DNA of 64,000 bases from contig NZ_CP092183.1 in NCBI RefSeq assembly GCF_023499255.1, positions 7,002,501 through 7,066,500 of the forward strand, read 5' to 3'. The stretch is from Couchioplanes caeruleus. GTDB lineage: Bacteria > Actinomycetota > Actinomycetes > Mycobacteriales > Micromonosporaceae. Within the stretch, counting starts at the first letter, position 1; every line of letters starts with the position of its first letter. The translations under genes were made by a program, and so were the position numbers. This document shows positions 1 through 64,000 of the stretch, piece by piece. The notes under the pieces are model-generated. The model saw only the letters and a list, made by a program, of their open reading frames with translations, did no database searches and had not been told where the DNA came from.

Positions 1-153
1 CGGGCCGCCCGCCGGCGCGCCCAGCATCACCCAGCCCGGTTCGTCCTCGACGGCGCTCCAGCCCAGCAGCCGCTGGTAGAACGCCGCGAGCTCGTTCGCG
101 TCCGGGGCGTCGAGGACCACCCCGGCGAGCATCATGCGCGGTCGCTCACTCAT
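1..153 (-). CDS. VOC (glyoxalase/dioxygenase superfamily) protein, partial
   Basis: Only the N-terminal 51 codons lie in the window; the gene continues past position 1. The ATG is at 153 and the protein begins MSERPRMMLAGVVLDAPDAN. The segment ELAAFYQRLLGW is the first helix typical of vicinal-oxygen-chelate proteins, followed by a beta strand (GWVMLGAP). The substrate cannot be inferred; proteins of this kind are commonly annotated as glyoxalase or bleomycin-resistance-like. The neighbour at 183-1376 is transcribed in the same direction and ends 30 bp upstream of this start, so the two could be cotranscribed. Confidence 0.8.
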   Translation of the reverse strand, partial: MSERPRMMLAGVVLDAPDANELAAFYQRLLGWSAVEDEPGWVMLGAPAGGP

Positions 154-182
154 GTGAATGCGTTACCCCATCCGTAGCGTGA

Positions 183-1376
183 CTATCCCAATACGGGAAC
201 CACATCGCCGATCACCACGACGGCCGGCGGGCGCACCCCCGCGGCCGCCGTCGCGGCGGCGACCTCGCCGAGGGTGCTGTGCAGGACGCGCTGCGAGGTC
301 GTCGAGCCCTCCTGCACCACCGCGGCCGGCGTGTCCGCGGCACGCCCCTCGGCGACCAGCCGCTGCGCGATCTTCGGCAGGTTCTTCAGGCCCATCATCA
401 CCACGAGCGTGCCCCGCAGCCGCGCCAGCGCCGCCCAGTCCACCAGCGACTGGTCGCTCTCCGGCGGGACGTGCCCCGAGACCACCGTGAACTCGTGCGC
501 CACGCCGCGGTGGGTCACCGGGATGCCGGCCAGCGCCGGCGCGGCGATCGAGCTGGTCACCCCGGGCACGACCGTCACGGGTACGCCCGCCTTCGCGCAG
601 GCCAGCGCCTCCTCGCCGCCGCGGCCGAAGACGAACGGGTCGCCGCCCTTGAGCCGGACGACGAACTTGCCCTCCAGCGCGCGCTCCACGAGGATCCGGT
701 TGATCTCCTCCTGCGTCGCGGACGGCCCGTACGGGATCTTGGCGGCGTCGACCAGCTCGACTTCCGGGCGCAGCTCGTCGAGGAGCATCCCGGGCACCAG
801 CCGGTCGGTGACCACCACGTCGGCCCGGTTCAGCAGCCGGCGGCCCTTGACCGTGATGAGCTCGGGGTCGCCCGGGCCGCTGCCGACCAGGAAGACCTGG
901 CCCGGGCCGGCGGCACGCGCGGTCAGCTCGTTGTTCTCCAGCGCGGCGGCGATGAGGTCGCGCAGGGCCATCGCGTTGCGCCGGTCGCCGCCGTCGGTCA
1001 CCGCGACCGTGATCTGCCCCTGCCGGGTCACCGCGGGGGTCCAGGCCGTGGCCGCGTCCCGGTCGTCCGCGCGTACGCAGAAGACCCGGCGCTCCTCCGC
1101 GGCGAGGCTGACCTGCGCGGCCGCCGCGGGATCGTCCACCGCGACCTGGACCAGCCAGGCACCGTCCACGTCGGCGGGCTCGAAGCGGCGCTCGTGCCAG
1201 GTCAGGCGGCCGGCGTCCACGTACCCGCGCAGCGCCGGGGTGAGCACGGGCGACACCACGTCGACCCGCGCACCCGTCGCCAGCAGGGCGGCCATCCGGC
1301 GGGTCGCCACCGCACCGCCGCCGACCACGAGGACCCGCCGGCCCTCCAGCCGCAGCGCCAAGGGGTAGAGGTTCAC
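183..1376 (-). CDS. cobA: uroporphyrinogen-III C-methyltransferase / siroheme synthase (CysG-like fusion)
   Basis: A 397-residue fusion. Residues ~1-150 form a precorrin-2 dehydrogenase/ferrochelatase-like NAD-binding domain (Rossmann loop VVGGGAVA near residue 17). Residues ~160-397 form the SAM-dependent uroporphyrinogen-III methyltransferase (VGSGPGDPELITVKG; RLKGGDPFVFGRGGEE; PGVTSSIAAPALAGIPVTHR; VVMMGL). The methyltransferase makes precorrin-2, the branch point to cobalamin and siroheme. It is shorter than E. coli CysG (457 residues), so the first module looks compact. The GTG start at 1376 overlaps the cobT stop in a GTGA, indicating translational coupling within the cobC-cobT-cobA operon. 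Confidence 0.93.
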   Translation of the reverse strand: MNLYPLALRLEGRRVLVVGGGAVATRRMAALLATGARVDVVSPVLTPALRGYVDAGRLTWHERRFEPADVDGAWLVQVAVDDPAAAAQVSLAAEERRVFCVRADDRDAATAWTPAVTRQGQITVAVTDGGDRRNAMALRDLIAAALENNELTARAAGPGQVFLVGSGPGDPELITVKGRRLLNRADVVVTDRLVPGMLLDELRPEVELVDAAKIPYGPSATQEEINRILVERALEGKFVVRLKGGDPFVFGRGGEEALACAKAGVPVTVVPGVTSSIAAPALAGIPVTHRGVAHEFTVVSGHVPPESDQSLVDWAALARLRGTLVVMMGLKNLPKIAQRLVAEGRAADTPAAVVQEGSTTSQRVLHSTLGEVAAATAAAGVRPPAVVVIGDVVPVLG

Positions 1377-2425
1377 TTCTCCGAGACCCCCGCCGAGTCG
1401 AAGGTGGCCACCTCGCGCAGCACCCGGACCGCGCCGGCGATGACGGGCAGCGCGAGCGTGGCGCCCGTACCCTCGCCGAGGCGCATGCCGAGATCCAGCA
1501 GCGGGGTGAGGCCGAGGTGGGCGAGCGCGACCGTGGCGCCGGGCTCGACGGACCGGTGCCCGGCGATCATCGCGGCCACCGCGTGCGGGGCGAAGGCCGC
1601 TGCCGCGACCGCCGCGGACGCGGCGATGACCCCGTCGACGACCACCGGCACGCGCCGGGCGGCCGCGCCGAGGATGAAGCCGGCCAGCGCCGCGTGCTCC
1701 AGGCCGCCGACGGCCGCCACGGTCGCGAGCGGCCGGGACGGGTCAGGCCGGTGCAGCTCCAGCGCGCGGGTGACCACGTCGACCTTCTTCGCGTACGTGT
1801 CGTCGTCGACGCCCGTGCCGCGCCCGGTGACCTCGGCCGGCGTGGCACCCGTGAACGCCGCCACCAGCGCGGCCGCCGGCGTGGTGTTGGCGATGCCCAT
1901 GTCGCCGGTGACCAGGCACTTAGCGCCGCCCTCGATGAGCGCCCCGGCGACCGAGATGCCGATCTCCAGCGCGGACCGGGCCTCGTCCTCGGTCATCGCC
2001 GCGGTGACGGTGAGGTCCCGGGTCCCGCGCCGCACGTTGGCGTCGAGCAGGTTGTCGCCGCCGTGCAGCGGGATCGCCACGCCCACGTCCACCACCATCA
2101 GCGACGCGCCGGTCTGCCGGGCGAACGCGTTGATCACGGCTCCCCCGGCGACGAAGTTCGCCACCATCTGCGCGGTGACCTCCTGCGGCCAGGGTGTGAC
2201 GCCCTGGGCGTGCACGCCGTGGTCACCGGCGAAGACCGCGATCGCCGCGGGCTCCGGCATCGGCGGTGGACAGGCGCCCGCGAGGCCGGCCAGGCGTACC
2301 GACAGCTCCTCGAGGGCGCCCAGCGAGCCGGCCGGCTTCGTCAGCCGGGACTGCAGGTCACGGGCGGCGGCCATGGCCGGCTCATCGGCGGGCGCGATGG
2401 CGGCGAGGGTCGTCTCCAGGGTCAC
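1373..2425 (-). CDS. cobT: nicotinate-nucleotide--dimethylbenzimidazole phosphoribosyltransferase
   Basis: CobT, about 350 residues, the usual family length. It transfers phosphoribose from nicotinate mononucleotide to 5,6-dimethylbenzimidazole, giving alpha-ribazole phosphate for the lower ligand of cobalamin. Recognisable segments are FAGDHGVHAQGVTPWPQEVT, GDMGIANTTPAAALVAAFTG and, near the C terminus, LGMRLGEGTGA, which holds the conserved catalytic Glu. I place the start at GTG 2425 (VTLETTLAAIAPA), because it overlaps the upstream cobC stop in a GTGA. An in-frame upstream extension to 2506 would run antiparallel to nothing useful and has no family similarity. Confidence 0.93.
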   Translation of the reverse strand: MTLETTLAAIAPADEPAMAAARDLQSRLTKPAGSLGALEELSVRLAGLAGACPPPMPEPAAIAVFAGDHGVHAQGVTPWPQEVTAQMVANFVAGGAVINAFARQTGASLMVVDVGVAIPLHGGDNLLDANVRRGTRDLTVTAAMTEDEARSALEIGISVAGALIEGGAKCLVTGDMGIANTTPAAALVAAFTGATPAEVTGRGTGVDDDTYAKKVDVVTRALELHRPDPSRPLATVAAVGGLEHAALAGFILGAAARRVPVVVDGVIAASAAVAAAAFAPHAVAAMIAGHRSVEPGATVALAHLGLTPLLDLGMRLGEGTGATLALPVIAGAVRVLREVATFDSAGVSEK

Positions 2426-3471
2426 TGTCGCTCCTTCAGCACATCGGTCAGCGTCGCGAGGAAAGCATCGCTGGTGGCAGTGTCGCGCACCGCCACTCGC
2501 AGCCAATCGGCGCCCAGCCCGGGAAATGTGTCGCCGCGCCTGACGGCGTACCCTCGTTTGCGCAGCTCAAGACGCACCTGGTCGGCGCCGGACAGGCGCA
2601 GCGCGACGAACGCGGCGGCCGGCAGACCCGCGACAGTGACTTCCGGCACGCCGCGCAGCCCGGCGACCAGATGGTCCCGCTCGCCGGCCAGCGCCGCCGC
2701 GATCTCCCGCTCGGCCGCCATGGCGGCCGGCGACGCGCAGGCCTCGGCGGCCGCCAGCGCCGGCGACGAGACCGCCCACAGCGGCTGGGCCCGGGCCAGC
2801 TGCTCGACCATGCCGGGCGCCGCGAGCGCATAGCCGATCCGCAGGCCGGCCAGGCCCCACGTCTTGGTCAGGCTGCGCAGGACGATCAGGCCGGGGACGT
2901 CGGCGCGGCCCGCCAGCGACTCGGGCTCGCCGGCCTCGCCGGGCCGCCACGTGGTGTCGGCGAAGGCCTCGTCGACGACCAGCACCCGGCCGGGCCGGGC
3001 CAGCTCGACGAGGTCGGCGGCCGGGTGCAGCACCGAGGTGGGGTTCGTGGGGTTGCCGACGATCACCAGGTCGGCGTCCTCCGGCACCAGCGCCGGGTCC
3101 AGCCGGAAGCCGTCCTCCTCGCGGAGCAGCACCCGCCCGACCTCGCGGCCGGCGTTGCGCAGGGCCGCCTCGGGTTCGGTGAACTGCGGATGCACGACCA
3201 CCGGCCGGCGCGCGCCGACCGCCCGCGCGATGAGCACGAAGGCCTGCGCGGCACCCGCGGTGAGCAGCACCTCGGCGGGATCGCGGCGATGCTTCGCGGC
3301 GGTCGCGGCCGTGGCCCGGGTGGCGTCCGGGTAGGCCGCGAGGTCGGTCAGGGAGGCGGTGATCGGCTCGGCCAGCCAGGCGGGCATGGGCTGCCGCCGG
3401 ACGTTCACCGCCAGGTCGACCAGGCCCGGCTCCACCTCCGCGTCGCCGTGATGGTGCAGATCCATCTCCAC
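2422..3471 (-). CDS. cobC: CobC-like PLP-dependent aminotransferase/decarboxylase of cobalamin synthesis
   Basis: A 349-residue fold-type I PLP enzyme of the histidinol-phosphate aminotransferase/L-threonine-O-3-phosphate decarboxylase group (similar to the mycobacterial protein called CobC). The motif VIVGNPTNPTSVLHP is the cofactor-binding Asn region, VLVVDEAFADT contains the PLP Asp, and LRSLTKTWGLAGLRIGY carries the Schiff-base Lys and following phosphate-binding Arg. It likely supplies (R)-1-amino-2-propanol phosphate. It is the first gene of the cobC-cobT-cobA operon and is divergent from the penicillin-binding protein, with only 63 bp between their starts. The start could be GTG 3471 or ATG 3465. 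Confidence 0.85.
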   Translation of the reverse strand: MEMDLHHHGDAEVEPGLVDLAVNVRRQPMPAWLAEPITASLTDLAAYPDATRATAATAAKHRRDPAEVLLTAGAAQAFVLIARAVGARRPVVVHPQFTEPEAALRNAGREVGRVLLREEDGFRLDPALVPEDADLVIVGNPTNPTSVLHPAADLVELARPGRVLVVDEAFADTTWRPGEAGEPESLAGRADVPGLIVLRSLTKTWGLAGLRIGYALAAPGMVEQLARAQPLWAVSSPALAAAEACASPAAMAAEREIAAALAGERDHLVAGLRGVPEVTVAGLPAAAFVALRLSGADQVRLELRKRGYAVRRGDTFPGLGADWLRVAVRDTATSDAFLATLTDVLKERQ

Positions 3472-3522
3472 GGGGTCAGCATGACGGATGCGAAACGGGA
3501 GTTCACTTCGGCCGTTTTGTCA

Positions 3523-3528
3523 TACCTT
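3523..3528 (+). promoter_or_regulatory. -10 box of a leaderless promoter for the PBP gene
   Basis: TACCTT matches the actinobacterial TANNNT -10 pattern and lies exactly 6 nt ahead of GTG 3535. A weak -35 candidate (GTTCAC, 3501-3506) is 16 bp further upstream. There is no usable Shine-Dalgarno sequence for this GTG. Confidence 0.5.
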
Positions 3529-3534
3529 CGAGGG

Positions 3535-5685
3535 GTGACGAAGACCGGACTCGCCAAAGCTGGACGGCTCGCCCCGCTCATCCGCGCCGGGCTCATCGCC
3601 GGCATCGCCATCGCCGGTCTCGTCTTCCCGCTGGTCGCCCTGGCGGGCGTCGGCGCCAAGACCGGGGCCGACGCATTGGCGAGCATGCCGGAACAGCTCA
3701 CGGTCGTGCCGTCCGCGCAGACCACTTACGTGTACGCCAACGACGGCAAGACGCTGCTCACCATGTTCTACGAGGAGCACCGCAAGCCGACGAAGATCGA
3801 GGACATGTCGCCGTACATCACGAGCGCGATCGTGGCGTCCGAGGACACCCGCTTCTACGAGCACAACGGCGTCGACCCCAAGGGCGTGGCCCGCGCCTTC
3901 GTCGCGAACCAGCAGGCCGGCGGCGTCTCCCAGGGCGCCTCCACGCTGACCATGCAGTACGTCCGCATGGCGCTGCGCGACGGGGCCCGGACGCCGAAGG
4001 AGGCCCTCGAAGCCACCGAGCAGACCACCGCCCGGAAGCTGCGCGAGATGCGGCTCGCCATCGAGCTCGAGAAGCGCGTGTCGAAGCAGGAGATCCTGCA
4101 GCGGTACCTGAACTCGGCGTACTTCGGGCACCGCGCGTACGGCATCTTCGCCGCCGCCGAGGTCTTCTTCTCCAAGACGCCGAAACAGCTGACGCTCACC
4201 GAAGCGGCGCTGCTCGCCGGGCTGGTCAAGGCGCCCACGGCGTACGACCCGGCCGTCAACGACCGGACCGCGGCCACCGAACGCCGCAACTACGTGATCG
4301 ACCAGATGCGCAAGATGGGCTCGATCACGGCCGCGCAGGCCGACGCGGCGCGCAAGACGAAGATCAAGCTGAGGCTGACCAGCCCGCCCAACGACTGCGT
4401 CTCGGTGCCCAAGAAGCACAACGACTGGGGATTCTTCTGCGATTACCTGCGCAACTGGTGGATGGAACAGCCCGCCTTCGGCGCGGACCCCCAGGAACGC
4501 CTCGAGAACCTGCGCCGTGGCGGCTACCGCGTCGTCACCACCATCGACCCGAAGATCCAGGCCTCGGCGATGGAACACATCCTGGACAAAGAGAAGAAGA
4601 AGAGCGTGTACGCGCACGGCGAAGTCGTCATCGAGCCCGGCACGGGCCGCATCAAGGCGATGGCCGTCAACCGCAAGTACTCGCTCGACCAGAAGAACAA
4701 CGGCAAACACAGCGACCGCCGCAAACGCGACGACATCCGCGGCAACTATCCGAACACCGTCAACCCGCTCCTCGGCGGCGGCGACATGGCGGGCTACCAG
4801 GCCGGCTCCACCTTCAAGATCTTCACGATGCTCGCCGCCCTCGACGAAGGCATGCCGCTCGACACCGCCTTCAACGCGCCCCAGCGGTACGTCAGCAAGT
4901 ACATCACCGCGCCCGGGCCGGCGACCTGCGGCATCCACTGGTGCCCGAAGAACTCCAGCGCCTCCATGACCGGACGGCAGACCATGTGGAGCGGCTTCGG
5001 CAAGTCCGTCAACACGTACTTCGTCCAGCTCGAACAGAAGGTCGGCGCGGAGAAGGCCGTACGGATGGCGGAACGGCTCGGGCTGAAATGGCGTACCGAC
5101 GTCGACCGGGAACTCGCCAGCCCCGAACACGCGAGCGGATGGGGCGCCTTCACCCTCGGCGTCAGCGACGCCACCCCCATCGAGATGGCCAACGTCTTCG
5201 CCACCCTCGCCGCGGAGGGCACCTACTGCGAACCCATCCCTGTCCGCCTCATCAACACCCGCGACGGGGCCAGCTACGAATACAAGGGCAAGAAGGTGGC
5301 CGGGCCCCGCTGCCACCAGGCCCTCCGACCGGAAGTCGCCCAGGCGGCAACCGACGCCGCGCGGTGCGTCACCGGCTACGGCGCCGCGAAGGGCGACTGC
5401 GGAGGCTGGCAGACCTCCCCGATGGTCCACGCGACATTGCACCGGCCGGTCGCCGGCAAGAGCGGCACGACGGACAGCAACCGGAGCGCCTGGTTCTGCG
5501 GGTACACGCCCCAGCTCGCGGCGGCGGCGTTCGTGGCGGACCCCGACAACCCGGAGAACACGGTGGGGACCAGCCGGGGCACCATCTCGAAATACACCGT
5601 GGCGGAAACCCTGAAAGACGCGCTGAAGGGCAAGCCCAAGGAGAAGTTCAATCCACCGCCGGACTCGATGGTGCACGGGGGCTGA
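3535..5685 (+). CDS. bifunctional class A penicillin-binding protein (PonA-like)
   Basis: A 716-residue membrane-anchored peptidoglycan synthase. A single transmembrane helix at residues ~15-40 (IAGIAIAGLVFPLVALAGV) is followed by a GT51 glycosyltransferase domain with catalytic Glu103 in VASEDTRFYEHNGVDPKG and the segment GASTLTMQYVR. The transpeptidase domain has Ser425 and Lys428 in AGSTFK, Ser491 in KSVN and Lys642 in KSGT. All catalytic motifs are intact. It polymerises lipid II and cross-links stem peptides outside the membrane. I chose GTG 3535 because a TANNNT -10 box lies 6 nt ahead; ATG 3481 in the same frame is the alternative. A hairpin terminator follows at 5698-5726. Confidence 0.93.
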   Translation: MTKTGLAKAGRLAPLIRAGLIAGIAIAGLVFPLVALAGVGAKTGADALASMPEQLTVVPSAQTTYVYANDGKTLLTMFYEEHRKPTKIEDMSPYITSAIVASEDTRFYEHNGVDPKGVARAFVANQQAGGVSQGASTLTMQYVRMALRDGARTPKEALEATEQTTARKLREMRLAIELEKRVSKQEILQRYLNSAYFGHRAYGIFAAAEVFFSKTPKQLTLTEAALLAGLVKAPTAYDPAVNDRTAATERRNYVIDQMRKMGSITAAQADAARKTKIKLRLTSPPNDCVSVPKKHNDWGFFCDYLRNWWMEQPAFGADPQERLENLRRGGYRVVTTIDPKIQASAMEHILDKEKKKSVYAHGEVVIEPGTGRIKAMAVNRKYSLDQKNNGKHSDRRKRDDIRGNYPNTVNPLLGGGDMAGYQAGSTFKIFTMLAALDEGMPLDTAFNAPQRYVSKYITAPGPATCGIHWCPKNSSASMTGRQTMWSGFGKSVNTYFVQLEQKVGAEKAVRMAERLGLKWRTDVDRELASPEHASGWGAFTLGVSDATPIEMANVFATLAAEGTYCEPIPVRLINTRDGASYEYKGKKVAGPRCHQALRPEVAQAATDAARCVTGYGAAKGDCGGWQTSPMVHATLHRPVAGKSGTTDSNRSAWFCGYTPQLAAAAFVADPDNPENTVGTSRGTISKYTVAETLKDALKGKPKEKFNPPPDSMVHGG

Positions 5686-5697
5686 GAGGCCAGGCCC

Positions 5698-5726
5698 GGG
5701 CCGGATCGCCGTTGGCGGTCCGGCCC
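5698..5726 (+). terminator. hairpin terminator after the PBP gene
   Basis: Inverted repeat GGGCCGGATCGCC / GGCGGTCCGGCCC around a GTT loop: 12 of 13 pairs are Watson-Crick and one is a G-T wobble. It lies 12 bp after the stop codon and a short T-containing stretch (GATTCCTGT) follows. Confidence 0.6.
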
Positions 5727-5937
5727 GATTCCTGTCGGGCGTCAACGCAGTGCCCGGGCGTCGTCGCGGTCCGAACCTCATCGCGGCATCGGCGCCGACC
5801 CGGGTGCCCGGGCGGAGGTCGCAGCCGGAACCGCATCGGAGCAGGCGGGTGCCCCGTAGCGGCCCGCGGCCCGAATCCCACCGGAGCCTCGGGCGCCGAG
5901 GCGGGATCGGGCCGCGGCCCGCTTGTCATCTGGGCAC

Positions 5938-6543
5938 TCAGTGCGGGGCCGAGAGCGGGCGCCAGTGCGGGTTTCGGCCGGCCAGCGCCACCGCCTGGTC
6001 GAGGAGGGTCGCCTCGTCGTCCGTGGGGAACACCGGGCCGAGGAAGCCGGGAGTGCCCTCCGCCGGGCCCTGTGACAGGAACTCGATGATGTTCTCGAGG
6101 ATGCGGGGATCCGCCGCATACTCCTGGCCGGTGGCTCGAGCGAGATCCCAGCCGTGCATGGTCACCTCGTTGATCGCCACGGTGCCCATGGTGGCGGCGG
6201 GCATGGTGACGCCGCCGGCCCGGGCCGTGCCCTCCCAGGCCGTCGGGTTCTTCCAGGCCGTCGAGAGATCCTCGAGGACCACGGGCAGGCGGCTGCGCCA
6301 GTGCGGCGAGAGGTTGGCCGCTGACGGTCGCGGTGGGGCCGTGTCGGTGCCGGGGGCGTCCGTTCTCTTCTGGGCCGCCTGGGTGAACGCCCAGGCGAGG
6401 CTCATGATGTGATCGAGCAGGTCGCCGACCGTCCAATCCGGACAAGGGGTCGGCGCGGTGAGATGGTCGTCGGTGATGCCCAGCAGCAGTGCCCGGATCC
6501 GACGCACGGGTGGGTCGAAGTCCAGGGGCACACGGTCGGCCAC
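5938..6543 (-). CDS. TIGR03086-type metal-binding protein (DinB/maleylpyruvate isomerase fold)
   Basis: A 201-residue protein of the actinobacterial DinB-like, mycothiol-dependent maleylpyruvate isomerase N-terminal superfamily. The hallmark N-terminal motif TPCPDWTVGDLLDHI supplies the first metal-ligand His, and INEVTMHGWDLARATGQ supplies the second; both are intact. These proteins bind a divalent metal in a four-helix bundle. The specific reaction is not predictable, although mycothiol-dependent chemistry is often proposed. The GTG start at 6543 is preceded by AAGGGAGA. It stands alone between the PBP terminator and the CobB-like gene. Confidence 0.85.
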   Translation of the reverse strand: MADRVPLDFDPPVRRIRALLLGITDDHLTAPTPCPDWTVGDLLDHIMSLAWAFTQAAQKRTDAPGTDTAPPRPSAANLSPHWRSRLPVVLEDLSTAWKNPTAWEGTARAGGVTMPAATMGTVAINEVTMHGWDLARATGQEYAADPRILENIIEFLSQGPAEGTPGFLGPVFPTDDEATLLDQAVALAGRNPHWRPLSAPH

Positions 6544-6792
6544 GGCTGTTCTCCCTTCACGCGGGACCCCCTCACCGTAAGGCCGCCCTGCGACAATTGC
6601 CGTCCGGCGTGTCGGCCGACGACACGCCGATGTGCTCGTTGAGCAGGGCGTACGGGGACGGGACGGGCGTGCGCGGGCCGGGTGCGGCGCGGGCCGGGTG
6701 CGGCGCGGGCTCGGGGAAGCGCGGGAAGGGTGCGGCGCTGGGCGGGGCTCGCTCGCCGCGGTCGGGCAGCCGGGCGGTCGCGAGCTTTGGTG

Positions 6793-8481
6793 TCACTGCG
6801 CCGGTGTGGCCGTACCTTGGTCCTGGTTGTGGATTGTCACGGCCGAGAGCGACAACGTGGCCTCGCCCGGGTCCTCGTCCTGGTCCGCCGGCGGGCCCGG
6901 CGGCTGGGCCGGCACCGCGGCCGCGTGGCCGGCCACCGGCGAGACCGCCGCAGCATGCCCGGTGACCGCCGGGACGATCGCCGCGTGACCGGCGACCGGC
7001 GGGACGTTCGCCGGGTGACCGGCGACGGGCGGGACCGGGGCCGCGTGGCCCGCGGCTGGTGAGACAGCGGCCGCGTGGGCGGCGATCGGGGTCGGCGGGA
7101 TGCGGCCTCCGGCCGGGATGGTCGCTGCGACCAGGCGGCGGGAGATCTCCGGGGCTCCCGCCCAGTGCAGGCCGAGCTGCGAGGCGTGGACCTGCCGCCA
7201 GACGAAGCCTTCCGGGTTGCCGCCCGACCAGGTCCAGGCCGGCACCTGCCCAGCGCGTGGACCGACGATCGCGCGGTGCTGTTTGTAGCCGGTGATGCGG
7301 GCTCCGGCCGGCGCCAGGACCGAGGTCGACGGCGCCGTGGCCTCGCGGTAGCCGGCCACGGTCTGGGTGGCGGTCGTCGCCGTCGCGTCGAGGATGCCGC
7401 ACATCGGGCGGCCGTCGAAGTCGTGGCCGAGCCAGGGCAGGCCGACGCCTTCCGCGATGATCGGACCGCCGTCGTGGGCGAGGCGGGCCACCGCCGCGTT
7501 GAGGCGGCGGTTGGCGGACAGCTCCTCCGCGTAGCTTTCCGGGAGGCCGGCGCCGATCATCAGGCCGCGGGTGCCGGGCGGCAGCGTCTCGTCGCGGAGC
7601 GGGTCGATCACGACCACGTCCGCTCCCGCGGCCGTGAGGAGCTCCGCCGTCTCGACGTACGTGTAGGGCGCGCCGGGGCCGCCCGCGAGCGCGATCACCG
7701 GACGCTGTTCCGGCGGGACGGGCGGCTCGCCGGTGGCCTCGGCGAGGGCGTCCGTCGGGGACCAGGCCGGGGCGGGCAGGGCCGGGGCGGTGTCGGCGAG
7801 CGCCATGATGCGGTCCAGGTCGAGCGCGCCGGCGACGGCTTCACCCAGACGGCGTACGGCGCGGATCGCCTCGACCGTGCGGTGCGCGACCGGGACCGGC
7901 CCCTGCGACCGCGCCGGCAGGACCGCGGGGAGATCACCGCGACGGAGCGCACCGAGTACGGGCATGCCGATGTCGTCCAGGGCGGTGCGCAGCATCTCCT
8001 CGTGCCGTGGCGACGCGACGCGGTTCAGCACGACGCCGCCGAGGTGCACCATCTCGTCGAACATGCGGAAGCCGTGCACCAGCGCGGCGAGCGAATGCCC
8101 CATCGCGGCGACGTCGACCACGAGCAGCACCGGTGCGCGGAGCGCAGCCGCGACCGCCGCGGTGCCGTCGATCTCCGGCTGCCCGGTCAGGCTGTCGAAC
8201 AAGCCCATCGCACCCTCGATGACCGCGATCTCCGAGCCGATCGCGCCATGCGCGAACAGCGGGGCGATACGGTGCGAACCGACCAGCCGGGGGTCCAGGT
8301 TGCGGCCCGGACGGCCGGCGGCGAGGCCCAGGTACGCGGCGTCGGTGTGATCGGGACCCACCTTGAAACCCGCCGCCGGAACTCCCCGAGCCGCGCAGGC
8401 GGCCAGCAGGCCCACCGCGATGGCGGTCTTGCCGTGCCCGGACGAGGGGGCGCTCACCACCAGGCGGGGTTGGCTGGACAT
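6793..8481 (-). CDS. cobB: CobB-like cobyrinate a,c-diamide synthase homologue lacking the glutaminase Cys, with a decapeptide-repeat tail
   Basis: About 562 residues from ATG 8481, which has GAGGGAG upstream. The N-terminal ATP-dependent synthetase domain is clear: P-loop SAPSSGHGKT, FKVGPDHTD, RNLDPRLV and EGAMGLFDS, as in CobB/CbiA enzymes that amidate the a- and c-carboxylates of cobyrinate. In the C-terminal amidotransferase domain the segment that normally reads AECGG with the nucleophilic Cys reads IIAEGVGLPWLG (codons at 7441-7452), so the Cys is absent. The His-region GYKQHRA also departs from the norm. Residues ~468-527 are six copies of a decapeptide like GHAAPVPPVA, followed by an acidic tail. 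It may use free ammonia, a partner glutaminase, or have another role. Confidence 0.85.
   Translation of the reverse strand: MSSQPRLVVSAPSSGHGKTAIAVGLLAACAARGVPAAGFKVGPDHTDAAYLGLAAGRPGRNLDPRLVGSHRIAPLFAHGAIGSEIAVIEGAMGLFDSLTGQPEIDGTAAVAAALRAPVLLVVDVAAMGHSLAALVHGFRMFDEMVHLGGVVLNRVASPRHEEMLRTALDDIGMPVLGALRRGDLPAVLPARSQGPVPVAHRTVEAIRAVRRLGEAVAGALDLDRIMALADTAPALPAPAWSPTDALAEATGEPPVPPEQRPVIALAGGPGAPYTYVETAELLTAAGADVVVIDPLRDETLPPGTRGLMIGAGLPESYAEELSANRRLNAAVARLAHDGGPIIAEGVGLPWLGHDFDGRPMCGILDATATTATQTVAGYREATAPSTSVLAPAGARITGYKQHRAIVGPRAGQVPAWTWSGGNPEGFVWRQVHASQLGLHWAGAPEISRRLVAATIPAGGRIPPTPIAAHAAAVSPAAGHAAPVPPVAGHPANVPPVAGHAAIVPAVTGHAAAVSPVAGHAAAVPAQPPGPPADQDEDPGEATLSLSAVTIHNQDQGTATPAQ
6901..7080 (-). 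repeat. six 30-bp in-frame tandem repeats in the CobB-like gene
   Basis: The coded units are AHAAAVSPAA, GHAAPVPPVA, GHPANVPPVA, GHAAIVPAVT, GHAAAVSPVA and GHAAAVPAQP. The period is 30 bp, so copy-number change keeps the frame. The Pro/Ala/His-rich composition predicts an extended, disordered segment. Confidence 0.85.
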
Positions 8482-8582
8482 GAGTGGCTCCCTCGGGGAT
8501 ACGGAAAACGGCGGCGACATGATATTGACGCCCCGGATGTCGCACCCTACCTGCCAGCCGCGAACGCCGGTGGGCACCCGGG

Positions 8583-8588
8583 TAGCCT
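8583..8588 (+). promoter_or_regulatory. -10 box of a leaderless promoter for the SURF1 gene
   Basis: TAGCCT lies 6 nt ahead of GTG 8595 and no Shine-Dalgarno sequence is visible. It is in the 113-bp divergent region shared with the CobB-like gene. No convincing -35 is seen. Confidence 0.45.
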
Positions 8589-8594
8589 CGGAGC

Positions 8595-9416
8595 GTGTAC
8601 CGGTTCATGCTCACCCCACGGTGGCTCGCCGCGACGGCGTTGACGGTGGTCGCATCGGTGATCATGGTCATGCTCGGCAACTGGCAGCTGCACCGGTACC
8701 ACGAACGCGCCGCGGTCAACGACCGCATCGACGCGGCCGACTCCACGCCCGCGGTGCCGCTGACCTCGGTGCTGGTCAAGCCGACTGCGGCCGGCAAGCT
8801 GGGCGAACAACCCGGCAAGGGCAAGGCCTGGACGAAGGTCACCGTCTCCGGACGGTACGACGCCACGCACGAGATCCAGGCCCGCGGCCGTACGGTCGAC
8901 GGCAAGGTCGGCTTCGAGATCGTGACCCCCCTCGTCCTCGCCGACGGCACGGCGGTGCTGATCGACCGGGGCTGGGTACCGTCCGCCAACGGCGACGCCA
9001 TCTCCGCGCCGGTCGCGACCCCGCCGCCCACGGGCGAGGTCACGGTGGTCGGCCAGCTCCACCTCTCGGAGAGCCGCCCCTCCGGCATCGCCCGCCGCGA
9101 CGGCCGCATCGACACCCGCCGCATCTCCCTGCCGCACCTGGCGGGCGAGCTCCCGTACCCGGTGTACGGCGCGTATGTGCTGGTCAGCGACCCGGGACCG
9201 GGGTTCGCCAAGGTCTCGATCGATCACGAGGACTCCTGGCAGAACGGCGGGTACGCGATCCAGTGGTGGCTGTTCGCGGTGATGGCGCTGATCGTGTTCG
9301 GGCTGCAGGCGCGCAAGGAGGCGCGGGGCGACGCGCCGGCCAAGGAACGGGTGGACCGGGTGGCGGAGGCCGATAAGCGGGTGGCGGCCGCGCCGGTGGA
9401 CGGCAAGCCGGACTGA
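8595..9416 (+). CDS. SURF1 family cytochrome oxidase assembly protein
   Basis: A 273-residue membrane protein with the SURF1 architecture. The N-terminal transmembrane helix (residues ~7-27) leads into GNWQLHRYHERAAVNDRI, the conserved G-x-W-Q-x-x-R segment. A central extracytoplasmic domain contains DRGWVP, and a C-terminal helix (WWLFAVMALIVFGLQ) is followed by a charged tail. SURF1 proteins assist haem a insertion and assembly of aa3-type cytochrome oxidase. Start GTG 8595 is leaderless by its -10 box. It is divergent from the CobB-like gene and not in an evident operon with respiratory genes here. Confidence 0.9.
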   Translation: MYRFMLTPRWLAATALTVVASVIMVMLGNWQLHRYHERAAVNDRIDAADSTPAVPLTSVLVKPTAAGKLGEQPGKGKAWTKVTVSGRYDATHEIQARGRTVDGKVGFEIVTPLVLADGTAVLIDRGWVPSANGDAISAPVATPPPTGEVTVVGQLHLSESRPSGIARRDGRIDTRRISLPHLAGELPYPVYGAYVLVSDPGPGFAKVSIDHEDSWQNGGYAIQWWLFAVMALIVFGLQARKEARGDAPAKERVDRVAEADKRVAAAPVDGKPD

Positions 9417-9547
9417 GGGGAAGCGCTCGTCGCCGTTTGAGGCGCGGCCCGGGGTAGCCGGTTGCGGCTTGACCAGCGTGGCGGGTTGGAGCTTGGCGTG
9501 GGCGCGGGGGTTTTCGTGCCGTTGTGGGCACGGCTAGGGTTCTGCAG

Positions 9548-9985
9548 GTGACGTTTCCCCAGGATGCGAACCCGAGTGACCCGTGGAGCGTGCCCGTGTA
9601 CCCGGTGCCGCCGCCGGACGTACCGGCCACCGCGGGACCGGTGATCGTCCAGATCGGGGACATGGGCATCACGTCGACGGTCGTGCACACCCCGGCCGGC
9701 GACATCCCGCTGACCGGGTCGACCTGGACCGTCCACGACTACTGGCACAACGAGACGAAGATCCCGACCTGGGCGATCGTCGCGGCCATCGCAGGCTTCT
9801 GCGTGCTGACGGTGTTCAGCCTGCTGTTCCTGCTGGTCAAGGTGACGATCCCGCACGGGACGGTGCAGGTGACCGTGACCAACGGGACGCGGCAGTACGT
9901 CGCACGGATCCCGGTGACGGACCACGCGCAGGTGACGTTCGTCCATCAGCAGGTGAACTACGTACGGTCGCTGGCGGCCCTGTAG
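9548..9985 (+). CDS. hypothetical single-pass membrane protein
   Basis: About 145 residues, not recognised. The N-terminal ~80 residues contain a Pro-rich stretch (VPVYPVPPPDVP) and a strand-rich segment (VIVQIGDMGITSTVV). A transmembrane helix (WAIVAAIAGFCVLTVFSLLFLL) is followed by ~55 residues including QVTVTNGTRQYVARIPV, which looks like a small beta domain. GTG 9548 is chosen because a TANNNT box (TAGGGT, 9535-9540) stands 7 nt upstream; ATG 9524 is an in-frame alternative. Third-position GC supports coding. Function unknown. Confidence 0.65.
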   Translation: MTFPQDANPSDPWSVPVYPVPPPDVPATAGPVIVQIGDMGITSTVVHTPAGDIPLTGSTWTVHDYWHNETKIPTWAIVAAIAGFCVLTVFSLLFLLVKVTIPHGTVQVTVTNGTRQYVARIPVTDHAQVTFVHQQVNYVRSLAAL

Positions 9986-10027
9986 CGGTGGATCGCCGGC
10001 GGCCTCGCAGCGGTGGTCGGCGGTGGC

Positions 10028-10118
10028 GCGGCGGTGGTCGGCGGCGGCCTTGCAGCGGTGGTCGGCGGCCTTGCGGCGGCGCGGCGGTGGTCGGCGGCGG
10101 CCTTGCAGCGGTGGTCGG
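10028..10118. repeat. 38-bp perfect direct repeat, 53-bp period, between convergent genes
   Basis: Positions 10028-10065 and 10081-10118 are identical over 38 bp. The whole 9986-10127 interval is built from variants of GCGGTGGTCGGCGG and GGCCTTGCAGCGG. It lies between the convergent ends of the hypothetical gene and the DNA ligase. The period is not a multiple of three, which fits noncoding DNA. Confidence 0.8.
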
Positions 10119-10127
10119 TGGCGGCGG

Positions 10128-11696
10128 TCACATCGGCGCGTCCGGTTGGTCCGGGGGCGGGGGCAGGCCGATTGCCTTCACCATGTCGATCGTGTCGGCC
10201 TCCTCTGCTCGCTTGTCGTCGCGGTAACGCAGCACGCGGGCGAACCGCAACGCCACACCGCCCGGATACCGCGGGGACGTCTGCACGCCGTCGAAGGCGA
10301 TCTCGACGACCTGCTCGGGGCGTACGGTGACGACCCAGCCGGAGTCGTCGACGGCCAGGTCCTTGAACCGCTCGGTCTGCCAGCGCAGCAGCTCGTCGGT
10401 CAGGCCTTTGAAGGTCTTGCCCAGCATCACGAAGCCGCCCGTACGCGGATCGCGCGCCCCCAGATGCAGGTTGGACAGCCAGCCCTTGCGCCGGCCGTGA
10501 CCCCATTCGACCGCGAGCACGACCAGGTCGAGGGTGTGCCGGGGCTTCACCTTCACCCAGGCGGCGCCGCGACGGCCCACGTCGTACGCGGCGTCCTGGG
10601 CTTTGACGACGACGCCTTCCTGACCGGCGGCGAGAGCGGCGGCGAACGCCTCCCTGGCCTGCTCCTCCGTCTCGACCGTGCGACGGCCGACGATGAGCGC
10701 CGGCGGCAGGGTGTCGGCGAGCGCCGACCAGCGCACGCGGCCCGGCTCGTCGAGCAGGTCCGTGCCGTCGAGATGCAGCAGGTCGAAGAAGTACGGCACG
10801 AGCGCCGGCCCGGTTGTCGCCCCGGTCTTCGCCCCGCGCCGGGCACCGCGGGTGGCCGCCCGGCTCGACGTCTCCTGGAACGGCCGCGGGCGCCCGTCGG
10901 CGTCCAGGGCCATCGCCTCACCGTCGAGCACGACGTCGCGCACGGGAAGGGCGCGGACAGCGGCCACCACCTCGGGCAGCCGCGGAGTGATGTCGTCGAG
11001 GCTGCGGGTGAAAACGGCCACCTCGTCGCCGGAACGGTGCACCTGAATGCGGATCCCGTCCAGCTTCACGTCGACGGTCGCGGGTGACCCGGTGGCAAGC
11101 AGAGCGGCACCCACGTCGGGCGCGCTGCCCGCCAGCATCGGGCTGAGCGGCGTGCCCACCCTCAGGCTGATGCCGGCCAGCGCGGGCGCTCCCCCGGTCA
11201 GCGCGGCCACCGCCACCTGCTTGAGGTCACCGGACAGCAGCAGCGCGCGTCGCACGGTGGTGAGCGGCACCTCGGCGGCCCGGGCGACCGCGTCGGCGAG
11301 CAGCCCGGCCTGGGCACCCTGACGCAGCTCGCCACCGAAGAGCCCCACGAGCAGCCGCTGCTCCTCGGCGGTGGCCCGCCCGAACAGCGCCGCGACCAGC
11401 TCCCGGCGGCGGGCCTGCGACCCGGCGCCGGAGACCACGGAGATGGCGGCGATGCGTTCGTCCACCTCGGCGACGGTCAGGCTGCCCTCGGCGGCGGGAA
11501 CGGGCAGTTCACGCAGGGCGGCGTAACCGACGCCGGTCTGCCGTTGCCGAAGCTCACCGGCCAGATACGCCGAACCGGCAGCGATCTCATCCGGCTCCAG
11601 CCGGCGCAGGGCGTCGGCGAGCAGGTCAACCTTGGCCTTCCGGCCCGAGACGGCGGCGACGGCTGCCGAGGTGGCTGCCAGATCCAGGAACTGCAC
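10128..11696 (-). CDS. ligB: ATP-dependent DNA ligase (actinobacterial LigB type)
   Basis: About 522 residues, close to the ~510 of mycobacterial LigB. After an N-terminal DNA-binding domain (residues ~1-195) comes the adenylation domain with nucleophile Lys211 in VDVKLDGIRIQVHRSG. Further motifs are VFTRSLDDITPRLPEVV (motif III region), LDGEAMALD (motif IIIa/IV region), EGVVVKAQDAAY (motif IV) and AAWVKVKPRHTLDLVV (motif V), then an OB-fold. It seals nicks with ATP and is accessory to the essential NAD-dependent ligase. GTG 11696 (VQFLDLAAT) is the likely start; an extension to 11747 adds a low-quality leader. Both flanks of the gene are repetitive. Confidence 0.9.
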   Translation of the reverse strand: MQFLDLAATSAAVAAVSGRKAKVDLLADALRRLEPDEIAAGSAYLAGELRQRQTGVGYAALRELPVPAAEGSLTVAEVDERIAAISVVSGAGSQARRRELVAALFGRATAEEQRLLVGLFGGELRQGAQAGLLADAVARAAEVPLTTVRRALLLSGDLKQVAVAALTGGAPALAGISLRVGTPLSPMLAGSAPDVGAALLATGSPATVDVKLDGIRIQVHRSGDEVAVFTRSLDDITPRLPEVVAAVRALPVRDVVLDGEAMALDADGRPRPFQETSSRAATRGARRGAKTGATTGPALVPYFFDLLHLDGTDLLDEPGRVRWSALADTLPPALIVGRRTVETEEQAREAFAAALAAGQEGVVVKAQDAAYDVGRRGAAWVKVKPRHTLDLVVLAVEWGHGRRKGWLSNLHLGARDPRTGGFVMLGKTFKGLTDELLRWQTERFKDLAVDDSGWVVTVRPEQVVEIAFDGVQTSPRYPGGVALRFARVLRYRDDKRAEEADTIDMVKAIGLPPPPDQPDAPM

Positions 11697-11871
11697 GGAC
11701 CCATCCTGGCAGCCACCTCCGACATTTTCCGGGCCGTCGGGACGCACTCCCCCGTGAAGCGGTCACCACGGCCTGGGTCCCTCCGCCAGGACCGCGTGCC
11801 GGGCGGGTCCTGGCGGAGGGAAGCGGGTGGGCGGCGGGATCGGTGGCTTCGATCCGATGCCGGTTGCGGCG

Positions 11872-11973
11872 CCGACGCCCGCTGCAGCCCGACGCCCGCT
11901 GCAGCCCGACGCCCGCTGCAGCCCGACGCCCGATGCGGCCCGACGCCGGCTGCGGCCCGACGCCAGCTGCGGC
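11872..11973. repeat. 17-bp tandem repeat array, six units
   Basis: The first three units are identical (CCGACGCCCGCTGCAGC at 11872, 11889 and 11906). Units four to six (11923, 11940, 11957) differ by one to three bases. The 17-bp period shifts frame with each unit, so the array is not coding. Confidence 0.9.
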
Positions 11974-12140
11974 TGGGCCGCCGGGAGGCCGGCGGCACCG
12001 CCGCCGCCGGCGAAGCGGCGACACTTGGTCGCCGCCGACACGGGCCGGCCGCCCACACGCGCGCCCGCTGAGCGGCGCAGGTCCGCTGAGCGGCGCACGC
12101 CCGCCGAGCGGAGCCGCCCGCCGAGCACCGTCGGAACGTG

Positions 12141-12309
12141 AGCGACGCGGGACGCCGAGCGACGCCGCAACGCCGGAACGCCGAGCGAGGCCGCAACGCC
12201 GAGCGACGCCGCAACGCCGAGCGACGCCGCAACGCCGAGCGACGCCGCAACGCCGAGCGACGCCGCAACGCCGAGCGACGCCGCAACGCCGAGCGACGCG
12301 GGGACGCCG
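12141..12309. repeat. 18-bp minisatellite, five perfect and several imperfect units
   Basis: Unit AGCGACGCCGCAACGCCG. Perfect copies start at 12202, 12220, 12238, 12256 and 12274 and also at 12158. Variants start at 12141 (17 bp), 12184 and 12292. An 8-bp partial unit (12176-12183) interrupts the array, suggesting slippage. Confidence 0.9.
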
Positions 12310-12324
12310 AGCGGCTGAAGCTTG

Positions 12325-12360
12325 CCGGGCCGGCCATCCAGGGACATGGGGCCGGCCCGG
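12325..12360. other. GC-rich hairpin, 11-bp stem
   Basis: CCGGGCCGGCC at 12325-12335 pairs perfectly with GGCCGGCCCGG at 12350-12360 around a 14-nt loop. It directly follows the 18-bp array. It could be a terminator remnant or a slippage-promoting structure; no T-tract follows. Confidence 0.5.
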
Positions 12361-12559
12361 TCGCCGCCGGGTCGGGGAGAACCCGGCAGCGGCGCCTGCC
12401 ACCTTCGGGGAAGCCTCGTGGCGACGAGCCTTCCCGGGCGATGTCAGGCGTTGCGCCGCCGTCCGGGAGTTGCGGCCCGGATGGGAGGCGCGCCTGCCGG
12501 GGCACGGGAGGCCTTGGGGCGAAGGCTCGGGTGACACGGCAGGGTGGGACATGATGAGG

Positions 12560-12766
12560 TCAGGCGGCCAGCGGCTCGGTGATGCGGAAACCGCGGGCTC
12601 GTACGGCGTCGGCGACGCGGCTCAGTTGCGCGTCGAGATGGCACAGGGCGGCGGAGAGCTCCGCCAGCTGGTCGGTGAGCATGGTGTCGTCCCACCCGGA
12701 GACGTCGACGTCCCCCAGAGCACTGCCGGCGGCGCGGAGCGCCTGAATGGCATCATTCGAACTCAT
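12560..12766 (-). CDS. 68-residue DUF222-like minigene under a LexA box
   Basis: Reads MSSNDAIQALRAAGSALGDV, then WDDTMLTDQLAELSAALCHL and LSRVADAVRARGF. The helix pattern and the ALxHLDAQLSRVADAV-like composition resemble the first ~65 residues of DUF222 (13E12-family) proteins that usually continue into an HNH nuclease, so this may be a truncated or stand-alone form; the assignment is by eye only. The ATG is leaderless (TAGGAT 6 nt ahead) and lies inside a perfect SOS box, predicting DNA-damage induction. The 3' side runs into the repeat-rich interval, so a lost downstream HNH part is possible. Confidence 0.6.
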   Translation of the reverse strand: MSSNDAIQALRAAGSALGDVDVSGWDDTMLTDQLAELSAALCHLDAQLSRVADAVRARGFRITEPLAA

Positions 12767-12773
12767 GTTCGAA
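12756..12773 (-). promoter_or_regulatory. LexA-binding SOS box over the start codon
   Basis: TTCGAACTCATGTTCGAA contains 7-bp perfect inverted arms (TTCGAAC/GTTCGAA) with a 4-bp spacer. It matches the actinobacterial SOS consensus TCGAAC-N4-GTTCGA at every specified base. It spans the predicted transcription start and ATG of the minus-strand 68-residue gene. Confidence 0.8.
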
Positions 12774-12778
12774 TCCTA
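12773..12778 (-). promoter_or_regulatory. -10 box of the SOS-controlled minigene
   Basis: On the minus strand TAGGAT stands 6 nt before ATG 12766 and abuts the LexA box. The same region forms the inverted repeat AATCCT-AAC-AGGATT (12772-12786). Confidence 0.5.
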
Positions 12779-12807
12779 ACAGGATTGATCTCCGCGGCGC
12801 AGCAGAC

Positions 12808-14484
12808 TCACCCGTTCGGAACGTCACGCCCTTCCACGGGCCTTTCCACGGCGCTCTCGGTGGGGGGCGGCATGGCGCGGCCGAACGCCTCAACGCCCTC
12901 CGCGGGCGACGGCAGGGCGCGGCCCAACGCCTCAACGCCCTCCGCGGGCGACGGCACGGCGCGGCCGGACGGCGCGGGCGACGGCATGGCGCGGCCGGAC
13001 GGCGCGGGGGGTGGCATGGCGCTGCGGAACACCTCGGCGGCCTCCCCCGGCGGCGCGGCGGCTGCCACGAACCCGTCGGGGCGTACGAGGTAGAGGATTC
13101 CCGGCCGCAGGGGTGTCTGTGGGGCTGCGGCGAAGACGTGCACCGGTAAGCCGAGGTCCGGGATGGAGCCCGGCTTCCCGTACGCGTGAATCTGCCATTC
13201 CAGCGCCCGCAGAGCCGCGAAGTTGTCCCCGGCCCACGCGAGCCGCCGCCCCACCACGGGATCGCGGGGCGCGCCGGGGAGCATCGGGTAGCGGATGCGG
13301 ATCTGGCTCACGTACTCGAAGAAGCGGGAGCCACCAGACACCCGGGGCAGGAGCCGTACGGCGATCGGGGCGACGAGCGGCACGGCAGCGCGACGTACGG
13401 CACGCAGCCACACCCGTTGCGAGGTCACGAAGCCGAACAGCCTGTCCGTGGTCGCGACGAGCGTACGCGCGACCGGGCGCCGTTCCGCCGCATAGCGGTC
13501 GAGCCACGCCTCGCCGGCCCGGCCGTGGATGACGTCGGCGAGCTTGAACGCCAGGTTGTGCGCGTCCTGCAGGCCCGTGTTCATGCCCTGACCACCGACC
13601 GGCGAGTGGACGTGGGCGGCGTCACCGGCGAGGAAGAACGGGCCGTCGCGGAAGGCCGCCGCCACTCGGTGGTGGACCCGGTATGTCGCGAACCAGCGCG
13701 AGTCGGCGTACGTGACGGCGAATTCGCGGCGCATCCGGGAGCGGGCGTCGTCCTCCCCCACCTTGCCGTCGCCGTCGTCGTCACGGACGAGCCCGATGAG
13801 CCGCCAGTTGCCCCGGCCGTTCATCGGGAAGGCGAGCAGGAAGTCGCTGCCGCCCGGCCGTACGTTGATCGAGCCGTCGACGAGACCGCCGACACCCGCC
13901 GCGTCGATCACGTAGAACAGGTGCGGGTTGGTGACTCCTTCGAAGGCGATGTCGCGGGACTTGCGCACGATCGAGGTGGCCCCGTCCGCGCCGACGCAGT
14001 AGCGAGCGGTCACCGTCTCGCCGCCGACGATCGCCTCCACACCGCCCGGCCCGGCCGTGAGCCGGGTGACCGGCGACTCCCATCGGACCGAACCACCGAG
14101 GGCCCGCAGGTTCTCGTAGAGGATCTCCTCGTTGCGGCTCTGCTCGAGAACCTGGATCCACGGGTACGGCGTGACGCTCCCGCCGAGGGGTCCGAGCGGG
14201 ATCCGGCCGAACACGCGGTTCCGGAAGCCCGGCGCCAGAGCCTCGGCCCGGCGCGCAGCCGCGAGGACCTTGTCGGCGATGCCGAGCTGGTCGTACACCT
14301 CGATGCTGCGCGCCTGCACGACCAGGGCGCGGGACTCGCGGGTGGGCCCCTGCTTGCCGTCCGCGACGATGACCCGGACGCCGAGCTTCACCAGCCAGTT
14401 CGCCAGCATCAGACCGGTGGGTCCGGCGCCGACCACCAGGACGTCGCAGCTGTGCCGGGGAGCGCCCGGGCCCGGGACCGTCAT
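12808..14484 (-). CDS. FAD-dependent aromatic monooxygenase (PheA/TfdB, rifampicin monooxygenase-like family)
   Basis: About 558 residues from ATG 14484, one base after the stop of the upstream peptidase gene. Group A flavoprotein features are VLVVGAGPTGLMLANWLVKL (FAD dinucleotide motif, residues ~16-35), a DG-type motif (CVGADGATSIVRKS) and GDAAHVHSPVGGQGMNTGLQ (second FAD motif). These enzymes hydroxylate aromatic or polyketide substrates using NAD(P)H and O2. The C-terminal domain stops after LVRPDGFVAA. It is followed by a ~65-residue Pro/Ser/Ala tail of tandem repeats not expected in the family. The substrate is unknown; a drug-modifying role is conceivable. Confidence 0.85.
   Translation of the reverse strand: MTVPGPGAPRHSCDVLVVGAGPTGLMLANWLVKLGVRVIVADGKQGPTRESRALVVQARSIEVYDQLGIADKVLAAARRAEALAPGFRNRVFGRIPLGPLGGSVTPYPWIQVLEQSRNEEILYENLRALGGSVRWESPVTRLTAGPGGVEAIVGGETVTARYCVGADGATSIVRKSRDIAFEGVTNPHLFYVIDAAGVGGLVDGSINVRPGGSDFLLAFPMNGRGNWRLIGLVRDDDGDGKVGEDDARSRMRREFAVTYADSRWFATYRVHHRVAAAFRDGPFFLAGDAAHVHSPVGGQGMNTGLQDAHNLAFKLADVIHGRAGEAWLDRYAAERRPVARTLVATTDRLFGFVTSQRVWLRAVRRAAVPLVAPIAVRLLPRVSGGSRFFEYVSQIRIRYPMLPGAPRDPVVGRRLAWAGDNFAALRALEWQIHAYGKPGSIPDLGLPVHVFAAAPQTPLRPGILYLVRPDGFVAAAAPPGEAAEVFRSAMPPPAPSGRAMPSPAPSGRAVPSPAEGVEALGRALPSPAEGVEAFGRAMPPPTESAVERPVEGRDVPNG
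12871..13014 (-). repeat. in-frame tandem repeats (2 x 42 bp, 2 x 30 bp) in the monooxygenase tail
   Basis: Units at 12871-12912 and 12913-12954 (42 bp) encode RALPSPAEGVEAFG-like peptides. Units at 12955-12984 and 12985-13014 (30 bp) encode RAMPSPAPSG-like peptides. The 30-bp unit is the 42-bp unit with a 12-bp deletion. All lengths keep the frame. Confidence 0.85.
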
Positions 14485-14485
14485 G

Positions 14486-15907
14486 TCACACGCCGTCCCC
14501 CGGAGCCGCCGCACCGCCGGAAGAGGCCGCCGTGCCCCCGCCACCCGCCGCGCCGCCGGAAGAAGCCGCGGCGGCAACGTTGTGCAGCAGGAGGGCTTCG
14601 GCGAGGCAGACGCGGGCGAACTCGCCCAGGTGCAGGCTCTCGTTGGGGCCGTGCGCGTTCGCGTACGGGTCTTCCACGCCGGTCACCAGGATCGCCGCCT
14701 GCGGGAACAGCTCCTGGAAGGTGGCGATGAACGGGATCGAGCCGCCCACGCCCATGTCCACCGGTTCCACGCCGTCCCAGGCGGTCGCGAAGGCGGAGCG
14801 CGCCGCGTCGTACGCCGGGCCGCTCGCGTCGATGACGCACGGCATGCCGCCGCTCTCCAGGGTCACCTCGACGTGCGCGCCCCACGGCACGTACTTCTCG
14901 AGGTGGGCCCGGACCGCCGCGTACGCCGAGGTCGGGTCGTCGCCGGGCGCCAGCCGTACGCTCAGCTTGGCCTTCGCCTTCGGCACCAGGGCGTTGGGCG
15001 CCTCGTTGGTCTTCGGGGCGTCGATGCCGAGCACCGAGATCGAGGGCTTGGTCCAGATGCGGTCGGTGAGCCGGCCGCTGCCGATGAGCTTGACCCCGTC
15101 GAGGATCCCGGCTTCGTGGCGGAGCCGGTCCTCGGGGTAGTCGACCGTGGCCGCCTCGCGTCCGACCAGCCCGTCCACCGCGACCTCGCCCTGGTCGTCG
15201 TGCAGCGTGCTGATGAGGCGGGACAGGACGGTGAGGGCGTCCGGCACCGGGCCGCCGAACATGCCGCTGTGCACGGCGCTCCGCAGCACGCTCACCTCGA
15301 CGAAGCAGTTGACGAGGCCGCGCAGCGAGGTGGTCAGGGCCGGCGTCCCGATGTCCCAGTTGCCGGAGTCGGCGATCACGATGACGTCGGAGCGCAGCAG
15401 CTCCTTGTGGGTCTCCAGGAGCTCGTCGAGCGAGTCGGAGCCGTATTCCTCCTCGCCCTCGATGAAGAGCACCACCCCGACCGGCAGCTCGTCACCGAAC
15501 GCGCGCAGCGCCGCGACGTGCGCCATCACGCCGGCCTTGTCGTCGGCGGCACCGCGACCGTAGAGGCGCCCGTCGCGCTCCACCGGCTCGAAAGGCTCGC
15601 TCTGCCACAGCGCGGGGTCGCCCGCCGGCTGCACGTCGTGGTGCGCGTAGAGCAGCACGGTCGGCGCGCCGGCCGGCGCCGGCCGGTGGCCGATCACGGC
15701 CGGCTGACCGCCGCCCCGGACGATCTGGACCTCCAGGCCGCACCCGCGCAGCAGCTCGGCGACCGCCTCGGCGGACCGCTCGACGTGCGAGTGGTCGAAG
15801 CCGTCGAACGCGATCCCGGGGATGCGGACCAGCCGTTCGAGGTCGGCGCGGACTCCGGGCAGCTCCCGCGCGATCGCGGCGCGCAGGTCGTCTTCAGTGA
15901 GGCTCAT
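14486..15907 (-). CDS. M20 family dipeptidase/metallopeptidase
   Basis: A 473-residue zinc peptidase of the M20 dipeptidase group. The metal and catalytic region is intact: LLYAHHDVQPAG (first His ligand and catalytic Asp), YGRGAADDKAG (bridging Asp), FIEGEEEYGSDSL (general-base Glu and Glu ligand), VIADSGNW (Asp ligand) and a late His in NAHGPNES. It probably hydrolyses cytoplasmic dipeptides or N-acyl amino acids. The last ~30 residues are a Gly/Ala/Ser tail outside the fold. It ends one base before the start of the monooxygenase, so the two are probably cotranscribed. Confidence 0.9.
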   Translation of the reverse strand: MSLTEDDLRAAIARELPGVRADLERLVRIPGIAFDGFDHSHVERSAEAVAELLRGCGLEVQIVRGGGQPAVIGHRPAPAGAPTVLLYAHHDVQPAGDPALWQSEPFEPVERDGRLYGRGAADDKAGVMAHVAALRAFGDELPVGVVLFIEGEEEYGSDSLDELLETHKELLRSDVIVIADSGNWDIGTPALTTSLRGLVNCFVEVSVLRSAVHSGMFGGPVPDALTVLSRLISTLHDDQGEVAVDGLVGREAATVDYPEDRLRHEAGILDGVKLIGSGRLTDRIWTKPSISVLGIDAPKTNEAPNALVPKAKAKLSVRLAPGDDPTSAYAAVRAHLEKYVPWGAHVEVTLESGGMPCVIDASGPAYDAARSAFATAWDGVEPVDMGVGGSIPFIATFQELFPQAAILVTGVEDPYANAHGPNESLHLGEFARVCLAEALLLHNVAAAASSGGAAGGGGTAASSGGAAAPGDGV

Positions 15908-15969
15908 GAGCCGATCCTAGGCCCGCGCGCCGGGTCGGTGCGGGGCCGAGCGAGCGGCCTGTGGACAAC

Positions 15970-17049
15970 TCAGCTGGACGAGGACGGGGGCGGCGGAGGG
16001 GCGTCGTCGCCGCGGCGCCGGCCCGTGCCGGAGGCCCAGTCCCGGGCACCGCGCGCGGCCGACCCGGCCAGGTCGGCCGCCCCGTCGCCGAGCTTGCGCA
16101 GCAGGCCCACGAGCGGGTCCTGCGAGGTGCTGAACGTCTCGCGGTACGAGTCGGCGGCCGCCTTGATGTCGTCGGTGACCGAGGCGTTGCCGTCGGAGTC
16201 GCGACGCGGGTAGTCACCTTCGAGGATCCGCGCGTAGTCGCCGGAGTCGACCCATTTGCGCAGCTCCGACGCCCGCGCCACGGGCACGGGGTGGCTGCTC
16301 CACGCGGTCATGCCGATCTTGTGGATGCTGTCGCGCAGGTCGCCGCCGCTCTCGTACTCGACTGCCTGCTCGAGGAACGCGGCGGTGTCGATCTGGGAGA
16401 GGTCGCCGCCGCCGGCCAGCTTCATCAGCAGCCGGGTGGACGCCGCGGGGTCCTGGCCGGCTAGGAGCCCGGCCCGGTCGGCGGACAGCTCGGCCTTGCG
16501 CCACCACTCGAACATCGCGGCGATGATGGCCCGCAGCGCAATCGCGCCGACCGGCAGCCAGCTCAGGTTCGCGGCCCACCGGGTCAGGATCATCATGATC
16601 GTCTTGTAGACCGCGTGACCGCTGCGGACGTGGCCGATCTCGTGGCCGAGCAGCGCACGCAGCTCGTCGTCGTCGAGCTTCTCCACGGCGCCGGTGGTGA
16701 TGACCACGAACGGCTTGTCCATGCCGACGGCCTGGCCGTTGATGATCGGGTCCTGGGTGACGTACAGGTCCGGGAGCTCGGCCACGTCGAGGGTGGCGGC
16801 GGCCTCCGTGAAGCGCTGATAGACGCGCGGATACTGCCGGTGGTCGACGCGGATGGAGCTGGCGAGGAACTGCAGGCGGAAGCCCCGCTCGTTCCACATG
16901 CCGAAGAACGTCTTCACCACGTCGTCGAAGCCGCGCAGCTCCCGCAGCGCGGTGAGCGCTCCGCGGTCGGCGGGGTGCTCCCACGCCCGGGAACTGATGC
17001 CGGTCAGCGTGACCCGTCGCCGCGTCGGCCGGTTGTCGTCGGTCGTCAT
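15970..17049 (-). CDS. M48 family metallopeptidase
   Basis: About 359 residues from ATG 17049, with GGGGACGG upstream. The zinc site is HEIGH (His136, Glu137, His140) in LLGHEIGHVRSGH. A downstream Glu (ELSADRAGLLA) is the third ligand as in HtpX/Ste24-like enzymes. A hydrophobic segment (LSWLPVGAIALRAIIAAMF) just after the active site suggests membrane association. The C-terminal tail ends in a run of Pro and Ser. Likely a peptidase acting on peptides or membrane proteins; the substrate is unknown. It follows the kinase gene by 60 bp in the same direction. Confidence 0.88.
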   Translation of the reverse strand: MTTDDNRPTRRRVTLTGISSRAWEHPADRGALTALRELRGFDDVVKTFFGMWNERGFRLQFLASSIRVDHRQYPRVYQRFTEAAATLDVAELPDLYVTQDPIINGQAVGMDKPFVVITTGAVEKLDDDELRALLGHEIGHVRSGHAVYKTIMMILTRWAANLSWLPVGAIALRAIIAAMFEWWRKAELSADRAGLLAGQDPAASTRLLMKLAGGGDLSQIDTAAFLEQAVEYESGGDLRDSIHKIGMTAWSSHPVPVARASELRKWVDSGDYARILEGDYPRRDSDGNASVTDDIKAAADSYRETFSTSQDPLVGLLRKLGDGAADLAGSAARGARDWASGTGRRRGDDAPPPPPSSSS

Positions 17050-17109
17050 CGTCCGTCCCCGTTCCCGCTGCTCACACAGCTGATCGTGGCCCATTGCGGC
17101 GCCGTGAGG

Positions 17110-17694
17110 CTACAGCCGTTCGTACCCCTCGCCGGATCCTTCCGCCGCCCCGTCGATCACCAGGTCGACGTGCGCGGCGGTCGCTTCGGCGGCGAAGTGC
17201 CCGTCCTCAGCGGCGCGCCAGCGCTCAAGGTACGCCCGGTAGGCAACATCATCCGCGCCATCGCGTGCCAAAACCCGCCGCCACCGCAGATCGGCGGGCG
17301 CGGTCACGAAAATCGAATACGACAGCTCCGGACGGATCGCCCGGCGCGCCGACGTCACCCCTTCGACGAGTACGGCCGCAGCAGGCTCGACGGTCACCGG
17401 AACCCCGCCGAACGTCCGCCGATGCCAGAGGTAGCGCAGATATGTGGCGGGACGGCCCCGCCGCAGCGGCTCCAGCACCTGCTCCTCGAGGCGCGGCCAG
17501 AAGGTGAACTGGTCCTCCCAGCCGTCGAGCAGGTCGTCGGTGTGCACGACCGGCACGTCGGCGGCCTTGGCGAGCCGGTCGGCGAACCAGCTCTTGCCGG
17601 CGCCGCTGGGCCCGTCGATCGCCACAAGCCGTACGGGCCCGAGCCGGGGCTCGGTCGCGAGGATCCGCGCGGCGAGCTCCGCGAAGCTATGCAC
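17110..17694 (-). CDS. uridine-kinase-like P-loop NTPase
   Basis: A 194-residue single-domain protein with Walker A GPSGAGKS at residues 28-35, [13 protein letters not shown] (a DxDxxY-like base-binding region) and a VLVEG strand (Walker B region). This is the architecture of small uridine kinase-like proteins common in actinomycetes. It probably phosphorylates a nucleoside or another small metabolite; the substrate is unknown. GTG 17694 overlaps the end of cobQ by 8 bp, so it is translationally coupled to the cobalamin genes, yet no known cobalamin step needs this fold. Confidence 0.8.
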
Positions 17695-19222
17695 CGGGCG
17701 CTCCGGGCGGTACGAACGGCAGCCCGGTGGACGGCCCGTCCTCGATCAGACGCCACAGCGCGTCGGTGTCCAGGTGCTCCTCGACCAGGTCGCCCAGGGC
17801 GTCGAGGGCGCGTTCCCGCACCTCCGCGAAGCGCGTGTCCGGCGCCACGACGAACCCGTGCCGCCCCGCCTTGCGCGCGGCCTCGGTGAGGAAGCGGCGC
17901 CGGAACTCGTCCGACTCGAACGCGCCGTGCCAGTGCGTGCCGCAGACCGGGCCGACCACGGCCCCCTCGGGCGTGCCGTCCGTGTACCGCAGGAGTGGCT
18001 CGGGCATGCCCGTGGAGACGTACCCGTGGTGGATCTCGTAGCCGCTCACCGGGACCTCACCCCAGGCCGCGCCGCGCGACCGGGCCAGCGTCTTGCGCTG
18101 CCTGAACGTGATCTCGACGGGCAGCAGGCCGAGGCCGGGCACGGAGCCGCGGCGGCTCTCCACCTCGTCGTGGATGGTCTCGGAAAGCATCTGGAAACCG
18201 CCGCAGATGCCGACCAGGGGTTTCCCGGAGGCGGCGTGCGCACGGACCGCGTCGGCGAGACCGGTCTCGCGCAGCCAGGCCAGATCGCTGACGGTCGCCT
18301 TGGAACCGGGCAGCACGACCAGGTCCGCGTCGGCGATCTCGGCCGGCTCGATGGTCAGCCGCACCTGCACGCCGGGCTCGGTGGCGAGCGCCTCGGCGTC
18401 GGTGGCGTTGGAGATCCGTGGCAGGCGCACCACGGCGACCCGCAACCATTCCGTGCCGCGCGGTGGCCCCGGCCGGCCGAGCATCCGCCCGTACGCGAGG
18501 GAGTCCTCGGCGTCGAGCCACACGTCGAGGTCGAACGGCAGCACGCCGTGCACCGGCCGCCCGGTGGCGGTGGTGATCATGTCGAGTCCCGGCCGCAGCA
18601 ACCCGGGATCGCCGCGGAACTTGTTGATGATGAAGCCGTTGACCAGCGCCTGGTCCTCGCGGCTGAGCAGCGCGACCGTGCCGAAGAGAGCCGCGAAGAC
18701 GCCCCCGCGGTCGATGTCACCCACGACGACCGCGGGCAGGCCGGCCTGCCGGGCCAGCCCCATGTTCACGAAGTCGCCGTCCCGCAGGTTGATCTCGGTG
18801 GGGCTGCCCGCACCCTCGCAGATCACGGCGTCGTACTCGCCGCGCAACTCGGCCAGAGCGGCATGGGCGACCTCCGCGAGCCGCGGCCGCATGGTCCGGT
18901 AGTTGCCGGCGCTCACGGTGTCGATCGCCTCGCCGAGCAGGACGACCTGGCTCGACAGGTCACTGCCGGGTTTGAGCAGTACCGGATTGAAGCGGATGTC
19001 CGGCGCGATCCCGCACGCGGCGGCCTGCATGGCCTGAGCGCGCCCGATCTCGCCGCCGCGCCCGCCGGCGCCGACCACGACGACGGAGTTGTTGGACATG
19101 TTCTGCGCCTTGAACGGCGCGACCTTGACGCCCCGGCGGTGCAGCCACCGGCAGATCCCGGCCGTGACGACACTCTTGCCGGCGTCGGACGTCGTCCCGG
19201 CCACCAACAGTCCACCGCTCAC
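17687..19222 (-). CDS. cobQ: cobyric acid synthase
   Basis: A 511-residue glutamine-dependent amidotransferase that amidates the b, d, e and g carboxylates of adenosylcobyrinate diamide. The synthetase domain begins [13 protein letters not shown] (P-loop) and has KAQNMSNNS and [12 protein letters not shown]. The amidotransferase domain has nucleophile Cys340 in GICGGFQML and His in GYEIHHG, so it is complete, unlike the CobB-like protein at 6.8-8.5 kb. GTG 19222 overlaps the cbiB stop in a GTGA. Confidence 0.95.
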
Positions 19223-20187
19223 CGGTGTCCCCTCCCCGCGCGGGCCAGTGCGATGCCGGCACCGATGACAGCCGCGGCGAGCCCGACAGCGCCGGACACC
19301 CGCGCGGCCTTGCGCACGTGCGTCGCCGAAGGCCGGGGTCCGTCGCCCAGGAACGGCCGGGTTTCCGTACGCCCGAAGTAGACGTTCCGTCCCCCCAGCC
19401 GCACGCCCAGCGCCCCCGCCATCGCGGCCTCGCACTGTCCGGCGTTCGGACTGGGGTGATCGTTGCGATCCCGCCGCCACACCCGCAACGTCTCGGCGGG
19501 CCCACCGCCGGCCACCGGAGCGGCAACGATGGTCAGGACGCCGGTCAGCCGCGACGGAACCAGATTCAGTACGTCGTCGAGGCGCGCGGACGCCGTGCCG
19601 AAGCGGGCGTACCGCGCGGAGCGATGGCCGACCATCGCGTCGAGCGTGTTCGCCGCCCGGTAGCCGAGAAGCCCGGGCAGGCCGGCCACTCCGCCCCAGA
19701 TCAGCGGAGCCACCACGGCGTCCGACGTGTTCTCGGCGACGGACTCGACGGTGGCACGGGCCAGCTCCGGCTCGTCCAGCGCCGAGGGGTCGCGCCCGCA
19801 CAGGTGACCCAGCCGTCCCCGCGCCGCGCCGAGGTCGCCGCGTTCCAGGTGACCGGCCATGACCGCGGCCTCGCGGCGCAGCGTACGGCCACCCAGCACG
19901 GTCCAGGTGGCGACGGCGACCAGGGCTGCCCGGGCCCACGGCCACCGCCGGGTGGTTCTCGCGAGGGCGGCTCCGGCCACGACGGGAACGCCGGCGGCGA
20001 TGAGGGCGTACGCGGTCCCGGCACGCCGTGTCGGAGCGTGGAGGCGCCGCTCCAAGGCTGCGGCCGCCTGCCCGAAGCCGGCGACGGGGTGGAAGCGGCG
20101 GGGATCGCCGAGGAGGGCGTCCAACGCGTACCCGGCCAGGATGCCGGCGGCGTCGGCTGTCGCCGCGGCTCGCCTTGCTCGTTCCAT
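19219..20187 (-). CDS. cbiB: adenosylcobinamide-phosphate synthase
   Basis: A 322-residue polytopic membrane protein (CbiB/CobD). It attaches aminopropanol or its phosphate to cobyric acid, the step after CobQ. Family features are [20 protein letters not shown] near the N terminus and the C-terminal [20 protein letters not shown] place the start at ATG 20187 because a TAGGGT -10 box ends 7 nt upstream; a GTG at 20196 would lie inside that box. It heads the operon cbiB-cobQ-kinase. Confidence 0.92.
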
Positions 20188-20194
20188 CCGCACC

Positions 20195-20200
20195 ACCCTA
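20195..20200 (-). promoter_or_regulatory. -10 box of a leaderless promoter for cbiB
   Basis: Minus-strand TAGGGT stands 7 nt before ATG 20187. No Shine-Dalgarno sequence is seen for this start and no cobalamin riboswitch lies upstream. Confidence 0.5.
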
Positions 20201-20790
20201 GTGAGTCGTTCCCGCTCCTGCGGTGCGCCACCTTGCGAGGTGGCTGCAGGTCACATGCGGCTTGCCGGCGCCGCCGTAGGGCCGGACGCACCGAGCTCCG
20301 GCCCCGGCCCGCGTGCCGGCCACCGGCTCGCCATCGGAGCCGGCGGCCGGCGGGTTTCTGCCCGCCCGGCCCCTCCTGCGCACGCCGCCGGGCAGGCCTG
20401 CCCCCACCGCTGCTCGGGGGACAGAACGGTGGGCGTGCGGACGGACGCTGACCATCGAGCAACCGTCCGCCGCCGTGGGGGCGCCCACGCGAGAACGGAC
20501 CCCGGCCGGAGACCGGCCGCCGCCGGGTGCCAGTACGGCGGCGGCCGGCCGGTTGCTGTCCCCAGGGCTCCGCGCCGCCTTGCCGAGGAGCGCGGGCCCG
20601 TTCCCGGATGCCGATGCGGGACGGGGACAGCTCGGCGAACGGCCGGACAGCCGTTCACCCACCGGTGGGCGTCGTCCTCACCGCCGACTCCACCGGTCGT
20701 TCTCAAGGGGTGCCCGGCCGCCACCGCGCGTGGGGGCGGCGACGACCGGGTCCCGGCCGCTCGCCCGCCCACGGGCGACGAGCGGCTATG

Positions 20791-20831
20791 CCGTCCGGGT
20801 GGGTGCGACCACCGGGAACCCACCCGGACGG
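20791..20831. other. 14-bp perfect inverted repeat in an intergenic region
   Basis: CCGTCCGGGTGGGT (20791-20804) and ACCCACCCGGACGG (20818-20831) pair perfectly around a 13-nt loop. It is about 600 bp from cbiB and 200 bp from the end of ssb. It could be part of an unannotated RNA, a terminator or an operator. Confidence 0.6.
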
Positions 20832-20980
20832 GCCGGTCACCCGCGCTCGACCCCCAGCGCAGGGCTCCCGGCTGCCAGCCCGCGCGTCGCTTCCCCGCCG
20901 GGCCGTACGGCGGCTGCCGCGGAGGTCGGCGCGCACCGGACCGGCCGGGCGTGAACGGGAAGGGCGTGGGCTGGTCGGTA

Positions 20981-21027
20981 CCGCCGCTCCGCGCGTTCAC
21001 GGGGAGAGGTGAATCGCGGAGCGGCGG
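20981..21027 (-). terminator. strong hairpin terminator after ssb
   Basis: CCGCCGCTCCGCG and CGCGGAGCGGCGG form a 13-bp stem, with a nested TTCAC/GTGAA extension and an 8-nt loop. It begins 4 bp after the ssb stop codon. Confidence 0.7.
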
Positions 21028-21030
21028 CGC

Positions 21031-21828
21031 TCAGGCCGCGACCGGCTGGCGGCGCGGGGCTCGGGCGCGTACCCGGCGCGGCGACGGCGCCTCGGCCGCC
21101 GACGGACCGGCGTCCGGAGCCGGTTCCGCACCGGTCGGCTCGACGGTGCCGGTCAGCTGCAGCTGCTCGGGAGCGGGCCCGGCGGCGGAGCCGGGAACGG
21201 AACTCGGGGAACCCGTGGCGGCCGTCGCGTCCGGAGGCAGGGTGATGCCCGTGTCGAACGGCTCGAACCCGCCGCCGCGGAGCGCCGCCACCGGGTCGAA
21301 GCCCTCCGGCGACCGGGCCGGGACGTCCTCGAAGGTGGGCTCCTCGCCGTCCGGCACGCCCTCGCCGTACACGGCCGGTGCCTCACTGTCCGGGATCGGT
21401 GCGGCCACCTCGCCGCGGATCTTCTCCTCCGCCTCGGGGCTCTCGACCGCGGCCGTCGCGGCGGCCTTGCTCCGGAAGAACTTGGCCCGGCCGCGGGACA
21501 GGTCGTGGCCGACGGAGACGGCTTCCATCTCGTACGTCGTGCGCAGGTTGCCCTCGTTGTCGGTCCAGTCACGCGTGTAGAGGCGTCCCGTCACGATCAC
21601 CGGGTCGCCGACGGTCACCGAGGAGGCGACGCCCTCGGCGAGCCGGCGCCAGCAGTTGACGCGTACGCGAAGGTGGTTGCCGTCCACCCACCGGCCGGTC
21701 TCCCGGTCGAGCCGGCGCGCCGTCGACGCGACCCGGAAGTTGGCCACGAGCGTGTTGGAGCTCGCCGTGCGGCGCCACTCCGGAGCGGTCAGCACGTTGC
21801 CGATCACGACAATGTTGGTGTCGAACAT
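21031..21828 (-). CDS. ssb: single-stranded DNA-binding protein paralogue with a basic C-terminal end
   Basis: 265 residues. The OB fold (residues ~1-115) starts MFDTNIVVIGNVLTAPEWRR and includes LVANFRVASTAR, GNHLRVRVNCWRRLAE and VGDPVIVTGRLYTRDWTDNE, all typical of bacterial SSB. It is followed by a long acidic, Pro/Ala-rich tail. Canonical SSB ends in an acidic DDDIPF-type tip that recruits repair proteins. Here the end is RVRARAPRRQPVAA, so that docking site is missing and replaced by Arg. This is therefore likely the second, non-replicative SSB. ATG 21828 has GAGGAGAAG upstream. Confidence 0.88.
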   Translation of the reverse strand: MFDTNIVVIGNVLTAPEWRRTASSNTLVANFRVASTARRLDRETGRWVDGNHLRVRVNCWRRLAEGVASSVTVGDPVIVTGRLYTRDWTDNEGNLRTTYEMEAVSVGHDLSRGRAKFFRSKAAATAAVESPEAEEKIRGEVAAPIPDSEAPAVYGEGVPDGEEPTFEDVPARSPEGFDPVAALRGGGFEPFDTGITLPPDATAATGSPSSVPGSAAGPAPEQLQLTGTVEPTGAEPAPDAGPSAAEAPSPRRVRARAPRRQPVAA

Positions 21829-21987
21829 CGCTTCTCCTCAATCGGTCGAAGTTCGTGGGGTGCAGCCTGCCCCGGGTGGCTGCCGGGACGCCGGAGAAGA
21901 TGCGCCGGCCTGTGGACAGCGCCGCGATGGGGAAAAGTCCGCAAGATCGCCAGAATTTGGTATGGCGCAGGTAGCCCTACGCGTGGG

Positions 21988-21993
21988 TAACCT
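21988..21993 (+). promoter_or_regulatory. -10 box of a leaderless promoter for the alpha/beta hydrolase
   Basis: TAACCT lies 6 nt ahead of GTG 22000 and no Shine-Dalgarno sequence is present. Confidence 0.5.
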
Positions 21994-21999
21994 GGCGAC

Positions 22000-23118
22000 G
22001 TGGAGATCGACGTCCTGGGCCCGCCGTACGAGCGACACACCATCGACCTCGGCACCGACGACGAGGGCGCGGTCGTCGCGACCCTGGTCCGCCGCCGCGC
22101 CGAGGTCCCGACCCGCCGTGCGGTGCTGTACGTGCACGGCTTCGTCGACTACTTCTTCCAGACCCACCTGGCGGACTTCTTCGTCGAACGCGGCTGGGAC
22201 TTCTACGCGCTCGACCTGCGCAAGTACGGCCGCAGCCTGCTCCCCCACCAGACCCCGAACTTCGCGCGGAGCCTCACGGAATACTTCCCGGAGCTGGACG
22301 AGGCGGCCCGCATCATCCGCGAGGACGACGGCCACGACCAGATGCTCGTCGCCGGCCACTCCACGGGCGGCCTGATCACGTCCCTGTGGTCGCACGCGCG
22401 CCACGACCGCGGCATCGTCGACGGACTGTTCCTCAACAGCCCCTTCTTCGACTTCAACGTGCCCTGGGTCCTGCGCCGACCGCTGATGAGCATCGTCGGG
22501 AAGACCAGCTCCCGGAACCCCTACCGCGTCCTGCCGATGAGCACCCTCGGCCTCTACGGCCAGAGCCTGCACGCCGAACACCGCGGCGAATGGACGTACG
22601 AATTGAAGTGGAAACCGGTCCTCGGCTTTCCCGTCCGCACAGGCTGGCTGGAAGCAATCCGCCGCGGCCAGGCTCGGCTGCGCGCGGGACTGTCGATCGA
22701 CGCCCCCGTTCTGGTCGCGTGCTCCACGCGTACGTTCCGGGGTAGAGACTGGAGCGAAGACGCCAGGGTGACCGACACGGTTCTCGATGTGGAACACATC
22801 GTCCGCTGGGCGCCGCGACTGGGCCCGCGCGTGACCATCACCCGTTTCGACGGCGGCATGCACGACCTCACGCTGTCGGGCCGCCAGGTGCGCGACGAGG
22901 TCTTCCGCGAACTGGGCCGCTGGGTCGACGCCTTCATCCCGCCGAAGGGAACCCCACAGGAACACATCCCGCCGGCACCGGAAGACACCCCGGAAGGCAT
23001 CGCGGCCGTCGAGGCCGAGGTCGCCGCTTCCACGGGTACGGCGGGCAGCGACGCACAGCCGTCGGCGAGGAAGCAGCCGGGCGGCCCAGGAGACAAAGCG
23101 GACGCCACGACGGCCTGA
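22000..23118 (+). CDS. alpha/beta hydrolase (serine lipase-like)
   Basis: 372 residues. The alpha/beta hydrolase core shows YVHGFVDYFFQ (oxyanion-hole region), nucleophile elbow GHSTGG, and a C-terminal GGMHDL that supplies the catalytic His. The acid lies between, probably Asp in the CSTRTFRGRDWSEDA region. It resembles monoacylglycerol-lipase or lysophospholipase-like cytosolic hydrolases of actinomycetes. The last ~55 residues are a low-complexity Pro/Ala/Glu tail. Leaderless GTG start at 22000. Stands alone, upstream of a tRNA. Confidence 0.87.
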   Translation: MEIDVLGPPYERHTIDLGTDDEGAVVATLVRRRAEVPTRRAVLYVHGFVDYFFQTHLADFFVERGWDFYALDLRKYGRSLLPHQTPNFARSLTEYFPELDEAARIIREDDGHDQMLVAGHSTGGLITSLWSHARHDRGIVDGLFLNSPFFDFNVPWVLRRPLMSIVGKTSSRNPYRVLPMSTLGLYGQSLHAEHRGEWTYELKWKPVLGFPVRTGWLEAIRRGQARLRAGLSIDAPVLVACSTRTFRGRDWSEDARVTDTVLDVEHIVRWAPRLGPRVTITRFDGGMHDLTLSGRQVRDEVFRELGRWVDAFIPPKGTPQEHIPPAPEDTPEGIAAVEAEVAASTGTAGSDAQPSARKQPGGPGDKADATTA

Positions 23119-23166
23119 CATCCGGCTCGCCACGACGGCGGCGGGACTCTAGGATGTGCTGGCCAG

Positions 23167-23239
23167 GCGCTCGTAGCTCAGCGGATAGAGCAACGGACTT
23201 CTAATCCGTCGGTCGCAGGTTCGAATCCTGCCGGGCGCG
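23167..23239 (+). tRNA. tRNA-Arg (UCU)
   Basis: A 73-nt cloverleaf: acceptor GCGCTCG/CGGGCGC (one T-G pair), D stem GCTC/GAGC, anticodon stem ACGGA/TCCGT with loop CTTCTAA, and T arm GCAGG-TTCGAAT-CCTGC. The anticodon TCT (23200-23202) reads AGA/AGG, rare Arg codons in such a GC-rich genome. CCA is not encoded. A TAGGAT -10 box at 23150-23155 would start transcription near 23162. The 3' part is antisense to the end of the gene at 23201-23560. Confidence 0.97.
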
Positions 23240-23560
23240 CCTTTCCTCCGTTCCTGGGATGTCGAAAACCACCTCGTGGTGGACGACATGGTGGTCCCAT
23301 CGGGACAGCGCCCGTTGCGCGGCGTTCTGGACGACCGCGATGTTGGGATCGGCGCCCGCGAATGCCTGAACCGATTCCATGTCGGTGAAGAACGTGATGG
23401 AGGTGAACTCCACCTCGTCGCCTGCTTTGCGGCGGAGCAGCCGGCCGCCGCGGAAGCCCGCGACCCGATTCAGCAGTTCGGCGACCTCGGTTTCGTATTG
23501 ACTCTGGTATTCGTCCGCTGTCGCGCTCGGCGCCCAGCCCCGCCACGTCCGCGCGATCAT
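23201..23560 (-). CDS. antibiotic biosynthesis monooxygenase (ABM)-fold protein overlapping a tRNA
   Basis: A 119-residue small dimeric ferredoxin-like protein: MIARTWRGWAP, EYQSQYETEVAELLNRVAGF, RRKAGDEVEFTSITFFTDM and ALSRWDHHVVHHEVVFDI. This is the usual ~100-residue ABM domain, a fold seen in cofactor-free monooxygenases and haem-degrading enzymes. The residues after FDI (ending RRARQDSNLRPTD) are read from the complementary strand of the tRNA-Arg, and the TAG stop sits on its anticodon. The natural stop was probably lost. ATG 23560 overlaps a short upstream frame in an ATGA. Upstream is a 14-bp palindromic operator. Confidence 0.8.
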   Translation of the reverse strand: MIARTWRGWAPSATADEYQSQYETEVAELLNRVAGFRGGRLLRRKAGDEVEFTSITFFTDMESVQAFAGADPNIAVVQNAAQRALSRWDHHVVHHEVVFDIPGTEERRARQDSNLRPTD

Positions 23561-23652
23561 CCCGCGGGCACCAGGGGTGCGTGCGGGTTCAGGTCGTGCC
23601 TCTCCCTGGCCGGGTCTTGCCTGGCCGCGTGGCCCGCTTCGCTGCGCCTCAT
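23557..23652 (-). CDS. possible 31-residue leader/coupled peptide
   Basis: From ATG 23652 the frame reads MRRSEAGHAARQDPARERHD and ends LNPHAPLVPAG. A perfect AGGAGG lies 4 nt upstream, inside the right arm of the palindrome at 23657-23688. The stop overlaps the ABM start (ATGA), the classic arrangement of translational coupling. The peptide is hydrophilic and His/Arg-rich with no known domain. It might be a real small protein or only a translated leader; coding evidence is limited by length. Confidence 0.4.
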   Translation of the reverse strand: MRRSEAGHAARQDPARERHDLNPHAPLVPAG

Positions 23653-23656
23653 CGAA

Positions 23657-23688
23657 CCTCCTACTGAAACAGTCGTTTCAGTAGGAGG
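23657..23688. promoter_or_regulatory. 32-bp palindromic operator (TetR-like)
   Basis: Perfect 14-bp arms CCTCCTACTGAAAC and GTTTCAGTAGGAGG with a 4-bp AGTC spacer. The ACTGAAAC-N4-GTTTCAGT core is the style of TetR-family operators. The arm also supplies the AGGAGG ribosome site of the downstream minus-strand transcript, so protein binding or an RNA hairpin could both control the ABM gene. No regulator gene is adjacent. Confidence 0.65.
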
Positions 23689-23754
23689 CTATCGAGGTGA
23701 CGGAATCAACACCATCCCCGTCGAAGCGAGGTGGCCACGGAAAACAGGCTCTGG

Positions 23755-24219
23755 TCAGCCGGCGTACGGGGCCGCCACGTCCAGAATCCACGTGACGCCG
23801 AAGCGGTCCGTGAGCATCCCGAAGCCCGGCGCCCACTGCGACGGCCCGTATTTGTCGATGACCTCGGCGCCGTCGGCGAGCTTGTCCCACAGCGCCGCCA
23901 CCTCCTCGGCCGAGTCGCCGCGGACGGACACGAAGAACGGCTGCCCGGTCAGCGTCATGCCGTTCTCCCGAACCGTCGGGGCAGACGCCGCGGGAGCAGC
24001 AGCGGAGTGGCTGGGGATGTCGTACGCCATGATGTTGAATCCGTTGTCGGCCGTGACCTGGCCGAACACGACCTTGTCCGCGTCGGGCGCTTCCGGAGGC
24101 ATGCCGAAGTCGCCGTACGCGACGACCGTGAGCCGGCCGCCGAACACGGACCGGTAGAACTCGAGCGCGGCGCGGGCGTCGCCGCGGAAGTTCAGGTGGG
24201 GAGTGGTGGTGATTGCCAT
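23755..24219 (-). CDS. PhnB-like VOC family protein
   Basis: 154 residues of the PhnB/YjdN subgroup of VOC proteins. The N terminus reads TPHLNFRGDARAALEFYRSV with the first half-site, VVAYGDFGMPPEAPDADKV is the subgroup-typical loop, and the C-terminal half contains WAPGFGMLTDRFGVTWILDV. Function is not known for most members; they are often annotated as glyoxalase-like or methyltransferase-like in error. The ATG at 24219 is preceded by GAGGAGTCACCGCA. Stands alone. Confidence 0.87.
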   Translation of the reverse strand: MAITTTPHLNFRGDARAALEFYRSVFGGRLTVVAYGDFGMPPEAPDADKVVFGQVTADNGFNIMAYDIPSHSAAAPAASAPTVRENGMTLTGQPFFVSVRGDSAEEVAALWDKLADGAEVIDKYGPSQWAPGFGMLTDRFGVTWILDVAAPYAG

Positions 24220-24292
24220 TGCGGTGACTCCTCGAAGGTCATGGGTGGCTTCGGGAGCAAGATTCGCAGCGGTAGGTGCCAGGCTGTGGCAC

Positions 24293-26080
24293 CTACTGAG
24301 GGTGAATCAACGGCAGCCGCAGGGTGAAGGTCGAGCCCTGACCCGGCGCGCTCCGCACGGACACCGTTCCGCCGTGTGCCTCGATCAGTTTGCGGACGAT
24401 CGCCAGGCCGAGGCCACTCCCGCCGGTCTGCCGGCTGCGGGACTTCTCCGCCCGCCAGAACCGTTCGAAGATCAGATGCTGCTGGTCCGCCGGGATTCCG
24501 GATCCGGTGTCGGCCACGTCGATGACCAGGTCGGATCCTTGCGTACGGGCGGAGAGCGTGACCGAACCGCCCGGCGGGGTGTGCCGGATGGCGTTGGCGA
24601 CGAGGTTGCCGACCGCCTGGCGCAGCCGGATGGGGTCCGCCGGCCAGGTCGTGGGCGGCGCCTCGGCACGCAGCGACACACCGCCCGCGGTGGCGGCGAA
24701 GGTGTCGGCGATCGACGTGAGCAGCTCCGACACCTCCACCTGCTGGAGGTGCAGGCGCAGCTCGCCCGCGTCGGCGGCCGAGAGGTCCTGCAGGTCGTCG
24801 ATGACGTGCTGCAGGAGCAGCGCCTCCTCGAGCAGCGACCCGATCAGTTCCCTGTCGAGCGGCACCACCCCCTCGTCGGCCGCCTCGAGCCAGCCGCGGA
24901 CGTTCGTCACCGGCGTACGCATCTCGTGGGCGATGTCGCCGACCATGGCCCGCCGCAGTCCCTCGATGTGACGGCGCTGCTCGGCCATGGCGTTGAAGGC
25001 GCTGCCGAGCCGGGCGATCTCGTCGTGCCCGGTGACGCGTACGAGCGCAGCGGTGTCGCCGTCCCGCAACCGGTCGGCCGCGGTGGTGAGGGCACGCAGC
25101 GGGCGCACGACGCGGATGCCGACCAGCACGGTGGCGCCGATCGTGACCAGCAGGACGAGACCGGCGACGCCGGCGATCCGGGCCTGGTTGGCCGGGGACA
25201 GGTCGAAGCCGCCGGCGGGTGACGGCGAGCGCGGGTCCAGCACGAACAGCAGCGCCGGCGGGGCCACGTACGCCGTGAGCTGCTCGCGACGCGCACCGGC
25301 GAGGCACGACTCCACCGCCCGGTAGTACGCGGAGTTGTCGCCGGTCACCTGCGTGGTGCTCCACCTGCCGCCCAGGCTGATCGCCACGGGGGCCCGGCGT
25401 TGCCGTTTGAGGCAGGCGTTGGTCGACGTGCCGAGCTGGTCGAGTGCGCGCTGCTCGGCCGCGGTGGGCTCGGCGAGAACGTTCAGTGCGTCGGCGCAGC
25501 GGGTCGGCGGGTACGGGTCGCTCGTCTCGACGCGGGGACGGCCGGTCGGCTCGCGGACGATCGTCGCCTGGGCGACGGCCGCCTGCACCACGGAGCCGTC
25601 CGTGGGGACGGTCCCGGTTCTCGGCGGTCCGGTCAGGCATTTCAGGGCAACGCCGGCCAGGCGGTCGAGTTCTCGGCGGTCCCCGTCGGACAGCAGGAAG
25701 GGCCCGACGGCGCGCCGGTCGATGCCGTCCGCGAGCGGGTCGACGGTCGCCGACGCCTGCTCGGGCAGCTGTGCACCGGCGGACTGGACGAGCGGCTGCC
25801 GGTCCGGGCCGGTCACCACGATGCGGCGGCCGGTGTTGTGCGCCAGCTCGCGCACCAGCGGACCCGCGCCGGCCCAGTCGCGGTGCGTCGCCGCGTACCC
25901 GAGCAACGCGTCGTAGATCTTCGCGCCGTCGGCCACGGCCTGGCCGCGTTCCTGCTGCACGGCCCGGGTGGTGACGCGTGCGGCAAGCCAGGCGGTGGCC
26001 GCCACGGAGAGCACCGACACCACGATCGACACGGCGAGCAACCGTACGAGCAGGCTGCTGCGGAGCCGCCGGTCAGCCAT
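24293..26080 (-). CDS. sensor histidine kinase of efflux module 1
   Basis: 595 residues. A first membrane helix (residues ~9-34), a large ~270-residue extracytoplasmic sensor region with three Cys (in LKCLTG, TRCADAL and NACLKRQ), a second helix (GLVLLVTIGATVLVGI), HAMP, a HisKA domain with phospho-acceptor His385 in DIAHEMRTPVTN, and HATPase_c with N box NLVANAIRHTPPGG and G boxes DTGSGIP and GGSGLGLAIV. It should phosphorylate the partner regulator whose gene overlaps it by 8 bp. Divergent from the lipoprotein-adaptor-ABC operon at 26.9-30.4 kb, its likely target. Confidence 0.92.
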   Translation of the reverse strand: MADRRLRSSLLVRLLAVSIVVSVLSVAATAWLAARVTTRAVQQERGQAVADGAKIYDALLGYAATHRDWAGAGPLVRELAHNTGRRIVVTGPDRQPLVQSAGAQLPEQASATVDPLADGIDRRAVGPFLLSDGDRRELDRLAGVALKCLTGPPRTGTVPTDGSVVQAAVAQATIVREPTGRPRVETSDPYPPTRCADALNVLAEPTAAEQRALDQLGTSTNACLKRQRRAPVAISLGGRWSTTQVTGDNSAYYRAVESCLAGARREQLTAYVAPPALLFVLDPRSPSPAGGFDLSPANQARIAGVAGLVLLVTIGATVLVGIRVVRPLRALTTAADRLRDGDTAALVRVTGHDEIARLGSAFNAMAEQRRHIEGLRRAMVGDIAHEMRTPVTNVRGWLEAADEGVVPLDRELIGSLLEEALLLQHVIDDLQDLSAADAGELRLHLQQVEVSELLTSIADTFAATAGGVSLRAEAPPTTWPADPIRLRQAVGNLVANAIRHTPPGGSVTLSARTQGSDLVIDVADTGSGIPADQQHLIFERFWRAEKSRSRQTGGSGLGLAIVRKLIEAHGGTVSVRSAPGQGSTFTLRLPLIHPQ

Positions 26081-26756
26081 CGGCGATCTTGTAGCCGACG
26101 CCGTACACGGTGAGCAGGCGCACCGGGGTGCCCGGAGCCGGTTCGATCTTGCGGCGCAGGTTGAGCACGTGGACGTCGACCGTGCGTGCCGTCACGTACG
26201 AGTCGAAGCCGTGCAGGTGGCGCAGGAGCTGGTCGCGGGTGAAGACCCGTCCCGGCTGGCCGGCCATCACCTCGAGCAGGCGGAACTCGCCCGGGGTGCA
26301 GCCGACCTGCCGGCCGTCCACGCGCACCTCGTGGCGTACGGGATCGACCTCGAGCCCGCCGACCCGCAGCACCGGCGACGCGGCGACCGGCACCCGCGTG
26401 CGGCGCAGCAGCGTACGGATCCGGGCGGCCAGCTCGCGGGGGCTGTAGGGCTTGGTGAGGTAGTCGTCGGCACCGAGGTCCAGGCCGAGGAGCAGGTCGT
26501 CCTCGCTGCTGCGGGCGGTCAGCATGAGCACCGGCAGCTCCGACTCCCGCCGCAGCACCCGGCACACGTCCAGCCCGTCGACCCGCGGCATCATCACGTC
26601 GAGCACCAGCAGGTCGGGTGGGTTCCGGCGGATCTCGTCGAGGGCCGCGCGACCGTCGCCGACGACGGTCACCGCGTGACCCTCGTGTTCCAGGTAGCGG
26701 CGCAGCAGCTCCGCCTGCTTGGGGTCGTCCTCGGCGACGAGCAGCTTGGCAGTCAC
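26073..26756 (-). CDS. OmpR/PhoB-type response regulator of efflux module 1
   Basis: About 227 residues. The receiver has the acidic pair in LLVAEDD, phospho-acceptor Asp in LLVLDVMMPRVDG, Thr in LMLTARS and Lys in DYLTKPYSPRELAAR. The winged-helix DNA-binding domain includes CTPGEFRLLEVMAGQPGRVF and DVHVLNLRRKIE. The start is GTG 26756, leaderless with TAGACT 7 nt upstream. Overlaps the kinase gene by 8 bp. Confidence 0.93.
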   Translation of the reverse strand: MTAKLLVAEDDPKQAELLRRYLEHEGHAVTVVGDGRAALDEIRRNPPDLLVLDVMMPRVDGLDVCRVLRRESELPVLMLTARSSEDDLLLGLDLGADDYLTKPYSPRELAARIRTLLRRTRVPVAASPVLRVGGLEVDPVRHEVRVDGRQVGCTPGEFRLLEVMAGQPGRVFTRDQLLRHLHGFDSYVTARTVDVHVLNLRRKIEPAPGTPVRLLTVYGVGYKIADG

Positions 26757-26763
26757 GCCGGGG

Positions 26764-26769
26764 AGTCTA
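26764..26769 (-). promoter_or_regulatory. -10 box of a leaderless promoter for the module-1 two-component system
   Basis: Minus-strand TAGACT ends 7 nt before GTG 26756. It lies in the 102-bp divergent region shared with the efflux operon. Confidence 0.5.
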
Positions 26770-26858
26770 GGACCGGCGCGGTACAGCACCGGGCGGCGAA
26801 CGGAAGCACTACGCGATCACAACAGGACCATGACAAGTCGCCGCCAGACTCCCTGCCC

Positions 26859-27431
26859 ATGAATCGCATCCGTCAGACGTCGTTCGTCGCCGCCGCACTG
26901 GTGCTGCTGAGCGCCTGCTCGTCAGGGAGCGCCGATCAGCAGCCGCCGGAGGTGGCGACGTTGGAGAGCGCCCCGGTGACCGCGGCCGCGTCCCGCGCCG
27001 CCGGGACACCGAAGGGCGTTCAGCTGCGCCTCGACATGACCGACGACGAGAAGGCGCGGTTCTGGGACGCGTACGGGGACTGCCTGTTCTCGCACGGCGT
27101 CAAGGAACGGTCGAAGGACAAGGATGCCATGGCACCGGCTGTCGGTACGGGCAAGCGCCTGCTCGACCCCAGCGGCGAGCCGAAGGCCGCGTACGCCGCC
27201 TGCGCCTCGCAGAAGCCGCTGGAACCGGTGGAGACCGACCCGGACCGCAACCCGAACTTCGCGGCGCAGTGGCAGGACAACGTGCGTTGCCTGCGCGACC
27301 ACGGGCTCATGGTGCACGTGACCAAGCCCGGCGAGTGGACGTACGACAGCAGCGACACCCCGGTTCCCGACAACCAGCAGCAGCTCGAGCGGCAGTGCAT
27401 GCTGGAGGCCTTCGGTGCGAAGAAGGACTAG
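26859..27431 (+). CDS. Cys-rich lipoprotein of efflux module 1
   Basis: 190 residues with a lipoprotein signal: MNRIRQ, hydrophobic core, lipobox LLSAC. The mature part contains two copies of a Cys-x2-3-His-Gly...Cys pattern: DCLFSHGV...YAACAS and RCLRDHGLMVH...RQCMLEAFG. The lipoprotein of module 2 (36492-37022) shows the same double arrangement, so this is a shared component of the system. It is probably exposed on the outer face of the membrane beside the adaptor. Function unknown; Cys/His pairs suggest redox or metal/ligand binding. Its 3' end overlaps the adaptor gene by 17 bp. Confidence 0.82.
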   Translation: MNRIRQTSFVAAALVLLSACSSGSADQQPPEVATLESAPVTAAASRAAGTPKGVQLRLDMTDDEKARFWDAYGDCLFSHGVKERSKDKDAMAPAVGTGKRLLDPSGEPKAAYAACASQKPLEPVETDPDRNPNFAAQWQDNVRCLRDHGLMVHVTKPGEWTYDSSDTPVPDNQQQLERQCMLEAFGAKKD

Positions 27432-28470
27432 CCTGCTGGCCGTCGCGCTGGCGATGGCCGGGGCCGGCGCGGGTACGGGCGCGGCCGTGGCGACCCTGCG
27501 CACCGGGCCACCGGCACCGCCGCAGGTGATCACCCCGTCGCTCGCCACGACGACGGTGCAGCGCGGGAACCTCTCCGACAGCAGGCTCGTCCCGGCCACG
27601 CTCGGCTTCGGCACGGCCCGCGAGGTGCGCAGCACCGGCACCGGTGTGCTGACCCGGCTGCCGAGGCCGGGTGCCGCCGTCCACCGCGGCGCCGAGCTGT
27701 TCCGCGTCAACGATCAACCCGTCGTGGTCCTCTACGGCGACACCCCCGTGTTCCGCCCGATCGACCGGGTCGGCATGACCGGCAACGACGTGCTGCAACT
27801 GCGCCGCAATCTGCGCGCGCTGGGCTACCCGAGCCGCGCCGGCAAGGCGGACACGGTCGACCAGCCGATGCTCGACGAGGTCAGGAAGTGGCAGCAGCGG
27901 CTCGGGGTGACGCCTCCCGGCGCGCTGCGACCCGGCCAGGTGGTGGTCGTGCCCGGCCCCGCCCGGGTCAGTGAGGTGCTCGCCGACCTCGGCGCCCCGG
28001 CGGGCGACGTCGTGCTGCGGACGACCGCGAAGTCCAAGGTGGTGACGATTCCCATGAGCGCCGGGGACGCTCGTACGGTCAAGCTCGGGGCCGAAGTGGC
28101 CGTGGTCCTGCCCGACGGCCGCGAGATACCCGGCAAGGTCAGCGCGATCAGCCGGTCGATCGTGTCGGGCGCCGACTCCCCCGACTCGGCCGAGCCGCCC
28201 AAACGCACCGTGACGGTGAAGCTGTCCGCCGGCAAGCGCCTGGCCGCGCTCGACGCCGCGCCCGTGCAGGTCCGCTTCACGACGGCGGCCCGCAAGAACG
28301 TGCTGATGGTCCCGGTCACCACGCTCGTCGCGCTCCGCGAGGGCGGGTACGCCCTGCAACGCCCCGGCGGCGGGCTGCTCGCGGCCAGAACCGGCGTGTT
28401 CGCGGGCGGCATGGTGGAGGTCAGTGGCCCCGGCATCACCGCGGGCCTGACGGTGGTGGACGCCCGATGA
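27415..28470 (+). CDS. peptidoglycan-binding/HlyD-like efflux adaptor, module 1
   Basis: 351 residues. A signal anchor (SLLAVALAMAGAGAGTGAAV) is followed by a membrane-fusion-protein barrel-sandwich domain (GTGVLTRLPRPGAAVHRG; VPMSAGD-like barrel with VKLGAEVAVVLPDGREIPG). A peptidoglycan_binding_1 insert follows VFRPIDRVGMTGNDVLQLRR. These adaptors couple MacB-type transporters to the cell envelope in actinomycetes. GTG 27415 has GGAGG upstream and overlaps the lipoprotein gene; the stop overlaps the ATPase start (ATGA). Confidence 0.88.
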   Translation: MRRRTSLLAVALAMAGAGAGTGAAVATLRTGPPAPPQVITPSLATTTVQRGNLSDSRLVPATLGFGTAREVRSTGTGVLTRLPRPGAAVHRGAELFRVNDQPVVVLYGDTPVFRPIDRVGMTGNDVLQLRRNLRALGYPSRAGKADTVDQPMLDEVRKWQQRLGVTPPGALRPGQVVVVPGPARVSEVLADLGAPAGDVVLRTTAKSKVVTIPMSAGDARTVKLGAEVAVVLPDGREIPGKVSAISRSIVSGADSPDSAEPPKRTVTVKLSAGKRLAALDAAPVQVRFTTAARKNVLMVPVTTLVALREGGYALQRPGGGLLAARTGVFAGGMVEVSGPGITAGLTVVDAR

Positions 28471-29180
28471 CCGAGGTTCTCGCGCTGGAGCGGGTCACCC
28501 GGGAGTACCCGGGCGGGGTGACGGCCCTCGACGACGTCTCCCTGGTCGTGGCCCGCGGCGAGCTGCTGGGGATCGTCGGCCCCTCCGGCTCCGGCAAGTC
28601 GACGCTGCTCAACATCATGGGAACGCTCGACCTGCCGTCGCGTGGCACCGTACGCATCGGCGGCGAGGACGTCACGCGGCTCTCCGACCGCCGCCTGTCG
28701 GACCTGCGCGGCGCGCGGCTCGGCTTCGTCTTCCAGCAGTTCCACCTCGCCGAGGGCACCACCGCCACGGAGAACGTCGCGACCGGACTGCTCTACGCCG
28801 GGGTTCCGCGCCGCAGGCGCCGACGGCTGGCGGAGCAGGCCCTGGAGAGGGTCGGGCTGGGCCACCGCCTGCGGCACCTTCCCCACCAGCTGTCCGGGGG
28901 CGAGAAGCAACGCGTCGCGATCGCCCGTGCCGTGGTCAACGAGCCCGATCTGATCCTCGCCGACGAGCCGACCGGCGCGCTGGACACCGCGACCGGCGAC
29001 TCGGTGCTGAACCTGCTGACCGAGCTGCACGCCGACGGCGCCACCATCGCGGTGATCACCCACGACGCGGACATCGCCGCTCGGCTGCCCCGGCGCGTCA
29101 CCGTACGCGACGGCCGGATCGTCTCCGACCGGTCCGCCGGGGACGAGAAGCGCGCCGGAGGAGGCACCGAATGCGGCTGA
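28467..29180 (+). CDS. ABC transporter ATP-binding protein (MacB-like), module 1
   Basis: 237 residues with Walker [11 protein letters not shown]-loop FVFQQFHL, signature LSGGEKQRV, Walker [13 protein letters not shown] and H-loop ITHD. This is the LolD/MacB subfamily that powers mechanotransmission-type transporters rather than classic channel translocation. Coupled to the adaptor upstream and overlapping the permease gene by 10 bp. Confidence 0.95.
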
Positions 29181-30355
29181 CACCGGTGGATGTCGTGCTC
29201 CTGGGACTGCACGGTCTGCGTACCCGGAAGGCCCGCGCCGCCCTGTCGGCCCTGGGCATCGCCATCGGGATCGCCACGATGGTCGTCGTGACCGGGGTTC
29301 CGGCCTCGAGCGGGCGGGCCCTGGACGCGCGGCTGGCCACGCTCGGCACCAACCTTCTCCGGGTGTACCCGGTGACCGCGGGCGATCAGCCGCAGCCCCT
29401 GCCGGCGGAGTCGATCGGCATGGTCCGCCGGATCGGGCCCGTCGCACAGGTCAGCGCGGTCGCCAACCTGCACACCGTGGCCCGCCGCTCCGACCGTGTC
29501 GACGAGCACGACGCCTCCGGCCTCACCGTGCTGGCCGGCCGTACGGATCTGCTCCCGGCGGTCGGCGCACGGCTGAGCTCGGGGCGCTTCCTGACCGATG
29601 CCACCGCGCGGTTCCCGGTGGCGGTTCTCGGGTGGGAGGCGGGATCCCGGCTCGGCGTCGCGACCGTGCGTCCGGGTGGGCCGTTGCCGCAGATCACCAT
29701 CGGCAACCGCCGGTTCGTCGTCGCCGGGATCCTCGCGCCGGTGCCGCTCGCGCCCGACCTGGACACCTCGGTCGTGGTGGGGTGGGATGTCGCCGAGCGG
29801 GCCCTCGGCTTCGACGGCCACCCCACGGTCCTCTACGTACGCGCGGCCGAGGCGAACCTCGAGGACGTCCGGACGGTGTTGCCGGCCACCGTGAACCCGC
29901 GCCTGCCGGGGATGGTCGACGTCTCCCGGCCCTCGGACGCCCTCGCGGCCAAGCGGGCGACCGCGACGACCTTCGGGTCCCTGGTGCTCGGGCTGGCCGG
30001 CGTGGCGGTGCTGGTGGGAGCGGTCGGAGTGGCCAACACCATGGTCGTCTCGGTGCTGGAGCGACGCCGTGAGATCGGTCTCCGCCGCGCGCTGGGCGCC
30101 CGCCGTGGCCACATCCGCCTCCAGTTCCTGGCCGAGTCGACGGCGCTGTCCGTTCTGGGCGGGGTCGCCGGCACAGCGCTCGGCGCCGGCGCGGTCGTCG
30201 CGTACGCGATGTGGCACTCCTGGCCGGTCTCGATTCCCTCCTGGGTCGCGCCCGCCGGTCTCGGGGGCGCGACGGTCGTGGGAGTCGTCGCCGGCGTCTA
30301 CCCCGCCGTACGCGCGGCCCGGCTGCCGCCCACCGAGGCGCTCGCATCCCCCTGA
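29171..30355 (+). CDS. MacB/FtsX-type ABC permease, module 1
   Basis: 394 residues. An N-terminal helix ([20 protein letters not shown]), a ~200-residue extracytoplasmic MacB_PCD domain ([10 protein letters not shown]... [13 protein letters not shown]), then three helices of the FtsX domain ([48 protein letters not shown]) ending LPPTEALA. It has the topology of MacB/FtsX permeases and likely expels an antibiotic, peptide or envelope compound. Last gene of the operon; its end is 10 bp from the end of rph (convergent). Confidence 0.92.
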
Positions 30356-30365
30356 CGCCGAGAGG

Positions 30366-32960
30366 TCACTGCAGGATCTCCACGTACCCGTCGGTTCCGT
30401 GTACGCGGATCCGCTGGCCGTCGCGGATCAGCCGGGTCGCGTCGGCCACCCCGACCACGGCCGGCAGCCCGTACTCGCGGGCGATCACCGCCCCGTGGGT
30501 CATGAGCCCGCCGACCTCCGTCACCAGGCCGGTGACCGCGACGAACAGCGGTGACCAGCTGGGGTCCGTGTACGCCGTGACCAGGATGTCCCCCGCCTCG
30601 AGGTCGGCCTCCGTCATGTCGAGGATGACCCGGGCCCTGCCCTCGACCGTCCCGCCGGACACCGCGATGCCGAGCAGCGCACCGGCCGGCGCGTCGTCGC
30701 GCCGGTACGACCCCGACAGCGCCTCGCCGTCGGACGTGAGCACCCGGGGCGGCGTGAGCTCCTCGGAAACGCGGAATTCGTCCTTGCGCCGGCGGATGAG
30801 GCGGTTGTCGGCCCGCCCGGTGGACACGGCGTCCCGCAGTTCCTGGAACGTCAGATAGAAGGCGTCTTCCGCCGTGTCGAGCACGCCGGCGTTCACAAGG
30901 CGCTCGGCCTCCGCCATCAAGGCCTGCTTGTAGATGAACAAGCGGCTGATGATGCCGTACTTCGGGTATTCGCGGTAGCCGATGAAAGTCCGGACCCGTT
31001 CGATCATCCGCTCGGTCTCGTCGGCTTTGCGCTCCCCGTCCGGCAGCGCCCGCAAGCGTTCCAGCACCTGCAGCCGCTTCTTCTCCGCTGCCTGCCGGCC
31101 CTGCTCGAACCGCCGTGCGGCGGCGCCGGGCTCGAACAGCTTGATGTTGTCGAGAATCAGGGGTACGAGCGTGGCCGGTCGTTCGCTCCAGCGCGGCCTC
31201 GTGATGTCGATCTCGCCGACGCAGCGCATGCCGTACCGGTCCAGATAGGTCTCGATGGCGTCACGCGCCTCGATTCCGCCGGGGATCGTCGGCAGCTCCT
31301 CGAGAAAACCGTCGTCCTCGACGTGCTGCAGGAATGCGGTCACCTCGGGATGCGGCCGGATCGCGTCCGCGACGTCGAGCAGCGCCAGGCCCATTTCCGA
31401 CGTGATGTTGCCCGGCGCGGACAGGGTGAGCGTGTCGGCCGCGTTCCTCTCGCCCAGCCATTCCTCCAGCCGGTCGTTGAGCCACCAGGTGGCCTCCATT
31501 CCGGCCATGATCGCCTGCATGCTCAGCGGATCGGTCAGGACCCGCTTGTGCTCCGGGATCGCCTCCTCCACGAGGAAATCGAAGAGCGCCGGTCCCGTTC
31601 TCGTGCGGATGTCGTGCCGCAGCGCGGCGATCGACTTCTCGCTGCGTTCGATCAGCTCGTCGACGATGGCGGGATCGCTCTCGATCGGCGCGGGCGAACC
31701 ACCGGCCGGCGGCGCGGCCGGAGCAGCGTCCGGGACGGCCGGGAGGAAGTCGCCCCGGGACAGGAGCGTCTCCAGCGCGTCCCGCATCAGCGGGTCGGAC
31801 CGTCCGGCCAGGTCGAGGAAGGCGGCCCGGCCCGCGGCCGTGGCCAGGCGGCCGGTGGCGTCGACGAAAAGCCGGCCGCCGGCCTCGTGCATCGGTGCCA
31901 TGGCGATCAGCTGCCACAGGGAGATGCCCAGAGGCTTCATCGCGTCGGTCATCATCTGCTGGTGGCCGACGGAGAGATAGACGCGGTTCTCGCTGTCGGC
32001 GGACCTGGGAACGGGGTACAGCGTGGTGATCGGCCGGCTCTGCACGATGTGGAAGTCACCGTCGGCGAGGCACCATTCGATGTCCTGAGGGCGCCCGAGG
32101 CGCGCCTCGATCCGGCGGCCCGCCGCCACGAGCCGCAGGACCTGCTCATCGCTCAACGCGGGCTGGTGCTGTCGTTCGGATTCGACGGCGCGCTCGTGCG
32201 TACCGCCCTCCGGAAGGGCATACACGGCGGTCTTCTTGACGGCGATCGTCCTGGCGATGATCTCGCCGTCACGCACGTGGTAGACGTCGGGATTCACCAG
32301 GCCGGAGACCAGTGCCTCGCCGAGACCGAAGCCGGCGTCCACCGCTGCGACCTTTCGGTTGCCCGTGACCGGGTCGGCCGTGAACAGGATTCCGGCGGCA
32401 TCCGGGAAGACCATCTGCTGCACGACCACGGCCATGTGGACTTTCCGGTGGTCGAAGCCGTTCCGCAGGCGGTAGGTGACGGCCCGCTCGGTGAACAGCG
32501 AGGCCCAGCACCGTACGACGTGCCGGAGGATCGCCGCCGGCCCGATGACATTCAGATACGTGTCCTGCTGGCCCGCGAAGGAGGCCGTCGGCAGATCCTC
32601 GGCCGTCGCGCTGGAACGGACGGCGTACGCGGACTGCTCGCCGAGCCGGGCGACCGCTCCGGTGATCTCCGCCGCCAGGTCGTCCGGCACGTCGACCGTT
32701 TCCAGCGTCCGGCGAAGCTCCGCGCTCACCGTCCGGATCGCGTCCCGGTCATATATCGCCGGCCTGGACAGGCGATCCCACAAGGCGTCGATCGCGGGCA
32801 CCGACGCGAGAATCCGCCGGTACGCATTCGTCGTGACGCAGAAACCGGCCGGCACGCGAATACCGTCGATCCGGGAGAGCTCCCCCAGCTGAGCACCTTT
32901 TCCGCCGACGACCGCGACCTGGTTCCCGTCGACGTCGTTCACATACATCACGTACTGCAC
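30366..32960 (-). CDS. rph: rifampin phosphotransferase
   Basis: 864 residues, matching Rph enzymes (~867). Order of domains: ATP-grasp-like nucleotide-binding domain ([42 protein letters not shown]), central rifamycin-binding domain, and C-terminal swivelling domain with catalytic His822 in [15 protein letters not shown]. The enzyme transfers the beta-phosphate of ATP to the C21 hydroxyl of rifamycins, inactivating them. Start GTG 32960 has a GGGGG ribosome site; GTG 32951 and ATG 32948 are alternatives. A rifamycin-associated element lies about 55 bp upstream, supporting rifamycin-responsive expression. Confidence 0.93.
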
Positions 32961-33015
32961 GCAGTGCCCCCGTAGTCGCAAATGTGGCCTCAGCCGACGA
33001 TTCTCCGCGACGACG

Positions 33016-33034
33016 GGGGCCTTGCCGCAAGCCC
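33016..33034 (-). promoter_or_regulatory. rifamycin-associated element (RAE) upstream of rph
   Basis: On the minus strand the 19 bp read GGGCTTGCGGCAAGGCCCC, an imperfect inverted repeat. From memory this matches the RAE described upstream of rifamycin-inactivating genes in actinomycetes. A TTGCGG within it could serve as -35 with GAGAAT about 19 bp downstream as a weak -10. Confidence 0.75.
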
Positions 33035-33105
33035 ACCGGTCGGATATACGTTGAAGTGGGAGGAAGTCACCCGTAATGAAGCGTCCGGGGTGATCGAATG
33101 TCCGG

Positions 33106-33507
33106 GTGCGAAATGGGATCGCCGGGATCGGCATCGCCGTCCTGTGCCTGCTGGCCGGCTGGGCGCTGCTCTTCGTGCTGGCCCGGCGCCTGCCGCCCGG
33201 CCTGCTCCGGGATCTCGCCGCGTTCATCCCCGACTGCGTGACCACCGTCCGGCGCCTGCGCAAGGATCCGCGCGTGCCGCGCCGGGCGAAGATCGCCATT
33301 GTCCTGGCCGGCGTGTGGGTGGCCAGCCCGATCGACCTGATCCCGGAATTCATCCCGGTCATCGGTCCGCTCGACGACATCGTCGTGGTCGCCCTGGCAT
33401 TGCGGTACGCGGGCCGTCAGGTCCCGCGGGAGGTGCTGATGGCGGCGTGGCCGGGTGAGCCCCGCCTGATCGAACGCCTCCTCGGACCGCGCAGCCCTTC
33501 GAGCTAG
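33106..33507 (+). CDS. DUF1232 (YkvA-type) membrane protein
   Basis: 133 residues. An N-terminal helix (IAGIGIAVLCLLAGWALLFV) is followed by a charged region and the DUF1232 motif VWVASPIDLIPEFIPVIGPL then DDIVVVALALRYAGR, which is the family signature. The function of the family is unknown. GTG 33106 is the likely start. It diverges from rph with the RAE between them, so regulation could be shared. Confidence 0.88.
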   Translation: MRNGIAGIGIAVLCLLAGWALLFVLARRLPPGLLRDLAAFIPDCVTTVRRLRKDPRVPRRAKIAIVLAGVWVASPIDLIPEFIPVIGPLDDIVVVALALRYAGRQVPREVLMAAWPGEPRLIERLLGPRSPSS

Positions 33508-33615
33508 GGACATGGCCGAGCTGCGCCCGTCTGCACTGACAGCTCCGGCCCCGTCTCGGTGTGGGAGCGAGGCCCCGACGTCGACGCCCGGACAGGTGTC
33601 GACGTCGAGGTCCCG

Positions 33616-34800
33616 TCAGGCCGCGGCCAGCGCCTCCGTCGGGGGGAGGCGGGCCGCCCGCACGGCCGGGTACCAGCCCGCCACCGCGCCGATCAGCACG
33701 GTTGCCCCCACTCCCCCGGCCAGCGCCCACGCCGGCACGACACCCGGCCAGCTCTGCGCCGCGGCGTACGCGAAGGTCACCGCCGTCCCGATGAGCACGC
33801 CCCCCGCGCCGCCGAGCAGGGACAGCAACAGCGATTCGGCGATGAACTGGGCGCGGACCTGGCCGCGCGTCGCGCCCAGCGACCGGCGCAGGCCGATCTC
33901 CGCCCGGCGTTCCAGCACCGAGATCACCATGGTGTTGGCCACGCCGATCCCGCCGACCAGCAACGCCACCGCGCCCAGGCCGAGCAGGAGCTGGGTGAAG
34001 GTCTCGTCCGTGGCCTGCTGCGCCTTGAGCGCGTCGGATGGCCGGGACACCTTCACCTCGTCCGGGTTCTCCGGGTTGGCCGTGGCGGCGAGCACCGACT
34101 GCACCGCGCTCACCTGGGACTCCTTCGATCTGGTGTAGACGGTGGTGGCGTGCCCGTCGAAGCCCGCGTACGCGCGGGCCGCGTCCCAGCCGATGAGCAC
34201 GGCCGAGTCGAGTTCCGGGGCCAGCGGCACCGGCCGGAGCACGCCGATGACGGTGTACCGGCGGCCGCCGATGAGCACCGCCGGCACCGAACCCAGCCGG
34301 CGGACCGCGGTGGCGCCGAGGACCACCGCCGGGTAGCGGCCCGTCGCGGCGTTCAGCCAGGTGCCGGACGCCATCGCGGCGCCGACCGTGGCGGGCAGGT
34401 CGAGCTGGGCCGCGAGGACGGAGATGCCGCCGGTCTGCGCCTTCGGGATCCGGTCGGTGCGGTAGACGGACGTGTCCTCGACGGTGCCGGTCGCGGAGGC
34501 GGCGGTGACCGGGCCGATCCGCTTGATCATCGGTACGGCGTCGTCCGGCAGCGTCGCGTCCGCGCCGAACATCGTGGAGCCGGGGCCGGCGGTCAGCAGG
34601 TTCGTGCCCAGCGCCGCGAGCTCCCGGTCGAGGTCGGCGCGGCTGGACGACGAGATGCCGACCACCGCGGTCATGGCGGCGATGCCGATGGCGATCCCGA
34701 GGGCGGACAGCACCGCGCGCAGCGGGCGGGCACGGATGCCGGAACCGCCGACGCGCATCAGGTCGGCGGGACGCAGCCGGGCCGGGCTGAGCTCGGTCAT
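33616..34800 (-). CDS. MacB/FtsX-type ABC permease, module 2
   Basis: 394 residues, the same length and layout as the module-1 permease: helix in [20 protein letters not shown], extracytoplasmic domain starting GTNLLTAGPGS and ending [12 protein letters not shown], then FtsX helices (LLLGLGAVALLVGGIGVANT; GGAGGVLIGTAVTFAYA; VGATVLIGAVAGWYPAV) ending [10 protein letters not shown]. Clearly paralogous to 29171-30355. Starts 1 bp after the ATPase stop. Confidence 0.92.
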   Translation of the reverse strand: MTELSPARLRPADLMRVGGSGIRARPLRAVLSALGIAIGIAAMTAVVGISSSSRADLDRELAALGTNLLTAGPGSTMFGADATLPDDAVPMIKRIGPVTAASATGTVEDTSVYRTDRIPKAQTGGISVLAAQLDLPATVGAAMASGTWLNAATGRYPAVVLGATAVRRLGSVPAVLIGGRRYTVIGVLRPVPLAPELDSAVLIGWDAARAYAGFDGHATTVYTRSKESQVSAVQSVLAATANPENPDEVKVSRPSDALKAQQATDETFTQLLLGLGAVALLVGGIGVANTMVISVLERRAEIGLRRSLGATRGQVRAQFIAESLLLSLLGGAGGVLIGTAVTFAYAAAQSWPGVVPAWALAGGVGATVLIGAVAGWYPAVRAARLPPTEALAAA

Positions 34801-34801
34801 C

Positions 34802-35461
34802 TCACATCACCCGGCCGTCGCGCATGCGGATCTGCCGGGGCAGGCTGCCCGCCAGGTCCCGGTCGTGCGTGATGACCACGACCGTGGTGCCGCCGGCGTT
34901 GAGCTCGGTCAGGATCTCGACGACCTCCGCACCGGACGCCGAGTCGAGGTTGCCGGTCGGCTCGTCGGCCAGCAGCAGCGCCGGGTCCCCGGCCACCGCG
35001 CGGGCCACCGCGACGCGTTGCCGTTCGCCGCCGGAGAGCTCGTGCGGGCGGTGCCCCAGGCGGGCCGCGAGACCGACCCGGTTCAGCGCGGCGACCGCGC
35101 GCCGCTCCCGCTCCCTTCGGGGTACGCCCGCGTACAGCAGCCCGTCAGCGACGTTGGCGACCGCGGTACGGCCGGGAGCCAGGTGGAACTGCTGGAACAC
35201 GAAGCCGATCCGACGCGCGCGCAGGGCGGACAGTTGCCGGTCCGACAGCCCGGCGACGTCGTGACCGTCGATGCGGACGGTTCCCGCGGACGGGCGGTCG
35301 AGCGTACCGATCAGGTGCAGCATCGTGGACTTCCCGGAGCCGGAGGGGCCGACCACCGCGGTCATCTCGCCGTACCCGATGGAGAGGGTGACCGAGTCGA
35401 GCGCGGTGACCCCGCCGGCGTAGGTCTTCGTCGCGCCGCCGAGCTGGACCACCGCGCTCAT
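34802..35461 (-). CDS. ABC transporter ATP-binding protein (MacB-like), module 2
   Basis: 219 residues: Walker [11 protein letters not shown]-loop [13 protein letters not shown], signature LSGGERQRV, Walker [14 protein letters not shown]-loop ITHD. Same subfamily as the module-1 ATPase. ATG 35461 overlaps the adaptor stop (ATGA). Confidence 0.95.
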
Positions 35462-36495
35462 GACGGCGTTCCCACGGTCGTGCCGTCGGTGATGCCACCG
35501 CCGGAGACCTCGACGCGCCCGTCGGCGAACATGCCGGTGCGCACCGCGACGATCCGACTGGTGTCGCCCTCCACGACCTCCAGCCCGTAGCCGCCCTCGG
35601 CGAGCGCGAGCAGCGCGGCGACCGGCACGGTCAGGACGTCGGCGCGCTTCGCCGCGGTGAAGTCGACCGTGACGGCCGCGTGGTCGAGGGCGCCCGAGCG
35701 GAAGCCGCTGACCGTGACGTCGAAGGTGGTCGTGTCCTTCTGCTGCCCCTCGCCGGGCGTCACGACCGTCTCGACGTCGGTGATCGTGCCCTTGACGCGC
35801 TTGCCGTCGGGCAGCGTGACGGTGACCGCGGCGCCCTTGCGCGCCAGCCGCGCGTCGGAGGCCTCGAGCGGGACCGTGGCGACCCGTCCCGTGCCGGTGG
35901 TGCTGAGCAGCGCGGCCCCGGGCTGCACCACGTCGCCGGGCGCGGCCTGGCGGGAATCGACGCGGACCTTGCCGGCGGCGTAGACGATCCGGGGCGGGTC
36001 GACCCTGCCGGTCTCCGGAACCCCGAGGTCGTCCTGCCAGTCACGGACCGCGTCCGCGGTGGCCGACGTGTACGACTTGTCGACGGTGAACCCCCGATAT
36101 CCGAGCGCCCACAGGTTGGCCTCGAACTGCTTCACGTCTCTGCCCTCGTCGCCCGGGGACAGCGTGCGGTACGCGGGCAGCGTCCCGTACAGCAGCACGA
36201 CCGGGTCGTTGTCGATGCGGTAGAGCGCCCGTCCCCGGCTGACCGTCGAGCCGGACGCCGCCAGGGCGGTGACCGTGCCGGACAGGCGTGCCTTGCGCTG
36301 GGTGGCGTCGCCGTACCCGAGTTCGCCGTCCACCGACTGGGTGTCGACGAACGTCTGCTTCGTCACGCGCGCGGTGCCCGGCGGCAGGGTTCTCGCCTGA
36401 GCCGGGTCTTCAGCGCCCGAGGGCAGCCCGGCCGCCACGAGGGCCGCGGCACCGACGGCGGCCACCGCGCCGCCGATGAGGTAGCGGCCCCTCAT
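35458..36495 (-). CDS. peptidoglycan-binding/HlyD-like efflux adaptor, module 2
   Basis: 345 residues. Signal anchor [19 protein letters not shown], barrel-sandwich half ([18 protein letters not shown]), peptidoglycan_binding_1 insert ([20 protein letters not shown]), second half ([20 protein letters not shown]) and beta barrel ([18 protein letters not shown]). Paralogous to the module-1 adaptor (27415-28470). ATG 36495 overlaps the lipoprotein stop (ATGA). Confidence 0.88.
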
Positions 36496-37022
36496 GAGCC
36501 CGCCTCGCGGGAGAAGCCGGGGCCGTACTGCTGGCACGCCTCCATGGCCTTGTCGAACGTCGGGTCGCCGGGTCCCTTGCCGCCCAACATCCGGATGTTG
36601 CCGTCGGGGTTGGGGTCGGGGAAGTCCTTGACGCCGTGGTCCCGCATGCACTGGGCCATCTGCCGCGCCTTCTCCAGCTCCTCGGGGTTCAGCTTGCGCG
36701 GCTCGCCGCCGTTCGGGGCGTACTTCTTGCAGGCCTCCATGGCCTTCTGAAGCTTCGACTGGTCCGTGCCCTTGGGGATCGACAAACGCATCCCGTGCCC
36801 GACCGGCTCCGGATCGGGGAACCACGTCAGCCCCTGCTCGCGCATGCACTTCGAGAACTTGAGCGCGGCGTCGGCCTCCTTGCCGGCCGCCGCGGCGCTG
36901 CTGGAGGGCGTCGCCGTACCGCCGGCCGAGGCGACCCCGCCGCCGTCGTCCTTCGCCTTGCCGCACCCGCCGACCGCCAGCGTGAGCAGCAGGCCGAGCG
37001 CGAGAACCGTCCTGGTCCGCAT
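36492..37022 (-). CDS. Cys-rich lipoprotein with an internal duplication, module 2
   Basis: 176 residues with lipobox LAVGGC. The mature part is two ~65-residue copies: KCMREQGLTWFPDPEP...AMEACKKYAPNG and QCMRDHGVKDFPDPNP...AMEACQQYGPG. Each copy has two Cys and a FPDP motif. The same C-x-R-x-x-G...C arrangement, more diverged, is seen in the module-1 lipoprotein. First gene of the module-2 operon, divergent from its two-component genes. Function unknown. Confidence 0.85.
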   Translation of the reverse strand: MRTRTVLALGLLLTLAVGGCGKAKDDGGGVASAGGTATPSSSAAAAGKEADAALKFSKCMREQGLTWFPDPEPVGHGMRLSIPKGTDQSKLQKAMEACKKYAPNGGEPRKLNPEELEKARQMAQCMRDHGVKDFPDPNPDGNIRMLGGKGPGDPTFDKAMEACQQYGPGFSREAGS

Positions 37023-37147
37023 CGCGTGTCTCCGTCCCGGCGGCCGGGCGGCCGCCCCGGCGCCGAGTGAAGACCGCCGGGCGTTTCCCCGCCGTCAGCG
37101 AAAACGGTGACGCCCACGTGACGCGATCACCGGTCACCATGGGAGGC

Positions 37148-37804
37148 ATGCGGATCCTGGTGGTCGAGGACGAGCGCCTGCTCGCCGACGCGGTCGCGGA
37201 CGGCCTGCGCCACGACGCCCACGCGGTCGACGTGGTGTACGACGGTGCCGCCGCGCTGGAACGGGCCGCGGTCAACGGCTACGACGTGCTGGTCCTGGAC
37301 CGGGACCTGCCCGTCGTGCACGGCGACGACGTGTGCCGGGAGCTGGCGGGCCGCGACGGCAGCCTGCGCATCCTCATGCTGACCGCGGCGTCCGACGTGG
37401 ACGATCGGGTCGACGGGCTGGCCCTGGGCGCGGACGACTACCTCGTCAAGCCGTTCGCCTTCCGGGAGCTGGCGGCCCGGGTCGCCGCGCTGGGCCGGCG
37501 CTCCCGCCCGGCCACCCCGCCCGTGCTGAGACGAGCGGGGATCAGCCTGGACCCGTACCGGCGCGAGGTCTACCGGGACGGTCGCTAGGTGCCGTTGTCC
37601 CGCAAGGAGTTCGCCGTCCTCGCCGAGCTGCTGCGGGCCGACGGCACCGCGGTGTCCGCCGAGCATCTGCTGGAGAAGGCGTGGGACGAGAACGCCGACC
37701 CGTTCACCCACGCGGTCCGCATGACGATCCTGAAGCTGCGCCGGAAGCTGGGCGATCCGCCGGTGCTGCTCACCGAGCCGGGAGTGGGGTACCGCATCGG
37801 ATGA
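37148..37804 (+). pseudogene. OmpR/PhoB-type response regulator of module 2, split by an in-frame TAG
   Basis: Residues 1-146 are an intact receiver (MRILVVEDER, phospho-acceptor Asp in VLVLDRDLPVVHG, Thr in LMLTAAS, Lys in DYLVKPFAFRELAAR) plus the start of the DNA-binding domain (DPYRREVYRDGR). TAG at 37586-37588 follows. In the same frame the rest of the winged helix continues at once (VPLSRKEFAVLAELLRADG ... RMTILKLRRKLG) to 37804. Either this is a nonsense mutation, or a sequencing error, or GTG 37589, adjacent to the stop, reinitiates to make a separate 71-residue DNA-binding peptide. The start is ATG 37148; ATG 37139 is an in-frame alternative. The stop overlaps the kinase start (ATGA). 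Confidence 0.85.
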
Positions 37805-38937
37805 GGCTCAAGCTCACGATCCGCGGCCGGCTGACCCTCGTTTACGGCGGCCTGTTCCTGCTCGCCGGCCTGGTGATGCTCGGCGTGACGTACGTTCTCG
37901 TGTCCCGGCAGCTCCCGACCGGGATAGCCGTGAAGGCGACGTCGGTCGACGTGGCGCGCAGCCGGGTGCTCGACGGTTCGCAGCCGGACGTGGTGTTCCG
38001 CAGGGCCGTGGAGATCACCCGGGACGACGCTCTCTCGGCGTTGCTCACCCAGGGCGGCATCGCCCTGCTCGTGGTCGGCGCGGCCGCGGTGGCCCTGGGC
38101 TGGCTGGTGGCCGGGCGGATGCTGCAGCCGCTGCATCAGATCACCGACACGGCCCGGCGCATCGCCGAGGCGCCGGCCGCCGACCGCGGGTTGCACGAAC
38201 GGATCGCGTTGAAGGGCCCGGACGACGAGATGAAGCGGCTGGCGGACACGTTCGACGTGATGCTGGCGCGCCTCGACCGGTCCTTCGACGGGCAGCGGCG
38301 GTTCATCGCGAACGCCTCGCACGAGCTGCGTACGCCGCTGACGCTGAACCGGACGCTGCTCGAGGTTGCGCTGGAGAAGGACGCCTCGCCGGAGGTGACC
38401 CAGCTCGGTACGACGCTGCTCGCCATCAACCAGCGGCACGGGCGGCTGATCGACGGCCTGCTGCTGCTCGCCCGGTCGGAGCGTGAGCTGACCGAGCGCT
38501 CGTACGTCGACCTGGCCGACATCGCCGAGCACGCCGCCGGCGACGACGTGAAGACGGAGCTGGCCGAGGCCGCCACCCTGGGCGACCCGGTGCTGCTGGA
38601 ACGCCTCGTGCAGAACCTGCTGGACAACGCGGCCCGGCACAACCTCAGCTCCGGCGGCTGGGTACGGGTCAGCACCGGCACCCACAACGGCTGGGCCACG
38701 CTGCAGGTCACCAACAGCGGACCGGTCGTGCCGCGGTACGAGGCCGCGTCCCTCTTCGAACCGTTCCGGCGGCTCACCGGCACCGACCGGGTCGCCGGCT
38801 CCGGCGGCGCCGGCCTCGGCCTGTCGATCGTGCGGGCGGTGGCCCGGGCGCACGGCGGCGACGTGCACCTCGAGCCGCGCGACGAGGGCGGCCTCGTCGT
38901 GACCGTCGGCCTGCCCGCGGCTCAGGCCTGGTCGTAA
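37801..38937 (+). CDS. sensor histidine kinase of efflux module 2
   Basis: 378 residues. Two membrane helices (residues ~12-34 and ~82-104) flank a short ~50-residue extracytoplasmic loop, followed by HAMP, HisKA with His174 in ANASHELRTPLTLN, and HATPase_c (NLLDNAARHN; GGAGLGLSIVRAVARAHGG). Much shorter sensor region than the module-1 kinase, so the two respond to different signals or through different partners. Its regulator is interrupted upstream. Confidence 0.92.
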   Translation: MRLKLTIRGRLTLVYGGLFLLAGLVMLGVTYVLVSRQLPTGIAVKATSVDVARSRVLDGSQPDVVFRRAVEITRDDALSALLTQGGIALLVVGAAAVALGWLVAGRMLQPLHQITDTARRIAEAPAADRGLHERIALKGPDDEMKRLADTFDVMLARLDRSFDGQRRFIANASHELRTPLTLNRTLLEVALEKDASPEVTQLGTTLLAINQRHGRLIDGLLLLARSERELTERSYVDLADIAEHAAGDDVKTELAEAATLGDPVLLERLVQNLLDNAARHNLSSGGWVRVSTGTHNGWATLQVTNSGPVVPRYEAASLFEPFRRLTGTDRVAGSGGAGLGLSIVRAVARAHGGDVHLEPRDEGGLVVTVGLPAAQAWS

Positions 38938-38947
38938 CTCCGCGGCC

Positions 38948-39166
38948 CTATCCGGGCCGGGCCGCAGCCGCCGGGCCGACGGCGGACCGGTCGCCGGGCC
39001 GGCGCCGCCGCGCCAGCCGGGCGGCCTGCCGGTCGACCATGCCGTGAGACCGGCGACGCCGCCGATCCCGCTCGGCACCGGCCGCGGCGCGCCTGCGGCC
39101 CTGTGCCTCCTGGGCGCGCAGCCGCAGCCGCTCACGCCACAACTCCGTCTCGTCCACAGGCCGCAT
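38948..39166 (-). CDS. small Arg-rich hypothetical protein
   Basis: About 72 residues from ATG 39166: MRPVDETELWRERLRLRAQE followed by an Arg/Ala-rich helix and a GRRRAAAG-type basic region. The first 25 residues look like a genuine amphipathic helix; the remainder is low-complexity. ATG 39187 and 39259 are alternative starts. It is convergent with the module-2 kinase, 10 bp apart. It may be a real small basic protein or chance. Confidence 0.35.
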   Translation of the reverse strand: MRPVDETELWRERLRLRAQEAQGRRRAAAGAERDRRRRRSHGMVDRQAARLARRRRPGDRSAVGPAAAARPG

Positions 39167-39288
39167 CGTGCCCCGGCGGTGTGACATTTCCGCTCGCCGC
39201 GTCCGGCCCCCGCGGGAAAGTCCGTTTCTCCCGGGCGATCGGCCTGTCAGGATCCGCACAGGCGATCTCGGAGGAGACGGGGGCGAGC

Positions 39289-40251
39289 ATGACGACCATC
39301 CGGGCGGCCGGCGTCCGCATCGGCTGGCACGACCTGCCCGTTGCCGTCCGGGGCCGGGTCGAGGACGTGCTCGGCGACCGCGTCGTGGCCACCGAGTCGC
39401 AGCGGGGCGGCTTCTCCCCCGGCACCGCCGACCGCGTCCGGACGGCGACCGGTGGCCGGGCCTTCGTCAAGGCGGTCAGCGCCGGGCTGAACGTCACGTC
39501 CGCCGAGATGGCCCGCCGCGAGGCCCACGTCACCCGGCAGCTGCCCGCAGTCGCGCCGGTGCCGCGGCTGCTCGGCGACTTCGACGACGGCGAATGGGTG
39601 GTGCTGATCCTCGAGGACGTCGCCGGCCGTCATCCTCGTACCCCCTGGGTGGAGGACGAGGTGGACGCGGCCGCGACCGCGCTGCGGGACCTTGCCGGGA
39701 CGCTCACGCCGTCGCCCCTCTCCGGCGTGCCGCAGGCGGCCGACGTGCTCGCCGACCATTTCGCCGGCTGGGCCGCCCTCGCGGACGACCCGCTGCCGGA
39801 CCTCGATCCCTGGGCCGCTGCCCATCTGGAGGAACTGCACGCGGCCGCGGGGCGCGGGCTGGCGGTCCTGCGGACCGGCGAGACGGTCGCGCACGGTGAC
39901 ATCCGAGCCGACAATCTTCTGGTACGCCCGGACGGCGCGATCACGGTCGTCGACTGGCCGTGGGCCTGCGTGGCACCGGAGTGGCTGGACACCCTGCTGC
40001 TCGCGATGAACGTCACCGTGTACGGCGGCCCCGGCGACCGCCTCCTGACCGGGGTGGACCACGCGCAGGCCACCGACGTGCTCGCGGGCTTCACCGGTTA
40101 CTTCATGCACCGCTCCCGGCTGCCCTCGCCCGGCATCCCGCACGTCCGCGAGTTCCAGCGCGCCCAGGCCGACGCCCTGCTCCCGTGGCTGGCGGCCCGG
40201 CAGGTGGGACCTCCGGCACACCCGGGAGGTCCGGGCAATCCGGGGCATTAG
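39289..40251 (+). CDS. APH-fold phosphotransferase
   Basis: 320 residues of the aminoglycoside/choline-kinase superfamily. N-lobe Lys in GGRAFVKAVS, hinge EWVVLILEDVAG, catalytic loop HGDIRADNLLV (Asp and Asn present) and metal-binding Asp in VVDWPWA. The C-terminal part has helices typical of uncharacterised actinomycete members. The substrate is unknown; an antibiotic or a sugar or amine alcohol are options. ATG 39289 has GGAGGAG 12 nt upstream and GGGGG nearer. Stands alone before serA. Confidence 0.85.
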   Translation: MTTIRAAGVRIGWHDLPVAVRGRVEDVLGDRVVATESQRGGFSPGTADRVRTATGGRAFVKAVSAGLNVTSAEMARREAHVTRQLPAVAPVPRLLGDFDDGEWVVLILEDVAGRHPRTPWVEDEVDAAATALRDLAGTLTPSPLSGVPQAADVLADHFAGWAALADDPLPDLDPWAAAHLEELHAAAGRGLAVLRTGETVAHGDIRADNLLVRPDGAITVVDWPWACVAPEWLDTLLLAMNVTVYGGPGDRLLTGVDHAQATDVLAGFTGYFMHRSRLPSPGIPHVREFQRAQADALLPWLAARQVGPPAHPGGPGNPGH

Positions 40252-40336
40252 GCTGGGACGCTGTGAGCTGGGCTTCGGCGTGGCGGCCCGGACGATCGAC
40301 TCCCATGAGAACCGCTCCCATGAGAAACGGAAAGTG

Positions 40337-41551
40337 ATGATCGACCAAGCCAAGGTACGAGTTCTGCTGCTCGAGAGCATCCACCCCGACGCGGTGTCCC
40401 GGCTCGAGGCAGAGGGCTACCAGGTCGAGTCCGTCCGCAACGCCCTCGACGAGGTCGAGCTCATCGAGCGCATCCCGGGCGTACACCTGCTCGGCATCCG
40501 CTCCAAGACCAAGGTGACCGCCAAGGCGCTGGAGGCCGCGGACAGCCTCGTCGCCATCGGTGCGTTCTGCATCGGCACCGACCAGATCGACCTGGCGCAC
40601 GCGTCCCAGGCCGGTATCGCCGTCTTCAACGCGCCGTTCTCCAACACCCGCTCGGTCGTCGAGCTGGCCCTCGCCGAGATCATCGCGATGACCCGCCGGC
40701 TCACCGAGAAGAACGACCTGATGCACAAGGGCGTCTGGGACAAGGCCGCCGTCGGCAGCCACGAGGTCCGCGGCCGCCGGCTCGGCATCGTCGGGTACGG
40801 CAACATCGGCACCCAGCTGTCGGTGCTCGCGGAGAACCTCGGCATGCACGTGTCCTTCTACGACACCGCCGACAAGCTGGCGCTCGGCAACGCCCAGCGC
40901 TGCAGCACCCTGGAGGAGCTGCTGGAGTCGGTGGACGTGGTCACGCTGCACGTCGACGGCCGCCCGGGCAACGCCGGCTTCTTCGGCGCGGAGCAGTTCG
41001 CGAAGATGCGCGAGGGCTCGCTGTTCCTCAACCTGTCCCGTGGCATCGTGGTCGACCACGTCGCGCTCCGCGAGGCGCTGACCAGCGGTCACCTCGCCGG
41101 CGCCGCGGTGGACGTGTTCCCCAAGGAGCCGAAGGGCCGCGGCGACGAGTTCGTGTCCGAGCTGCGCGGGCTGGCGAACGTCATCCTCACCCCGCACATC
41201 GGCGGCTCCACCGAGGAGGCCCAGGCGGACATCGGCGACTTCGTGGCGAACAAGCTCGTCCACTTCGTGGAGGAGGGCAACACCACGCTGAGCGTGAACC
41301 TGCCCAGCGTCGCTCTGCCCGCCCAGACCGGCACGGGCCGCATCGTGCACGTGCACCTCAACACGCCCGGCGTCCTGGCGCAGGTGAACAGCATCCTCGC
41401 CGAGCACCAGGTGAACGTCGAGGGCCAGCTGCTGAGCACCCGCGGCGACTACGGCTACCTGATCACCGACATCAGCGGCCACTACAGCGCCGACGTGCTC
41501 GACCAGCTGCGCGCCATGAGCCAGACCGTACGGCTGCGCGTGCTGTCCTAG
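40337..41551 (+). CDS. serA: D-3-phosphoglycerate dehydrogenase (short, E. coli-like type)
   Basis: 404 residues. NAD-binding motif GIVGYGNIGTQLSVLAENLG; catalytic Arg in FLNLSRGIVVD, Glu in the GAAVDVFPKEP region and His in LTPHIGGSTEEAQ. A C-terminal ACT domain (IVHVHLNTPGVLAQVNSILA) would bind serine for feedback inhibition. It catalyses the first step of serine synthesis. Length and ACT-only C terminus match the E. coli type; most actinomycetes also have a ~530-residue type with an extra domain. A 15-bp tandem duplication (CTCCCATGAGAA, 40300 and 40315) precedes the start. Confidence 0.93.
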   Translation: MIDQAKVRVLLLESIHPDAVSRLEAEGYQVESVRNALDEVELIERIPGVHLLGIRSKTKVTAKALEAADSLVAIGAFCIGTDQIDLAHASQAGIAVFNAPFSNTRSVVELALAEIIAMTRRLTEKNDLMHKGVWDKAAVGSHEVRGRRLGIVGYGNIGTQLSVLAENLGMHVSFYDTADKLALGNAQRCSTLEELLESVDVVTLHVDGRPGNAGFFGAEQFAKMREGSLFLNLSRGIVVDHVALREALTSGHLAGAAVDVFPKEPKGRGDEFVSELRGLANVILTPHIGGSTEEAQADIGDFVANKLVHFVEEGNTTLSVNLPSVALPAQTGTGRIVHVHLNTPGVLAQVNSILAEHQVNVEGQLLSTRGDYGYLITDISGHYSADVLDQLRAMSQTVRLRVLS

Positions 41552-41575
41552 AAGTTCCCCCGGAGCCCGGGTGCC

Positions 41576-43237
41576 CTACTTGACGGTCTCGACCGACAGC
41601 AGGGTCACCCGGGCTTCGGCGTTCACGTCGTACCGGTCGTTCGTCGCCCAGTTCTTCGGGGTCAGCGTCGAGCCGGGTGCCACGTCGCGCAGGGTGCGCG
41701 CGCCGGCGGCGACCGTCTTGGCGCCGCCCTTCACCTGCACGCGTACGGGGTTGCCGGCCGGCGACGTCATCGCGAGCTCGTCGACGGCCCCCGTGACCGT
41801 CAGCGGCACGGTACCGGCGGCCGCGGGCAGCTGGATCGCGGTCCGCCGGGCCCCGCCCAGCATGTCGATCCCGGCCACCCGGCCGCCCTGCAGGTTGAGG
41901 ATCTGCTCGTCGGCGGCGCCGGAGAAGCGCAGCGTCCAGGTGACCCGCGTGGTGAGCACGACGTCCACCGCCCCGGTCGCGTTCCCGTCGCCGTCGGGCG
42001 TGAGGTAGAGCTGCACCTTGTCCTGCGCGAGCACCGGCTTCGGCAGCACGCCGGAGTCGTCCGCGGTGGTGACGCTGAAGAGCCGGTCGCCGAGGTCCTC
42101 GCTGCGTACGGTCACCCGCGTCACGGCGCTCACCAGGTCGAAGCCGGCCGCGGTCCGCCCCTCCATGGCCGCGCTGGCCGTACGCTGATCCGATTTGTCG
42201 CCCGCACCCAGTTCCAGCACGGACGTGAGGTCCTTGTCGGGCCCGGAGAAGTACGCCACCCCCGCGACGGTCGCGCCGAGCAGCACGGCGGTGGTCAGCG
42301 CGAGCCCGGCGAGCAGGACGCCACGGCTGCGCCGGGGTGCCTCGGGAAGCCCGGCGGAAGCGGCCGCAGCGGCGGGGTGCCGGGCGGCCCGGTGCGGCCG
42401 GATCTCCCGCCCCGGCCCGCCGATGAAATCACCGATGCCCTCGTCGTGGTCGGCCGGCGGCGCGGGCCGGAACCGCTCGGAGGACAGCCCGGGTCGCGTG
42501 CCGCCTGCGGAAACCCCCGGCCGGGTGAGACCGGTGGCGGTCCCCGGCCCGGTGAAGTCGGTGCCCGCCGGCCGGGTGAGGTCGGTGAACGACCCGGGCC
42601 CGGAGCGGTCGGGAGACGGCGCGGGCCTGGAGTGCCGGGCCCGCTCGGGCGCCGCCTCGGCCCCGAACGGGTGCCCCGAGGCCGGTCGCACACCGGCGGC
42701 GTGCCCGGGCGTGGCCCATCCGGGGTGACCGGCGTCGGTCGAAGTGCGGTCGGAGTAGGCCGCGTCGGCGTTCGGGCCGGTCCGGACGGGAAGGCCGGCT
42801 GCCGGGGACGCGGGGGCATCGTTGCGCCAGTTTCCGCTGATGGGTCCCGCGGTCACGCCGAACGCGGTCCGCCCACCGGTGGCCGGCGGGGCGGGCCCGA
42901 ACTCCGGCTCGCGCACGGCCTGCGAGCGGTCGGCCTGCGAGCGGTCGGCCTGCGAGCGGTCGGCCTGCGCCTCGCCACCGGGCCATGACGTGTCCGGCTT
43001 CGGCTCGCGTCTGCCTGTGGACGGCGCGGCGAAGGCGTTCCAGCTTCCGGTGTCGGACATGTCTTCCTTTTCGTCGCGCAGGGGGGTCGCCGCGGGCGGC
43101 CGCCGGTACGGGGCCGCGGGCGTCCCCGGGCGACGGTAGAGCGATTCCCGGTCCCGGTTCGCCCAGTCGGTGCCGGAGTTCGACGGGCCGACCAGCGCGA
43201 GGGACACATCGGACGAATCAGCGAATGGCGGTTGCAC
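41576..43237 (-). CDS. large single-pass membrane protein with disordered cytoplasmic region
   Basis: About 553 residues, not recognised. Residues ~1-290 are Pro/Gly/Arg-rich and disordered, with a QADRS repeat at ~90-105 and TRPG-type repeats. One helix (GVLLAGLALTTAVLLGATVAG) follows, then a ~230-residue extracytoplasmic domain with strand-rich repeats (VDVVLTTRVTWTLRFSGAAD; LNLQGGRVAGIDM; VPLTVTGAVDELAM) that look like a beta-helix or adhesin-type fold. GTG 43237 is chosen because GGAGGG lies 7 nt upstream; ATG 43060 is an in-frame alternative. Convergent with serA, 24 bp apart. Confidence 0.75.
   Translation of the reverse strand: MQPPFADSSDVSLALVGPSNSGTDWANRDRESLYRRPGTPAAPYRRPPAATPLRDEKEDMSDTGSWNAFAAPSTGRREPKPDTSWPGGEAQADRSQADRSQADRSQAVREPEFGPAPPATGGRTAFGVTAGPISGNWRNDAPASPAAGLPVRTGPNADAAYSDRTSTDAGHPGWATPGHAAGVRPASGHPFGAEAAPERARHSRPAPSPDRSGPGSFTDLTRPAGTDFTGPGTATGLTRPGVSAGGTRPGLSSERFRPAPPADHDEGIGDFIGGPGREIRPHRAARHPAAAAASAGLPEAPRRSRGVLLAGLALTTAVLLGATVAGVAYFSGPDKDLTSVLELGAGDKSDQRTASAAMEGRTAAGFDLVSAVTRVTVRSEDLGDRLFSVTTADDSGVLPKPVLAQDKVQLYLTPDGDGNATGAVDVVLTTRVTWTLRFSGAADEQILNLQGGRVAGIDMLGGARRTAIQLPAAAGTVPLTVTGAVDELAMTSPAGNPVRVQVKGGAKTVAAGARTLRDVAPGSTLTPKNWATNDRYDVNAEARVTLLSVETVK
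42916..42960 (-). repeat. three perfect 15-bp tandem repeats in the disordered region
   Basis: CGGCCTGCGAGCGGT at 42916, 42931 and 42946, followed by a partial fourth copy; encodes the QADRS pentapeptide in frame. Confidence 0.85.
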
Positions 43238-43333
43238 GCGAAGCCCTCCAACTCGCGCCGGCGCCGGCATTTCCTCCGGCGCTCCAGCGAGTGGTACGGA
43301 TCCCGCGGCGTAGCGGATGGGTGCAGACGTGAA

Positions 43334-43996
43334 TTACTCTGCGTTATGACCGTCGGGGCGCAGCAGACCCCGCCGGGTGGCCACCGCGACGGCCTCCAGC
43401 TGGCTGTGCGCACCGAGTTTGCCCAGCACAGCCTTCACGTACCCGCGGCAGGTGTGGACGCTGATGCCGAGCCGGCGGGCGATGGCGCGCGGGTCGAGCC
43501 CGGACCCCATCAGGACGAGCACCTCGTGCTCGCGGGCGGTGAGCCCGCCGGCGCGCGGGCCGACCACCGGGGCGGTGCTGCGCAGCAGCCGGGCGAGGAT
43601 GTCGGTGGAGACGGTCATGCCGCCGCCGTGCGCGGTGCGGATCGCGTTCATCACGTCGCCGAGCGGGCCGTTCTTCGACAGGAAGCCCGAGGCGCCCGCC
43701 GCCGTGGCCCGGCCGACCAGCGCGGACTCGTTGTTCGCCGTGAGGATCACGAACCGGGTGTCGGGCAGGCGGTGCCGCAGCAGCTCCGCGATCGCGATGC
43801 CGTCCGCGTCCGGCAGATCCGGGTCGAGCAGCACGACGTTGGGGCGCAGCTCCTGCACCATCCGGATGGCTTGCTCGCCCGTGCGTGCCTGTCCTACGTA
43901 ACGCAGCTCCGGTTGCCCGGTCAGCGCCACACCGAGCAACTCGGCGAACGTCTGATGCCCGTCCACCACGAGCACCGTGATCGCCTCGCCCACCAT
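43334..43996 (-). CDS. NarL/FixJ-type response regulator
   Basis: 220 residues. Receiver with LVVDGHQTFAELL (only one of the usual acidic pair is present, DG instead of DD), phospho-acceptor Asp in VVLLDPDLPDADG, Thr in VILTANN and Lys in GFLSKNG. LuxR-type helix-turn-helix at the C terminus: LTAREHEVLVLMGSGLDPRA then RRLGISVHTCRGYVKAVLGK. No kinase gene is adjacent, so it is an orphan in this window. ATG 43996 has AGGAGG upstream. Confidence 0.9.
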   Translation of the reverse strand: MVGEAITVLVVDGHQTFAELLGVALTGQPELRYVGQARTGEQAIRMVQELRPNVVLLDPDLPDADGIAIAELLRHRLPDTRFVILTANNESALVGRATAAGASGFLSKNGPLGDVMNAIRTAHGGGMTVSTDILARLLRSTAPVVGPRAGGLTAREHEVLVLMGSGLDPRAIARRLGISVHTCRGYVKAVLGKLGAHSQLEAVAVATRRGLLRPDGHNAE

Positions 43997-44237
43997 TCAC
44001 GCCTCCTGATCCGCCAGCGCTGGAAGTCTATGTGTCCCTCGAGCGAAGCCAAGGCGTACCAACAGTCTGACAGCGCATCCAAGCCAAACCGATCGCTGTG
44101 GCCACCCGCCGGGCGGATGAGGCCGAGCGGCTCGGCGTGACTCGTATCTTCGGCCGGTCCGCCCCCTCGCTTTCGGGGTGCCGACCGTCGCGCCGGAGGC
44201 TTGTCGCGCGACCGTCCCCCATCCAGGGTCTAACCCC

Positions 44238-44807
44238 ATGTACGAGATCCAGCTCTTCGGCCCGCTCGAGGTCCGCACGCGCGGAGTACGCCTCTCCGGC
44301 GGCGACCTCGGTGACGACCTGTCCCGGCACATCCTGGCACTGCTGGCGCTGCGCGGGAAGGTCCGGAAGGCCGAGCTGGCCGGGCTGTTGTGGCCGGAAC
44401 GCCCGCCGGCCGGCCATCTGACCACGATGGAGGGTCAACTGTCCCTTTTGTGCTGTCGGCTGGACCCGGCCGGCGACGAAAGTGACTCCCCGGTCACCAT
44501 CGGCGACGACGGGTACGCGCTCGTCCCCGACCGGGTACGGGTCGACACGGCACGCTTCGACGAGCTGGTGGCCATCGCGGCGGGCCGGCCCCACCGCAGC
44601 GCACTACGCCCTCTCGTCGCGGCTGCACACCTGGCCGGGCGACCACTGCTGGAGGACCTGGCAGGGCCCGCATGGGTAATTCAGGCCCGCGAGCACTACC
44701 GCGCCCGGGTGGCGGCAGCCATGGCGAGAGCGGCCGAGCTGAGCCAGGCGCTCCGCGGTGAGGCTCCTCACGCTTTGTTCGTTCGTGCACCCGAATTCGT
44801 GGCATAA
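44238..44807 (+). CDS. short SARP/BTAD-type transcriptional regulator
   Basis: 189 residues. The N-terminal winged helix (MYEIQLFGPLEVRTRGVRL; RKAELAGLLWPERPP) matches OmpR-like DNA-binding domains of SARP proteins. The remainder contains the beginning of a bacterial transcriptional activation domain (VRVDTARFDELVAIA; RPLLEDLAGPAWVIQAREHY). SARP regulators are usually ~250-280 residues, so the BTAD domain here is short. It might control a pathway outside the window; no biosynthetic cluster is adjacent. Confidence 0.75.
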   Translation: MYEIQLFGPLEVRTRGVRLSGGDLGDDLSRHILALLALRGKVRKAELAGLLWPERPPAGHLTTMEGQLSLLCCRLDPAGDESDSPVTIGDDGYALVPDRVRVDTARFDELVAIAAGRPHRSALRPLVAAAHLAGRPLLEDLAGPAWVIQAREHYRARVAAAMARAAELSQALRGEAPHALFVRAPEFVA

Positions 44808-44868
44808 GCCGTAAGACGCCGCGGTAAATAGCGCGCAGCACGGCTCCGGGGGGCGAAGAATCGGCGCC

Positions 44869-45495
44869 GTGCAAACCGCGCTGCTACCCGTACCCCTGGC
44901 TCCCGAGATCTCCCTGCACCTGGCCGGCGACCGCGTCGGGCTCTTCGACTCGGCGGACGGGCAGTTCCGCAGCGACGTCCCGCCGCCGTTCTGGGCCTTC
45001 GTCTGGGCCGGGGGCCAGGCGCTCGCGCGCTACGTCCTCGATCATCCCGACCTCGTCCGGGGACGGCATGTCCTCGACGTCGCCTCCGGTTCGGGTGTGG
45101 CGGCGATCGCGGCGGCCCGGGCCGGCGCCGCCCGGGTCGAGGCCCTCGACCTGGACCCCGCCGCGGCCACGGCGACGACCCGCAACGCCGAGGCCAACGG
45201 GGTGACGGTGCACGCCCGGGCGGCCGACATCGGCGACGCCGGGCCGGCGGAGGTGATCCTGGCCGGGGACGTCTTCTACACCCGCAGCGTGGCCGACCGG
45301 ATGACCGCGGCCCTGCGCCGGGCGGCCGCCGCCGGCGCGGTGATCCTGGTCGGCGACCCCGGGCGCGGATATTTCCCGGAGCGGCTCTTCATCCGGCGCG
45401 CCGAGTACACCGTGCCGGTGCCCGCCTCCCTCGAGGAGACCGAGGCGCTGGCGACCGGCGTGTGGGAGATGCGCGCCACAATCACCCTGCGTTAG
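44869..45495 (+). CDS. class I SAM-dependent methyltransferase (PrmA/METTL-like)
   Basis: 208 residues. SAM-binding motif I VLDVASGSGVAAIAAARAG, acidic motif II ALDLD, and VILAGDVFY at the motif IV position. It resembles small nicotinamide N-methyltransferase-like or PrmA-like protein methyltransferases. FWAFVWAGGQALARYVLDHP before motif I is typical of this subgroup. The substrate is unknown. GTG 44869 is the start. Confidence 0.85.
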   Translation: MQTALLPVPLAPEISLHLAGDRVGLFDSADGQFRSDVPPPFWAFVWAGGQALARYVLDHPDLVRGRHVLDVASGSGVAAIAAARAGAARVEALDLDPAAATATTRNAEANGVTVHARAADIGDAGPAEVILAGDVFYTRSVADRMTAALRRAAAAGAVILVGDPGRGYFPERLFIRRAEYTVPVPASLEETEALATGVWEMRATITLR

Positions 45496-45559
45496 CCGAA
45501 CGGAAATGCTTTCACCAACCAACCAGTTGTACGCTGCATGCATCTGAGGGAGGTGCAGC

Positions 45560-46033
45560 GTGACGGCGGACGCTACCGGCCGGTTGGCCGACGAACTCAT
45601 GCGGTTCTTCCGCGTGGGCGCTCGCATCAAGGGCATGCTCAATGCAGGAGATCTCGGCGCCGAGACCTCCGCGCTGATGCTGCTGTTCCCGTTGCGTCAC
45701 CTCGGCCCGCTGCGGGTCACCGACCTGGCCGAGGTCAAGCACGCGGACCCCTCCACGATCAGCCGCCAGGCGGCCCAGCTCGTCAAGGCCGGGCTCGCCC
45801 GCCGGGAGGCCGATCCGGCCGACGGCCGCGCCTCGCGCCTGGCCATCACGGAGTCGGGCCACGCGGCCTGTGCTCGCCTGCACGAGGCGCGGCACGCACT
45901 GCTCAGCGAGGCGCTGAGCGACTGGCCGGCCGAGCGCGTCGCCGCGTTCGCCGGCCTCTTCGAACAATTCAACAGCTCCGTCGAGGCGCTCCTGCGCAGC
46001 GACCCAGCCGTACCAGCACGGGAGAACGCGTGA
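45560..46033 (+). CDS. MarR family transcriptional regulator
   Basis: 157 residues with the MarR winged helix: LGPLRVTDLAEVKHADPSTI then SRQAAQLVKAGLARREADPA and the wing DGRASRLAITESG. GTG 45560 has GGGAGG upstream. It overlaps the exporter gene in a GTGA, so it likely represses its own operon. A candidate operator is the CCAACCAACCAGTTG region with TGCATGCA around 45517-45542. Confidence 0.92.
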   Translation: MTADATGRLADELMRFFRVGARIKGMLNAGDLGAETSALMLLFPLRHLGPLRVTDLAEVKHADPSTISRQAAQLVKAGLARREADPADGRASRLAITESGHAACARLHEARHALLSEALSDWPAERVAAFAGLFEQFNSSVEALLRSDPAVPARENA

Positions 46034-47667
46034 GTAACTCGAGCACCACAGCACCGGCAGAGGCCGGTCCGGGAGGCGGCGCCCGAGGCCCCCAGGCCTC
46101 CGCGGACTTCACCCACCGGCAGATCATCACGGTTCTGATCGGCCTGATGATGGGCATGTTCCTGGCCGCCCTGGACCAGACGATCATGGCAACGGCGACC
46201 CGGACGATCGCCGACGACCTCAACGGCTTCAACCTGCAGGCCTGGGCGACGACGGCGTTCCTCATCACGTCGACGATCTCCACCCCGCTGTACGGCAAGC
46301 TGTCCGACATCTACGGCCGGCGGCCGTTCTTCCTCTTCGCGATCGGCGTGTTCATCGTCGGCTCGATGCTCTGCGGCCTCTCCCAGAACATGTACGAGCT
46401 GGCCGCGTTCCGGGCCATCCAGGGCATCGGCGCCGGCGGCCTGATGTCGCTGGCCCTCGCGATCATCGGTGACATCGTGCCGCCCCGTGAGCGCGCCAAG
46501 TACCAGGGCTTCTTCCTGGCCGTGTTCGGCACCGCCAGCGTCATCGGCCCGATCCTCGGCGGCTTCTTCGCCGGCGCGGACCGCATCCTGTGGGTCGACG
46601 GCTGGCGCTGGGTGTTCTACCTCAACGTGCCGATCGGCATCGCGGCGATGATCGTGGTGGCGCGGGTCCTGCACCTGCCGCACCAGCGCACCGACCACCG
46701 CATCGACTGGCCCGGCGCGGTCGCGCTGATCGTCGGCCTGGTGCCGCTGCTGACCGTGGCCGAGCAGGGCCGCGACTGGGGCTGGGGCTCCGGGCGGGCG
46801 CTGGCCTGCTACGTGATCGGCGCCGTCGGCCTGGTGGCGTTCGTGCTGGCGGAGCGGGCGTACAAGGAGGAGGCGCTGCTGCCGCTGCGGCTGTTCCGCA
46901 ACCGTACGGTGGCCGTCGGCGCGACCTCCAGCACGATCCTGGGCATGGCGATGTTCGGCGGCCTGATGACCGTCCCGCTGTACCTGCAGATCGTCAAGGG
47001 CAGCTCGCCCACGACCGCCGGCCTGCAGATGATCCCGTTCGTGATCGGCATCATGACCGGCTCGATCGTCGCCGGCCAGCTCATCGCACGGACCGGCCGC
47101 TACCGGATCTTCCCGATCATCGGCAGCATCCTGATGGCCGCGTCGCTCGCGCTGTTCTCGCTGATCGGCGCGGACACCCCGCTGTGGAAGACCATGCTGA
47201 TCATGGTGCTGATGGGCCTCGGCCTGGGCGGCAACATGCAGCCGATGATCACGGCGGTGCAGAACGCGGTGTCGCCACGGGAGATCGGCGTGGCCACCAG
47301 CTCGGTGACGTTCTTCCGGTCCATGGGCGGCACGCTGGGCACCGCGATCTTCCTGTCGGTGCTGTTCAACGTCCTGCCCGGCAAGATCTCGGGGGCGTAC
47401 ACCGAGGCCGGCGTCCAGCTCCCGCCCGGTCAGGGCGGCGGCGACCTGAACGACACGTCGTTCATCAACAAGCTGCCGGAGGCGCTCGCCCACCCGTTCA
47501 AGGTCGGTTTCGCCGACGGCATCCACGTGGTCTACCTGCTGGCGCTCGCCGTCATGCTGATCGGCCTGGTCGTGGTCTTCTTCCTGCCGGAGATCCCGCT
47601 CGCCCAGCGCTCGGCGCAGGCACAGCGCGCCGAGGACGCCGCGGCCGCGGCCGCACCCCGCGGGTGA
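46030..47667 (+). CDS. DHA2 family multidrug MFS transporter
   Basis: 545 residues with about 14 membrane helices (EmrB/QacA type). Motifs: FLAALDQTIMATATRTIADD (helix 1, motif D1), GKLSDIYGRRPFF (motif A), RAIQGIGAGG (motif B) and GPILGGFF (motif C). A proton-driven drug exporter. Cotranscribed with the MarR regulator. A hairpin terminator follows at 47729-47767. Confidence 0.94.
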   Translation: MSNSSTTAPAEAGPGGGARGPQASADFTHRQIITVLIGLMMGMFLAALDQTIMATATRTIADDLNGFNLQAWATTAFLITSTISTPLYGKLSDIYGRRPFFLFAIGVFIVGSMLCGLSQNMYELAAFRAIQGIGAGGLMSLALAIIGDIVPPRERAKYQGFFLAVFGTASVIGPILGGFFAGADRILWVDGWRWVFYLNVPIGIAAMIVVARVLHLPHQRTDHRIDWPGAVALIVGLVPLLTVAEQGRDWGWGSGRALACYVIGAVGLVAFVLAERAYKEEALLPLRLFRNRTVAVGATSSTILGMAMFGGLMTVPLYLQIVKGSSPTTAGLQMIPFVIGIMTGSIVAGQLIARTGRYRIFPIIGSILMAASLALFSLIGADTPLWKTMLIMVLMGLGLGGNMQPMITAVQNAVSPREIGVATSSVTFFRSMGGTLGTAIFLSVLFNVLPGKISGAYTEAGVQLPPGQGGGDLNDTSFINKLPEALAHPFKVGFADGIHVVYLLALAVMLIGLVVVFFLPEIPLAQRSAQAQRAEDAAAAAAPRG

Positions 47668-47728
47668 GCCGGTGGCCGGGACCGAGCAGGCACCGGCGGC
47701 TCCGGGCCGTTCATAGCCCTTCAAACGG

Positions 47729-47767
47729 CACAGGGGTACGGGCGCAGCACGCGCTCGTACCCCTGTG
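47729..47767. terminator. bidirectional hairpin terminator
   Basis: CACAGGGGTACG and CGTACCCCTGTG form a perfect 12-bp stem with a 15-nt loop between the convergent MFS and GAF-ANTAR genes. Confidence 0.65.
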
Positions 47768-47772
47768 GCGTC

Positions 47773-48693
47773 TCAGGCGTCGGCGTTGCGGGCGGCTGCC
47801 GCGATGAGCCGCTCGGCGACGTCCTCCCACGGCATGCCGAGCCGCTGCGCGGTGTCCCGCAGCACGTCGTAGGCCTCCCGTACGCCGCAGCCGCGCTGCG
47901 CGATGATGACGCCGGCGGCCCGGTCCACGATCGCGCCCTGGCTCAGCCCCTCGCGGCGGCACATCTCGCCGAGCAGGATCTCGGCCTGGTTGACCAGGGC
48001 CATGGCGGTGAGCAGCCGCTCCGAGCCGACGCCGCCGGGCGAGCCGACGAAGAAGCTGACCGACCCGACCGCGGAGCGCTGGACGTCCACCGGGATCGAC
48101 ACGACCCCGTGCACGCCCTCCTCGCGGGCGCACTCGGCGAGCTCGGGCCAGCGGGTGTCGCCCTGCAGGTCGTCCATGCTGACGACGGCCCGCGTACGGG
48201 CAGCCTCGAGCCCGGGACCGTCGCCCGACGCGTACTGGACGTCGTCGAGCGCCTGCGCCCGTGGCCCGGAGGCGGCCAGGGTCAGCGGGCCGCCCTCGCC
48301 GATCAGGGCGACCGAGCAGCGCAGCGTGCCGGGGACGGCGCCCGCGGCGAAGACGGCGAGGCGGTCCATGGCCTGCCGGAGGTCGTCGGCGCTGAGCAGC
48401 CGCGCCGACAGCTCGTGCAGCAGCCCCGCCACCTCGACCGGATGCGGCCCGTCCAGCTCGTTCCGGCCGGAGGAGGGTCTGCCGGCGCCCTTCGCCCGTA
48501 CGGGCCGGCGGTTCTTGCGTCCGCGGCGACCACGGCGGCGGCGTCCCTCCCCCACCGGCGAATCGGCGGAGGCGACGTCACCGGCTGAGGCGGTACGCGG
48601 GGAGCCACTGGGGTCGGACGGCGACGCGACGGAGATCGTGATCTCCGAGGTGTTCACCACCCGCCGCCCGGTGCTCCGTTGCGGGGCAGACAT
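47773..48693 (-). CDS. GAF and ANTAR domain protein
   Basis: About 306 residues from ATG 48693. Residues ~45-75 are a strongly basic stretch (RRRRGRRGRKNRRPVRAKG). A GAF domain follows (residues ~90-235: AGAVPGTLRCSVALIGEGG; SMDDLQGDTRWPELA; VVSIPVDVQRSAVGSVSFF). A C-terminal ANTAR RNA-binding domain covers ~240-300 (AIVDRAAGVIIAQRGCGVRE then AYDVLRDTAQRLGMPWEDVA). ANTAR proteins act by antitermination at paired RNA hairpins. The basic N-terminal patch is an unusual addition that might aid RNA binding. Confidence 0.9.
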   Translation of the reverse strand: MSAPQRSTGRRVVNTSEITISVASPSDPSGSPRTASAGDVASADSPVGEGRRRRGRRGRKNRRPVRAKGAGRPSSGRNELDGPHPVEVAGLLHELSARLLSADDLRQAMDRLAVFAAGAVPGTLRCSVALIGEGGPLTLAASGPRAQALDDVQYASGDGPGLEAARTRAVVSMDDLQGDTRWPELAECAREEGVHGVVSIPVDVQRSAVGSVSFFVGSPGGVGSERLLTAMALVNQAEILLGEMCRREGLSQGAIVDRAAGVIIAQRGCGVREAYDVLRDTAQRLGMPWEDVAERLIAAAARNADA

Positions 48694-48740
48694 TTGCCCG
48701 ATATTGCCATGCGGGTCCGGGAACACGAAAGTGGTGTCCT

Positions 48741-48944
48741 CTATCGGGTGCCGTCCGCGGGCGTAACCGTGCGGTCCGAGGAGCGATGTTCCAGGAATGT
48801 GCTCGGCGCACCCTCGGGCACGTGCTCCCGCTCGTCCGACTCGGCGAGGATGGCCTCCGCCTGCAGTTCGGGGTCGGCACTCCCGGCGGCACGTTCCTCC
48901 GGCAGCAGGTCGGCGGCGCGCCGCTCGACGCGATCGTCACTCAT
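48741..48944 (-). CDS. small acidic hypothetical protein
   Basis: 67 residues: MSDDRVERRAADLLPEERAA then LQAEAILAESDEREHVPEGA and FLEHRSSDRTV. Proteins of this kind (…AEAILAESDER…) are widespread short actinomycete proteins of unknown function. Codon third-position GC supports coding. Lies 47 bp upstream of the GAF-ANTAR gene on the same strand. Confidence 0.7.
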   Translation of the reverse strand: MSDDRVERRAADLLPEERAAGSADPELQAEAILAESDEREHVPEGAPSTFLEHRSSDRTVTPADGTR

Positions 48945-49264
48945 GATCGAGGGGTACCCGCCGCAGCGGGGGTCGAAAACTCAACGCCGCTCACGACCGG
49001 CGGGCCGGAGCCCCGGGAGACAGAACGCCGCCCCCGGTGGGACCGGGGGCGGCGGACGTAGGTGTCGGTGTGCAGGTCGCCTCGCGGCGAAAGGCTCAAC
49101 GCGGCTCCAGCCGAACGGTATTCCGCGAAGGCAAAGGGTGAGGCCCGGGGACACTGGGCACACCGACATCTGTTCTCAACCGTCGGCCGGCCCAAGCCAT
49201 TCCGGCAGCATATGTGACCTGGACCACACCGTTTGCCGGGCTGCCGACCGGGTAGTCGACTGCC
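48945..49264. other. 320-bp divergent intergenic region with one hairpin
   Basis: No gene is supported. A hairpin with a 12-bp perfect stem (CGCCGCCCCCGG 49026-49037, CCGGGGGCGGCG 49043-49054, loop TGGGA) lies in it. Because the flanking genes diverge, it is not an obvious terminator of either; it might be a leader structure or a remnant of a lost gene. Confidence 0.5.
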
Positions 49265-49465
49265 GTGAGCGATGACTTCCGCGTGCTGGACGAGTACCTC
49301 GACGACGCCTACGCCGCGCAGGAGAGGCTCAGCAGCGCCGACCTCCAGCGCGGCGCCGTGGCCGCCGGCCTGCCGGCCTCCGCGCTGACCCGTATCGACG
49401 CCCTGCCCGAGGGCGAGTACGCCCAGGACGAGGCCGCCGAGGCCCTCCGCACTCTCGACGTCTGA
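49265..49465 (+). CDS. small acidic hypothetical protein
   Basis: 66 residues: MSDDFRVLDEYLDDAYAAQE then SADLQRGAVAAGLPASALTR and EAAEALRTLDV. Not recognised. The helix-rich acidic composition and codon usage fit a real small protein. GTG 49265 start. Followed after 12 bp by another small acidic gene, so the two are probably cotranscribed. Confidence 0.65.
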   Translation: MSDDFRVLDEYLDDAYAAQERLSSADLQRGAVAAGLPASALTRIDALPEGEYAQDEAAEALRTLDV

Positions 49466-49477
49466 GGAGCGATCACC

Positions 49478-49663
49478 ATGACGCAGCAGAACGAACGTCT
49501 GCCCGCCTTCGGCAATTCGGAGCTGGACCCGCAGGACCAGCCCGACTTCGCGAACGAGCACGGCGACACCGCGGTCTCGCCCGACGTGATCGACAACGAG
49601 GACAGCGGCGAGCCGGAGAGCCCGCGCGGCTGGTCGGGCATGGAGAAGGACGGCCCGGTGTAG
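49478..49663 (+). CDS. small acidic hypothetical protein
   Basis: 61 residues: MTQQNERLPAFGNSELDPQD then TAVSPDVIDNEDSGEPESPR. Strongly acidic and probably disordered; no domain. ATG 49478 has GAGGAGCGATCACC upstream. Ends 12 bp before a very strong hairpin terminator (49676-49717). Confidence 0.65.
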   Translation: MTQQNERLPAFGNSELDPQDQPDFANEHGDTAVSPDVIDNEDSGEPESPRGWSGMEKDGPV

Positions 49664-49675
49664 TCCCCGGCCCGG

Positions 49676-49717
49676 ACGACGGCGGCCCCGGCATCGACAT
49701 GCCGGGGCCGCCGTCGT
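49676..49717. terminator. 19-bp-stem bidirectional terminator
   Basis: Arms 49676-49694 and 49699-49717 pair perfectly (ACGACGGCGGCCCCGGCAT and its complement) around a CGAC loop, with a T-run on the plus-strand side. It separates the convergent small-gene operon and the DUF1360 gene. Confidence 0.8.
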
Positions 49718-49723
49718 TTCATC

Positions 49724-50299
49724 TCAGGCCTGTGCGACCGCCCGCCCGTTGACGGCGGGCTTCTCGTCGTCCTGCGGGTCGCCCTCGGCGGCCTCCTTGG
49801 AGATCGAGTACGCCATCTGCAGGAAGTCCGAGGCCGCCACCGCGGTGAACACCGTGGCCGCGAGCCGGGTCAGCCGGGGCGCGAACACGAGGCCGCTCGT
49901 GAGCCCGGTCGCCACCCACACCGCGAGGCAGAACGGGCAGCTGACCAGCTCGCCGATCGAGTGGCGGATGCTGCTGCCCTCGTCGCGCACCTCCTCGTTG
50001 AGCTCTCCGCTGCCCGCGGGCTCGGCGTAGCGGGTGAAGGGGGCGCGCAGCGGACTGGTGATCGAGTCCTTGGCGATCAGCCGGCTGAGCTTGTGCGTGG
50101 CCAGCGAGATCAGCACCACGTCCTGGACGGCCGGACGCTCCGGCACCTCACGCCCGGTGGCCTTGGCGACCACGGCGAGGCTGCCCGCCAGCACACCGAA
50201 GGCACCCATCGTCACCGCGTAGCCGTCCAGCGGCCGGTGTTCGTGGGGCGCGTACTGCCGTCGCAGCCGGTCGAGCCGCCCGCGTACCGAGGAGGTCAT
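49724..50299 (-). CDS. DUF1360 membrane protein
   Basis: About 191 residues from ATG 50299. An N-terminal helix ([17 protein letters not shown]), then [20 protein letters not shown] and [13 protein letters not shown], the DUF1360 signature, a helix with Cys ([17 protein letters not shown]), and a third membrane segment. CPFC is conserved in the family. Function unknown. The small gene at 50314-50559 ends 14 bp upstream, so they form an operon. Confidence 0.85.
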
Positions 50300-50313
50300 G
50301 CGCGAAGGTCCTC

Positions 50314-50559
50314 TCAGAAGTCCTGGGTGAGCCGGTGCGGGTCGACCTCGCGGCCGGGGTGCCGGGCGAGGTACTCGGTCTCCAGCTCGGCGGTGCGCCG
50401 CAGGTGGTTGGCCAGCGCCGCGTCGGGGCCGTGCCGCAGCGTCTGCAGCCGCGTACGGTGCAGGCTGCCGAGCTCGCGGATGAGGTCCTCGTCGGCGAGA
50501 CCTGCGGGGTCGATGCCGGTCTCGGTCCCGACGGGAGCGTCGACCTCGGAGTCGCTCAT
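50314..50559 (-). CDS. DUF6158-like small protein
   Basis: 81 residues: [20 protein letters not shown] then [20 protein letters not shown] and [17 protein letters not shown] recognise the pattern of the small helical DUF6158 group of actinomycetes; family identity is by eye. ATG 50559 has GAAGGAGGAGAG upstream. Function unknown. Confidence 0.7.
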
Positions 50560-50625
50560 GCTCTCCTCCTTCTCGTCGTTGCAGGCAACGGTTGCCCGTG
50601 CACCTGGGCGTCAAACCCGCGCCGG

Positions 50626-50631
50626 TACCCT
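50626..50631 (+). promoter_or_regulatory. -10 box of a leaderless promoter
   Basis: TACCCT stands 7 nt before ATG 50639, with no Shine-Dalgarno sequence, in the divergent region with the DUF6158-like gene. Confidence 0.5.
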
Positions 50632-50638
50632 CGACGAC

Positions 50639-51052
50639 ATGAAAGGGCTGTGGACCCCGGCGTGGATCGCGCGTCACGTGGTCGCGCTGGTCCTCATCGC
50701 CGGTTTCCTGGGACTGGGCTGGTGGCAGTTCAGCCGGGCCACCGGCGGCAACACGCTGAGCTGGGGCTACACCTTCGAGTGGCCGGTCTTCGCGTTCTTC
50801 GTGGCGTTCGTCTGGTTCCGCGAGGTCCAGCAGGAGCGCAAGACCCCGCAGGAGCCCGCCCCGGTCGAGAAGCCGGCGGACCAGGACCCGGCCGTGGTGA
50901 CCGTGCGCCGCCCCGTCCGGGTGCCCGCCTCCACGCCGGCCACCCCCGCGGGCGAGGACCCGGAACTGGACGCGTACAACGACTATCTGGCCTGGCTGAA
51001 CGCGCACCCCGGAGCGCGGCCCGGCGACTACCCCGGCCGGCAGAGCAACTGA
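50639..51052 (+). CDS. two-helix membrane protein, hypothetical
   Basis: 137 residues. Two membrane helices ([20 protein letters not shown] and [13 protein letters not shown]) followed by a cytoplasmic Pro/Val-rich linker and a conserved-looking end ([20 protein letters not shown]). This small protein is often next to the DUF3817 gene in Micromonosporaceae, as here, 15 bp downstream. Function unknown. ATG 50639 is leaderless by its -10 box. Confidence 0.75.
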
Positions 51053-51067
51053 CTAAGGACGTGCATC

Positions 51068-51394
51068 GTGCAGGGAGCCCTCACCCGCTACCGGATCATC
51101 GCCTGGATCGTCGGCGTGGTCCTCATCGTGCTCGTGGCGGTGGGCATGCCGCTCAAGTACGCCGGCGACAACGACAGCGTGGTCGCCACGGTCGGCCCGT
51201 TCCACGGTTTCCTCTACATGGTGTACCTGGCGGCCAGCTACGACCTGAGCCGCCGGGCGCGGTGGCCGCTGGGACGCATGCTGCTGGTGATGCTCGCCGG
51301 CACCATTCCGTTCCTCTCGTTCTGGGCGGAACGGACCGTCACCCGCAAATGGGCCGCACAGCCGATGGACACCCCACCGGCGATGGCGAAGTAA
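51068..51394 (+). CDS. DUF3817 membrane protein
   Basis: 108 residues. Two to three helices: IIAWIVGVVLIVLVAVGMPL, VGPFHGFLYMVYLAASYDLS and MLLVMLAGTIPFLSFWAER. HGFLYMVYL and TIPFLSFWAER are the DUF3817 signature. Similar to proteins annotated as integral membrane or YdzA-like. Function unknown. Probably cotranscribed with the two-helix protein. Confidence 0.88.
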   Translation: MQGALTRYRIIAWIVGVVLIVLVAVGMPLKYAGDNDSVVATVGPFHGFLYMVYLAASYDLSRRARWPLGRMLLVMLAGTIPFLSFWAERTVTRKWAAQPMDTPPAMAK

Positions 51395-51556
51395 TAGAGT
51401 GACGCGGAGCACCCGGTAAATAGCTTTCCGTTATCGGGATCATTGGAATAAATGTGATAATCGGCCCACGTCACTCTTCCGGCTCTTGTTTTCGGTGAGA
51501 TCGCCGATAAGTTGATGCGGTTGGTCCGGTCGGCAGCCACGACTCGGTGGCACCGG

Positions 51557-51726
51557 CCAACGCCGCCGAATCGCCGGCGGCGCGCACGGCGGGTCCCTCC
51601 CCCGGGTCCGGCGCGGGCGCCGAGGTGAACCGGGGAACCACCGAAACAGCATCCGGGGTGAATCCGCGCGAGCGGTAGGGCGTTCTTCCCGCCCGAATCC
51701 GTCAGCTAACCCGGTAGGCGGCCCAG
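51557..51726 (+). promoter_or_regulatory. c-di-AMP riboswitch (ydaO/yuaA type)
   Basis: The 3' core CCGAATCCGTCAGCTAACCC (51693-51712), followed by GGTAGGCG, is the ydaO hallmark. It is preceded by ACCGGGGAACCACCGAAACA and the GGGGTGAATCC element. GCCGCC (51562-51567) pairs with GGCGGC (51717-51722) to close P1, 8 bp from the likely ribosome site. In this class c-di-AMP binding turns expression off. The downstream gene is an NlpC/P60 cell-wall hydrolase, the standard context in actinomycetes. The rest of the 353-bp interval (51395-51556) should hold the promoter. Confidence 0.92.
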
Positions 51727-51747
51727 CGGAAGAAAGGCCACGTACCG

Positions 51748-52707
51748 TTGCGACACCCCCGCACGAGGCTCCGCACCCTGGTGGTCGCCGTCCTCGCGAT
51801 CGCGATCACCGGTGCCGTCGCGCCGGCCGCGCACGCGGCCCCCTCGACGAGTGACCTCAACAAGAAGATCCAGAAGGCGTCCGACGAGCTCGAGGACGTC
51901 GTCGAGTCGTACAACAAGATGAAGCTCAGCCTGAACAAGACGAAGGCGGACGAGAAGAAGCTCGCCGCGTCGATCGGGCCCGCCCGGGAAGCGCTGAAGG
52001 TCGCCGGCAGCCAGATGGACCTGCTGGCCCAGTCCGCGTACAAGACGGGGAAGATCGGCGCCGTCAACGTGGTGCTCGAGGGCAGCAACAACCTGATGGA
52101 CCGCATGTCCATCCTGGAGCAGCTCTCCCGCAGCCGGCAGCGCGACATCGACACGTACACGGCGACGACGCAGAACTACACCGAGCGCCAGGCCGCCCTC
52201 AAGACCACGCAGGACAAGCAGGCCGCCGAGGTCAAGGAGCTCGGCGACCGCAAGAAGAAGATCCAGGCGGACCTCAAGAAGCTGTACGCCATGCGCACCG
52301 CCGCGTACGGCCGGGCCACCGAAACCGGCTCGAGGTACACGGGCAACGTCCCGTCGGTCTCCGGCCAGGCCGGTGTGGTCGTCCGGTTCGCGTTCGCCCA
52401 GGTCGGCAAGATGTACGAGTTCGGCGCGGACGGCCTGTCCACGTATGACTGCTCGGGCCTGACCTCCCGCGCCTGGAGCCAGGCCGGAAAGTCGCTGCCC
52501 CACAATGCGGCGGCCCAGTACAGCGCCACCAAGCGCATCTCCCGGTCCCAGCTCGAACCCGGGGACCTGGTGTTCTACCGCAGTCTCGGCCACGTCGCCC
52601 TGTACGTCGGCGACGGCAAGATCATCGACGCCTCGCGCGCCGGTGAGCCGGTGAAGCACCGCACGATCGACATCATGCCCCCGTACGGCTACGGCCGCGT
52701 GACGTGA
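51748..52707 (+). CDS. NlpC/P60 family peptidoglycan hydrolase (c-di-AMP controlled)
   Basis: 319 residues from TTG 51748, which has GGAAGAAAGG upstream. A signal peptide (LVVAVLAIAITGAVAPAAHA) is followed by a ~170-residue coiled-coil domain and the NlpC/P60 domain, with Cys nucleophile in YDCSGLTSRAW, a His in LGHVALYVGDG and the third residue in a KHRTIDI-like segment. It cleaves stem peptides during growth or resuscitation. No other ATG/GTG start fits upstream. Ends 8 bp before a 48-bp palindromic terminator. Confidence 0.92.
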   Translation: MRHPRTRLRTLVVAVLAIAITGAVAPAAHAAPSTSDLNKKIQKASDELEDVVESYNKMKLSLNKTKADEKKLAASIGPAREALKVAGSQMDLLAQSAYKTGKIGAVNVVLEGSNNLMDRMSILEQLSRSRQRDIDTYTATTQNYTERQAALKTTQDKQAAEVKELGDRKKKIQADLKKLYAMRTAAYGRATETGSRYTGNVPSVSGQAGVVVRFAFAQVGKMYEFGADGLSTYDCSGLTSRAWSQAGKSLPHNAAAQYSATKRISRSQLEPGDLVFYRSLGHVALYVGDGKIIDASRAGEPVKHRTIDIMPPYGYGRVT

Positions 52708-52715
52708 TCTGAACC

Positions 52716-52763
52716 GCACAGAAAGAGGGCCGGTACCCGCGGGTACCGGCCCTCTTTCTGTGC
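52716..52763. terminator. 48-bp perfect palindrome, bidirectional terminator
   Basis: A perfect 24-bp inverted repeat around CCCG|CGGG (arms start GCACAGAAAGAGGGCCGG). A CCCTCTTTCTGTG tail supplies pyrimidine-rich ends on both strands. It separates the convergent NlpC/P60 and sigma-factor genes. Confidence 0.75.
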
Positions 52764-52776
52764 TTCCGGCGCTTGC

Positions 52777-53778
52777 TTACGCCGCCTGCAGGCCCTCGGC
52801 GCGGGCCAGCTCGCGGAGCCGGCCGAGCGCCTGGATCTCGAGCTGGCGGATGCGCTCCCGCGAGAGCGAGAAGCGCGAGGCCACCTCGGTCAGCGAGTGC
52901 TCGCGGCCGTCCTCGAGGCCGTAGCGGGCGCGCATGATGCCCGCGGACCGGTCGTCGAGGTGGTTCAGCAGGCCCTCGATGCGCTGGCGCTCCAGGGCGG
53001 TCAGCACGATCTCCTCGGGCGACGGGGCATCGCTGTCGGCGACCAGGTCGCCGAGGTTGGTGTCGCCGTCGTCGCCCACCGGGGTGTCCAGCGACACGGT
53101 GTCCTGGGCCCAGCGGGTCAGCTCGTTCACGCGCTCCACGGTCACGCCCAGCGCGGTCGCGATCTGCTCCGGCTCCGGGTCGGCGCCGAGCTCGCGGACG
53201 AGCTGGCGGGTGACGTTGCGCATCCGGTTGACGTCCTCGACGAGGTGCACGGGCAGGCGCACGGTGCGCTCCTGCTGCGCGATCGCCCGGCTGATCGCCT
53301 GGCGGATCCACCACGTCGCGTACGTCGAGAACTTGTAGCCGCGCTCGTAGTCGAACTTCTCGACGGCGCGGACCAGGCCGGTGTTGCCCTCCTGGATCAG
53401 GTCGAGCATCGGCATGCCCGAGCGCACGTACCGGCGTGCGATCGAGACGACCAGGCGCAGGTTGGCGCGGATGAACAGGTCCTTGGCCCGCTCGCCCTCG
53501 ACGACCAGCCGCTCCAGCTCCTCCCGGCTCACGCCGCGTCGCTCGTCACCGATCTCGAGCAGGTGCTCGGCATAGAGGCCGGCCTCGATTGCCTTGGAGA
53601 GGTCGACCTCCCTGGCGGCGTCCAGCAGCGGCGTGCGGGAGATCTCGTGCAGGTAGACGCCGACGAGGTCGCGCTCCTCGGCGACTTCGTCCGTCCGCAT
53701 CACGGTGTTCTTCTCCACGTTGCCCACGGTCCCCTCATTGCCTTCACTAAACCTGTTACGGGTGATTCCTGCGTCCAT
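52777..53778 (-). CDS. primary-like (group 2) sigma factor, SigB/HrdA type
   Basis: 333 residues: region 1.2 (VGVYLHEISRTPLLDAAREV), region 2 (NLRLVVSIARRYVRSGMPML; LIQEGNTGLVRAVEKFDYER; STYATWWIRQAI), region 3 (TVRLPVHLVEDVNRM) and region 4 (SLTEVASRFSLSRERIRQLE). It lacks the long N-terminal extension of the housekeeping HrdB/SigA, so it is a stress- or stationary-phase primary-like sigma. ATG 53778 has GGGAGGG 5 nt upstream; GTG and ATG further in are alternatives. Confidence 0.9.
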   Translation of the reverse strand: MDAGITRNRFSEGNEGTVGNVEKNTVMRTDEVAEERDLVGVYLHEISRTPLLDAAREVDLSKAIEAGLYAEHLLEIGDERRGVSREELERLVVEGERAKDLFIRANLRLVVSIARRYVRSGMPMLDLIQEGNTGLVRAVEKFDYERGYKFSTYATWWIRQAISRAIAQQERTVRLPVHLVEDVNRMRNVTRQLVRELGADPEPEQIATALGVTVERVNELTRWAQDTVSLDTPVGDDGDTNLGDLVADSDAPSPEEIVLTALERQRIEGLLNHLDDRSAGIMRARYGLEDGREHSLTEVASRFSLSRERIRQLEIQALGRLRELARAEGLQAA

Positions 53779-54300
53779 CAAGCCCTCCCGTAACGTCCGC
53801 AGTTCGTGCATTGCGGTGCTGCACCTACACAACAAGTGGCGCCCTGCACTGATTCCGGCTGGTGGGTCGAAAGTGTCACGAATGCCTGAGCGTCACCTGA
53901 GAGCCGAGTGGATACTTTCTGAGGAGGCTCTCTGGGTAGGCATTCGGAGCCACACCCGGCGGTGGATGCGTCATGTGACGCATACCCGTCGCCTGCTACA
54001 TGACACCATCAGCCCCTCATCCGTCACAGCGACGGGCATCACGGATAGCCGTGCGATGCTCGTCACTACCCAGTACGGCCGGGCAGCCACTTGGGTTCAC
54101 GCCCTGCATCGACAGGTTCCCGCCGGGCTTGAAACAAACGCCACGGCAAAGATCCGGCACACTCGCGGCGCCGGACACCCCTGCCACCATGCGGCACATC
54201 GCGCCGCAGATCACTAGCCCGTACGGGTGACTGTCGGCGGTTCGGATGATCCGCTGAGCCGCACGATGAGTGACGCAAAACACAGCACTACGGTGACGGC
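53779..54300. other. 522-bp divergent intergenic region with a palindrome
   Basis: No convincing gene; the short frames present lack conserved features. ATGCGTCA-TG-TGACGCAT at 53966-53983 is a perfect 8-bp inverted repeat with a 2-bp spacer and may be a regulator site. The sigma-factor promoter should lie on the minus strand left of it. Confidence 0.5.
54289..54294 (+). promoter_or_regulatory. -10 box of a leaderless promoter for the SDR gene
   Basis: TACGGT lies 6 nt before ATG 54301. No Shine-Dalgarno sequence is present. Confidence 0.5.
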
Positions 54301-54987
54301 ATGGCGGAGCGAAGCGTGATTGTGACCGGCGGAGCCGGGGGTCTGGGCGGGGCGGTCCTGAGGAGCCTGCTCGCTGACGGATGGCGGGTGGTGGCTCCCG
54401 TACGAGGTGGGAGCCTCGAGCGGCTGCCCGAGAGTGCGGTGGGCGTGGAGGCGGACGTCACGGTCGCGGAAGACGTCGAGCGGGTGGTGACACTCGCCGC
54501 TCAGGAGGCGACCGCGCCGCTGAGAGCCGTGGTGAACCTCGTGGGCGGGTTCGCGATGGGCGGGCTGGTCCACGAGACGCCCGTTACCGACTTCGAGGCG
54601 ATCCTGCGGCTGAACCTGCGGCCGACGTACCTGATGACGGCCGGCGCACTGCCGCATCTCGTGGCTGCCGGGGGCGGCTCGGTGGTGTGCGTGTCGTCGC
54701 GGGCGGCGGTCGCCCCGTTCGCCGGCGCTGCCGGGTACGCCACCGCGAAGGCGGCGGTGCTCGCGTTCGCCAACGCTGTCGCGGTCGAGTACCGCAAGCA
54801 GGGCGTACGGGCCAACACGGTGCTGCCCAGCGTGATCGACACCCCGCTCAACCGGCGCGAGCAGCCGGACGCCGACCACTCCCGGTGGGTCACGCCGGAG
54901 GAGATCGCCCGGGTCATCTCGTTCCTGGTGGACGACGCGTCGGCGCCGACCAGCGGGGCGAGCATCCCCGTCTACGGCCGCGCCTAG
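54301..54987 (+). CDS. SDR family oxidoreductase
   Basis: 228 residues. NAD(P)-binding TGGAGGLGGAVLRSL, VNLVGG at the NAG position, Ser in VVCVSSRAA and catalytic Tyr146 and Lys150 in GYATAK. Classical short-chain dehydrogenase; the cofactor and substrate are not predictable. The stop overlaps that of the convergent thymidylate-kinase-like gene in a CTAG. Confidence 0.92.
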   Translation: MAERSVIVTGGAGGLGGAVLRSLLADGWRVVAPVRGGSLERLPESAVGVEADVTVAEDVERVVTLAAQEATAPLRAVVNLVGGFAMGGLVHETPVTDFEAILRLNLRPTYLMTAGALPHLVAAGGGSVVCVSSRAAVAPFAGAAGYATAKAAVLAFANAVAVEYRKQGVRANTVLPSVIDTPLNRREQPDADHSRWVTPEEIARVISFLVDDASAPTSGASIPVYGRA

Positions 54988-55754
54988 AAGACCTCCGCCC
55001 ACTGCAGGGTGAGCGCCGTGGCCGCGGCGACCAGCGTCGCGGCCGTGAGGACCAGGGCCCGGGCGTGCACCAGCACCCTGACGGGCGTGCGCCGGGGCTC
55101 CACCGATGGCAGCTGGGCCAGCAACGCAGCCTGCACCTCCTCCGGCGTGCCGTTCGCGTCGATCACCACGAAGTCCGCGTACTCCGGGAGCGCCCGGTAC
55201 GCCGCGGCGGCGGCTCGCAGGTACGACATCTCCTCGTGGTCGTAGCCACGGCGCTCGATGCGGTCGTACGCCACCTCAGGGCCGACGTCGAGCAGGAACG
55301 TCACGTCCGGCCGCGGGAAGACCCGGTACGCGAGACGGGCCCGGCGTTCAGCCCGGTTGATGCGTTCCGGCCGGGGGTTCTTCGCGTGGGCGCGGATGCT
55401 CGCGTACTGGCATACCGCGTAGCGATCCATGACGGCGGTCTCCCGGGTGAAGCCGCGGCGCAGCAGCGTGCGCAGGATCGCCAGCCAGCGCAGCACCGAC
55501 TCGACGAGCAGCATCGCCCGGCGCCCCAGCAGTTGCTCGCCGTCACCGCGGCCGAGGGCGGTCGCGAGCCGGCCGAACCAGCGCCGGCCGCCGGCGTTGC
55601 GCCGGTAACGGGCCGGCAGGCCGCGGTCCGCCAGCGCCTCGGCCAGCAGGTGCGCCTGGGTCGTCTTGCCGGAGCCGTCGATGCCGACGAGGGCGATGGT
55701 GCGGGGACGGCGGCGGAGGGCGGACGAGGGACGCGGGGCGAGGCCGGGGACCAT
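54984..55754 (-). CDS. thymidylate-kinase-like protein with a C-terminal membrane helix
   Basis: 256 residues. Walker A GIDGSGKTTQ (near residue 26), DRY in VMDRYAVCQY (catalytic Asp-Arg), LID-type VFPRPDVTFLLDVGPEVAYD. Typical dTMP kinases are ~205-215 residues and soluble. This one has an N-terminal extension, a poorly aligned TMP-binding part, and a C-terminal hydrophobic segment (ARALVLTAATLVAAATALTL) that looks like a tail anchor. It may phosphorylate a nucleotide or sugar at the membrane. ATG 55754 or GTG 55760; TACCGT lies 8 nt ahead of the ATG. Confidence 0.82.
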   Translation of the reverse strand: MVPGLAPRPSSALRRRPRTIALVGIDGSGKTTQAHLLAEALADRGLPARYRRNAGGRRWFGRLATALGRGDGEQLLGRRAMLLVESVLRWLAILRTLLRRGFTRETAVMDRYAVCQYASIRAHAKNPRPERINRAERRARLAYRVFPRPDVTFLLDVGPEVAYDRIERRGYDHEEMSYLRAAAAAYRALPEYADFVVIDANGTPEEVQAALLAQLPSVEPRRTPVRVLVHARALVLTAATLVAAATALTLQWAEVF

Positions 55755-55928
55755 ACCCACCGACGGTAGCGGGAGTTGTCACGCACCGTTCCGCCCCGCC
55801 GCGGTGCTGTGGCCGTACAAAATGGGTCTTATTGTCCCTGGGCCCGGAGCACCCCGCGTTACAAGCGCAGTCGTGAGGGGTAGTCGTTCCGACGGGAAAC
55901 GGACATCACACCGACACAGGGAGACGCC

Positions 55929-56510
55929 ATGCCGTACCGGGTGGACGAGGGCCTGGTCAACACGCTCAAGCGGGTGGCCGCCGTGCTGAAGCAGGCCGAG
56001 ATCCCCTTCGCGCTCGGCGGCAGCTTCGCGGTGTACGCCCACGGCGGCCACTCCAGCGACCACGACGTGGACTTCCTGATCCGCGAGCAGGACAAGGAGC
56101 GGGCCCTGGCCGAGCTGTCGGCGGTCGGTTTCGAGGTCGAGCAGCCGCCGGAGGACTGGCTGGTCAAGGTCTTCGACGAGGGGCGGATGGTGGACCTCAT
56201 CTACCGCCCGGTCGAGTCGCCGGTGACCGACGAGACGCTGCGGGACACCGTGATGCGCCCCGTCGAGGCGATCAACATGCCGGTGCTCTCGGCCACCCAG
56301 TTGATGATCCACAAATTGCTCAGCTACACCCAGCACTACTGCGACTTCGCCACCGGCCTGCCGGTCGCCCGTTCCCTGCGCGAGCAGATCGACTGGGACC
56401 GGGTCCGCAAGGAGACCGCGCGGTCGCCGTACGCCGAGGCGTTCCTGATGCTGCTGGACCGCCTCGAGGTGGTCCCGGAGCCGGGTGCGCACCTGACCGT
56501 GGGGGGATGA
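55929..56510 (+). CDS. nucleotidyltransferase-fold protein
   Basis: 193 residues with the Pol-beta-type motif GGSFAVYAHGGHSSDHDVDF (GG/S and DxD), and a third acidic residue in DEGRMVDLIYRP. This is the pattern of AbiEii/MNT-like nucleotidyltransferases. A C-terminal helical part (TQLMIHKLLSY...ARSLREQIDWDRVRKE) resembles DUF-type adaptor helices. ATG 55929 follows a spaced CAGGGAGACGCC. First gene of a three-gene operon. Confidence 0.85.
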   Translation: MPYRVDEGLVNTLKRVAAVLKQAEIPFALGGSFAVYAHGGHSSDHDVDFLIREQDKERALAELSAVGFEVEQPPEDWLVKVFDEGRMVDLIYRPVESPVTDETLRDTVMRPVEAINMPVLSATQLMIHKLLSYTQHYCDFATGLPVARSLREQIDWDRVRKETARSPYAEAFLMLLDRLEVVPEPGAHLTVGG

Positions 56511-56511
56511 G

Positions 56512-56763
56512 ATGGCACAGCTCGACGAGTACGTGGAGGCGGAGATCCAGCGCCTCCTCACCGAGACCGGCGCGGTCGCCGAGCAGGGCATCACCCTGCA
56601 GCGCCGGGACCACCTGCTGGTCCTCGGCGGCGAAGTGGAGAGCGCGCAGCGCCGCGACGAGATCTGCCGGCAGATCACCTCCCGGTTCCCCGAGGTGGAG
56701 ATCGCCTGCGACATCGGCATCGTGCGCGCCGCGGCGCCCAGCGAGGTGGAGGAGATTTCATGA
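56512..56763 (+). CDS. BON-like small protein
   Basis: 83 residues: DEYVEAEIQRLLTETGAVAE, HLLVLGGEVESAQRRDEICR and QITSRFPEVEIACDIGIVRA. The alpha-beta-alpha pattern with GEVES after a short strand resembles BON domains, but there is no signal peptide, so it is cytoplasmic. It starts 2 bp after the nucleotidyltransferase stop and overlaps the phosphoesterase start (ATGA). Function unknown. Confidence 0.75.
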   Translation: MAQLDEYVEAEIQRLLTETGAVAEQGITLQRRDHLLVLGGEVESAQRRDEICRQITSRFPEVEIACDIGIVRAAAPSEVEEIS

Positions 56764-57503
56764 TCCGGATCGCCGCCGTGGGCGACGTCCACGTGGACAA
56801 GGATGTGCTGGGCCGCTACCGGCCCGCGCTGGAACAGCTGCCGGACGTCGCCGACGTGCTGCTGATCGCCGGCGACCTCACCCGCCACGGCACGGTCGAC
56901 GAGGCCAAGTGCATGGCGCAGGAGTTCGGCGGGCTGGCCGTGCCGGTGGTCGTCGTGCTCGGCAACCACGACCATCAGAGCGACCAGGAACTGCAGGTCA
57001 TGGACGTGCTGCGGGACGCCGGGATGACGGTGCTCGAGGGTGAGGGAACGGTCCTCGACCTCAACGGGCACCGGCTCGGGGTCGCCGGCGCCAAGGGCTT
57101 CGGCGGCGGGTTCGCCGGGGCCTGCGCGAGCTCCTTCGGCGAACGCGAGATGAAGAACTTCGTGGGCACCACCGAGGCGATCGCGGACAAGCTCGGTGCG
57201 GCGCTGCGCGGGCTGGAGTGCGACGCGCTGGTGGCGCTCACGCACTACGCGCCCGTACCGGAGACGCTGACCGGGGAGCCGCTGGAGATCTATCCGTTCC
57301 TGGGGTCGTACCTGCTGGGGCAGGCGATCGACTCGGCGCCCACCGCGCTGGCCCTGCACGGGCACGCGCACCACGGTTCCGAGCGGGGGCGGACGCCCGG
57401 CGGCGTGCCGGTGCGCAACGTCGCGCACCCCGTCATCAAGCAGGCGTACAACGTGTACCAACTGCTGTCCGAGGAGACCGGAGCCGGGCTGGTCCACGCC
57501 TGA
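56760..57503 (+). CDS. metallophosphoesterase (calcineurin-like)
   Basis: 247 residues with intact dinuclear-metal motifs: GDVHVDKD (D-x-H), GDLTRHG, GNHDHQ, the His in ALTHYAPV, and GHAHHGS. It cleaves phosphoesters; the substrate is unknown. Being coupled to a nucleotidyltransferase and a BON-like protein suggests the pair adds and removes a nucleotide from a common target. A 14-bp hairpin terminator follows. Confidence 0.92.
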   Translation: MIRIAAVGDVHVDKDVLGRYRPALEQLPDVADVLLIAGDLTRHGTVDEAKCMAQEFGGLAVPVVVVLGNHDHQSDQELQVMDVLRDAGMTVLEGEGTVLDLNGHRLGVAGAKGFGGGFAGACASSFGEREMKNFVGTTEAIADKLGAALRGLECDALVALTHYAPVPETLTGEPLEIYPFLGSYLLGQAIDSAPTALALHGHAHHGSERGRTPGGVPVRNVAHPVIKQAYNVYQLLSEETGAGLVHA

Positions 57504-57520
57504 GCCCGTACCGCGTCGCA

Positions 57521-57561
57521 CGAGACCCCGTCACCGGCTGCCCGGCCGTGACGGGGTCTCG
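57521..57561 (+). terminator. hairpin terminator after the phosphoesterase operon
   Basis: CGAGACCCCGTCAC and GTGACGGGGTCTCG form a perfect 14-bp stem with a 13-nt loop, starting 18 bp after the stop codon. Confidence 0.7.
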
Positions 57562-57639
57562 CTCGTTCGTGGACATGTGCGGGGTGCTGTGGACCCGATC
57601 ACAGGTTTTCGATTTCGCGCGGTCGGGTACGAGCTGGTC

Positions 57640-57786
57640 ATGGCTTTCTTGCTCTGGATTCTCGCAGTCGTACTGGTGGTCGCCGGCATCCTTGCGCTGT
57701 TCCGGCGGCAGATCCTCTGGGGCGTCGTGCTGATCGTCGTCGGCCTCCTCGTGGGCCCCGGCGGTGTCAGCATCTTCACCAATTAA
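57640..57786 (+). CDS. GPGG-motif small membrane protein
   Basis: 48 residues: MAFLLWILAVVLVVAGILAL, FRRQ loop, ILWGVVLIVVGLLVGPGGVS, IFTN. Two helices ending in GPGG, a pattern I recognise from small membrane proteins common in Micromonosporaceae. Function unknown. ATG 57640 is preferred to the in-frame ATG 57577, which adds a leader lacking the pattern. Confidence 0.75.
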   Translation: MAFLLWILAVVLVVAGILALFRRQILWGVVLIVVGLLVGPGGVSIFTN

Positions 57787-57832
57787 CCGCCCCCCATCCC
57801 CCCGGCAGTCACCTGACCGGTCCCCTACGACC

Positions 57833-57889
57833 GCACCGGGGCTGACGCACCGCTACCTCACGCAGGCAGCGGTACGGCAGCCCCGGTGC
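57833..57889 (+). terminator. terminator after the GPGG small gene
   Basis: GCACCGGGGCTG and CAGCCCCGGTGC form a 12-bp outer stem, with a nested ACCGCT/AGCGGT inner stem, followed by TCTTTGTC. Confidence 0.65.
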
Positions 57890-57985
57890 TCTTTGTCGTG
57901 ACCCGCACACGAAGTGCGATGTCCTAGATCGGACTTCTGGCTGAATCCTCAGCGAATCGATCCCCCGATCCTCGCGAGGTTAGCT

Positions 57986-58897
57986 GTGGCCGAGGTCCAT
58001 CACTTCACCTACGGTGCGTTCAATCCCGTCGCCGCCTACCTGGTCGCCGTCCTCGGCTCCTTCCTCGGCCTGCTCTCCACCGGACGGGCCCGGGCCGCCC
58101 GGACCCGCGGGCGCCGCAACCGCTGGCTCATCATCGGCGCGTTCTCGATCGGCGGCGCGGCGATCTGGCTCATGCACTTCACCGCGATGCTCGGCTTCGA
58201 GGTCCCGCAGAGCCCGGTCCGGTACAGCCCCGCCATGACCATGATCAGTCTCGGACTGGCGGTGGTCGCGGTGGGCGCCGGACTGATCGCCGTCGGGCAC
58301 GGTCGCCGCAGCCTGCCCCGGGTGATCGTGGCCGGCGTGCTGACCGGCGCCGGCGTGCTGGCGATGCACTACACCGGCATGGCCGGCATGCATCTCTCCG
58401 GCACCATCCACTACAGCCTTCCGCTGGTCATCGCCTCCGGGCTGATCGCCGTCGTGGCGTCGACCGCGGCGCTGTGGTTCACCGTGTCGGTCCGCGGCCT
58501 GCTGCCCATGCTGGGCGCCGCGGCCATCATGGGTGTCGCCGTCTGCGGCATGCACTACACCGGCATGGCGGCGATGAGCGTGGAGCTCAGCGATCCGGTC
58601 CGCACCGGGATCACCGGCCTGCGGCCGCTGCTGATGATCGTGCCGCTGACGCTGCTGAGCGCCGCGACCATCCTCGGTGTCGCGCTGAGCGCGCTGCAGG
58701 CGATGACCGAGGAGGAGTTCACCGACGGCGCCGGCATCCGGAAGCGGGGCGTGCACGCCGACAACCACACCCCGTGGTCGCTCAAGCAGGCGTCGCTGTC
58801 GGCGGCCCGGCGCACGCCCGGCGCCCGGCCGTCGCCGCGGCCCGTACCGCCCCGGCCGGTGGTCACGGATGAGCCACTGATCGACGCCCGTTCCTGA
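57986..58897 (+). CDS. MHYT domain membrane sensor protein
   Basis: About 303 residues with seven membrane helices. Three MHYT-type motifs: LMHFTAM, AMHYTGMAGM and GMHYTGMAAM, whose Met/His residues are thought to bind a metal (copper) for gas or redox sensing. There is no attached kinase, GGDEF or EAL domain; the C-terminal ~65 residues are cytoplasmic, basic and Pro-rich. GTG 57986 (MAEVHHFTYG) is preferred. Confidence 0.9.
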   Translation: MAEVHHFTYGAFNPVAAYLVAVLGSFLGLLSTGRARAARTRGRRNRWLIIGAFSIGGAAIWLMHFTAMLGFEVPQSPVRYSPAMTMISLGLAVVAVGAGLIAVGHGRRSLPRVIVAGVLTGAGVLAMHYTGMAGMHLSGTIHYSLPLVIASGLIAVVASTAALWFTVSVRGLLPMLGAAAIMGVAVCGMHYTGMAAMSVELSDPVRTGITGLRPLLMIVPLTLLSAATILGVALSALQAMTEEEFTDGAGIRKRGVHADNHTPWSLKQASLSAARRTPGARPSPRPVPPRPVVTDEPLIDARS

Positions 58898-58941
58898 TCA
58901 CGGGCGCGCGCCGGCGGCCCGGTCCGGTATACCTGTTCGGC

Positions 58942-59661
58942 ATGGCGCCAAGGATGCTGCTGTCGATGCCGTTGCACGCGATCACCGAGGTGTACGGCGA
59001 GGCGGGCCTGCGGGACAGGTTCGGGTTGGAACTGCAGGCCCTCCCGCCCGCCGACCGGCACCGGCTGGAGGAGGCGCTGGAGCTCGCGTCCCGGCTGCAC
59101 GCCGATGACCGGCGGGTACGCGAGCCGTACCTGAACCATCTGTTGCGGGTGGCGATCCGGATCCTGCGCTACTACGGGATCCGGGACGTCGACGTGCTGA
59201 CCGCAGCCCTGCTGCACGACGCGGTCGAGGACCATCCCGCCGAACTGGCCGGGCTCCCCGCGGGGCTGGGCCACCGGGAGCTGACCGACGCGGCGATCGC
59301 CGAGCTGGCCCGGCGGTTCAACCCGCGGGTGGCCGAGCTGGTCCGCTCGGTCACCAACCCCGAGTACGACCCGGAGCGCGACCGGCACGAGCAGTACCGG
59401 GCCCACGTCGCCGACAGCCTCGACCGGGATCCGTGGGCCCGGGTGATCAAGGTGAGCGACTTCACCGACAACGGCGTGGGCGTCATCCACACCACGTACG
59501 ACAAGGCGCGCAGCTCGGCGATCAAGTACCGGCCGCTGGTGCCGAAGCTGCGCGAGCTGATCGGGCGCCCGGACACCCCGCTGTCGGTCGCCGCCAAGGA
59601 CCACATCCTCGATCAGCTCGACCTCGCGGAGGAGCGCTTCGCCGCGATCCTCGACGGATAG
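58942..59661 (+). CDS. HD domain hydrolase (RelA/SpoT hydrolase-like)
   Basis: 239 residues, a single HD domain. HLLRVAIRILRYYG supplies the first His; ALLHDAVEDHPAEL is the HDxxED signature typical of (p)ppGpp hydrolase domains; late residues include VIKVSDFTDNGVG (conserved Asp and Asn). It lacks synthetase and regulatory domains, so it resembles small alarmone hydrolases. The substrate remains unproven. Ends 9 bp before the GH13 gene. Confidence 0.85.
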   Translation: MAPRMLLSMPLHAITEVYGEAGLRDRFGLELQALPPADRHRLEEALELASRLHADDRRVREPYLNHLLRVAIRILRYYGIRDVDVLTAALLHDAVEDHPAELAGLPAGLGHRELTDAAIAELARRFNPRVAELVRSVTNPEYDPERDRHEQYRAHVADSLDRDPWARVIKVSDFTDNGVGVIHTTYDKARSSAIKYRPLVPKLRELIGRPDTPLSVAAKDHILDQLDLAEERFAAILDG

Positions 59662-59664
59662 CCT
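59659..59664 (+). promoter_or_regulatory. -10 box of a leaderless promoter for the GH13 gene
   Basis: TAGCCT, overlapping the HD-gene stop codon, lies 6 nt before ATG 59671. No Shine-Dalgarno sequence is seen. Confidence 0.5.
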
Positions 59665-59670
59665 GGGTGC

Positions 59671-61299
59671 ATGCCATCCCCCACTGACTGGTGGCGCAGC
59701 GCCGTCATCTACCAGATCTATCCGCGCTCCTTCGCCGACAGCAACGGCGACGGCATGGGCGACCTGCCCGGCATCACCGCGCGGCTGGCCGGCCTGCGTG
59801 ACCTCGGCGTGGACGCCGTGTGGCTGTCCCCGTTCTACCCCTCGCCGCAGCACGACGCGGGCTACGACGTGGCCGACTACCGCTCGGTGGACCCGCGCTT
59901 CGGCGACCTCGGCGACGCCGACAAGATGATCGCCGAGGCGAAGGCGCTCGGCCTGCGGGTCATCGTCGACCTCGTGCCGAACCACACGTCGGACGAGCAC
60001 GCCTGGTTCCGGGCGGCCCTGCAGGCGGCGCCGGGCAGCCCCGAGCGGGAGCGCTACGTCTTCCGCGACGGCCGCGGCGACGACGGCGGCGAGCCGCCGA
60101 ACGGCTGGCGGAGCGTGTTCGGCGGCCCGGCGTGGCAGCGGGTGGCCGACGGGCAGTGGTACCTGCACCTGTTCGACGTCTCCCAGCCCGACCTCAACTG
60201 GGGCAACCCGGAGGTCCGCGCGGAGTTCGAGGACATCCTGCGGTTCTGGCTCGACCGCGGCGTCGACGGCTTCCGGGTCGACGTGGCGCACGGTCTCATC
60301 AAGGAGGCCACCCTCAGCGACTACGAGTACGCCGGGGAGATCCTCGGCGGCATGGCACCGGAGGGAGCCCCGCCGCCGCCGATGTGGGACCAGGACGGCG
60401 TGCACGAGGTCTACCGGGAGTGGCGGGCGGTGCTGGACGCGTACGAGGGTGACCGGATCCTCGTCGCGGAGGCGTGGGTGCAGCCGGCCGACCGGCTCGC
60501 CCGGTACGTGCGCCCGGACGAGATGCACCAGGCGTTCAACTTCGAGTATCTCGACACGCCCTGGATCGCGGAGCGGCTGCGGAAAGTCATCGACAGCACG
60601 ACCGCCGCGAACGCCGCCGTCGGGGCCCCGACCACCTGGGTGCTGTCCAATCACGACGTCGTGCGCCACGCCACCCGGCTCGGCTACCCGGTCGGCGAGC
60701 GTCGCCGGCCCGGCATCGGCGCCGGGGACCCGCAGCCGGACGCGCCGCTGGGACTGCGCCGGGCGCGGGCCGCCTCCCTGCAGATGCTCGGGCTGCCGGG
60801 GTCGGCGTACCTGTATCAGGGCGAGGAGCTGGGGCTCCCCGAGCACACGACGATGCCGGACGACTATCGGCAGGACCCGGCGTGGGAGCGCTCCGGGCAC
60901 GCCGAGCGCGGCCGGGACGGCTGCCGGGTGCCGATCCCGTGGGAGGCGGACGCGCCCTCGTACGGCTTCGGCCCGACCGACGCCAGCTGGCTGCCGCAGC
61001 CCTCGTCCTGGGCGGAGTACGCGCTCGACCGCCAGCGGGACGTGCCGGGCTCGACGTACGAGCTGTACCGCTCGGCGCTGCGCCTGCGCCGCGAGCACCG
61101 CCTCGGCGACGGCTCGCTCGAGTGGGTGGAGACCGCCCCCGACGTGCTGGCGTTCCGCAACGGCGGCGTGCTCGTCGTGACGAACTTCGGCGAGTCACCG
61201 GCCGGGCTGCCGGCCGGCGCCGAGGTGCTGCTGACCAGCGAGCCGCTGACCGACGACGGCCGGGTGCCGCAGGACGTCACGGTCTGGGCACGCGGGTAG
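59671..61299 (+). CDS. GH13 alpha-glucosidase
   Basis: 542 residues. (beta/alpha)8 amylase family: WWRSAVIYQIYPRSFADSNG, region I DLVPNHTSDEH, region II GFRVDVAHG with nucleophile Asp204, region III LVAEAWV with acid Glu267, region IV LSNHDVVRHATR. It resembles oligo-1,6-glucosidase/alpha-glucosidase enzymes, cytoplasmic (no signal peptide). Hydrolyses short alpha-glucosides. Convergent with the MFS gene, overlapping its end by 23 bp. Confidence 0.93.
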   Translation: MPSPTDWWRSAVIYQIYPRSFADSNGDGMGDLPGITARLAGLRDLGVDAVWLSPFYPSPQHDAGYDVADYRSVDPRFGDLGDADKMIAEAKALGLRVIVDLVPNHTSDEHAWFRAALQAAPGSPERERYVFRDGRGDDGGEPPNGWRSVFGGPAWQRVADGQWYLHLFDVSQPDLNWGNPEVRAEFEDILRFWLDRGVDGFRVDVAHGLIKEATLSDYEYAGEILGGMAPEGAPPPPMWDQDGVHEVYREWRAVLDAYEGDRILVAEAWVQPADRLARYVRPDEMHQAFNFEYLDTPWIAERLRKVIDSTTAANAAVGAPTTWVLSNHDVVRHATRLGYPVGERRRPGIGAGDPQPDAPLGLRRARAASLQMLGLPGSAYLYQGEELGLPEHTTMPDDYRQDPAWERSGHAERGRDGCRVPIPWEADAPSYGFGPTDASWLPQPSSWAEYALDRQRDVPGSTYELYRSALRLRREHRLGDGSLEWVETAPDVLAFRNGGVLVVTNFGESPAGLPAGAEVLLTSEPLTDDGRVPQDVTVWARG

Positions 61300-62683
61300 C
61301 CGCCTGCTCGTGGTCGGCGTAGGTGGCCAGGGCCGCATGGGTGTCCGCCATGTCCCTGGCCACCGTCCTGCTGGCCAGCCAGTACATGACGCCGGTCGGG
61401 ATGAAGAAGAACTGGAAGGCGGCCAGCCCCACCGCGTAGTTCAGCGGCGGCGGGAACGCGCCGGACAGGCCGCGGAACGCGACCCCGACGAGCGCGTTAC
61501 CGCCCGCCCGGCCCACGCCGTTGACGAGATTACCGAGGCTGTAGACGGTGCCGCGGTGCTCCGGCGGGTTGACGTCGGCGATGAGGGCGTACCAGTTCGG
61601 TGAGTTCGCCGAGGTCAGCGCCAGCGCGAAGATCGCCGTGGCGAGGCTCAGGCCCACCGACGGCTCGGTCACCACGTCGGCGAGGATCGCCCGGATGATC
61701 GAGCCGGTGCCGCCGCCGTCCGGCACGTCGATGTGGAACGGCACGAAATACAGCACCACGTAGAACGGTACGGCCGCGAGCACGCCGACCGCCGCCACCA
61801 TGGCCCGGCCGCGGGGCGTCCGCCGCTGCAGCTTGTCACCGGCCAGGCCGCCCAGGATCGACAGGGCGCCGCCGGCCTGGAACAGCGTGGCGAAGACGCT
61901 GCCGACCACGATCGCCGTCGACGGGGAATAGCCCTGGGCCTCCGCCCGCGCCCGGAACAGCACCGGCAGCCACACCAGCGAGCCGAACGCCACCTGCGCC
62001 GAGAAGCCCTGCAGGATCAGCCAGACGTTCGTACGGCGGGCGAGGATCTTCGGCAGGTCGTCGTGGTGGATGCGCTCGTCGTACTCGACCTGGGCCAGCT
62101 CGGGCTCGCTGTCGCCGCGCGGGACGTCGTACGTGAGCAGGTAGGCGATGCCCGCGACCACGCCCGCGGCGGAGACCACCAGGAACGGGCGCCGCCAGTC
62201 GGCGGAGCCGAGCAGGCCGCCGACCATCGTGCCGGCCAGCGTGCCGACGCCCTGGGAGAGGCCCCAGAAGCTCATCGCCAGGCCCCGCCGCCGCGGCGAG
62301 ATCAGGTCGCTGACCACGGCGAAGCTGACGCTGGCGACCCCGCCCAGGCCGATCGACGCGAGCACCTGCGACAGCAGGAACGACGGGTAGCTGCCGGCCA
62401 GGCCGGACCAGGCCGTGCCGGCCACCCAGATCACGGTGCCGAGCAGGAGGATCGGCTTGCGGTCGGTGCGGTCGCCCGCGTACGCGAACCCGACCGCCGC
62501 CACCGCGCTGAACAGGAACATCACCGTGGTGGCCAGGGCGATGTGGCCCTCGCCCACGCCCAGGTCGGCGCCGATGCTGCCGTACAGGGGCGGGACGAGG
62601 CCGATCGCGACGTTGTCGAGCGAGGCGAGGACGACGAAGACGACCACGCTGTAGGCGCGGTGCGCCGGACCGCCCTTGCTCAC
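61277..62683 (-). CDS. MFS transporter
   Basis: About 468 residues, 12 or more helices. Motif A FAYAGDRTDRKPILLLG after helix 2; helices include LASIGLGGVASVSFAVVSDL. A central cytoplasmic loop is acidic. It resembles sugar or organic-acid importers of the MFS; adjacency to xylulokinase and GH13 suggests a carbohydrate, but this is inference. GTG 62683 is chosen because TAACCT stands 7 nt upstream; an earlier in-frame start at 62725 would overlap xylB. Confidence 0.88.
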   Translation of the reverse strand: MSKGGPAHRAYSVVVFVVLASLDNVAIGLVPPLYGSIGADLGVGEGHIALATTVMFLFSAVAAVGFAYAGDRTDRKPILLLGTVIWVAGTAWSGLAGSYPSFLLSQVLASIGLGGVASVSFAVVSDLISPRRRGLAMSFWGLSQGVGTLAGTMVGGLLGSADWRRPFLVVSAAGVVAGIAYLLTYDVPRGDSEPELAQVEYDERIHHDDLPKILARRTNVWLILQGFSAQVAFGSLVWLPVLFRARAEAQGYSPSTAIVVGSVFATLFQAGGALSILGGLAGDKLQRRTPRGRAMVAAVGVLAAVPFYVVLYFVPFHIDVPDGGGTGSIIRAILADVVTEPSVGLSLATAIFALALTSANSPNWYALIADVNPPEHRGTVYSLGNLVNGVGRAGGNALVGVAFRGLSGAFPPPLNYAVGLAAFQFFFIPTGVMYWLASRTVARDMADTHAALATYADHEQAATRVPRP

Positions 62684-62690
62684 GCGCCAA

Positions 62691-62696
62691 AGGTTA
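62691..62696 (-). promoter_or_regulatory. -10 box of a leaderless promoter for the MFS gene
   Basis: Minus-strand TAACCT, overlapping the xylulokinase stop codon, ends 7 nt before GTG 62683. Confidence 0.5.
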
Positions 62697-64000
62697 GCGG
62701 GCGGTGCGGTCGACGACCCTGTCACGGGCGGCAGCGTACTGCTCGCGGATCAGCGGCACGCTGTCGTCCTCGTACACCTCGGGGGTCTCGGCGGACCACG
62801 TCGGCGGGAGATCGCCGCCGGCGAGGACCCACGCGGCCTGCCGGGCGGCACCGTCGGCGACGTACTCGCCGGGCGGCGGGACCAGGACCGGCAGCCCGAA
62901 CAGGGCCGGTGCGATGCGCCGGACGGCCTCGCTGCGGGCGCCACCGCCGACGAGCACGATGCGGTTGGCCGTGGCGCCCTGCTGGATCAGCGCTTCCAGC
63001 CCGTCGGCCAGGGCGCACAGCATGCCCTCGACCGCCGCGCGGGCCAGGTGCGCCGGGTCGGACGTGCGGAGCGTCAGGCCGTGGATCGCCCCGGTCGCGT
63101 TCGGCCGGTTCGGGGTGCGCTCCCCCTCCAGGTACGGGATGAGCACGAGCCCGTCGGCCCCCGCGGGCGCGGACAGCGCGAGCCGGGACAGCTCGGCGTG
63201 GTCGACACCGAGCAGCTTGGTGGCGGCGTCGAGGACCCGGGCGGCGTTGAGGGTCACCACGATGGGCAGGAAACGCCCCGTGGTGTCGGCGAACCCGGCG
63301 ACCGTCCCGCTCGGGTCGTCCGGCGCGACGTCGGAGGAGACGAACACCGTGCCCGACGTACCGATGGAGACCACCACGTCTCCCGGCAGCGCGCCGGCGC
63401 CGAGCCCCGCGGCCGCGTTGTCCCCGGCGCCCGGCCCGAGCGGGGCGCCGTCAGGCAGGTGTCCCGCGATGCCGGTGGGACCGAGCACCTCGGGGACGAG
63501 GATGCGCCGGCCGAAGCCGAGCTCGAGCAGGTCGTGCCGATAAGCGTTGGTCGCCGCGGACCAGTAGAGCGTGCCGCTGGCGTCACTGCGGTCGGTCCGG
63601 AGCGTGTCGAGGCCGCGGGCGCCCGACAGCTTCCAGGTCAGCCAGTCGTGCGGCAGGCACACCGCGGCCACGCGGGCCGCGTTCTCCGGCTCGGTACGGG
63701 CGAGCCAGCGCAGCTTGGTGAGCGTGAAGCTGGCGACCGGCACGATCCCGACCGCGTCCACCCAGGCCCGCCGGCCGGCGTCGCCGCCGCCGAGGTCCTC
63801 GATGAGGTCGGCGGCCGCGCCGGCGCTGCGCGTGTCGTTCCACAGCAGCGCCGGGCGGACCACCTCACCGTTCTCGTCGAGCACGACCATGCCGTGCTGC
63901 TGGCCGGCCACCGAGGCGGCGGCGACGTCGTCGAGCCCGCCGGCCTCCTCGATGGCCTCCTGCAGCGCCGACCACCAGGCGTCGGGATGCACCTCCGTGC
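62694..64000 (-). CDS. xylB: xylulokinase (FGGY family), partial
   Basis: The gene enters from beyond position 64000; ~435 C-terminal residues are present of ~480. FGGY features: [71 protein letters not shown] and the glycine-rich [20 protein letters not shown]. The combination matches xylulokinase more than glycerol or gluconate kinase. It phosphorylates D-xylulose for the pentose phosphate pathway. Confidence 0.9.

Follow-up and report, generated by a model that had tools for sequence, protein, structure and literature searches.

An in-frame TAG codon in the gene for an OmpR/PhoB-type response regulator, located beside an export module, raises the question of whether the regulator has been truncated in this genome, whether the stop is bypassed during translation, or whether it is an error in the sequence. 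The window, the 64-kb stretch of DNA analyzed here, spans positions 7,002,501-7,066,500 of a single-contig genome of 8,421,026 bases (8.42 Mb). Direct reading showed that the regulator frame (37148..37804, forward strand) comprises 218 codons in one frame, from an ATG at 37148 to a final TGA at 37802-37804, and that codon 147 is TAG (37586-37588, forward strand), followed directly by GTG (37589-37591). The upstream piece (37148..37585, forward strand; 146 codons) encodes the whole receiver domain and the linker as well as the initial strands of the DNA-binding domain, and matched Response_reg (PF00072) over residues 3-112 with an E value of 4.9e-25. The downstream piece (37589..37804, forward strand; 71 codons from GTG and then TGA), in the same frame, encodes the winged helix-turn-helix part and matched Trans_reg_C (PF00486) over profile positions 5-77 of 77 with an E value of 2.9e-17; both Pfam matches were above the curated cut-offs. 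The phospho-acceptor Asp and its partner residues are present in the receiver domain. The residues E7, D8, D51, T79, and K101, which are named for VanR of Streptomyces coelicolor in its structural report (PMC8329863), were invariant in the orthologue alignment, and none differs between the window and its sister genome. Both flanks of the TAG are otherwise intact, and every other codon of the regulator is open and conserved. In addition, the intact protein P0002 of Nucisporomicrobium flavum aligned with residues 1-218 of the window genome (96% identity, E value of 1.6e-132) with the single TAG within the alignment. Because P0002 aligned end to end across the TAG, the two pieces are one split gene and not a chance juxtaposition. 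The direct reading, the Pfam matches, and the P0002 alignment confirmed the original prediction that an in-frame TAG splits an OmpR-type regulator whose halves are otherwise intact. The N-terminal beta-sheet and the winged helix-turn-helix are both encoded, with the strands of the sheet parted from the helices by the TAG, and the receiver and the DNA-binding domain do not share one open frame in the window genome.

Codon 147 was then compared across related genomes. The genus group consisted of 67 genomes, including the window's own, of Actinoplanes in the broad sense, which are soil bacteria. An orthologue-level match (E value of 3.1e-67 or better) was found in 44 of them, own genome included, and was absent from 23, of which 19 had no match at an E value of 1e-55 and 4 had weaker matches only; thus, absence of the regulator seems to be tolerated. 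By the same count (23/67), the regulator-kinase pair is often missing in this genus. Codons were read in 30 of the 44 genomes, including the window genome, and all 29 other orthologues had the 218-aa frame with Tyr at codon 147 (27 TAC and 2 TAT). No internal stop was present in the 43 other genus genomes with an orthologue-level match, 14 of which lie beyond the codon-level set. In a family-wide search in which 10 candidates were scored per genome, P0002 had a match at an E value of 1e-90 in 177 of 300 genomes, and among the 150 matches listed, the only one with an internal stop was that of the window genome. A TAG at the same place was found in none of the 29 codon-level orthologues, and a stop of any kind in none of the 149 other matches listed. 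The protein nearest to the upstream piece (protein search, best 120 of 6403) was P0001, an intact 218-aa protein with 97% identity. The TAG is therefore private to the window genome within the genomes searched, at the strain or species level. The nearest sister genome, G022, has the same gene arrangement and an intact module, with a kinase 96% identical to that of the window and a regulator 96% identical to the upstream piece and 99% (98.6%) identical to the downstream piece. Its regulator is 100% identical to P0002 over 218 aa and has a Tyr codon where the window has TAG.

These comparisons also bear on the ancestral codon. Homologues had been expected to carry one residue between the two flanks, and the 29 congeneric orthologues do have exactly one. 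The proposal that this residue was Gln, Glu, or Lys was not supported, as it is Tyr in all 29. Outside the genus, codon 147 was read by eye in 11 named relatives (L009-L019), which had Tyr in four cases, Pro in three, Glu in two, and Asp and Gln in one each; Glu and Gln were thus seen only in more distant relatives among those read. The results point to a recent nonsense allele, Tyr147 to TAG, private to the strain or species and with loss of function, which we consider the probable explanation.

A nonsense mutation and a sequencing or culture error are both ordinary events, and error is the main rival of this reading. The TAG could have arisen by a sequencing or assembly error, or by mutation of the sequenced subculture, with the regulator of the organism intact. 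Its occurrence in just one of the 150 family-wide matches, in a gene with all other codons open and conserved, agrees with such an origin. Nevertheless, the genome forms a single contig with an estimated completeness of 100% and contamination of 1.5%, and the TAG is a substitution whose adjoining base runs are never longer than three. The assembly is also not obviously full of such breaks. In a codon-usage screen of 464 kb (the window and 20 stretches of 20 kb), 18 candidate split frames were obtained, with the studied TAG included and ranked first. Eight of the 17 others were read by eye, and none looked like an interrupted gene; they resembled one gene ending and a second one following, or were weak candidates. 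Considering this evidence, an error is unlikely. Three other receiver-domain matches with a stop inside were also noted in the same genome, but these look like short stand-alone receivers in which the alignment overran the protein's own end.

Next, we examined the position of the stop within the protein fold. An AlphaFold2 model of P0002 (mean pLDDT, 86.6; pTM, 0.55) placed strands at residues 127-129, 132-135, and 140-143, followed by a short strand (146-147) and then the first helix (152-163). The best solved relative of P0002 by sequence was full-length VanR of S. coelicolor (PDB 7lz9 and 7lza; E value of 6.5e-74, residues 1-217, gap-free). It was also first in the fold search with 57% identity and a TM-score of 0.54 over the whole chain, a value explained by the two domains sitting differently. 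The gap-free alignment placed window residue 137 on VanR Phe137, and the beta6-beta7 turn around Phe137 is part of the DNA-binding domain in the VanR crystal structure (PMC8329863). Both the model and this structure place the TAG inside the DNA-binding domain, in the model past three N-terminal strands. Codons 127-146 (37526..37585, forward strand), which encode these strands in the AlphaFold2 model, are cut from the helices. A stop in the interdomain linker was rejected on the P0002 model and on the VanR structure paper (PMC8329863). The suggestion that the TAG could yield a stand-alone receiver and a stand-alone DNA-binding peptide was not supported by the same evidence, because the break falls within the DNA-binding domain; a peptide starting from GTG 37589 would be an incomplete domain lacking residues 127-146. 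VanR belongs to the same OmpR/PhoB family, and its kinship with the regulator is in sequence and fold only. The regulator studied here differs from VanR in that it is split by a TAG and neighbors a MacB-type ABC exporter, and we claim no link to glycopeptide resistance; a Pfam scan of the module proteins found no van resistance enzyme among them.

The possibility that TAG is decoded as an amino acid was assessed from the tRNAs, the release factor, and stop codon usage. At the 51 places that the Rfam tRNA model detected and ARAGORN read, no CTA, TTA, or TCA anticodon of a suppressor tRNA was present, tRNAs missed by the Rfam model being invisible to this survey. The release factor 1 gene prfA was detected above its curated cut-off. 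The stops of 334 coding-like open reading frames in the 464-kb sample, classed by a simple codon-usage score, were TGA in 243, TAG in 76, and TAA in 15. Genome-wide recoding of TAG was rejected because no suppressor tRNA turned up at these 51 places, the genome has release factor 1, and TAG is an ordinary stop. Of the marks of a recoded or read-through codon, namely, a stop shared with relatives, a suppressor tRNA with a CUA anticodon, and loss of release factor 1, none was seen in the relatives and tRNA places covered or in the release factor search, and the case does not point to new decoding biology.

To evaluate the age of the TAG, substitutions on its two sides were counted. Compared with G022, the upstream piece showed 15 synonymous and 8 nonsynonymous differences, and the downstream piece showed 5 synonymous differences and 1 nonsynonymous difference in 71 codons. 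When polarized with three outgroups, the changes in the downstream piece on the window branch were 1 nonsynonymous and 3 synonymous. The neutral expectation for this piece since the split from the sister was 5 to 12 nonsynonymous changes, and the probability of one or fewer if unselected ranged from 0.04 to 0.0001 with the choice of dS. With so few downstream changes, either the TAG arose after the divergence from the sister or the sequence beyond it has stayed in use. The stop lies within a conserved domain and is absent from orthologues, as in a nonsense pseudogene; the relaxed selection expected after such a stop was not seen, and the downstream piece is without decay. This conservation fits a young lesion, but it is also expected under functional readthrough or reinitiation and to that extent counts against a loss of function. 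The selection data fit a young lesion and continued use alike and do not separate them.

Readthrough at a low level by a near-cognate tRNA would give some full-length regulator, so that the gene would be down-tuned and not dead. The single nonsynonymous difference against five synonymous ones downstream of the TAG favors this interpretation, which draws on the argument of Belinky et al. (PMC7918605) that in-frame stops whose dN/dS is less than 1 occur widely among bacteria and are mostly short-lived. The genes described there likewise carry a single stop in an otherwise conserved and open gene, with a conserved downstream part. In contrast to the orthologous stops across species that underlie that study (PMC7918605), the stop described here occurs in one genome only and is common to no relative seen. 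Moreover, no suppressor tRNA was found, the genome has release factor 1 and uses TAG as an ordinary terminator, and a lesion postdating the divergence from the sister would leave equal conservation. Leaky readthrough is therefore considered very unlikely.

The adjacency of TAG and GTG had led to the proposal of termination-reinitiation, in which ribosomes would restart at GTG 37589 and produce a separate winged-helix peptide beside the receiver. Such a restart would also keep kinase translation coupled. The Shine-Dalgarno-like duplex before this GTG had an energy of -7.4 kcal/mol, which ranks among the strongest 6% when set against 3000 random positions in the window and is close to that of the kinase start (-6.8). 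Duplex energy is nevertheless a weak predictor of starts, because the regulator's own ATG scored only -3.0, about the median. Two predicted database proteins of 71 aa, P0136 and P0157, begin at the same Val, which also favors a start there; their contigs measure 251 and 263 kb, and they may be split regulators or gene-calling artefacts. On the other hand, the codon after 147 is a native Val codon in the 29 orthologues (GTG in 19, GTT in 6, and GTC in 4), and an internal start is thus not conserved. The peptide would also lack the three modeled strands at residues 127-146. When it was folded alone without an alignment, the model was poor (mean pLDDT, 56), which is weak evidence as single-sequence models are often poor. 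Reinitiation is mechanically possible, with no sign of selection for it. As the explanation of this locus, it is highly improbable. A young functional split, in which a stand-alone phospho-receiver is accompanied by small amounts of DNA-binding product from either reinitiation or leaky readthrough, is likewise a distinctly improbable reading; if true, the exporter would now be under low constitutive or stochastic control instead of a phosphorylation switch.

Under the preferred reading of a young nonsense allele, the consequences would extend to the neighboring genes. The regulator is followed by an open sensor histidine kinase gene (37801..38937, forward strand; HAMP, HisKA, and HATPase_c), whose ATG overlaps the TGA of the regulator as ATGA in all 30 genus rows. 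Divergent to the regulator, on the reverse strand, are a gene for a small probable lipoprotein (36492..37022), an efflux adaptor with PG_binding_1 and HlyD_3 (35458..36495), an ABC ATPase (34802..35461), and an FtsX/MacB_PCD permease (33616..34800), the last three assigned by Pfam and by comparison with relatives. The lipoprotein assignment derives from the N-terminus; the Pfam scan of this protein gave no match, and its gene had a tblastn match in all five relatives compared. The FtsX/MacB_PCD permease, ABC ATPase, and HlyD-type adaptor are encoded together, as in MacB-type ABC export modules, and in all five relatives compared, tblastn recovered the module genes in this arrangement. None of the kinase, lipoprotein, adaptor, ATPase, and permease genes of the window contains an internal stop. 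Translation of the regulator would end once the receiver and the initial DNA-binding-domain strands had been made. The resulting 146-aa piece may remain a substrate of the kinase but would be unable to bind DNA, and the divergent lipoprotein-adaptor-ATPase-permease operon would no longer be switched by the pair, with its candidate operator intact. Given the ATGA overlap, the early stop may also lower translation of the kinase. The loss of control over this module, foreseen in the original prediction, would be the natural consequence of the split if the TAG is real. The allele would then be either a recently formed pseudogene or a polymorphism within the culture that was sequenced. A real TAG would mean that the control line of an exporter has recently been cut in one species while the exporter, the sensor, and the candidate operator are intact, giving a small natural knock-out that is useful for asking what role a conserved two-component pair has in the genus. 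In the literature searched, we found no paper on a split regulator of this kind in Actinoplanes.

The candidate operator is a TGAC-N7-TGAC direct repeat with an 11-bp period (37108..37122, forward strand) between the divergent operons. An 11-bp direct-repeat spacing is that used by OmpR-type dimers. All 30 genus rows carried the repeat at -39/-40 relative to the start of the regulator, compared with 1 of 6000 mononucleotide-shuffled rows, and the surrounding intergenic DNA is otherwise variable. The 30 rows share descent, and the 64-kb window contains one match with 1.67 expected by chance; since the window count is not above chance and the rows share descent, the argument for an operator is the conservation of the repeat. 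The repeat is a likely operator for this two-component pair. No Rfam family reached the gathering score in a search over 36900-38000. Another adaptor-ATPase-permease set, paralogous to that of the studied module, was observed at 27415-30355 and 26310-26747, with a further response regulator (L006) nearby; compared with the sister's copy of the studied module, its ATPase is 63% and its permease 51% identical. Between the two modules is a 1004-aa open reading frame (30366-33380), a putative relative of PEP synthase or rifampin phosphotransferase.
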